From Amanita rubescens (lineage: Eukaryota; Basidiomycota; Agaricomycetes; Agaricales; Amanitaceae), in contig WION01000439.1 of assembly GCA_015039365.1 (NCBI GenBank), positions 1 through 44,124 on the forward strand: DNA of 44,124 nt. The letters are read 5' to 3'. Below, piece by piece: positions 1 through 44,124 of this stretch. Every line of letters begins with the position of its first letter. The first letter of the stretch is position 1. The position numbers were made by a program, and so were the translations under genes. Under the pieces are notes generated by a model. It was not told where the DNA came from. It worked only from the letters and a program-made list of their open reading frames with translations, and searched no databases.

Positions 1-30
1 TTCGTTAACAAAAGAGACGATAACACACAC

Positions 31-2146
31 CTTTTGTTCCCAATTCGTTGAACTTGTATCCTGGGTGTATCCTTCCCTCAAATCCTGCCTTGGCTCTGAT
101 CCCGGCCTTTTTCAACTTTGCCGCAAGCTCTTCGCAAGATCCATTAATCTTCTTCCTGTCCTCATCGGATGTACGAGCGGTGATACCGCACGGTACAATG
201 ATAGCCTGAACGGAGGCTACCCTTGGAGGAAGGACCAAACCCTGGTTATCTCCGTGAATCATAACCATCACACCAATCGTACGGGTACTAAGACCCCACG
301 AGTTCTGCCAAACGTGCAACTTGCCCTGGCCAGTTGGATCATTCGGATCCTCTACGACAATGTTGAACATCTCAGCCCTGGAAAAGTTTTGACCAAGGCA
401 GTGAGACGTAGCAGCTTGGATTCCTCGTCCAGAGGTGGGGACGAACCCCTCCAGGGTGGTCGTGTAAAGTCCTCCAGCGAATTTCTCCTTCTCGGACTTG
501 ATACCGGGGATAACCGGAACAGCGAGGAGGTCCTCATATACTTGGCGGTAGAGGTCGAGGATTTGCAGTACCTCGGTATCAGCCTCGGACTTTGGTGAGG
601 TGTGCCGTATGGCCTTCTTGCCAGAGAAACTCTCGTGTACGAAGGAAAGGTTCTGCGAAGGTAGTCGTGTTAAAAAGAGAAGGAGAATGATGCGGAGTAA
701 CGTACGAGGGTTTTTGAATTCCCATCGAACGACGCTATTCCATTGGTTGAGTTTGAGTGGAAGATCACGATGACTCTTGATCCATTTAGCGTAGTCTGCC
801 ACATGAGTGAATATATGCACTCTTCTGAAGCGCATATGTAGACTTACAAGGGTACATTGCCGTCTCCGAAGTCGGGCGAATTGCAATTGGCTCTTCTAGA
901 TCTGAGTTTCCACTGTGATTTACACGTCATCAATTAGCTAACGGATTGAAGGGCAAAGTTTGTACGAACGCTCGTGTGACCCATGCAACTTCTGGAGAGA
1001 ATCCTTCGATATGGTCTTTCTCCCGCTCTAGGACTTTGGCTGACACAAACATGGGGAAGTATGAATTTTGGACGCCGAGCTCCTTGATCTGAGTGTTGAA
1101 CCACTCTGTTTAGACGTTAGAAGCGAATGACGATGGTAGTCCATTGATCATACGTTGGATCTCCTCCCAGATACTGTATGACCAGGGTTTGAGGATATAG
1201 CAACCACTGACGCTGTAATAGTCTAACATGTCTGCTTTGATCAGGACCTAATCACTCATAATCAGCACAAGGAAAAATTTATCGATGAAAAAACGCACAT
1301 TGGTATACCATGATGCAAAATCAGCCTCTTTCTTAACTCCGATAGCAATCTGAACTGCACCCTCTATCTTTGCGTCTTCCTTTTCTTTTGCTGGAACAAC
1401 AGGAGCAGGGGCTGTTGCACCGGTGGCGGATGGAGCAGCGGGTTCGGCGAAATCGACAATTTGGAGCTTGGTTTCAGACGTTTCTAGATTGCGAAGATAT
1501 GCGAGTACATCTTTTCCCTTGAGGAAGATGGTAGAAGAGGAGGAGGAGGCATGTAGGGCATAGATGGTATCTGAGTCAATGGAAGCATCAACGACAGTGG
1601 AAACGCGAGAAAAGTTTTTTTCTGTCAAAGAAAGAGGGGAGACTACCACTAAACGTTAGTAGAGAAGAGAATCTCATAGATAGGGGACGTACGTGAGTTT
1701 TTGTCGAGCGAGAAAAAACTTGTGAGAAGGTCTTCGGAAGCGAGACGAAGTTCTTTAAGATTGAGTTTTTTTCCGAGGGTACTGGACGAAGTCTCCGTAT
1801 TTTCGTTTGCGATGACAATGACTGGAACCGGGGCAGTTGATTTTGGGGTTTTTGGCTTGTAGACGAGGGTCTTGATGAGGTTGAATGAGGCAGGTGCAGA
1901 GGAAGCACCTAGAAGCGCGTCTTTCCAGCTCGCTGGTGAAGAGGTTTCATTGTGTGCAGCTGAGGCGACTGGAGTGATGGAGATGGCGGAAAGCGAAGCT
2001 GTGATGGTGTCCATCCTAGCGCGTGTTGTGGTGGCCGTCAAGAACGATGAGCAGAAGCGGTTGGGAAAAGATAAGGGAGGTGATTCGAGTCTTATGACTC
2101 TTATCTGATGGCGGCAACTAGAAACAAGACGCAAGGCTCGGAGCAT
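31..2146 (-). pseudogene. Cytosolic/mitochondrial-type prolyl-tRNA synthetase, frameshifted, 3' end beyond window
   Basis: Class II prolyl-tRNA synthetase of the eukaryotic type, which charges tRNA-Pro. Exons by splice signals and frame: 2146-1693, 1648-1299, 1247-1154, 1105-970, 912-848, 795-706, 652-31, continuing left. Recognisable blocks are [95 protein letters not shown] and ATSHCLGQNF. Exon 1 has two in-frame ATGs: the first (2146) begins an Arg/Ser/Leu-rich, acid-poor leader like a mitochondrial presequence, the second (2014) gives a cytosolic form. Two one-base shifts break the frame: near 575-585 (HTAHLT then EADTEVLQ) and near 40-45 (GYKFNE then an expected WEQKG). A two-codon insertion follows QNF. 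An assembly error at each site is possible, but the neighbouring copy is also decayed, so I call it a pseudogene or a very recently broken gene. Confidence 0.75.
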
Positions 2147-2518
2147 CCGGTGCTCACTGCCGGCGACGACGAGAGCAAAACGAGGTTTGACTTTTCGTTG
2201 TGCTCAGGTTCGGTTGATGTTTAAATTTTTATCTTAGCGAGATAAAGTACGGCATCTACGCAGTTCCGACCGCACCATCTTCTTGTCTGCTAACGTCTAT
2301 CAAATAATACTCCATGATGCGTCGGAGTACACCAGAGTACAACCGTATGTAAATTCTTCATTTTGGGAGCGCAGTGACCGACCATAGCTCATGGAAACCA
2401 CCTATCAAGGGACAACTTGAACTCTCGGGCAACTCGGAAAACGTATTGGCAATAAAAGGTCGTAAATCAACCCCCACGTCAACTGCCTTGTCCAGACCAA
2501 TTCTTGAGATCTTTGTTG
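2147..2518. other. Intergenic region between divergent ProRS and protease 1
   Basis: No gene seen. It lies between divergent starts, so it must hold both promoters. From about 2230 it aligns with 12796-13179 in the second duplication unit (shared block with TTAGCGAGATAA and the AATAATACTCC/AATAGTACTCC stretch). The second unit carries about 680 extra bases at the left end of this region. Confidence 0.6.
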
Positions 2519-4064
2519 ATGATCCTTTCAAAGCTGGTGGTTACCCTCCTCACTGCCACTGTCACCTTCTCCGCTCGCTCCCGCCGCAAACAAAGCGAAG
2601 ATGACTTCATCCCTCTCGACAGCAACTCGACGATGGACGGCGTATTAAATTACTACTCCTACACTGATGACGAGACTTTTACCATGGTATGGAGGCATGT
2701 TCCCCTACTTATTTTATCGACATGCTGAATTTCAACCACAGGGTAGCGATATCGACCCTCACGCTGATGGGTCGTTTGTTTCGGCGTCACCCATTGAACG
2801 GCGGAACCCGCAGCTGATCACGATAAACCTCCAGCACTACAGAACAAATCGATTTGAATACGACAATGTTTTCGTCGCACGAATCAACATCCATAACACT
2901 GTATTCAAAGTGAAAGTCGATACTGGATCATCTGACCTCTGGGTTGCTCGTGTACCGCCTGTGAATCCAGATATTCGGAAAACTATATTGGAGATACCAC
3001 CCAACTCAGGTGCACCAGCTCTATACATTGGAACGTATGGCCTAAGTATAGCATGTGGGGTTTATTGCAAGACAATTCAAACAATGAAAAAAGCAGAGCG
3101 TACGAAGGCAATGTAATATTTGGAGGCGTAACAGTAGTGAGACACCTATATGGTGCTTTAGAGGGCTTTACAAGAGACTTTGACAATCAGCCGTATGACG
3201 GGTTAGCGATCTCCTATTTGTCTACTTGAATTTTTGTGCTGAAATTTAAATGACCAGCATTCTCGGTTTCCCCGCTTTGTCCTTCAACAAGGGAAAATCT
3301 GTTATTGCCGAGCTCCTCGGTCAACACAAACTTACTCGCGTCTTTGCTTTCCACATCGCAGAGACCGGTTCCAAACTCTTCATCGGCTGGCTTGGAGATC
3401 CGGCGTTGTTTGACGAAAGTCGTCTCGAGTACCACCCAGGCGTCAAGGCGGGGGCCGTGGGGTTGGAAAAAGAAGTCTTGTCATACTGGGCAATCGATAA
3501 TGGAAAGGTCAAAGTGGGCGAAGAAGTTATAGCAGAGACATTGCGGACACTTATCATCAGTGGAACGGATACGATATTTGGCCCTCAAGAACAGGTGGAT
3601 AAGATCTACGCCAAGATAGAAACTGCTGTCAAAAGGAATGGGCATTGGATCCTCAGGTGTAACTTACACCCATTTCCCAAAATAAGTTTTTCATGGGGTG
3701 GCCAAGATTGGACGTTGAGTCGTGATAGGTGAGCAAGGCTCTCGAGGAGCATATTGATATTGATGCGCAATTCTAGTTTTATGCTCTTCGGGACCATTGT
3801 TAACCACGGAGGAACCTATTCAAACCAAGGCCACTCGGACAACGAGCATGTATGTCTCGGGGCAATTCAGGTGATGCCCGAGGGTGAATGGCCTTCAGGT
3901 TCATGGGCTTTAGGCAACAGGTGAAATCCAATTGTATCTGTTGACAAAAACTAACAGAACCTCATAGTTTTATGAAGAATGCACACGTCGTATTTAATAC
4001 AGAGAATGAATTAAGGCCAAAACTTGGGTTGGCGCCATTTCATGAAACAACCCAAGAATCGTAG
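2519..4064 (+). pseudogene. Pepsin-like (A1) aspartic protease, copy 1, frameshifted and lacking the second catalytic Asp
   Basis: Secreted A1-family aspartic protease relative. Exons: 2519-2686, 2742-3201, 3258-3728, 3777-3920, 3968-4064. The start MILSKLVVTLLTATVTFSA is a signal peptide. The first active site VDTGSSDLWV is intact (about 2918-2947). The second, normally D[ST]GT, reads IISGTDTIFGP (about 3548-3580), so the catalytic Asp is Ile. Compared with copy 2, exon 2 changes frame between about 2975 and 3040; read straight it stops at 3114-3116, while the homologous continuation (SMWGLL, then VIFGGVTVVRH) is in another frame. The donor after PYDG is GTTAGC where copy 2 has GTAAGC. It sits between ProRS and the GTPase, as in copy 2. 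Probably non-functional. Confidence 0.75.
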
Positions 4065-4889
4065 GCACCAGCGCTGAACATGCGACTATTAGTCGCTGGA
4101 CTCTAGTTGACCAAGCCGCTTGTTGTAATACCTACGGGCATTCCCTTGTTTTATTTCTTATACGTTGCGCTGAGCTATTGGTTGGCAGGAAGTGAGCTCG
4201 CACGGCCGGATTGACCCTCAGCCGAGCCGATGCTATGGCAACTTCCCGGAAAGAGTATGTATATTATAAGTACGTACACTCAGATTCTCAAGAATCGTCC
4301 AACCATGCTTTGTGCATCTGCATCTCCTTGTCATTCGTCGTACCATTGCGTTTATGGCGAATCGATGACTGATCGCACAACCTCAGCTTCTCAGATCTTA
4401 TGATCGGATCAATACGCCGGGCGCCAAGACAATGATACTGCTCGTAATCGGCACCCATCCGCGTTATCTGTGGACGTGAAAGGATCTTTGCCATATAGTT
4501 GCGTTGTTCCCGAGTCGATAATGATGTCATAAGGTTCGCGCTTCATTACAGACGAGTGGTCAAAGTGCAGCTGAGGCATTATCGTAGTACCGTCACCCGA
4601 AATCCGAATTCGGAGACGTGACTGAGTCATTTGAGCCTAGGCTCAGCATATATGTGCTATCAGATGATCAGAATGTACTCGTTCTGGGTTTGCCTATGGA
4701 GTAAGCATCGAAGCTGGTTACCGGCTACCTCCATCATCAGCCGCTTCTTATAACTCGACCCCCCACTTCGTCGCTTCTTGAACGCGGCTCTCTAGTAACG
4801 TACTTTTTTCTACTTCGCAAACATTGGTCCGCTCTAATGGGCTGTCGTCCCTATCTAGGACTTGTTTCCGTCCAGCACAAGCAAAACTC
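4065..4889. other. Intergenic region upstream of GTPase gene 1
   Basis: No gene recognised. It aligns in patches with 14774-15686 of unit 2 (shared block from about 4730 to the GTPase start, and the CATATAT stretch near 4648). Short open frames on the minus strand differ completely between the two copies, which argues against coding. It presumably holds the GTPase promoter. Confidence 0.5.
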
Positions 4890-7800
4890 ATGTCGCAGTC
4901 GGAGGCTTCTAACACAAATGAATCATGTACGTTGCAATCTGCATACATCAACATTTACTAGTAGTAACTCTTCAAATTTCTCATCGTGTAGGCTCCGTTA
5001 ATATGCTCAAAGAGCGATACAAATGCCGCCATTTCCGTATTCTCATCATAGGAAGGGCCAATGCAGGCAAGACCACTATCCTTGAGAAGGTTTGTGGTGT
5101 GGGAAAGGGGACAAAGCCCATCGTATATGATCAAAATGGTATTGAGCTTGAAGGTATGCTTGATCTTCATCTGTATACTATGGGGCTGTGGTTGCCTTTT
5201 GACACCAATAATCAGAACTTTCATCAATGCATTTGGCACCATCGATGGAGGTGAGTAAACTTCTGCATAAACTTACTAGGATTGATATGCAATATTTTCA
5301 GCGAGGCATACACAATATAGAGGACCAGATTACATATGCTGGAAGTAACTTTATCTTCCATGATTCACAGGGATTTGAAGCTGGGGACAACAAGGAGCTT
5401 CAGGATGTTTGGAAATTCATTGAGAGGCGATCTGCTGCAATTGAAGTAGGAGATCAGTTGCATGCAATTTGGTATTCTTAATTTTTTTCTACATGGCCAT
5501 GGCCAGTTAGTCAACATTTTCATAGGTATTGTATACCCATGGATGGCTCTCGCCCCATTCTATCATCAGAACTTGAGTTCTTTACTAAAGGGACAGGGAA
5601 AGGTAAGCCATCACAAATAAGTCCAGTGCTTTTATTGATTTCATTTTTGTGTCCTAAATGGCATACCCACAGTCCCTTTGGTGAATGCATTCACCAAATT
5701 TGATGCTCTGGTGATTCAGGAATATGCTAAATTGAATGATGAACAAGATGGATCAGATAGGTGGGCTAAAGCTGAGGAAAAAGCTGACACTGTTTTCCAG
5801 GAGACATACCTTTCCAAAGTTTTAAATGTTCAATTTCCTCCAAAGGCATATGTGCACTTGCGAGGTGAAAATAATTAACATTTTTTGAATCATGAGAGAT
5901 ACTAATACAATGTTCAATAGACATGGATACACCAGAGATGGACTGTTCTGAATTGACTGAGAAAACTGCTGATGCAATTGATGATACCAGCCTATACAAG
6001 CTCTTTGTCTCAACACAAATGAACAATCTTAATCTTTGTGTCAAGTCAGCCCTTAAGTGAGAGTCACATTCCAAATTCCAGTGATAAATTTTGACAATTT
6101 TCAGACAAGCCCTAGTTAATCATGAGCCTTCATGGAGTCAGGTTATTTGGAATGCCCTCAACTGCTTTCCATACTTTTGGGTAAGCTGTAAATGCCTTTG
6201 AGAAGACTAGTAATGTTAAGCCCTGGCAAGTTCATCAAAAAAGTAAGTACTGTGCTTTTCATAGCCATACCTAAAACAGTAGATGTTCAAAAAATATGAA
6301 TTAGAATGTGAGTGCACTTTCACATGTTGCTGTAAATTTATTTTCTGAATACCATGGTGAAGGATGTGTGTAATTCTGCTCAACCTGATATGCTGACATA
6401 GTGATGCAAATTTCTTGAAAATAGCATTTTTTGATGAAAGTGAGCAATATTATAACTGCACCTGCAACCAGATCTAATGCAATAGACAACAGTGGGTAAG
6501 TGATGATGAAATATAACTGATGCCAATGAGGTCTGATTGTATCACCAAAAGCAAGTGCGTGAACCTGTCCCATTTCTAGTTCAGAATTCATGCCAACAAT
6601 TAGACTGTAAGTACTACTTGACATTTGGATATGTACATAAGGTGGCTCATTGTACCAGGAGGTGAGTGCTACAGTACCTATAGGGAAATCCTTCTTGTCA
6701 CATTAATGTGCAATACATATGCAGGAAGTAAGTGCTCTATTAAACTTATTTCTGCACATTAGTACATGCTGATATGCTTTCACAACCAAAAGGATGTCAG
6801 TGCACTAATCTTTGTATCTAATCAAGTCTCATTCCAAATTAACAGTATGTGAGTGTCATTCAATTTGATGCAAGGAAGTACTCTCATCATGTCTCTTCTG
6901 ATGATTAACAGCATGTGAGTAACATTACAGCATTTTAACAATGTCATCAATTGCATTCCATGAACAATAGGAAGTGAGTAAAGAATTTACATAGGCCCTT
7001 GGGTCTCATTTGCATCCCTCCATCCACATCAGAAAGTGTGTGAAGTATTGGTTTTATCTATTAGGCAAATATTTTATGGACATCCTATGACAAACAGTGG
7101 GTGGGTGAAATAAAATATTTAATCACAACATCACACCTGATTGCCAACAGTTTGTAAGTATTCTCTGACCCATGTCTGACTAGTACAGCCCATTATTAAA
7201 TATACATAGAAAGTTAGTGGCACTGCTTTTTTGTTAATGGACAGTCTTCTCAGAAATGATACCTGACCAACAGGAGGTAAGTAACAGTATCATCCTCTTA
7301 AGCTATTCTCATTCCATTACCTTTGATCACTAACAGAGAGTGAGTCATACTGTGCTTGTTTTTTGCATAGTGGCAGTGATCATCTAACCCCATGATGCCA
7401 TATGCAAAGAATGTAGGTGACACATTAGTTTATTTGCCAAAAAGTCTTACCACATCCCTTTCCATTGCTAACAGGAAGTAAGTGACACTGTACTCTTTTT
7501 CTTTCTCAGGTGTGCTGAGCACATTCTTTACACCCCAACCCTTGAACAGTATGTATGTAACAAGTGACATTGCACTTTATGAATGGCCATCTCATTGTAC
7601 TTCATATTCTCAACAGAAAGTGAGTGGCAATGTAATCTTTCCTGCCAGAGTCATCACATATTATATATGATCAACAGAAAGTAAGGCAACATATTTAATG
7701 AAGTATTCTTATCATATGCCCTCAGGAAGTGAGTAAAACTTCACTATTTTTCTGATAGGCAGTCTCACCACATGTTGTATCATATCCAAAGAATGTGAGT

Positions 7801-10251
7801 GATGCTTTATTTCCCAGTTGCACATCACATCACATTCCATTCAGTATGTGAGCAACCCCTTCTTTTCTCATATGGCTATCCTTTTCATACAATATTTAGC
7901 TTGTAAGCATCACTGTGATTTCACTGCTGGGCAACCTCATCACAATGCTCCACTATAACAGCAGGCAAGCAGCATAACATATCTGCTGGATATCTGCTGG
8001 ATGTCAAATCCCATGACCAACAGAAGGTGAATGCCACTTTCATCTAGCTGTCTTCTTTCCTTTCATCCCATATTCTTTAGGATGTGAGTGATGCTGTAAT
8101 TTTGTCTTCAAGGCAGTCTCAAAGTTGGACCTTTCAATTTCAGTATGTGAGTGAACTTCATTTGGTTCTCCCAGGTGACAGGCAGTCTCACCAACCCATT
8201 TCATGACTAACAGGATGTAAGTGAAGTTCCATCTGTCAGAAAGTTTGAGCATATCATGACCTGAACCATAGCTTGTGAGCCACCTTCCCTCTCTGACAGG
8301 AAGTTGTACAATTTTTACATATGTGATCCACAAGTTTGTAAGTGATATTATGAAGTAGTTTTATCACACACACAACTCATCCTTATGATCAGCTAGTAAG
8401 TGACATTGGACACTTGTCTAACACATTATCTCACATCTTGTGTCATGATTAAAAGGAAGCAAGTATCACTCTGCCTTTCATTTCTGGCAGTCTTATCTTG
8501 TCCAATCCTATTACAAACAGGGAGTGAGTGATATTGCACTTCTACAGATAGTGACACCACATATTCAATCTCCAACAGGAAGTGAGCCATTACACCTTTT
8601 TCAGGCAATTTTCTGTCTCATAAACATCAGAGTGTGAGTGACACAGTAATCATGTTTACTAGTTAGTCTTCACAACTCATCCAATAATCCATAGGATGTG
8701 AGTGAGGAAGCCACTTTTCCTTGCAATCAGTTTCATCACAACCCCTCTAATAATCCTCAGGCAGTGAGTACTAGCATTGCATTTCTTCTGCCTGCCAGAC
8801 CCATCATGTCTCATGCTATGATTGACAGTTTGTGAGTGACAATATGCTTTCATATGCTATACAGACTTGGCATCTTGTGATAAACAGATAGCAAGTGATA
8901 CCCTTCTTTCCTTCATCAGATACATCTCATCCTTTAATCACCAGTTGGTGTGTATCATGCTCTTTTGTCCAAGTAGTCACATTCAGCTCATGGCCAACAG
9001 GAAGAAGTAATGCTACAATTTTATGATCTATCCTGAGTGGCATTCCATTCACCTTCCTGAAAATATTCTACCAATGAATGCTAGTATGTATGTCATACAT
9101 ACAACACACATTTTGTTTATTCAGGCTGCAGTCTGATTTCATGACTGACAGGATGTAAGTATTTGTGTGCATATATCTGGTAGAGATTTCACCATAGGAT
9201 GACATTGACAACAGTTTGTAAGTTACTCATATCTGTCAAACTTGTAGACTCTCTTCTCTCATTCACCTGGTGATCAAAACAGGCTGTGAGAAATATTCTT
9301 TCTTTTTAACAATTACATGTCTCCATCTGGATTTCACAGCCAGGTGAGTGGGACACATCCTGAAAATATTCTACCAATGAATGCTAGTATGTATGTCATA
9401 CATACAACACACATTTTGTTTATTCAGGCTGCAGTCTGATTTCATGACTGACAGGATGTAAGTATTTGTGTGCATATATCTGGTAGAGATTTCACCATAG
9501 GATGACATTGACAACAGTTTGTAAGTTACTCATATCTGTCAAACTTGTAGACTCTCTTCTCTCATTCACCTGGTGATCAAAACAGGCTGTGAGAAATATT
9601 CTTTCTTTTTAACAATTACATGTCTCCATCTGGATTTCACAGCCAGTGAGTGGGACACATGTATAACATTTTAGATTTTTTTATGATGATACCACTGTGT
9701 ACAGATTGTGCAACACAACTTACTGTCATTCATAGCAATTTTTCTAATTTCTCCTCTGTTTAGGTAAGCACACAATTTAAGATGACTCAGCAGGCATCTT
9801 CATCTTCATGTCAGGTTGTAGGTCTAGTGCTGAACTGACCTTAGAATTTCACTCTTTGCCATCTTTAGGATGAAATTCTTGTGTTGTTTGGGGAAGAAAC
9901 AGATGATGGGATTTCCACAACTGTGAGATTCTAACTTTTATCTGGATTAATACATATATACATAGCTGATATTGGTTTGATTAGCCCATAGGCTGTCAAA
10001 TCTTAGCTAGTAATGCATCCTGTCTAATTTACTTTCTTACAAGCTGACACTTTCAAGCTATCCTCATCATTGTCAAGCAGGCATTCTGGGTGAAGATGAA
10101 GTCAATTTATGAATCAGTAATGGAAGCTTTGAAGCAGTTCAAGGAGCAGGGCAATGTTGAGAAAGTGAAGAATCACCTAAATTCTGCATTGCTACCTTCA
10201 GATCCAGATGATCTGTTTATGTTTCTGTATGATCAGATTTCCCATATTTGA
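4890..10251 (+). CDS. P-loop GTPase, copy 1, containing a giant microexon array
   Basis: Fungal GTP-binding protein of the G-domain type; partner and pathway unknown. Conventional exons: 4890-4926, 4992-5153, 5216-5250, 5302-5471, 5526-5602, 5673-5864, 5921-6056, 6105-6180 and a 12-nt exon 6231-6242 (FIKK). They sum to 897 nt and end in phase 0. G1 is GRANAGKT, G3 is DSQG (in FHDSQGFEAGDN), G4 is TKFD (NAFTKFDALV); HAIWYCIPMD is the usual core strand. The gene then enters the array of one-codon exons (separate entry). It emerges in ASSSSCQ (9794-9814), DEILVLFGEETDDG (9869-9922) and a 171-nt final exon (10081-10251) ending LYDQISHI. The same terminal exons occur in copy 2. About 440 aa if all microexons are used. 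The start gives MSQSEASNTNES, shared with copy 2. Splicing inside the array is inferred. Confidence 0.75.
6243..9773 (+). repeat. Tandem intron/one-codon-microexon array, copy 1
   Basis: About 56 consecutive units of 50-85 bases, each an apparent intron followed by a 3-nt exon: acceptor (CAACAG, TTAG or similar), three bases, donor (GTGAGT, GTAAGT, GTATGT; a few GCAAG). Examples: TGG at 6493-6495, TAT at 6846-6848, GAA at 7475-7477. Exceptions are a 15-nt exon 6425-6439 (HFLMK) and a 6-nt exon GAAGAA after 9000. All are multiples of three and phase 0. No triplet is a stop. Many introns share a mid-intron GGCAGTCTCA/T block (near 7758, 8111, 8180, 8486) and a TGACTAACAG or TGACCAACAG acceptor, so the units look like diverged tandem repeats. 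Relative to copy 2 it lacks eight units after 9006 and has a 303-bp duplication. The array separates the GTPase domain from the conserved C-terminal exons. Confidence 0.8.
9055..9659 (+). repeat. Near-perfect 303-bp tandem duplication inside array 1
   Basis: Two head-to-tail copies, 9055-9357 and 9358-9659, read as identical except for one base. Each holds five units with triplets TAT, GAT, TTT, GCT and CCA. The first copy reads CACAG-CCAG-GTGAGT, the second CACAG-CCA-GTGAGT, so the extra G makes the fifth exon 4 nt (or a directly abutting AG|GT site). Copy 2 of the array has this segment once, near 26400-26700, so the duplication is recent and specific to copy 1, unless it is an assembly artefact. 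Confidence 0.9.
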
Positions 10252-10799
10252 ATCTGGTATGTTCTCCATTCCTATCACACAATGCCTATGCAAGCTTCAT
10301 TCTCAGGACAAACCTCCAGTTGTTATCCTAATTTTGTCATCTTGTACCAACTTCTTTTCTCGATGGTCAGACATGTATGATATGCTCTCATTTTGATGTA
10401 CTAGTAGACTGTTAGTTTCTATGGCTCTTGCAAAATGCATTTTGTTTGTGACAAACACACCCACTTGTGATACAACCCAGGCACTATTTCAGTTTGAGCC
10501 TCAATAACATGTATTATGGACGGTGATAAGTAAGGGGTACATCACCAAGTGCGCTGGATATTAGATACTGCAATCGAAGTCTGCGCAAGTCTAACCTAGT
10601 GCTGCACCAACTGTGACTGACAGCTTAGCGCGATTTTTTCGGGCTTTGACGCCACCGGCAGGTAAGGATAACCTCCGATGAGATCTGCAGTGACAGATAG
10701 GGATGGACGGTTGAGTTATAAGCAGAGCAGCGGAAATCTCTGAAACAGCTTGTCGTGGTCGCATCACAGCCTCTGAGTGCTGAGCCACCATCGACATCT
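10252..10799. other. GTPase 3' flank and USP upstream relic in unit 1
   Basis: No gene. The stretch aligns with 27279-27950 of unit 2: same GTPase 3' flank (near 10410 and 27435), same GCACCAACTGTGACTGACAG block (10603 and 27702), same leader toward the USP start. Unit 2 carries about 65 extra bases near 27595-27655. Confidence 0.6.
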
Positions 10800-11106
10800 C
10801 CACGTGTGCCGCAGTTCGCCAGTGCCGTCTGCAAGCAACCCTCGCCTCACGAGTTGTACAACCAGTAAAGGCTCGAGGAACGGGAGCGCGCTGCTTTCCT
10901 ACCCCTGGGCCTCCTCAACCATGGGAACACTCCTTCTCCCTGGCCACTTTTGTGTCCATCTCCATCGAACTCAAGACCTATCCCTCACTCGACCCTGCCC
11001 GATCTCCCCAGCTTACGAACGGACATGGCGTAGCGGGTTCGCACGAACAAACGTACACCAATCGGAGACCGATCGGTTTCGGTTATGGTCCCTCCATGAG
11101 ATGCAC
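10800..11106 (+). pseudogene. Remnant of ubiquitin-specific protease 5' exons (duplication stub)
   Basis: Aligns with the first exons of the intact USP at 27940-28410, including GAGCGCGCTGCTTTCCTACC and the LKTYPSLDPARSPQLTNG stretch. The initiator ATG context is lost, a TAA replaces a Gln/Arg codon (about 10866), and a deletion after AACCATGGGAACAC removes the catalytic Cys box, the first intron and the start of exon 2. The sequence then runs directly into ProRS-derived sequence near 11107, which marks the junction of the tandem duplication. No product expected. Confidence 0.8.
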
Positions 11107-12090
11107 ACTTAACAAGAGGCGCAGAACAATGCGAAGTAACGTACGAGGGCTTTGATTTCCCACCGAAAGATGCTATTCCATTGGTTGAGTTTGAGTGGAA
11201 GATTACGATGACTCTTGATCCATTTAGCGTAGTGAGTGAATATATGCACTCTTCCGAAGTGCATATGTAGACTTACAAGGGTACACTGCCGTCTCTGAGG
11301 TCCGGATTGCAATCGGCCCTTTTAGATCCAAGTTTCCACTGTGATTTACAGGTCGTCAATTAGCTAACGGATCGAAGAGCAAAGTTTGTACGAACGCTCG
11401 CGTGACCCATGTAACTTCTGGAGAGAATCCTTCGATATGGTCCTTATCCCGCTCTAGCACTTTGGCTGACACAAACATGGGGAAGGATGAATTTTGGACG
11501 CCGAGCTCCCCGATCTGAGAGTTGAACCACTCTGTTTAGACATTAGAAACGAATGGCGATGGTTGTCCGTTGATCGTACGTTGGATCTCCTTCCAGATGT
11601 TGTAGCTGTAATAGTCCAGCATGTCCGCTTTGATCACGACCTAATTACTCATAATTTAACACAAGGAAAAATTTATCGTGTTGAAAAAACGTACATTGAT
11701 ATACCTCTTAACTCCGATAGCAATCTGAACTGCACCCTCTATCTTTGCGTCTTCCTTGGAACAACAGGAGCAGGGGCTGTTGCACCGGTAGCGGATGAAG
11801 CAGTGGTTTCGGCGAAATCGACAATTTGGAGCTTGGTTTCAGATGTTTCTAGACTGCGAAGATATGCGAGCACGTCTTTCTCCTTGAGAAAGATGGCAGA
11901 AGAGGAGGAGGTATGTAGGGCATAGATGGAACGACGACAGTGGAAACACGAGAAATGTTTTTTTCTGTCAAAGCAAGAGGGGAAACTACCACCAAACCTT
12001 GGTACAGAATAATTACATTCGGGTAGACGCGCAGGCGAGAAAAGTACCTACGGCGACAAAACATATTTTCAGCTTTATCCAACGAACATC
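11107..12090 (-). pseudogene. Degraded second copy of prolyl-tRNA synthetase
   Basis: Aligns with about 690-1750 of the first ProRS copy: [16 protein letters not shown], the [10 protein letters not shown] block (one codon lost against IRPTSETAMYP), [20 protein letters not shown], and upstream VVSPLALTEKN. Everything 3' of the exon with [14 protein letters not shown] is gone, replaced by the USP stub. Internal deletions remove the DFASWYTNV block (near 11705), a charged AKEKEDAKIEG part (near 11755) and the SIDSDTIYAL part. The 5' exon with MDTITAS is absent. Clearly dead. Confidence 0.85.
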
Positions 12091-13179
12091 GTGCCGGCCA
12101 CACGAGACCTGGGAATGTTGGTGAGTCCTGGGTCAGAGACGTTGACTGAAATTCATCGGGGAACCCGGGACATCGTCTCTGCTCTTGTCTTTCGGCGACT
12201 GTGCTCGTCCGGCGTGATTAGATCGAATGTCGGGTCAGCATAGAGCAAACACACCGGGAGCCTTGGTGTCCCCACCAACCACATCATTTCCTTGAGTCGT
12301 TCGCCTGCGCATAACATTCAGCGCACCATCCGTTTAATCGTGTCTGGATAGTAAGATTAGTTATACCGCCCCAGGCGACGGATCTGACGACTTACAGGAA
12401 GCCATTTCGAGATTTGTATCTCGAAAAGGCATTTGAAGTGCCCGGAATGATTGCAGAGGTGACGTTGGCCGTTGAGGGCGAAGCAAAAACAGGGAAAATG
12501 CTCGGGTGACCCCAACAACCGTTGCAGCCCCCCAATGACAATCCGCACACATACCCAACACCAGCCAAATTCAAAGAGAAGATCAAAGAGCGCGAGTGGC
12601 GGCAGGTGGGTTTGATCCGACGCCTGAGCCAGTGGACTCTCTGCAGAAATGTGTGCGCGTCCAGCGAGCGCGCCGGGGTATCAGTGAATGCCGGCGAGAT
12701 CCGAGCCCGATGCGTCGAGTCACCTCCGTCCGACTATGCCGTTCGTACGTTTCCTTTATCGAGTACTTACAGGTACTTACCTCCTCTTGCAATATTAGCG
12801 AGATAATATGGCATCAGAGCTATAATTACTGGCCAGCGATCAACCCGACCACCCCCCGCGTCTGATTTGGTCTGCCAACGTTTACCAAATAGTACTCCAG
12901 TGTTCATACGCTCAAACTCACTTCAGCATCGGGGTACACCGCAGTCACATACCATTCGCTTGCTGAGTGCAGTCCTCCGCAATCATAGGCAATCACGGCA
13001 CACAGCATAGCACTCATGGAAACCATCTATCAAGGGACAACTCCGGCGACTCGGAAATCAAATAGTAGTCAGCGTGTCGCAAATCAACCCCCACGTCTAG
13101 CTAGCGCTCTCAGCTGCCTTGTCGTCATCATCTCGACCAATTCTTTCTCATCCTAATTCTCTATATTAACAAGATATAT
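12091..13179. other. Unit-2-specific intergenic block and protease 2 promoter
   Basis: 12100-12790 has no counterpart in unit 1 and contains no gene I recognise; short open frames on both strands lack family signatures. From about 12796 the sequence is homologous to 2230-2518. CTATATTAACAAGATATATA runs straight into the protease start at 13180, so the start sits in AT-rich leader or promoter sequence. Confidence 0.5.
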
Positions 13180-14773
13180 ATGATTCTCTCAAAGCTGGTG
13201 GTTACCCTCCTCACTGCCACCGTCACGTTCTCCGCTCGCCCCCGTCGCAAACAAAGCAACTCCGAGGATGGCTTCGTCTCTCTCGGCAACAACCTAACGA
13301 CGGACGGCGTATTAAACTACTACCCCTACATTGATGACGAGACTTTTACCATGGTATGGAGGCATTTTTCATGCTTATTTCATTGACATGCTGAATTTCA
13401 ATCACAGGGTAGTGATATCGACCCTCACACTGACGAAGCGTTTGTTTCGGCGCCACCCATTGAACGGCGAAACCAGCAGCAGATCACGATAAATCTCCAG
13501 CACTACAGAACAAATCGATTTGAATACGATAACGTTTTTGTCGCAGAAATCACTTTGGGCTTTGGCACTGTATTCAAAGTGAAAGTCGATACTGGATCAT
13601 CAGACCTTTGGGTTGCTTCAAAGTTTTATAAACCGCCGACGGGAATTCAGAAGACGACATTGGAGATAGACAAGTTACAGTCAGAATCGATTTCACAAAG
13701 AAAATACGTGAAAACGATATACACAAGTCAGGTTGGAATATATAGGCCTAAGTATGGCGTGTGGGGTTTGTTGAAAGGCAAAACACCGGATACAAATAGC
13801 AAATTGTACGAAGGCGAAGTAATATTTGGAGGCGTAACAGTAGTGAGACACAAATATGGTGCTTTAGCGGGCTTCACAAAATGTTTTGATGATCAGCCAT
13901 ATGACGGGTAAGCGATCTCCTACCTGTCTACTTGAATTTTTGTGCTGAGATTTAAATAATCAGCATTCTTGGCCTCGCTTTCTCCGCCTTGGCCTTCAGC
14001 CAGGAAAAATCTGTTATCTCTGAGATCTTCAGTCAACACAGACTTACTCACGTCTTTGCCCTCCACATCGCAGAGACCGGTTCCAAACTCTTCATCGGCT
14101 GGCTTGGGGATCCGGCGTTGTTTGACGCAAGTCGTCTCGAGTACCATCGGGTCGTCAAGGCGGGGGCAGTGGGGCTGAAAAAAGTAGCCTTATCGTACTG
14201 GGCGATCGATAATGGAAAGGTCAAAGTGGGCGAAGAAGTTATAGCAGAGAATTTGCGGACACTTATCGTCAGTGGAACGGATGCGATATTTGGCCCTCAA
14301 GAACAGGTGGATAAGATCTACGCCAAGATAGAAACTGCTGTCAAAAGGAATGGGCATTGGATCCTCAGGTGTAACTTACACCCATTTCCCAAAATAAGTT
14401 TTTCATGGGGTGGCCAAGATTGGACGTTGACTCGTGATAGGTGAGCAAGGCTCTCAAGGAGCATATTGATATTGATGCGCAATTCTAGTTTTATGCTCTT
14501 CGGGACCATTGTTAACCACGGAGGAACCCATTCAAACCAAGGCCCCTTGAACAACGAGCATGTATGTCTCGGGGCAATTCAGGTGACGCCCGAGGGTGAA
14601 TGGCCTTCAGGTACATGGGCTTTAGGCAGCAGGTGAAATCCTCCTAAACAAATTGTATCTGTTGACGAAAACTAACAGAACCTCATAGTTTTATGATGAA
14701 TGCACACGTCGTATTTAATACAGAGGGAGAATTAAGGCCAAAACTCGGGTTGGCGCCGCATAGAATTTCATGA
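13180..14773 (+). CDS. Pepsin-like (A1) aspartic protease, copy 2, missing second catalytic Asp
   Basis: Open five-exon model: 13180-13353, 13408-13907, 13964-14440, 14489-14632, 14689-14773; 1380 nt, about 459 aa. Signal peptide MILSKLVVTLLTATVTFSA, then a propeptide-like segment with HYRTNRFEYDNVFVAEITLG. The first active site VDTGSSDLWV is intact (about 13582-13611), and the flap/core motif PYDGILGLAF spans the exon 2/3 junction. The C-terminal motif FMMNAHVVFNTEGELRPKLG matches the family's conserved end. The second active site reads LIVSGTDAIFGP (about 14263-14298), where D[ST]GT is expected: Val replaces Asp. Peptidases of this family need both Asp residues, so the product may be a catalytically dead paralogue, unless the downstream Asp substitutes. 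It keeps the same neighbours as copy 1 and is the better preserved of the pair. Confidence 0.85.
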
Positions 14774-15686
14774 AACAACCCACCTAAGACCGAGCGTGCG
14801 ACTATCAGTTGCCGGACTGTAGTGGATCAAGCCACTTATTGCAATACCAATAGGCATTCCCTTCTGTTATGTTTTATGCGTTGCACTGAGCTATTGGTTG
14901 GCAGGAGGGGAAATGAGCCCGCATAGCCGGATTGACCCCCAGCCGAGCCGCGCCATGGCCACTTCCCTCCAAGAGTATGTATATTATAAGCTCGTACCAT
15001 CGCATTTGTATTGTCATGGGTCACCGTGCTCAGACTCAATAATCCCTCATGCTCGTCCCCTTTCCTGTGCTCAAGGAACATCTCGTGAACGTCTCATATG
15101 TTTGCGATTGACACGCCAAACGGTTCACATCTGCATTCATTGCGTTTATCGCAAGCTGCAGTTGAATCAATGACTGATCGCACAACCTCAGCTATGTGCT
15201 CATCCTCAGATCTCAAGATCGCAGGATCCGCTGATCCAGCGATGATCGGGCACGTTGACAAGACAATGATTACAGTGTAATCGACACCATCCGCGTTATC
15301 TGTGGGCGTGAAGGGAGCTTTACAATCTGACAATGATGTCATAAGGTTCGCGCTTCTTTACAGATGGCAGCTGGAGTTCGCTCCTTCAAATGGTAAAAGA
15401 ATAAATTCGGAGACGAGACTGAGTTAGGCCCGGGCCGCCCGGCATATATATATTGTCAGATCATCAGATGGCGTGTGTACTCTAAGTCGTTCCAAGATTG
15501 TAAGCATCGCAACTGATTACCGGTTATCTCCATTGTCCGCTTTAACTCGACCCCTACCTCGTTGCTTCTTGAACACGGCTCTCTAGTAACGTATTTTTTT
15601 CCTACTTCACAAACATTGGTCCACTCTGATGGGCTGTCTTCTGTATCTAGGACTTGCGTCCGTCCAGCGCAAGCAACTTGAAACTC
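14774..15686. other. Intergenic region upstream of GTPase gene 2
   Basis: No gene recognised. Patchily homologous to 4065-4889. A CATATATATATTGTC stretch near 15442 lies about 240 bases before the GTPase start and has a weaker counterpart in unit 1, so it could be a TATA-like element. Open frames here are not conserved with unit 1. Confidence 0.45.
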
Positions 15687-18600
15687 ATGTCGCAGTCAGA
15701 GGCTTCTATCACAAATGATTCATGTACATCGCAATCCGCATACACTACTAACATTTACTAGTAACTCTCATCGTAGGCTCTGTTAATGTGCTCAAAGAGC
15801 GATACAAATGCCACCATTTCCGTATTCTTATCATAGGAAGGGCCAATGCAGGCAAGACCACCATCCTTGAGAAGGTTTGTGGTGTGGCAAAGGGGACAAA
15901 GCCCATCATATATGACCAGAATGGTGTTGAGCTTGAAGGTATGCTTGCCAATCTTCACCAGTGTACTACATGGGGTTGGCACCCTTTTGACATAGATAAT
16001 CAGAACTTTCTTCATTGCATTTGGCACCATCAATGGAGGTGAGTAAACTGCATAAACTGTGCTTAGGATTGATATGCAATATTTTCAGCGAGGCCTACAT
16101 GATATAGAGCACCAGATTACTTACCCTGGAAGTAACTTTATCTTCCATGATTCACAGGGATTTGAAGCTGGGGACAACAAGGAGCTTCAGGATGTTTGGA
16201 AATTCATTGAGAGGCAATCTGCTGCAATTGAAGTTGGAGATCAGTTGCATGCAATTTGGTATTCTTTACTTTTTCTATATGGCCATGGCCAGTTTCAACA
16301 TTTTCTTAGGTATTGCATACCCATGGATGACTCTCGCCCCATTTTATCATCAGAACTTGAGTTCTTTACTAAAGGGACAGGGAAAGGTAAGCTGAGACAA
16401 TTTTCTGCTTTTATTGAATTTGGATAATGTGTCCTAAATGGGATGTTCACAGTCCCTTTGGTGAATGCATTCACCAAATTTGATGCTCTGGTGATTCAGG
16501 AATATGCAAAATTGAATGAAGAACAAGATGGATCAGATACTAGGTGGTCTAAAGCTGAAGAAAAAGCTGATATTATCTTCCAGGAGGCATTCCTTTCCAA
16601 AGTCTTAAATGCTCAATTTCCTCCAAAGGCATATGTGCGCTTGCAAGGTGTGAATAATTAACATTCATGATAGATACACACATCCTGATACAGTAAATTT
16701 CTTGTTAATCACTGACTCAACAGACTTGGATACACCAGAGATGGACTGTTCTGAACTGAGTGAGAAAACTGCTGATGCAATTAATGATTCCAGCCTATAT
16801 GAGCTTTTTGTCTCAACACAAATGAACAATCTTAATCTTTGTGTCAAGTCAGCCCTTAAGTGAGTGTCATAAAATCTCATATTCCAATTTCCAGCTATAA
16901 ATTTTGATAATTTTCAGACAAGCCTTGGCTCATCATGGGCGTTCATGGAGTGAAGTTATTTGGGATGCCCTCAACTGCTTTCCATACTTTTGGGTAAGTA
17001 TAAATGCCTTTGACAAGATAGAAGTTAAGCCCAGGCAAGTTCATCAAAAAGGTAAGTCCTGTGCTTTTCACAGATCAAATAGTAGATGGTAAAAAATATG
17101 AATCAGAGTGTGAGTGCACTGCCTTGCTGTAAAGTTATTTTCTAAATACCATGACAAATAGGATGTACATAATTCTGCTTAACCCTGGAATACTAATATA
17201 ATGCAATGTTGAATCTAGCATTTTTTGATGAAAGTGAGCAATATTATAACTGCACCTGCAACCCCATCTAATGCAATGGACAAAAGTGGGTATGTGATGT
17301 TCAGTGAATGATACCACTGAGGTCTGATTGCATCACCAAAAGCAAGTGCGTGTAACTTCCCCATTTCTAGTCACATAACTCATGCCAACCAACACAGACT
17401 GTAAGTGATACTTAACTTTCAGAAATGTAGATAGCTCATTGTACCAGGAGGTGAGTGCTTCTGCACTTATAAGCAATTCCTTTTTTCACATGATGACCAA
17501 TATGTAGGATGTAAGTTCTCTATTTCTGCACATACATGCACTCACTTTGCAACTGCAACAGGATGTCGGTACACTAATCTCGTACCCAGATGTTCTGCGG
17601 GCCGGTACCCGGGCGGAGCCTGAAGCGGAGGCAAAACTTTTCGCAAAAGTTTCGCGCCAGGCTCCTCCCTAGAACATCTGGTGCATTTCCCCTGGCAACA
17701 CTGCGCGCGATGTTACGGTCACATCCACGTGTTGTCGGACATGATATCATCCTTTCCTAGTTTGGGCGGAAAGCCTCCTAAACATTGTTCCTCCGTTGCA
17801 TGTACTACGTAGCTGCCTAATAGAATATTCCTAATAATGAATTCCCTACCCAGTGAAGACCCTGAAGACTTGCTTCTCTTGGACGAGGAAGAGGGCTTGT
17901 TTGACATGGATGAATTGATAGACTTCAGCCATGACGAGCCCGAGGATTGGGATGATCATATGGATGATCTCGAAGAAACCCCCTTGGAAGCCCCAATTGC
18001 CTATCAGAACACCCAGCATCTCAAATCTAGGCTGGCAGGAGCGGATGTTCTGTCGAAGGTCAAGAAAGTTATTAATTGTATGCAAAACGAAGGACTTAAC
18101 TTACCTCTGTTCCTGGATGCCGTCTTTTACGGCGACCCGGAATGTCACAATGATAGGGTCGTCCAGTACCAGCGAACAGCGCTTATGGTCAGCGACGAGC
18201 TCCCTGTCCTGTTTCAGCGCTGGTACCAGCCCCCGAGTCGGAGCCAAGGTCATCGGGGCCAGCGTCCGTTGGCAGCTACAAAAAGCGTAGTCAGCTTTGC
18301 TCGGAGCATCGTAAACAGGGAAATAGATGCCGAAATTAAACGTACCGCAAAGTTATTTGTGTCTGGCCCAGAGCTCCTGTCGAAGGAGCATATTCTTAGC
18401 CTGGATTTCCACACCCTAATCATTGAATGCCAAAATCGTGCACCTACAATGTGGGATTTGTTTCGGAAATCTGCATATACTTCTGAGCAAGAAGAACATA
18501 ATACTCGTAAGAATCCTGACATGGTCAGTCATCTCGTCCGTCATCCGAGCATAAAAGAAACTCACTTGTGTGGGAGCAGATTGTCCTGTCGATGATATCT

Positions 18601-21600
18601 CAATGTCATTACACAAGGTCTTACCGACGTGGGCGGTTGGCGAAGGCATGGGGAATTTATCTAAAAGCCTGTGGGATGTCAGCACGCGCTTTTGATGCCG
18701 TTCATTCGCTTGGACTCACCATGAGCCATAAATGGACTGCTGATGCCCTTCGGACGCTCTCAGCAAGTGCTCTGGAGGAAATTCGAGAGCTTGTTAAAAC
18801 TCAACCATTCTTCTTGTCTTATGACAACGCGAATGTTCCTCTTCGCGTATTCTCTCAACGGCTACACAACCAAAGTCATTTTCAAAATGGTTGTGCTGGT
18901 ACAGTGTGGGTAATACCTCGTGAAGCAGCCCTACCACAAGGAATAAATGCTGCACTGCAAGAATCTCGACGTGCCCCATCCGCATTCGATCTCACACCTC
19001 TGATTGATGGCGATCCAGAGACAGAAGAGCGCTGGCGTGCGCAATATATCCATCTAATCCTCGCAGTACTTTTAAATTCTCCAGAATTTCAAGATTATCC
19101 GGCTGCTCACCGGAAACATACATGTCTTTCAGCGCCACCTCCGGTTCATGAGCTACCCGCAGGCGAAGATTATCGGAATGTGCAGTATATGTTGGAAACT
19201 GCGCCTATTGAAGAGGCAAGCTATGACGGCAATGATAAGGTCATTGCCGAATGGTTCCGTCAGTTACGACTTGACTCAGATGCAGAGCAAAAACGTACCG
19301 CACTGCATCGTGTCCTGGTCTGTTGCGGGGATCAATTGACAATGGATCGACTGCGGGGTTTGTACAAATTCCGATCCGAGGATTTTAACTCGTTCGACCG
19401 CATGGACTACGTGGTCCTGGCAGCCGGTTGGTTTCATATGGTCATGGCATTTGCACAATCATTGTACAAGCAACACTACGGAAGTTCTGGTTCAGTCGGA
19501 CAGCTCCGTCATGCATTTGACCTCTTACATAAGAAGAAAATGTCATCCCCGGCTACGAAAGGACCATTCTGGAACGACCTTGATGAAGCCTTGCGACATG
19601 TTAGCGAAGCCCACTTTCGGGCATGTTGGCTGGAACTGACGGGCGCAAGTAAACTAGATGAATTGAAGAAAGAGTCCCCGCAGCAATTACGTGCATACGC
19701 CATCGAGATCCTTGACCGCTATGCATCTATGGCGGCACTGGATGGCCTTCGGGAACGGATGCCATCTGATAAACCGGATTTAGTTCAAGAAAACTGTATA
19801 ATGTGGAACATCAACATCTTAACGTACCTAGAGTTAACGGCTGCCATAAAGCAAGGAGATGTGGGGCGAATGGAGGATATGCTGCCCATCATACTTTTCC
19901 GTTTTGCTGGTGGCGGGAATTTCAAGTATACTGTCGAGATACTTGAATTGCTTCAAGGTTTGCGTAGCGAATGGCCCCGCGAGGTGCGAGACTTGGTACG
20001 GAATCACTGTTGGCTTGTAAACCGGGAGGGCCGACGAAACAGCTTTGTAGCTGTAGACCAAGCTCAAGAACAAAACATTAAGGATATCAAAGTGACTTAC
20101 CGTTCATTTGGTCCCGGTGCAAGCTGGAGTTACCTCCAGACTGTCTCGCCAGCAATACCAACTTTACGTGCTGTTCAACGGCATTTCGAGAGACAGTTCG
20201 GAACGCTGACACGAGGTACAAAGCACGGTGAAGTCAGCAAGGACGAGGATGTGAAAACATTAACAGATCATTACCAAGCAGCTCGGCTTTACTCAGATCA
20301 ACCAGGGCGGATACCCAAGGGCGGCAGTGGAGACTTGAAGTCCGTTACTGATTATGTGACAGCTGGAGCGGATGCATTGGAGAATGGCGATACGGTCGCG
20401 AAGTGGTGGAAGGCGCGGCATTTCGAGCGCTCAAATGTGCAAGAGTGGGACTCCGATTGAAGGCATCAATTCGTCAATACTTTATTCACATTTGGTACAT
20501 ACAGCTTGATAAAAATCTATATGTATTGTGTTTCCCTGCGGGTACCAGTCAGAAAATCTGAGTCGAACTGTTAAGCGCAATTGAACAACGAACCTCACTA
20601 CTGCGGCCACGTATTGTACCGCAACACACCCTGCTTCCCGTCGGGGTCTTGGGACATATTAGCTGACATGTGGAGATACGAGAACGATGGCGACGACGAG
20701 CCTGACGGTTGAGGTAATGGCTGAGACGGGGACAAGGCCAGGGGCTGTGCGCGATAAGGGGACTGCCAGTGTGCCGAGGAGGGCTGTGCGTGATAAGGGA
20801 GCTGCCAGTGTATTTGAGTGGGTATCAGATGGGAAGTGTTGCCAGTGTAACAGGCCAACGGCGTGGTGGGCGACGGCACAGATGCGAAGGAGTCGGACGG
20901 CAGGACGTAGGACGCAGGACAAGGTGGTGTGAAAGGGTCTGGGGCCCACAAGGTTGGAGGCATTACGTAGGATGCGGCTCGAGGTGGTGTGAAAGGGTCT
21001 GGCCACGAGGTCGGAGGCATTACAGATAGGGGCCCATGCGCAGATAGAGGGGCAACGTTCGGGGCGACGTTCTCCTTCTCAGCCACGTTCCCACCCTTCC
21101 CGCCCACTTGTTGTCCCTTTGCTCGCGACGTTCGCAGTTTCTTCGGTCGACTCAGACGCTCTTCTTCTCGGCGTCTCTTCTTCTCGACCTTTTTGGCCTC
21201 TTTAACGGCCTCTGCGATACGCCTGCGCTCCAGGCGATCTTCTTCCTTCTTCTGTTTCTCCGATACACGGCGCGTTCGCTCTCGGTCGTCAACAGCTTGC
21301 AAGACGGACAAGAGCTCTTCACCGTGACGAGCAGCTCTGTGCTGGGACCACCCTCCTACTTGAATCAAGTCGTTCACAGTTAGTATATTCGTTTTATTGG
21401 CAATATTGGAGATAACACGTGTCGGAAGGACTAGTTCATTGCTCCACGGGCGTCGAGCATATAGACGCCTCCATGTTCCTGCACGCCACTGCTGGAGAGA
21501 GTTTTGAGCATCGACAAGATGAGCACCTCGGCGTCGTAGCGGCAATAGGGAAGGACCACGTCGTTTGATCGGAGGAACACTTTTGTCGGGTGCGGTTTGA

Positions 21601-24600
21601 GTTTCGGCTTCTGAATCAGATTGAAGCTCATCTATGTCCACAGGTAGCTCGACATGGTCTGAAATGTCGTCTGGCGGAGGTGCATCGACTCCGTCAGCCT
21701 CTCTTTGGCAGTTGTCGCAACAGACATCGGGTGGCACTTGTCGCCTGTAAGTGGATAGATCAAATATATGATGTCTTTTACTTACCTGAACGAGGCACAC
21801 CAGAATCGTAATAAGTATCAACGACATCACGGCGACAACTGATTGCTTCAATCCACATACGCAGGCCGTCGTGGATCTCTTTCCGATATTGTGGAGTGTT
21901 GGTAGTAGTACCGTCCATTTTCTCTTCCTCGGGGGCCATGTCACCTTCAAGCTTCTTGCGTGATACTTCTTGAAAAACAGATGGCTGAACCATCAAGATT
22001 GCCTCTGCATTGATGGACTTGTCACGACCGGCTCGTCCACCTCTTTGTAACCATATATCTAGTGACTTAGGAACCGTAAACTGAACCACACGTGCAATGT
22101 GTGGTATATCACAGCCCTAATTATATTAGTTAGATTTGCGAAAAACCATTCCTCTGGCACATACCATCCCAGCAGCTTCAGTAGTAAGTAAGATCTTAAT
22201 TTCTTGATTACGGAAATGTTTCATAATTTTCTTTTTAGCACGGGGTGTACGGCGGGAGTTGTATACAGCTACTTTTTGGTGATATGACCGTGGTAGAAGG
22301 CCTCGGAGGTAAACCATGGCTGCCATTGCTAATGAAATATCATCAAAGAAGACCATTGTTGAGATGAGAGGGATAGTAGGCGTGTTAGAGTCTGCATCAT
22401 ATGAGGGAATAATGAACCGCAGACTATCTAGGTCTTTTCCACGTTCCATGTACGTGACCGACCAGGCAATGTTAGGCCGATCAACACCCAGCATTAAGTG
22501 ATAGGATGATGATGAGTCAACCTGCATAATTTTACGGGCATGGTCTAGAGATGATGGTGTAAGAGTTGCAGATGTGATAAGGACAGGAGCATGAGGTGCA
22601 AAAGCACGAATACCACCCAAATCAGCATATTCAGGCCGGAACTGTGGTCCCCATTGCGTGATACAGTGCGCTTCATCAACAACAAGGGAACACATGGCCT
22701 TCGAGAATTTGGCTGAACTCAATAACTTGCGAAAATCAGAATGTTTTAGGCACATTTCCGGTGACGACAGGATTACTTGATATTTGCCACTCTCAAGATC
22801 CTGAGAATAACTGAAGAAACCAGTAGCAATGAACATTGATGGAAATATACCTTATGGAGCTCCGGTGAATATGTCTCTCCATTAACAGCTACTGCAGATA
22901 ATCCCATATCACGGAATCGAGAGGCCTATTGCATAGATGAATCATATTTTGTATATTTGCACTACTACCTATGCTGATTCTACATACCTGGTCCTCCTCC
23001 AAGGCATTCAAGGGGGATATAATGAGGACAACCTTTTTGGGCTCAACAAACAGCGGCATCACAAAGGGCATGGTCTTTCCAGCCCCAGTCCCTGCTATAA
23101 CCGTACAATCAAGGCCAAGGAGAAGGGCCTCCGACACATCTACCTGCCATTCATATGCTTCTATTCCATTTGTACGACTTGATAATTCATCCCTGAGCTT
23201 TTGACGCGTTGCCGACGAAGAGTACTTGTACTTTTCAGCGAAATGCTGTCGTGCCTGTTCCAACTTGGCCGTAGATCTCCGTACTTGATCCAGATGGCGT
23301 CGTTGCCGCTCTAGCACCGCCGATGACATAAGGGTTATCGAGCGTGGCTTAAAAGGGTAGAGCGTTGATGAGACAGGCAGGGACGGACGCGTTTAGGCAT
23401 AAACGGTATCATGTGATGTGATTTCTAAGCTAGGTGACTCTAGGCGTGACGCGCGCGCAGTGTTGCCAGGGGAAATGCACCAGACGTTCTAGGGCAGCAT
23501 CGTGCTCAAAAGTTGCGCCAAAATATTTGCCTCCGCTTAATACTCCGCTCGGCTGTCTCCGCTGCCCCAGAACGTCTGGGAACGAGACTATCGGTACACT
23601 AATCTTTGTATGAAGTCTCATCAAGTCTCAGTTTAAACTAACAGTATGTGAGTGTCATTCAATGTGATACAAAGAAGAAGTAGTAGTCTCATCATGTCTC
23701 TTCTGATGATTAACAGCATGTGAGTAATGAGCAACAGCATTTTATGACCAACAATATCATCAAATTACATTCCATGAACAATAGGAAGTGAGTAGAGAAT
23801 TTATTGAGTCTCACTTGCATCCCACTGTCTGCATTAGAAAGTGTGTGAAGCATTGGTTTTATTAGCAAAGCAAACATTTATGAACATCCCATGACCAACA
23901 GTGGGTGGGTAATGCTTCATTTTATTAAACATAACATTTAATCACAACATCTTAACCATTGGCCAAAAGTTTGTAAGTAATAAGTATAACTGCATGTTTC
24001 TCTGAATCTCTGACTATTAAATATACATAGAAAGTTAGTGGTGCTGCTTGTTTGTTAATGGACAGTCTTAGAAATAATACCTGACCAACAGGAAGCAAGT
24101 CACAACAGTGTCATTTTCTTGAGCAATTCTCATTCCATTATTCCATCACCAACAGAGAGTGAGTCATACCATACTTGTTTTTCCACAATGGCAGTGATCA
24201 CCTAACCCCATGCCATATGGTGCAAAGAATGTAGGTGACACTTGACTTTTATTTGCCACCAAGTCTTACCACATTCCTTTCCATGACTAACAGGAAGTAA
24301 GTAACATTGTACTTTTTTTCCTGGAACATGCTGAACACATCATTTATCCCCCCTTTCTTTGCCAACAGTATGTGTGTGACATGTGACTTTTCACTTCATG
24401 AATGGCAATCTCATTGCACTTCATCATACATATGTATGCTGAACAGAAAGTAAGTGGCAATGTACACTTTCCTGCCAAGTAAGTTATGTATCACATATCA
24501 TCCATGATCAACAGAAAGTAAGACAGTGCTGCATATTTCATGAAGTATTTCTCATTGCCTTCAGGAAGTGAGTAAAACTTCACTATTTTTCTGGTGGGCA

Positions 24601-27278
24601 GTCTTACCATGTGGTATCATATTAGAATGTGAGGTTATTTTATTTTCCATTCACAATCACATCACATCCCATTCAGTATGTGAGCAACCCCACCTTTTCT
24701 CTCAAGGCAATCCCTTGTCATCTGCCACCACTACAATATTTAGCTTGTAAGTGGCACTGTGATCTCATCTGCTGGGCAAACTCATGGCCACATTACACCA
24801 CTGTAAACAGGAGGTGAGCAGCATAACATATTTGCTGGGTATTTGCTGGAAAGTTGCATCCCATGACCCACAGAAGGTGAATGTGACTTTCATCTGGTAG
24901 TGTTCTGTTTCATCAAATATTCATTAGGATGTGAGTGACTTTGTAATTTTGTCTTCAGGGCAATCTCATTGGACCTTTTCACATTACCCAGTATGTGAGT
25001 AAACTGCATTTGGTCCTCCCAGGCTATGGACATTCTCACCAATCCCATTTTATAACTAATAGGATGTGGGTGAACTTCCATCCATCAGACAGTTTCAGGC
25101 TTTCAGCATATCTCATGACATGAACTATAGCTTGTGAGCTACCTTTCTTCTTTTTCAGGAAGTTATACACATTTTTACATGTGTATGTAATCCAAAAGTT
25201 TGTAAGTGATGTCATGAGGCAGTTTCATCACACACACACAACTCATTCTTGATGATCAGCTAGTAAGTGACATTGAACAGTTGTCTAACAATGTCATCTC
25301 ATATATTGTGTCATGATTAAAAGGAAGCAAGTAGCACTCTACCTTCTGTTTCTGGCAGTCTAATCTTGTCCAATCCTATGACCAACAGGGAGTGAGTGAT
25401 ATTGCACCTGAGCACACTTTCACCAGATAGTGACACCACACATTCAATCTCCAACAGGAAGTGAGCAATTACACCTTTTCCTGCCATTTTCCCCTCTCAT
25501 AGCATATAATAAACAACAGGGTGTGAGTGACACATTAATCATATTTACTGGCTAGTCTTCACAACTCAATAACCGATAGGAAGTGAGTGAGGAGCCACTT
25601 TTTCTTGCAATCAGTTTCATCACAACCCCTCTAATAATTGTCAGGCAGTGAGTAGCATTGTATTTTCCACCATCACTTCTCATGTTATGATTAACAGTAT
25701 GTGAGTGACAATATACTTTCATATTCTATGCAAACTCATCTTATGATAAATAGACAGTAAGTGATACCATTCTTTCCTTTATTAAATAGATCTCATCCTG
25801 TAATCACCAGGGGGTATGTATAATCCACTTTTGTCTTCCATGTAATCATACCCAGCTCATGACCAATAGGAAGATGTAATACTACTATTTTACTATCTGT
25901 TCCCATTTTATCTTATTCCATTAATAACAGGGAGTGAGTGACATTCTCTTTTTCGAAGACTTGTGGAGTATCATGACTTGTCTGACAGGTAGTAAGCTCA
26001 CTTTGCTTTTACTTGCTTAAAAGTATAATCTCAGAGTCATCAACAGCAGGTAAGTGATACAGCACTTTTCAAAGCAATCTTAACCATTGTTTAATCCAAC
26101 AACCATGATAGCATGTGAGCAGCATGACACTTTTTGCTGCCAGGTGGTCTTAATAATTTGACATATTCCATGCCATGTCAACAGTATGTGAGTGACACCT
26201 TACTTTGATTCATTAGGAAGTTTCATAAATCCATTTCTGTGATCAATAACAGGTAGTAAGTAGCATTTTTTTGGCAAGCATGGGGCCTCATCACTCGATA
26301 TAATAAATAGTATGTCAGTGGCATTATCACACTGTCTTTTGCCAAGCTGTCTCATTGTATAAATGATGGATAGAATGTGAGTGGCACTGCATTTCATGTT
26401 CCTGTAAATATCCCACCAATGAATCCTAGTATGTATGTCATGCATAGCACATTTCTTTCATCCAGGCAGTAGTCTTATTATGACTGATAGAATGTAAGTG
26501 CCAATTTGTGTATATATCTAGTAGAGAGATCTCAGTGTAACATGACATTGACAACAGTTTGTAAGTCCTTCAAATTTAACTTGTAGAGTCCCTTCTCATA
26601 TTATCTGGTGCCAATCAAAACAGGGTGTGAGAAACCCTCATTCTTTTTAGCAATGCCATGTCTCCATCTGAATTTCACAGCCAGTAAGTGGATAGATGTG
26701 CAACATTTTAGATTTTAATGATGATACTACTGTGTACAGATTGTACAATACAACTTCCACTGTTCATTTATAGCAATTTTTCTAATCTTCCTTCTGTTTA
26801 GGTAAGCACATAATTCAAGATGATGGTTTAGCAGGCATCTTCATCTTCATGTCAGGTTGTAGGTCTAATGCTGAACTGGCCTTATAATTTCACCTTTGTC
26901 ATCTTTAGGATGAAATTCTTGTGTTGTTTGGAAAAGAAACAGATGGGCTTTCCACAACTGTGAGATTCTAACTTGTATCTGGACTAATGTAGTTAATATT
27001 GGTTTAATTAGCTCATAGGCTGCCAAATCTTAGCCAGTAATGCATCCTGCCTAATTTACTTTCTTATAAGCTGACACTTTCAAGCTATCCTCATCATTGT
27101 CAGGCAGGCATTCTGGGTGAAGATGAAGTCAGTTGATGAATCAATGATGGAAGCTTTGAAGCAGTTCAAGGAGCAGGGCAATGTTGAGAAAGTGAAGAAT
27201 CACCTAAATCCTGCATTGTTACCTTCAGATCCAGATGATCTGTTTGTGTTTTTGTATGATCAAATTACCCATATCTGA
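15687..27278 (+). CDS. P-loop GTPase, copy 2, with microexon array interrupted by a transposon
   Basis: Paralogue of the gene at 4890. Conventional exons: 15687-15723, 15777-15938, 16004-16038, 16089-16258, 16310-16386, 16453-16647, 16724-16859, 16918-16993, 17040-17051; 900 nt, ending in phase 0. G1 GRANAGKT, G3 DSQG, G4 TKFD are kept; the exon-3 peptide is ELSSLHLAPSME. The array follows, then DEILVLFGKETDGLSTT (26909-26959) and the final exon 27108-27278 ending FLYDQITHI. Comparing copies fixes the tricky 12-nt exon FIKK: the preceding intron differs in length (50 against 46) while the exon frame is kept. A 6-kb element lies in array intron 10. The left donor GTCGGT survives, so the gene could still splice, but that intron would be about 6.1 kb against about 65 bases for its neighbours. 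Expression may be impaired. Confidence 0.7.
17566..17580. repeat. 15-bp target-site duplication, left
   Basis: TCGGTACACTAATCT, repeated exactly at 23591-23605. The uninterrupted array 1 has the orthologous site once (GTCAGTGCACTAATCTTTG near 6795), which supports duplication on insertion. The exact edge is uncertain by a few bases because TCTCGT is shared by TSD and element ends. Confidence 0.8.
17581..17709 (+). repeat. Left terminal inverted repeat with internal palindrome
   Basis: Begins CGTACCCAGATGTTCTGCGG; its inner end GTGCATTTCCCCTGGCAACA is repeated inverted at the right end, as is AAGCGGAGGCAAA. It contains its own inverted repeat CCAGATGTTCT (17586-17596) and AGAACATCTGG (17671-17681), so the whole end could fold into a hairpin. 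Confidence 0.85.
17837..20460 (+). CDS. DUF6589-like protein of the TIR element (candidate transposase)
   Basis: Two exons, 17837-18523 and 18577-20460, joined in frame by a 53-nt intron (GTCAGT...GGGAG; a CAG three bases later is an alternative acceptor). About 856 aa. The N-terminus is strongly acidic (LLLLDEEEGLFDMDELIDFS). The C-terminal half carries the signature I associate with the basidiomycete DUF6589 family: PFFLSYDNANVPLRVF, VLVCCGDQLTMDRLRGL, MDYVVLAAGWFHMVMAFAQS, LRHAFDLLHKKK and HVSEAHFRACWLEL. The conserved acidic residues in YDN, GDQ and SEAH are spaced like a possible DDE/RNase-H-type catalytic set; that is inference. No zinc finger or membrane segment seen. It is convergent with the helicase and inside the same inverted repeats, which ties it to element mobility. 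Confidence 0.8.
20461..20597. other. Convergent 3' region between the two element genes
   Basis: Short AT-rich gap between two stop codons on opposite strands. It must serve as 3' UTR and polyadenylation region for both genes. No other gene. Confidence 0.6.
20598..23329 (-). CDS. RecQ-like DEAH-box DNA helicase of the TIR element
   Basis: ATP-dependent 3'-5' DNA helicase of superfamily 2, RecQ-like. Exons: 23329-22988, 22925-22851, 22800-22165, 22116-21786, 21736-20598; 2523 nt, about 840 aa. Motif I AGTGAGKT, motif Ia IISPLNALEEDQ, motif II DEAH followed by the RecQ-type CITQWGPQFRPEYADL, motif III TSATLTP, motif V TTEAAGMGCDIPHIARVVQF, motif VI QRGGRAGRD. A CCDNC cluster (about 21700) fits the RecQ zinc subdomain; the acceptor that keeps it in frame is GACAAG, eight bases past the first CAG. 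The C-terminal third is a Lys/Arg/Glu coiled-coil-like stretch followed by a Pro/Ser-rich tail, with no winged-helix or HRDC domain recognised. Probably helps the element transpose or replicate. Frames open throughout. Confidence 0.85.
23451..23590 (-). repeat. Right terminal inverted repeat with internal palindrome
   Basis: Inverted match to 17581-17709, with the middle diverged. Inner palindrome CCAGACGTTCT (23480-23490) and AGAACGTCTGG (23569-23579). The two arms differ from the left end by the same T-to-C type change on both sides, so within-end pairing is kept. Confidence 0.85.
23591..23605. repeat. 15-bp target-site duplication, right
   Basis: Exact copy of 17566-17580. The host array intron resumes after it (TTTGTATGAAGTCTC, matching 6810 in array 1). 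Confidence 0.8.
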
Positions 27279-27999
27279 CTCTGGTATGTTCTTCATTCCC
27301 ATCATACAACGCCTATGCAAGCTTCATTCTTAGGATAAAACTCCAATTGTTATCCTAATTTTGTCACCTTCAAGCTGTACCAACAACTTTTCTTGATGCT
27401 GATGTGTTTCAAATATGCTCTCTTTTGATGTACCAGTAGACTGTTACTATAGTTTCTATGGCTCTGGCAAAAATGCTTCTTGTTTGCGACAAACGCACCC
27501 ATTTGCAACCGAGGTGCAGCGTGCTATTTTCAATTCGAGCTTCGTATTGTAGACGGCGATCTGGATCAGTGAGGGGTACATCACCGAGTGCGCCGGCCCC
27601 GGCCCTTTTATCAAAACACCAGGAAACATTGAATTCAGGTTGATCATTGTTGTCTGATATTAGACATTGCAATCGAAGTCTGCGCGAGTCCTAACCTAAC
27701 GCTGCACCAACTGTGACTGACAGCTAAGCGCGATTTTTATCGGGCTTCAATCGACGCCACCGGCACCGGAGGCAAGATAACCTTTGACCGGCTGCGCTCC
27801 GACGAGATCCGCGGTGACATTGACAGATAGGGATGAACGCTTGAGCCTGTAAGTGGTAGCAGTGGAAATCCTGGAACAGTTTGTCGTGGTCGCATCACAG
27901 CCTCCGAGCGCTGAGCCGCCATCGTCATCTCCACGTGTGCCGCAGTGCGACCCGCAGTTCGCCAGCACCATTTCCCGTCACCGTCACCGGGTCACCACC
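27279..27999. other. GTPase 2 / USP intergenic region
   Basis: No gene seen. Homologous to 10252-10830 apart from a unit-2-specific insertion of about 65 bases near 27595-27655. The last part is the USP leader; an upstream open frame from 27853 overlaps the USP start in the same frame but lacks a good start context. Confidence 0.5.
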
Positions 28000-30900
28000 A
28001 TGCTAAAGAGCAAGCAGCCCTCACCTCGAGAGCTCTACAATCAGCGAAAACTCAAGGAGGAACGCGAGCGCGCTGCTTTCCTACCCCCGGGCCTCCTCAA
28101 CCATGGCAACACTTGCTTCATGAACTCCGTTCTCCAGGGCGTAAGTTTCCGGCCCGTTCTTCGCTCACCGCGGACACCGCTCACTCCGTACACAGATTAT
28201 CGCAACAAGACTTCTTCACGATCTAGCCACTTTTGCGCCCATATCCACTGAACTCAAGACCTACCCCTTACTCGACCCAGCCCGATCTCCCCAGCTTACG
28301 AATGGACATGGCGTAGCGGGCCCGCACGAACAAACGTACATAGATTGTATGCCAATCGGAGACCGATTGCTTTCGGTTATGTACCGTGCTTGGGACGCAC
28401 AGTCAGAGGGAAGGAGGGAATCCATCAGCCCCAAGTGCGTCCCTACATCCACCGGCCGTACAACCAACTTACACCTGCAGACCGCTTCTTAATGCCCTCG
28501 GAAGGAAATACCAACAATACCTTGACTTTGCACAGCAAGATGCCCACGAATTTATGCGTATCCTGTTCGACGCCGTCCGGATGGAGGAAATAGACGTGCG
28601 TTTCGATGCTCTGCATGGTCCTAGCACTAATTGTGTATCCAGGTCATCAAAAAACGACAACCCCAACTAGAGAATAAAAAATCCAGAAAGAAAAAACACG
28701 TATACAGCGCTAAACGGAGGCGTTCTTCTACTGCAGCGTCTCTTTCCGATACCCCCTCCGGTACCCTACTTCCTTTTACGGACATGATCTTTGGGGGTCA
28801 GCTCACAAGCATCCTCGTTTGCCAAAATTGCAAGCGCATCTCCCAGACATACGAGGATTTCTACGATATCTCGCTTTCCATAAAGCCAGAAGATTATGCG
28901 TCATCATCCACCTCTCCTCCCCCTTCTGCTTCATCTACCGTCCTGTTTTCTCTCGGGAGGAGTTTGAGTGGTGTGAAGGAGAAGGGAAAGGGCGAAACCA
29001 AAGAAAAAGGGAAAGTCAAGGAAGCGGAAAACGAGGAACACGGAAGGGAGCGGAGACGGGACAGATTCAAGAAATTTGCAAAGCGCATTACAACGTTTAA
29101 TGACGCGGCCTTCTCGAACCAAGCTAATCATGTTGAACCTGAAATGCCCAGATCGTCTTCTGTGCCTCCAGCTGACAGTGCAGAGACGAAACTCGATGAT
29201 GCTAAGAGCAGAAGAGATTCCCTGCGGAAGAGGAGAAGCAGGAGTTTGGGTCACCTGAACAAGGCGACGACATTGGAGACGGTGCGGGATGGCAGTGAAG
29301 AGCGGGAAGGTCTGGACGATGAACAAGGAAGTGGTGATGGGAGCACAGGGAGAGACGACGCGAATACGACGGCGCCGAGTACACATGAGACGGTTGAGAG
29401 CGATTGGTCCATCGTCAAAGAGGAAGCGGAACCATGCGATGAAACGTCACTCCAGGGCGATGAAAAGAAGAAAAAGAAGAAAGACAAAGAAGAGGATGGA
29501 TGGGTCAAGTTTGGAAAGCGGTTGAACATATTAGCATGGCAGGCCAAAGACAAGGAAAGCGGCGTCGTTGATGAAGTTCGGGCAAAGAAAAAGTCTCGCG
29601 AGTCGTCACCAGACCCAAGCGGAAGGTCTACTCCCCGACGCGACCATGCCAACACGCCACCCCCATTACCAACAAAGACGCAGCCAACCATTTCATCCCC
29701 GAGTTTATCACCACCTGCTATTCACCATCATCCTTCGTCACTGCCTGTACCCAAGTCTTCTCCGCTCTCTCAACCACCTTACCAGTCGCCCCTACTCAAA
29801 GTGGTACCCTCTATCCTAAAACCAACCACGACGCCATCTGGCTGTCCCTCGATATCACATGCCCTCCTCCACCTTAACGAGAAACCTTCCGGAACTCCCA
29901 AGGTTTCCCTAAAGCACAAGCACAAACTTCATATCCATTCACCAACGTCCGCAGAAGCGGAGTACCTGAGGCGTATTCTGGCCGACATTGACGTGTCAGG
30001 ATCGGGATCATCGCCTACGACTTCAGGTGGATGGCCTCCAGCCGCTAGCGCTCCCTCACACCATGCGCTTGTGAATCCGTTTGCGCTTCTTATGAAGTCT
30101 AGCGGGACGAAAAAGGGGTCTGAAGGGAGCGAGAGTGGTAGCAAAGTAGACGCTTACCGCGGTTGGCGCAGCGGGTACGGGTACGGGAGAAACTCGACCA
30201 TCGCACAAGTGGTCGTCGTGGTTGGGCATGAACAGGCTTAGCGGGGTTGAAGAATGCTTGAGACTGTTCACGAGTGTGGAAGTGTTGGATAACGAAAACG
30301 TGGTTGGGTGTCGGCGGTGTTGGAAGATGGCTTATCAAGAGAGAGAGGGGGGCGATTCACAAGAAGAAGGGGATGAACACGAAGATGGAATGGACGACGA
30401 GGAAAGTAGCAGCGAGGAAGAAGACGAGACGAGCTTCCAGAGGTCGCCCACTTCGTTGTTGACTTCTACGCAAACGTTGACTACGCGTCCTGAAGAGTAT
30501 GAGAGGTTATCCATGACGCCCAACACGCCCGGCGGTATGCCGATACCTATCATAGCTACGACGGGTCCAGAATCACCGTTGGAGCCACCCTCCCGTCCCA
30601 GGATCCCACATCCTCTACGGTCGAACAGCGCAGACTTTGTCAGTCTCTCTGCCCTTTCTTCCCGGGAGAATACGCCCATACTAGATGCATCAACCCTTCA
30701 CCGTAACGCTTCATCGCCATCCATACCATCCACTGTCGTGTCGCCTCACTCGACCCCACATCCGAGGTCTTCGTATCCACCTTATCCGTTAAGTCAACTG
30801 TATTCCCGGCCAGTGTCGCAAGTAGGCGAGAGAGAATCTTTGGTGATTCCTCGAGCACCTATTACTCGTCGGGGAACCGCAGGTGTTGATTCGACGGATA

Positions 30901-31866
30901 ACGAGAGCGACGAGTCGATCTCCGCAATGGATAGCCGGAGTGGTGGGGAGGATGCGGATGATAGGCTCTCTCTTGGATCTTCGTCATCATTGTCGCCCCC
31001 CAGGTCGGGGGAATCATCCAAGCCGAGATCGCTCAGTGATAGTGGCTGTGAGAAAGCAGAAGAACCACCTGGTCTGGATATCGTTGTCACTGGAGCCCAG
31101 CCTGAGACGAATGGTGAAGCCGGAGAAACTGAGAGTAGGGAAAGGAAGAAAGAGGCGAAGAGACCGAAGAAGCCCAAACCAGTCATCATGGGACCTGCGT
31201 ACAAGCGTTACCTCATTGCGACTGCACCCCCTGTGCTCGTGATCCATTTAAAGCGGTTTCAGCAGGTGGACAAGATGCCGCTGATCTCGTTTACACCAAC
31301 TTACGGGTTCAAGAAGTTAGATGACTATGTGACTTTCCCGGAATACTTGGACTTGACGCCCTTTTTGGCTCCACGGAGGGAAGAGTTTGAGTCAAACCAG
31401 ACAGATGACGATGGCGGTGATGTGAAACGAGAGTTTAGCGAGGAACATGGGAAATGCATGTACCGGCTATATGCTGTTGTCGTGCATGTTGGTAATATGG
31501 TAAGCGTAACCTACCTGTTATCATCTCGGAGTCGATGGGAACCAACCGTATACTTTTTATAGCTCGGTGGGCATTACGTTGCGTACACGGCGATACCTGA
31601 CCAGCCGGTGACGCCCGGCTCGTCGGGTGCTTCAGCTTCCCCTGCTGGTTAGTGAGGAAGGGCCAAAACCGTCTTCAGCTAATTCTGCTTCCTCGGCGAC
31701 TCTGGTCGCACCGTCGATATCTCCTTCAAACTCATCATCATCCAAGGGTTCAAGACCAGCACGGCAATGGGCATATATCAGCGACGCAAACGTGAGGCTT
31801 GCAACGTTAGAAGAAGTTCTCAAGGCCAAAGCGTATATCTGTATGTATGAGAGAATCTGTGCATGA
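28000..31866 (+). CDS. Ubiquitin-specific protease (C19 deubiquitinase), long-insert type
   Basis: Cysteine deubiquitinase of the USP family. Exons: 28000-28140, 28196-28434, 28481-28595, 28643-30174, 30236-31499, 31563-31607, 31657-31866; about 1181 aa. Cys box PPGLLNHGNTCFMNSVLQ, QQDAHEFM, zinc-binding pairs CQNCKR and CRRCWK, FTSVEVLDNENVVGC, VLVIHLKRF, His box GGHYVAYT, and the terminal Asp box RQWAYISDANVRLATLEEVL. Two long low-complexity inserts (about 28900-30150 and 30350-31150; Ser, Pro, Lys and Glu rich) split the catalytic core, as in fungal USP16-like proteins. Two uncertain joints: the 61-nt intron at 30175-30235 is needed to join frames, and without a weak 49-nt intron at 31608-31656 translation stops at 31650-31652, before the Asp box. 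Its 5' part was copied to 10800-11106. Confidence 0.85.
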
Positions 31867-32778
31867 CCTCTCTTTTTTTCGTTTTTCGTTGACATCCGCA
31901 TACAAGTATATAATCCGCATGCATTGGCATTGTTTTTTTATCTTGTTTTCGAATAGATGATATTATTATACCCTTGTAGCATGGACTACTTACTGAGTGT
32001 TTAATTAACCAATTTCGCTTCAGTGTTGCACTTGGGGTTTTTGGCCTCGGGGAGAGAAGATGACAAGGATGGAAGGTACTTATTATATTTGATTGTGCGT
32101 CCCGAGCTGGTTTGTCACACTCGTGCCAGACGGCACGAAGTTTCCTACCGAGAGATTCGATTTGCTCATCAGAACTTTCAACTTTAACCTCGGGTGCGTC
32201 TATCAGGGTCATGGGCAAAAGTCCAATGATGACTCGGCACGAAAACATGAGGTGGGCACAGCTCCTGTACACCGGATTTTGCCGCATTGAATGAACGTAT
32301 GTCATCATCGACAACGACTCAACGAGGTCTGACATAGCTGGGAATCCGCATGACATAGCCCGTTTATATGTTCAGGAACCGGCACAATAAGCACTTTGGG
32401 TCCCACGTCTGTCAAGGAGCTGCGAGCAAAGTCGCCCTGGTGATGCCAGCCAAAGTTGGCAATTTCGGCCAATCCGTGAGCGCTCAAGTCATTCATATGT
32501 TCTTTTATTAACACAGGAAACGTCCTTCTCTGTTTCAAGGCCGTTATCTTGAACAATGATTATGACATGCACCCACAACATGACACTCGCAAGGCGACCA
32601 GGCATAGGCGGCGAGGCTGTTCGATCCTGATCGGGAACAATTAATTCTGTTTTTGTGCATGCACCTGCCAAGTTCTCGCTAATCGATATATAAGGTATAT
32701 GATGGCTTAACCTGACAGCAACTTGTTCCGTTAACACCTCCGTCTACCCTTCTCTTCCGTTCTCAACGTTCAACCACA
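31867..32778. other. Intergenic region
   Basis: No convincing gene. A minus-strand open frame (32356-31820) overlaps the USP 3' end and has no family features. The right part is promoter for the next gene: GATATATAAGG at about 32685 lies roughly 90 bases before its ATG, followed by a pyrimidine-rich leader. Confidence 0.5.
32684..32694 (+). promoter_or_regulatory. Probable TATA element
   Basis: CGATATATAAGG-type stretch about 90 bases upstream of the ATG at 32779, followed by a CT-rich leader (CTCCGTCTACCCTTCTCTTC), a common fungal promoter arrangement. Based on sequence only. Confidence 0.45.
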
Positions 32779-33392
32779 ATGCCTTTCTTCACCGGTGCAT
32801 CCAACTTCTCTATGAACAATGTAGAGATGAACGACGTTCAGGGTAACTACACCCGGAACGAGACGAAAAACGTGACGAATAACTCTGACATGAACTAATC
32901 ATTACTCGGGCTCTACGGTGTCCAAGAATAATACGGAAACGATGAACAATACCATTGGTATGTATTCCGTGGACTCTCGCAACTGCTCCTGCTGACTCAT
33001 TATTGAAGGAAACGGCCATGGGAACACGATTTCCTTCGGAACCGGCAGGACGGCATTCAACGGTATGTATTGGCAGCAATTTCAGCTAATATCGTAGTTT
33101 TAATCCTTTCGCTAACAGGAACCGTAGAGGGCTTGACGCCGGACTTGTCTAATTTGCTTCAAACTGCGCTATCCTTCCCTTCCAGGAGGGATGCCCAATA
33201 TTTCTGGCATGACGATGCACACATCGACCAGTGACTCAGAAAGCACCTCAGCAGAAAGCGCCCCCTGTCGAGGTGTCCAATGCCCTTGCTTTCATGGCGG
33301 GGATATCAGCGGATGCATGGACACCAGAGATGATCTCCGCATTGAAGGCAGCCGCAGAATCCATTCAGTCGATGATGGCAAAGAAGGCATAG
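32779..33392 (+). CDS. Small GASNF-type protein of Agaricomycetes, exon model uncertain
   Basis: Starts MPFFTGASNFSMNNVEMNDV, like the short Asn/Gly/Thr-rich basidiomycete proteins beginning with a GASNF-x-NDVQGN motif; their function is not known to me. A likely model skips a stop at about 32896 with a GTGACG...CCAAG intron, then joins NNTETMNNTIG, NGHGNTISFGTGRTAFNG and GTVEGLTPDLSNLLQ via introns starting at about 32957 and 33063. A good 3' frame, VEVSNALAFMAGISADAWTP to MMAKKA (stop 33390-33392), is out of frame with its upstream neighbour, so one further short intron or a frameshift must lie near 33190-33240. Confidence 0.45.
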
Positions 33393-34646
33393 GACAACGA
33401 ACATTGATACCTTTCATCATTTTTCTCCTCGTTCTGGTTTACATTGGCATTTTCTTTTCCTGTTTTTTACGTATGATTATGGGGACGAGGCTCATTTGAC
33501 ATTTTTGTAGATACATATGTATAATTACATGTATATAGCATCCATATCATCAATTTTAATTAGAACCTAACACTTGAAATGACCTCTGAAGCTAATGAAT
33601 ATATCTTCGTCGGTGGCTAGTAGCTACAGGCATTTTGTTGTGACGCAGCCTAATGGAATTACGCTGTATCTTGATTTTTCTCATGGCACTTCTACTCAGA
33701 CCATCACGTCGCCTCGAATCACCTACCATCGTCTGCTCTTATTCTCTATACCAGTTTCCTGCGGCTATTTCTAAGTCCAACTCGTCACTCGTTCAAATTA
33801 TCCGTGACTATGACACTGCAAGCAAGTCCATCATAGGCTCGAAACGATGGCCATGAAATTGTCACAAGAAATCCCGATCCGTGGGCCATCAAGCCACGAT
33901 TTACTGAACACTATGGTTCTTCAAGACCCGACGCGGGCGGGACCTTCGAGGTTTGGCATTCTGGAGAGTCTATCGAAGTGGGTTCATCAAATGTAAGTAC
34001 GGCACTCTGACTTTTGAAGCGGGGCTACTTGCTCGATTATTGGTTCACTGTCACTTTTCCTGTTAAGATTGACAGCCTTGGCACTAGGTAGACCTCACCG
34101 CTCTTCAAGCTTCAAGATTTAGGTCAATCTCAACCTTTGTCACTTCAGCGCCACTCTACGGTTGCCGTCATTTCTCTGGCAGCCTAGATCGTGCTTGGGG
34201 GGCCCGTGACCAAGTCGATTATGACCGCATTATAATCCCCCAGACTTGCCAAGGTCAGTTAGGTGGATGACTAGCTCCCGCCCCGATACTCTTCTCACTT
34301 CTACATAGCAGCGCCCTCTGCTCGAGAAATATTTATACGTCAATGCTTAATTTGGCTATGTCAATAGTGGAAATACGTGAGTAGGCTCTGTGGCTGACTT
34401 TTGGCTCCAACATATGTTAGCCATGTCAGCCGCAACATAATACCTAAATAAACCCGCCCCAACGCGCATTTTCCTCTTTTTTCTAACCCCATCTCTCAAC
34501 GCCCTTTCTAGGATCCATCAAGTACTAGCAGTTCGACACCGATCAACCAACTAGTCGTATTCAGTACAGGTATAGTAGACGCATCAGGTGAGCTATTACT
34601 GCACCGAACTTCCGCATTCGTCCCTAATCTCCATTCGTCTATCCAG
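33393..34646. other. Gene-poor stretch, contains a decayed coding remnant
   Basis: No complete gene. Contains the remnant listed at 33645-33991 and then, to 34646, the presumed promoter of the kinase gene. The leader just before 34647 includes a possible 5'-UTR intron. Confidence 0.4.
33645..33991 (+). pseudogene. Decayed gene of unknown family
   Basis: Three adjacent segments look coding but lie in different frames: LYLDFSHGTSTQTITSPRIT, then SNSSLVQIIRDYDTASKSII, then HEIVTRNPDPWAIKPRFTEH followed by GGTFEVWHSGESIEVGSSN. A GTAAGT donor follows directly. At least two frameshifts are needed to join them. Composition (Trp, Pro, Gly, aromatic) looks like real protein. Family not identified. 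Confidence 0.35.
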
Positions 34647-37592
34647 ATGTCGTTCTTGCGCATCAAGCGGTCCGTTACGGAGTTAATTCGTCGAAGCAAG
34701 AAGGTTTGTCATCATGGCGAATTCTGTCCGTTCAACTTAGCTAACGACGATCCATATAGGTCAAGCACGCCAAGGCAAGCAAATCCGTTGATGAAGCCTT
34801 CTCGTCGATGGCAGAGGCAGAACTTGTCAAACCGGACACATTTATCAAGCCAGAACCTGAGGTCAGCCACTAGTTCTTGCTTTCGTTGATCAGCATTTCT
34901 GACTGCTCGAGAATTAGGCTAACGAAACCTCGTATTTTGAAGCCCTCGGTGAGGCATACCACGAACCAGAACTGCTTGACGTTCGTCGTTCTGTGAAATA
35001 CGGACTTGCGACTCCCCTGCAACTCTCTGCTGTATCATTCGCTCCAGCCAGCTCCGACATCCTCGGTGTCAACCAAAGTCCAGTTTTCGTAGCACCGCTT
35101 GTTCTTGACCCTCTGGATACCATCACGGATCTTGCGGTCATTCCCCGTACTCCTCGGCTGCCGAGCACCCCGGTTTTTGAAGATTCTCCGAACATCTACG
35201 ACGTTTCCGCCTCGCTCTGCACCCCTTCGCTCACTTGTTCTACTCCTGCTCTTTCTTCTCCAGCGTCTGATGTATCCGCGGCACCTTTCTGCGAGCCTCG
35301 CGTTGTCAAAATCCAGGATTTCGAGCTTCTCGAGTTTCTGAGCAAGGGTTCGTGTGGACAGGTCTATCTCGCGAGGGATAATGTTTCTAGCAAGCAAGTT
35401 GCACTCAAAGTGATTCGAAAGGTGGCTGGCGTTTGGGACCATCCATTTGTGAAGCAAGTTCTTATTGAAGAGAAGAAGATTATGGCGTCGCTCCAGGGTT
35501 TGGACTGGTTTGTGCAGCTCGAAGCGAGCTGGCACGACACGAACAACATTTACCTCGCAATGGTGAGCGCGATTTCACGTTGTTTTCTTGGCGTGTCTAA
35601 CTTCCGGCACAGATGTATTATCCTACAGATATAGAAAGCGAAATTATCCGATGCGAAACGTTTCCGGCCGACAGAGCGCGTTTCTACATGGTTGAAATGG
35701 TAAGCAATAGCTTCTTCTGACTCTCATCTCACCGTTCTAATCAGTTCCAAGATTATTGCTCTGGATGAATTGCACAAGCGTGGTATTATCCACAGAGACG
35801 TCAAGACAGCCAACATCCTTATTCGTACCGATGGTCATATTGTTTTAGCTGATTTTGGCCTTTCCAAGGATTTTGGGTCTAAACCGACTATTGCTGAACG
35901 ATCTTATCAACCTTACTGGCCATTCAAGACCGATGATAGCGTCTTTGAGGCACCGCGTCGCTCGCCTACGGAATTGACGTTTGTCTCTCAAGATTGGTGT
36001 GGTTCGGAAATGGAAATGGCCCCTGAAATCGTCCACCGTGACTATTACTCTTTTGGCGTGGATTACTGGTCTGCGGCCGTAACTCTCTATGCAATGGTTA
36101 CTGGCAAAGTAAGTCATACTTTGGTTCGTCACATATCTTGAAACTAAAACTGCGGCTCAGCATCCTTGGAGTGATGAAGAAGAGGTTGCACTGCAGATTC
36201 TTGAGGTCGACATCGAATTTGCCCCCGAAGACGACGTTAGTGACGAATGCAAAGATTTCATATCCCAAATGTTGAGGAAGGACCCTGCTGAACGGCTCAG
36301 GATTGGACTCGACATGACTTCTCACCCCTACTTTGCTGGCGTGTACGCGTTCATTTGTCTTTCATGCACTATTTGTTGATTTTGTTCGCAGGGACTGGGA
36401 GGCTATGAGGAATAGGACCGTTTTGCCTCCTTGGGTTCCGGATTTCGTCAAGGGACATCACTTCTTTGAGGACTGGGGTACAATCGAGGACTTTGTTCCC
36501 GGAAGCGCACTTAGCGAGGAGGAAGAAGGCATTCTTCCCGACTTCGTTTACACGTCTCCTGATATGCAATGCAACGGCATCAAGGACGAATCCCTCGATG
36601 GCTCGGTCTCTTATGATCCACAAGAATGTTCCCTCGATGACCTCTTCAGCTATCTTTTTACCTCTGAAGAGGAAGACAACGTGAATGAAGACGAATTATG
36701 GACTTTTGAGATGGAGGATGGCGATGACGATGCTCGCCCAGTCAACGTGGTCCAAGTTCACTCTCCGATGATCTCTACTCTGGAATCTCACCCTCATATG
36801 TTACCGTCATTCCACTCGGGATCCTCGTTGCTTAATCTGGTTAAATTCAAGTGCCCTGCGGAGTCAGAACCTCCGGCCATCGTTCAACCTTCGCAACCCG
36901 CCATTTGCCATGCATCTGAATTTGATGTCTCTGCGCCAATGGAGGATGCCCTTCCACCCGCCGTCGAGCCCATCATTGAATGTGCCGCCGAATCTAGCAC
37001 TGTTGAGCATGTCACCCCTGAGCTTGTCGACTCCTCAAGCTTGCCTGCCTCTCCCCTCGCAGCTTCTTTTGAAAGTCTAGGTGGCCCATTGGGCCGGTTC
37101 TCTCCTCCCTTGGTCAAGTCCAAAGCGGAGCCTGTTGTCAATCATACCAACGTCAGTGTTATCCCCGAATCCATCGTAGAAACTGCCCTGCCCAACACCG
37201 TCCTCGAATCGGCTGTACCAAGGCTTCTTCGCTTCGCAAAACCACCTTCAATTGAAGTTACCATCGATTTCACAAGGCCTCCTTCGTTCCAAGCCATCCT
37301 TGAACCACTAGTGGAATGTGCCGAGCCTATCTTTGACTCCGAGCCCTCGATCTCGGTGGATTTCATTCCCAAACGGGAGTTTCGAGCGATTTCGCTGTAC
37401 AGAAATGTTGTGTCATGGTTGAAGAAACCCCTGCCTTGGTGCAAGAAAAGAGAAGATGCGTCCGCGCTTACTTTATTCGGTTGTGACGGTATGTCATTGT
37501 GGGCGTCTATCAAGTGGAGGTTCCAGAAGATGTGGGTACCGAAAGTGAAGCATACTCAATGCCTGAAACGCAAACGAACTATTCTTTGCTGA
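34647..37592 (+). CDS. AGC-like serine/threonine protein kinase with long acidic C-terminal tail
   Basis: Exons: 34647-34703, 34760-34861, 34918-35562, 35613-35699, 35752-36108, 36161-36342, 36392-37592; 2631 nt, about 876 aa, all junctions in frame. After about 135 residues rich in Ser/Pro come the glycine loop [18 protein letters not shown] lysine, [12 protein letters not shown] catalytic loop, [11 protein letters not shown], and [11 protein letters not shown]. Between DFG and APE lies an insertion of about 45 residues, as in the NDR/Rim15 group. The lobe ends HPYFAG-VDWEAM followed by PPWVPDF, which matches the AGC C-terminal tail. The remaining 400 residues are acidic and Pro/Ser-rich with a basic end ([21 protein letters not shown]). 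Substrates unknown. No signs of decay. Confidence 0.85.
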
Positions 37593-38009
37593 TGGGAATG
37601 ATCTGGTGAACGAGTGGTTATACTATTCTTTCTTCTTTCTATATTTTTCGTCGTTTTTCGTCGTTTTTCAACTTTTTCATCTTTTTCATCTTTTTCATCT
37701 TTTTCATCTTTTTATTATTTTCTTTCGATTTCTTTATCGGTATCCGGATTGGAAATATTATTACTTCTATCTGTATTCAAGTTGAAGTGAAATGATTAAA
37801 GGCTTGCGCAAGTCCAAGATCAGTGTTTACGATCAACTAGTATAACAGGAATTTATATATCAATACGGCAGGATCAAGTGCACAACGAGGGGTGGAAAGG
37901 GATGTCGCATGGGAAAATGGTAAGAGCTGCCAGTTGTACGAGTGAATGAATGTTTCTGGCGCCGCATATGCACCACGGGACGCACGCGGACAATTAGAAC
38001 CACATAATT
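37593..38009. other. 3' intergenic region between convergent genes
   Basis: Holds the kinase 3' UTR, a pyrimidine microsatellite and the F-box gene 3' flank. No gene. Confidence 0.6.
37645..37712 (+). repeat. Pyrimidine microsatellite (TTTTTCATC)n
   Basis: Two TTTTTCGTCG-type units followed by about five TTTTTCATC units, in the 3' flank of the kinase gene. Likely 3' UTR low-complexity DNA. Confidence 0.9.
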
Positions 38010-39322
38010 TCACAACAAATAATTACAGCCCTCGAAAACAGAGTGACACGCAACATGCTCCTTCGTACCTCCCACGACGAACTTCACAAAACCAATTTCC
38101 TCAAATGCTCTCAAGTCAGTCACTCGACGCAACCCTTCAAAGTACAAATCATAACTTGACCGTCCCCAAACGTCCAATATAATCTTGATTATCTTCAGAT
38201 TCGGAAACATGTGCCTCAATCTATGAAGGAGATTCGGAGATTCAAAGAATCCCAACAAGGACATTTGTTCTTCGAAAGAGCTTAGATAGGGCGTGAACTT
38301 GAACCAAAATTCGTGTAGAGCGTTCGGCGCGGGCAACGCGGACAACATTTTCCACATAGCTGGAAGAAGCAGAGGTATTTTGTATGCAAAAGTTGGAAAA
38401 CCGACAAATAGCATGCGGATGTTAATGCATTGGGCAATTTGAGTTGGTTCCAAATATGCAACGGATGAATCTGTTGAGAATCGGTGGCTTAGGGATATCA
38501 TATATTTGACACGGAACTGTGCTCACCGCGATATGGGTTGGTGCCAAAGGTAATGAGAAGCTGTTCAAGATGAGGGCCAATGTGATGTAAAAATCTCGAG
38601 GTCAAGAGATTGTTGGCATGTGCAAGGGGAATGTCAGGGTTTCGAATATGGAAGGCCTGCACGGCGACGTCAAGGTTCGGGTTACTCGATGGGTCCAATA
38701 CGTCTCTTAGAAGAGCGAGCGAGATGTTATCGATATTTCTGAAGCGGAAAGGGCGACGAAGTGTATCTAAATGGCGAGAGAGATCGGGCGTTTCTTCGAA
38801 TCGTAGCCTCCGGAAGGCAAGTGTTTTCACAGAGGAAGGAAGCCGGCTGAATAGCATCACGACATCTTCCGTGCGCCATGTGCCCACGGCATCTATCTGG
38901 AGATCGTGCAGGTTCAACTGGAAGATAACATCCAGGACAGAGCGCGGTACGATCCGCCATCCGGGTTTCCAGAGCTTGTGTGCTGATATACTCAGTGACC
39001 TCACGTTACGGAGGTTTGATGCAACCTGTATATGGTCCCACTTAAAACGGTAGCGGAAGTTGTGGTGAAACACATCCTGCAGGTGAATCTCTGTGACGGC
39101 CAATGTAAAACTGGTCCATGGCTTGCCGGCGAGATGCAAAAAGTAGTCGAAATTCTCGTGGTTGGTGAACTCGAGGGAGGAGAATAGACGACGTCGGCTT
39201 TTGACAAGAGCTCGTCCGCAGATGAGGCCGAAGGAAAGCAACATCGATTTGTCGTCAGTTTGATCGATTATCTCATCGAGAATCTCTGGAGGAAACAAGA
39301 TGGGGTAGCCAGAGGCGAACAT
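38010..39322 (-). CDS. F-box-like / LRR-type protein
   Basis: Two exons, 39322-38527 and 38470-38010, joined by a 56-nt intron (GTGAGC...CAACAG); about 418 aa. The N-terminus LFPPEILDEIIDQTDDKSML followed by GRALVKSRRRLFSSLEF is the degenerate F-box seen in large Agaricomycete families: substrate-recognition subunits of SCF ubiquitin ligases, binding Skp1. The rest has irregular leucine-rich repeats (NVRSLSISAHKLW, DLQIDAVGTW, VKTLAFRRLRF, LEQLLITFG, LKIIKIILDVW). No signal peptide or membrane segment. The ORF of exon 1 alone ends in a stop inside the intron. Confidence 0.8.
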
Positions 39323-40208
39323 GTTTAGTATTACTGGCGATGGAGGTGGTCAAGTGAATTACTCATCGGCCATATGTCAGCAGATGTCAGCACAGGATTT
39401 TCACCATACTATTCAATAATTTAAATTATACACTGGCGTTCGCTATCCCGCCATCATTATTTGTGGCATTTTAAGGCAGGCGGCCATCCAATCTGAATTG
39501 CAGCACGATACGCGAGAGGGGTTCATTTGTTGCAATTAAATCCCGAGATACCCGAAACCACTCTTTGATCAGCATTAGACTATCTATATTGTAACGTCGA
39601 CGTCGTGCTTGCCGAGAGCAATATCGTAGCTACATGCTTATGAGCAGTGCGTCCGAAACATCAGCAAGAGACTCACCGCTCTATGTCAGATAGTTGTCCG
39701 CACTCAGCGCGATGACATCATGACATCAATACTAGCTGAAGACCAGTTTGCAAGCTGGTCTATGCTTCCAACGACATACATGATAAAACCGATACCTTCC
39801 GTTCCACTTACGGCCTCGGAAAACTTTTTCTGCCGTTGATACCCCAGCCATCATATTGATCGTTTGGCAATGACATTGGAAGTTTGATAGCATATGATTT
39901 CAAGTGCCACTGCCAGTCCTAATTGCGATATGGTCACAGGATAGAGCATATACAGCAGAGAACATGATGCATGAATCAGCAGCATGATGCATAGCTATAG
40001 ATATCATAGATATTATAAGTAAGTGACGTGACATCGAGTCAAGTAAGTATCTCGTCCGAGGAGAACGCTATGGATCACGTAAAAACGGTCCAGGTACTAG
40101 ACAAAGTAAACCGAGATGATCACCAGTAATTGGCTGAAGAGGATGGTAAAGCCATGCACTTCGCCGCGAAAGGAGCATCGGGTCCATCGTATCCGTGGCA
40201 AGGGCAGT
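39323..40208. other. Intergenic region
   Basis: No gene seen on either strand. Contains short ATGATGCAT and ATAGATAT duplications near 39960-40020. Likely promoter of the F-box gene on its left. Confidence 0.5.
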
Positions 40209-40769
40209 TCATTCACCGAAAATGAGGAACCATTTCGAAGGAGAATCTGTCTTTGACAGACCTCTGAACTTTGAATGGCCCATAAGGAAGTCAATCCGCA
40301 GCAAACCGCGGAGTTTCTCTTCATCGTACGTCCTTGGGTCCTTGTAATGCCTGTATCGCTGCCTGTAAGCCGCCGTCACCCTATCCTGATCCATTTTTTT
40401 GGGAAATTGCTTGGAGAGCTCCCGCCCACCAACCTTCGTTCGCAAGCAGTGGTAAATATTATCGATGATGTCCCTTACAGAGACGAATGATCTATTGCTT
40501 GCTACGACTTGGATCACCCATGGCAGGTAGGGTGAATGCAATGTCATACTCTGCATGGGAGGGCTAGTGGCGGGCTCGTCAAGTGCGCGCGATGAAATCC
40601 GGTCTCGCCTAGATGGCATGGTGGACGGAGGATGGACAAAGTCATAGGCGATAGTAGATGTGGAGTAGTCAATTAATGAGTGAAGGCGCGTAGACCTTGA
40701 CCTGGAAGGACCCGACGGGAAGGCGTATGGGTTGGTGGTGGCAAAAGGGACGTGCCTTCGTGGTTGCAT
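40209..40769 (-). CDS. DUF6699-like protein
   Basis: Single uninterrupted frame of 186 aa. The C-terminal 100 residues follow the pattern of the basidiomycete DUF6699 family as I know it: LPWVIQVVASNRSFVSVRDI, IDNIYHCLRTKV, LRGLLRIDFLMGHSKFRGLS and WFLIFGE near the end. The N-terminal 80 residues are Ser/Arg/Pro-rich and low-complexity (PSGPSRSRSTRLHS, PSRRDRISSRALDEP). Function of the family is not known. The start MQPRRHVPFATT is the first ATG of the frame. Confidence 0.75.
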   Translation of the reverse strand: MQPRRHVPFATTNPYAFPSGPSRSRSTRLHSLIDYSTSTIAYDFVHPPSTMPSRRDRISSRALDEPATSPPMQSMTLHSPYLPWVIQVVASNRSFVSVRDIIDNIYHCLRTKVGGRELSKQFPKKMDQDRVTAAYRQRYRHYKDPRTYDEEKLRGLLRIDFLMGHSKFRGLSKTDSPSKWFLIFGE

Positions 40770-42267
40770 CTTTGGCGAATATGAAGTTTACTGTGGGAGG
40801 GGTGGGTTCAAGCTTGGGGCTTTATACTCCCGAGAACTGGGGACTGTCCCAACGTCATATCGTGAGTTATTATTGGATGGTTCAGCAGCACCGGATTGAG
40901 TCCATTCAGTCCGTCATGGCCAAGCCTGATTAGCGGCGGACGAACCGTGATGTGATGAGTCGCCCATTTAGGTTACGGGGCTGCGCCCTTGGGTGCGCAG
41001 TGAGTCAGAGGCTTGGTACCCAAGGCCTTAGGCGCCGAGGCGATGAAAATCCTATTCGGCGTAACTGTTCTAGGTCTTGAGGTGTCCTTGGAGATCGTGT
41101 GGGGGTAGTTGAAAAACAGGCGGTGTCGTAAACTAATAGCGCAAAATTCGTATACTATAATAATATAGACAAACAACCTATGTTACGTCTAATTGCTAAT
41201 CCTACTAAAATTAACCTTATCCGAGCTATGAGAATTGTTCGCGCTACCGCCATATGGGCGGTCACGTTAATGAAGATGGAGAGGGTCCGCTCCGCCATCG
41301 GCTTTGTGCCAATGATATTCAATAAGAAAGTGCTCGCCACCCGAAAGGTTTTATTGTCAAGAACTTACAACCAGTACGTACGTTTCTATAAACAAAACAA
41401 TTAGCAGCTGTTACAAACGCTCTAACAGTATGCTCTAGGCTTTCGTGAGTTGAAGTAAACGCAACTTGCATAGCACCTGCGGCACTTTTGCTATTCATGC
41501 CTAAAGTCCGTGACGGACTCATATTTAATAAGACATAGAAAGGCAGTGACATTGGCCGACTTTGCGATATGTCAAGGAATACGATAAGATCTCGCTGGGT
41601 GAGTCAATAAGATTGACAGACAGAATTGCATGATAAAGGCTAACCAGTGGAGAGGTCTGCGGATACCTTCAAAGACATTGCAATAGACCTGAAATAGACG
41701 ACGTATCATGATTTGGGTCGTGACACCGGGTCGGAATAACGAGGAAACCGGTGGGGAGGAAGAGACGTCCTAACAAAGGTGGGATCATAGCCTTGAAACA
41801 CTATTAGTTTTGGGTAATCCTATTATAGAAGACAAACTTTTTTTCAAACTTTGTCGATATCTTAGCGAGTTGGGCAGGCTTATTTTAGCGCCTTCGTTAT
41901 CATCAGGCTGTGCGGCCCGTCCGAATACCCACAGCCAGTGCTAGACATGTCCTCTCATTCGAACAAGGTATTCTCGTCTGTCGAAATGCAATAAGACCTT
42001 CGTCATGAGCCGTGAGCTATGCAACCGACCTGGACGCTATGCTCCTAGGAACGTGCCAAAAAAAAAGCAGAAATCATGGCGGCAGCGCAATATACTTAAG
42101 TAAACGCATGCGCGCAACTATACAATCTTCACTCGTATGATGCTTGCAAGCAAAGTGATATCAACACATCAAAGTCGTTATTAAAATCGAATAGCTGTTA
42201 CAGGCTAACATGTGTATTAAAGTGGATATAGCGTGAACGTCAAGTTCGGTTTAGTGCCACGAGTCAT
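40770..42267. other. AT-rich gene-poor region
   Basis: About 1.5 kb without a recognisable gene. Short open frames at 40973-41552 on both strands have no family motifs and do not join through splice sites into a longer product. The local composition (poly-A/T runs, 41140-41240) suggests old mobile-element relics, but I see no ends or domains to support a call. Confidence 0.5.
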
Positions 42268-44030
<1,763 letters not shown>

Positions 44031-44124
44031 GGTGACAGCTTACTGGCCAATCCCCCGACCAGGAAACAACGCAGTTCGAGGTGACGTAACGCGCGATCTG
44101 CGACTAATAATAGTTACACATGGG

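Follow-up and report, generated by a model that had tools for sequence, protein, structure and literature searches.

Gene A, on the plus strand of the 44,124-nt window analyzed here (the whole stretch, positions 1 to 44,124 of contig WION01000439.1, assembly GCA_015039365.1 of Amanita rubescens), ends in a predicted series of exons that are nearly all one codon long. We consider it highly probable that introns of about 60 nt are removed singly and that the one-codon exons of the tail thereby yield a stretch of some 60 residues in the protein. Such arrays would grow by duplication of their units, and the most variable tails may act as recognition segments. The layout of the gene is as follows, the array introns being mostly 45-78 nt long.

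5003 to 6180, plus strand: G-domain (GTPase) part, ordinary exons and introns, ending in ..NCFPYFW in phase 0 (translation and paralogous proteins, P0001 among them); 5003-5155 gives a weak Arf / MMR_HSR1 match in the domain search
6231 to 6242, plus strand: 12-nt exon encoding FIKK, directly before the array (from the sequence; the array locus of a sister gene, L009, has a 12-nt exon at the equivalent place)
6243 to 9868, plus strand: array A, for which the merged model predicts 54 three-base exons plus a single exon of 6 nt and a single exon of 15 nt
6305 to 6307, plus strand: first 3-nt exon, AAT, followed by GAT at 6363-6365 (sequence model)
6425 to 6439, plus strand: 15-nt exon, CATTTTTTGATGAAA (sequence model)
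6493 to 8947, plus strand: 41 consecutive 3-nt exons, TGG CAA ACT GAG GAA GAT TAT CAT GAA AAA TGG TTT AAA GAG AGA AAT GAA TAT AAA AAA GAA AAT TAT CTT CAG AAG GAT TAT GAT CTT TTT CTA GAA GGA GAA AGT GAT GCA TTT ATA TTG
9001 to 9006, plus strand: 6-nt exon, GAAGAA (merged model)
9055 to 9660, plus strand: tandem duplication within the array, 303 bp, two copies with a 99% match, four units doubled (self-comparison)
9085 to 9645, plus strand: nine 3-nt exons, TAT GAT TTT GCT twice, then CCA (parse)
9705 to 9707, plus strand: 3-nt exon ATT (sequence model)
9759 to 9769, plus strand: zero-length exon near the array end, acceptor TTTAG abutting donor GTAAGC (9763/9764), with an equivalent in 9 of the 11 loci read
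9815 to 9817, plus strand: final 3-nt exon, GTT (sequence model)
9869 to 9922, plus strand: ordinary exon after the array, DEILVLFGEETDDGISTT, beginning DEILVLF, phase 0
10081 to 10251, plus strand: last exon, AFWVKMKSIYESV...DQISHI, then stop (translation)

The 303-bp duplication may itself be an assembly artefact. A preliminary description of this DNA had counted about 56 microexons, in agreement with the merged model, and had placed the array in phase 0, as do the exon ending ..PYFW at 6180, the 12-nt exon next to it and the phase-0 exon from 9869. The repeated pattern on which it relied (acceptor AG, three bases, donor GT) was likewise recovered: within 6181-9870, the strict motif AG-N3-GTRAGT occurs 30 times at a spacing of three bases, and no other spacing between 0 and 18 exceeds three occurrences. 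None of the 3-nt exons of the gene A model is a stop codon, as had been noted—a weak test for one gene and a strong one over the 24 loci considered below. A looser scan returned one TGA in gene A, and two TGA plus two TAA in gene B (the second array-bearing gene of the window) and L010; these triplets all overlap another unit by a four-base shift.

Across the genome, AG-N3-GTRAGT is found at 13,550 sites and the patterns with spacings of 4, 5 and 6 at 4,712, 4,605 and 4,857 sites, an excess at spacing 3 of about 8,800 over the mean of the neighboring spacings. The reversed spacing-3 pattern, used as a control, gave 6,944 sites, and the background is uncertain because the reversed patterns at spacings 4-6 (7,875, 7,857 and 6,717) outnumber the forward ones. 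Patterns of two units were matched 28 and 49 times; reversed, neither had a match. In 24 loci chosen for carrying arrays, spacing 3 was counted 874 times and any other spacing from 0 to 12 at most 49 times. A parser that leaves exon length free, the source of the test counts given here, predicted 1,015 exons with a length of exactly 3 nt in these loci, compared with 8 in the reverse complement and 12 in the reversed sequence (the latter also yielding 53 exons of 9 nt); among the 1,064 exons no longer than 30 nt, 1,050 had a length divisible by three. No stop codon was found among the 1,015, where base composition predicts 76. The parse puts 28-86 predicted one-codon exons in each locus, alongside the 54 of the merged model of gene A. 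Parsers forced to keep phase merge or misplace weak introns, producing exons of 36-87 nt, stretches of 18-78 nt, a TGA triplet in L019 and in L022 and a GAGTGA exon in L026, and the strictest of them missed the first part of array A. Chance origin of the pattern is ruled out by the reversed-pattern, reverse-complement and shuffled controls. An assembly artefact is unlikely, since arrays recur on many contigs and the near-allelic loci L010 and L035 (99.86% identical over 4,838 bases) agree in their codons over the whole extent of that stretch.

Evidence that the codons reach a protein comes from P0057, an uninterrupted database protein of 478 aa on a contig of 1,486 bp whose source label reads only "jgi"; with these dimensions, the ordinary introns must be missing as well. 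The codons of L009 were read from DNA before any protein comparison, and a 44-codon parse, also made without a protein, gave an 80% match to P0057 across 46 columns (9.7e-23, from a local search of small size). For the hand-completed stretch of 66 residues, P0057 was the sole match (E=7.7e-29, 83%; three candidates from 5.8 billion proteins), with 51 of 62 positions kept. Spliced alignment of L009 with P0057 scored 262 (58 identical residues out of 79); 20 shuffles scored 93 +- 13, at best 117. Because they match this uninterrupted protein, the L009 codons are very likely spliced together and translated. The absent introns suggest that P0057 derives from RNA, and a retrocopy would look alike. 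The preliminary description had asked whether homologous proteins contain the segment: at the level of the family they do, P0057 carrying the L009 peptide, and for gene A's own tail no such protein was found, a search with its peptide returning five candidates, none significant. At least one database model, the NCBI model P0001 of gene A's paralog, stops short of its array. Some copies are not intact: compared with its paralogs, L009 loses the frame by one base immediately past its array, and in L018 three exons of 4 nt put stops in frame. Taken with exon lengths in multiples of three, the lack of stops and the conservation of codons described next, P0057 supports the earlier proposal of an mRNA-encoded peptide with nearly one exon per residue.

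Comparison of loci separates two states of the array. Between gene A and L031, 42 of 43 codons are identical (the 6-nt exon counted as two); the 129 exon bases hold one change and the 2,628 other bases 74, a difference that is not significant alone (3.6 changes expected). Between genes A and B, 27 of 37 triplets are identical, codon differences amount to 10%, and the introns are 75% identical. In the W-F-E-G-K block, whose first nine codons are kept in seven loci, codon divergence is 0.071 and intron divergence 0.146. Judged from these comparisons, the window's array A is old, its codons largely conserved and better kept than its introns. Young arrays are, by the same reading, the opposite, with near-identical introns around differing codons: L012 and L026 combine a median intron divergence of 0.000 with codon divergences of 0.53 and 0.61 per site. 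In the comparison of near-identical copies, which leaves out the codon counts and downstream flank of L017, the codons of L032 and L033 are 12% diverged, their introns 1.9% and their flanks 0.2-0.5%. Codons are not always free to vary, given that adjacent units share a codon above chance (0.38 against 0.27 in L012, 0.60 against 0.20 in L018) and that L010 and L035 have the same codons. Codon change could stem from directed mutation instead of selection.

Three other explanations were weighed. Introns of an introner-type family might have entered a repetitive coding sequence that was already present, separating each codon from the next; codon variety would then be ancestral and the introns recent. 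L012 and L026, where introns that are identical flank unrelated codons, fit this scheme, as does the presence in the 24 loci of several distinct families of introns. Yet it leaves the 3-nt phase-0 spacing unexplained, the nearly identical L032 and L033 already differ in codons and in unit number, and intron variants span contiguous units, as tandem duplication predicts; we regard insertion as unlikely. Somewhat less probable still is a satellite DNA of no coding value, cleanly spliced out and tolerated since every unit consists of an intron and a sense triplet that keeps the frame: uniform arrays are indeed tandem copies with near-identical introns and some copies are broken (L018, L009), but the nine block codons outlast their introns in seven loci and P0057 retains most of the L009 peptide. 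The weakest, also raised in the preliminary description, is a single long intron that would be taken out in steps through recursive splice sites, its triplets mere spacers that never enter the mRNA, and although the zero-length exons near the 3' end and the rank of spacing 0 (second commonest of spacings 0-12 in the 24 loci, n=49) speak for it, recursion would require spacing 0, leaves both the avoidance of stops and the L009 peptide in P0057 unexplained and sits badly with codon conservation in A/B and A/L031, so that the spacing of 3 and the absent stops rule it out as the main reading and we give it very little credence.

Under the preferred reading of one-codon exons joined into a protein segment, each intron would be spliced individually by intron definition, and the two introns flanking a 3-nt exon would have to be removed in turn because both cannot hold spliceosomes at once. 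Arrays would grow as a unit consisting of one codon and one complete intron is duplicated in tandem, which could never shift the frame. Recombination within identical introns, together with selection for variety, may then generate hypervariable recognition segments in receptor-like proteins of the GTPase and NACHT classes, by analogy with the WD40 repeats of fungal NLRs; the most variable tails may be such putative segments.

The G-domain family is matched by gene A and by a further 20 of the 24 loci, and L017 and L018 are NACHT genes, the latter with NPHP3_N (3.4e-26) and NACHT (6.9e-13) matches and its array downstream; the Pfam search of the L018 frame matched no ankyrin family. In one array family, all four copies examined sit about 1.3 kb downstream of a NACHT match. 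The layout of fungal NLRs (NACHT, then variable C-terminal repeats) was seen in L018 and its copies only, not in gene A. One intron family occurs in 16 of the 24 loci, namely 15 G-domain genes and L020, which is matched in its C-terminal part only. The array genes may have a receptor role. More tentatively, at somewhat below even chances, the arrays might constitute a codon-by-codon repertoire engine: a satellite of intron plus codon at the tails of GTPase and NACHT sensors, whose introns are kept identical for free recombination, whose exchanges are in frame by construction, whose codons are driven to vary, and which splicing erases from the message—a lymphocyte-like generator of diversity for non-self recognition in mushrooms, with an origin separate from that of the truffle system.

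That truffle system makes the earlier remark that no gene with dozens of tandem microexons was known outdated. According to the available excerpts of PMC4986451, PMC3689799 and PMC10197012, which relay Iotti et al. 2012, the nank (NACHT-ankyrin) genes of Tuber melanosporum contain tens of codon-sized (3-bp) microexons, with alternative splicing reported. As far as those excerpts go, the two systems share tens of one-codon exons (predicted here) in receptor-like genes of a mycorrhizal fungus, with NACHT genes among the Amanita hosts too; they differ in that the truffle is an ascomycete with a NACHT-ANK host and Amanita a basidiomycete with mainly the G-domain family. A further difference from the truffle genes as excerpted is that the predicted 3-nt exons of Amanita, in phase 0, number in the thousands, and that in its uniform arrays codons differ between introns that are nearly the same. 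Our literature search, thin on subscription journals, found no paper linking Amanita with microexons; for codon-sized or 3-bp exons, PMC3689799 and PMC4986451, as excerpted, alone concern tandem ones. Relative to the truffle microexons as excerpted there, what is new is another phylum, another main host family and the placement of codons in a satellite.

Three further systems invite comparison, each through the portions of text available. The WD40, ANK and TPR repeats of fungal NLRs (Podospora het-d, het-e) consist of highly conserved units in concerted evolution with a few hypervariable codons each (excerpts of PMC4986451 and PMC12222747). They resemble the Amanita arrays, as excerpted, in near-identical units, in their position in the C-terminal part of NACHT proteins and in variable codons. 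The NLR unit, however, is a protein repeat motif there, while the Amanita unit is one complete intron plus one codon, and the DNA repeat would therefore almost wholly leave the message. Schistosome micro-exon genes encode secreted proteins with exons of 3-81 bp and introns up to 5 kb (excerpt of PMC10526429). So described, they share many very short exons and variable products with the Amanita genes, which differ in their uniform one-codon units, introns mostly of the 45-78 nt range and GTPase host. Introner-like elements are dispersed through many genes. In fungi, they form families of near-identical introns (PMC4457414, in excerpt), as do those of the Amanita arrays; the latter stand head to tail with one codon between copies, in a survey made up of array loci.

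If the proposed structure is correct, one public mushroom genome holds thousands of one-codon exons, and a fungal spliceosome can process dozens of 3-nt exons in succession, so that one could test directly how small an exon can be and in which order introns are removed. There would also be arrays with exons more divergent than the surrounding introns, the reverse of the usual rule, suggesting a route by which fungi may diversify recognition proteins.

The second array of the window, in gene B, occupies 17.1-17.5 and 23.6-26.7 kb.

15699 to 17524, plus strand: first half of gene B, a paralog of A (85% DNA identity) in which the first units of A, TGG CAA ACT GAG, are also present
17525 to 23590, plus strand: about 6 kb dissimilar to A that split array B, containing a DUF6589 open frame and helicase-like frames
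23591 to 27432, plus strand: second half of gene B, in which 46 three-base exons and a single 6-nt exon precede the C-terminal exons (parse, comparison with A)

On the plus strand of the window, the G-domain (GTPase) gene designated gene A carries, between positions 6243 and 9773, a regular run of intron-like stretches that start with GTRAGT or a near variant, end in AG and are separated from one another by three bases. The motif AG-N3-GTRAGT occurs 30 times at a spacing of three within 6181-9870, compared with no more than three times at any other spacing from 0 to 18, which bears out the acceptor-triplet-donor repeat reported in the preliminary description. In our merged gene model, 54 of the exons predicted for this array (array A) are 3 nt long, one is 6 nt and one 15 nt—in agreement with the earlier estimate of about 56 microexons—and the flanking exons, ending in ..PYFW and beginning with DEILVLF, are both in phase 0. 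A paralogous gene in the same window, gene B, contains a second array (array B), divided between two units by about 6 kb of sequence dissimilar to gene A. This intervening stretch is perhaps a mobile element.

Features of arrays A and B in the window
17525-23590, intervening stretch dividing array B
18568-20457, open frame with a DUF6589 match (E 3.3e-124), inside the intervening stretch
within 17525-23590, minus strand, helicase pieces (HRDC, DEAD and Helicase_C)
9759-9769, zero-length exon in array A; found at the same place in array B and in L009, L010, L013, L014, L015, L023 and L024 (further array-bearing loci)

Short T-rich tandem repeats with periods of 9, 18 and 27 are also present in the window, at 37624-37732.

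The distribution of the arrays was explored in the assembly that contains the window, which spans 75.7 Mb in 786 contigs. Spacing 3 yields 13,550 occurrences of the strict motif, and spacings 4, 5 and 6 yield 4,712, 4,605 and 4,857—a surplus of about 8,800 sites at spacing 3, with haplotype copies counted separately. Reversed patterns matched 6,944 times at spacing 3; for spacings 4, 5 and 6 the counts were 7,875, 7,857 and 6,717, and the size of the surplus therefore hinges on the background used. Two-unit patterns returned 28 and 49 matches genome-wide, and their reversed controls returned none. One two-unit match, at 4608-4692 on the minus strand of contig C605, adjoins a NACHT match on the same strand (6036-6503).

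We then parsed 24 loci, namely arrays A and B and 22 stretches of 10 kb; as these stretches were found via array patterns, the loci represent an array-selected set and no random sample. The parser was trained solely on splice signals, with exon length unconstrained, and it overlooks or fuses weak introns. Exons of exactly 3 nt numbered 1,015, compared with 8 when the reverse complement was parsed and 12 for the reversed sequence; in the latter, the commonest short exon length was 9 nt (n = 53). Among exons of up to 30 nt, 1,050 of 1,064 had a length divisible by three. The lack of stop triplets first noticed in array A holds across these loci: TAA, TAG and TGA are absent from all 1,015 one-codon exons, where base composition predicts 76 (log10 probability -34). 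The third base is A in 487 of them, T in 442, G in 82 and C in 4, giving 929 codons that end in A or T, and almost a single codon is used for many amino acids, whereas all four third bases are in use in the 261 codons of the ordinary gene A exons. Codon choice in the one-codon exons thus looks constrained by the donor site.

Database proteins offer a view of whether these codons end up joined in the mRNA. P0001, an NCBI protein, stops before the array, ending in ..CVKSALK; it is encoded on a 451,917-bp contig, equal in length to that of L031, a paralog of gene A. Among the 120 listed of 928 protein matches, some JGI proteins sit on contigs scarcely exceeding their reading frame, and one of these, P0057 (478 aa, on a contig of 1,486 bp), includes DWFESADDAAGKEREYYDDGIHSGGYGYYGGKKISEKERDHRRDFVEREI. 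The codons of L009 were already in a first DNA parse before any protein was retrieved, and 44 codons from a second parse, likewise made without protein, matched P0057 at 80% over 46 columns. A 66-residue version, filled in by hand with P0057 as guide, had P0057 as its sole match (E = 7.7e-29). Spliced alignment of P0057 to 3.57 kb of L009 placed 79 residues across 52 introns with 58 identities and a score of 262, the final ten residues being wrongly placed; 20 shuffled cores scored 93 ± 13 (best 117) and the reverse-complemented DNA 24. Since P0057 lacks the ordinary introns too, its sequence would be that of a cDNA or a copy of a cDNA. Small local blastp searches matched portions of other arrays to P0042, P0089 and P0020, with best E values of 6e-9, 2e-10 and 3e-6. 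The proposed joining of codons is supported for L009 by an uninterrupted protein; for gene A, no database protein carrying its own array peptide was found.

A donor, a branch-like stretch and an acceptor are present in every 60-nt intron, and this completeness makes intron definition the natural reading: the introns would be spliced individually, and neighbors with a common 3-nt exon would be removed one after another. A unit comprises one intron plus one codon, and its gain, loss or exchange would leave the frame unchanged, with identical introns supplying the homology for exchange. Intron variants are shared in contiguous runs of units in L012 and L018, fitting tandem duplication, which also predicts the raised frequency at which adjacent units share codons there (0.38 and 0.60). 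The zero-length exon, in which the acceptor AG directly abuts the donor GT, lies near the array 3' end in nine of the eleven loci read, and may either act in recursive splicing or mark where a codon has been lost. Frames are damaged in L009 and L018; in the latter (4670-7300), three successive 4-nt exons, 12 nt in total, put stops in frame, reflecting either decay of this copy or the use of other splice sites.

Array evolution falls into two regimes. Between gene A and L031, 1 of 129 exon bases is changed against 74 of 2,628 other bases, a difference that alone is not significant, and 27 of 37 triplets are identical between genes A and B, with introns 75% identical. On these comparisons, the array codons of gene A are kept. 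Seven genes have arrays that start with W-F-E-(Q/K)-G. Per-base divergence is 7% in the first nine of their codons and 15% in the accompanying introns; farther along, introns paired as reciprocal best matches, and hence selected for similarity, diverge by 6% and their codons by 55% (20 of 121 identical). The uniform arrays of L012 and L026 are the extreme case, with an identical median intron pair and per-site codon divergence of 0.53 and 0.61. Units whose introns differ by 3% or less have a codon in common at no more than the chance frequency in L012 (0.26 vs 0.27) and L026 (0.16 vs 0.17), and at somewhat above chance in L016 (0.24 vs 0.11), L018 (0.26 vs 0.20) and L019 (0.20 vs 0.10). L032 and L033 differ by 0.2-0.5% in their flanks, 1.9% in introns and, in the best alignment, 12% in codon bases plus 8 gapped units; L012 and L034 by 0.5% in one flank, 0.7% in introns and 15% in codon bases plus 17 gapped units. 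The near-allelic L010 and L035 have the same codons. The JGI proteins P0027 and P0040 agree at 276 of 289 positions before the array, 37 of 61 within it (plus 21 gaps) and 87 of 92 after it. Codons this varied, set among introns that are nearly alike, speak for selection favoring change in the variable tails or else for directed mutation, and the hosts (G-domain family and NACHT genes) together with this variability suggest a possible recognition role for the array tails.

In searches of the open literature, we found no prior report of such arrays in Amanita or in GTPase genes, which does not prove their absence. PMC3689799 and PMC4986451, citing Iotti et al. 2012, describe tens of codon-sized microexons in the nank (NACHT-ankyrin) genes of Tuber melanosporum, and PMC4986451 and PMC12222747 describe concerted evolution with hypervariable codons in the WD40, ANK and TPR repeats of fungal NLRs. 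The Amanita arrays combine codon-sized microexons with NLR-type repeat evolution and, relative to the truffle genes, belong to a different phylum and reside chiefly in a different family of host genes.
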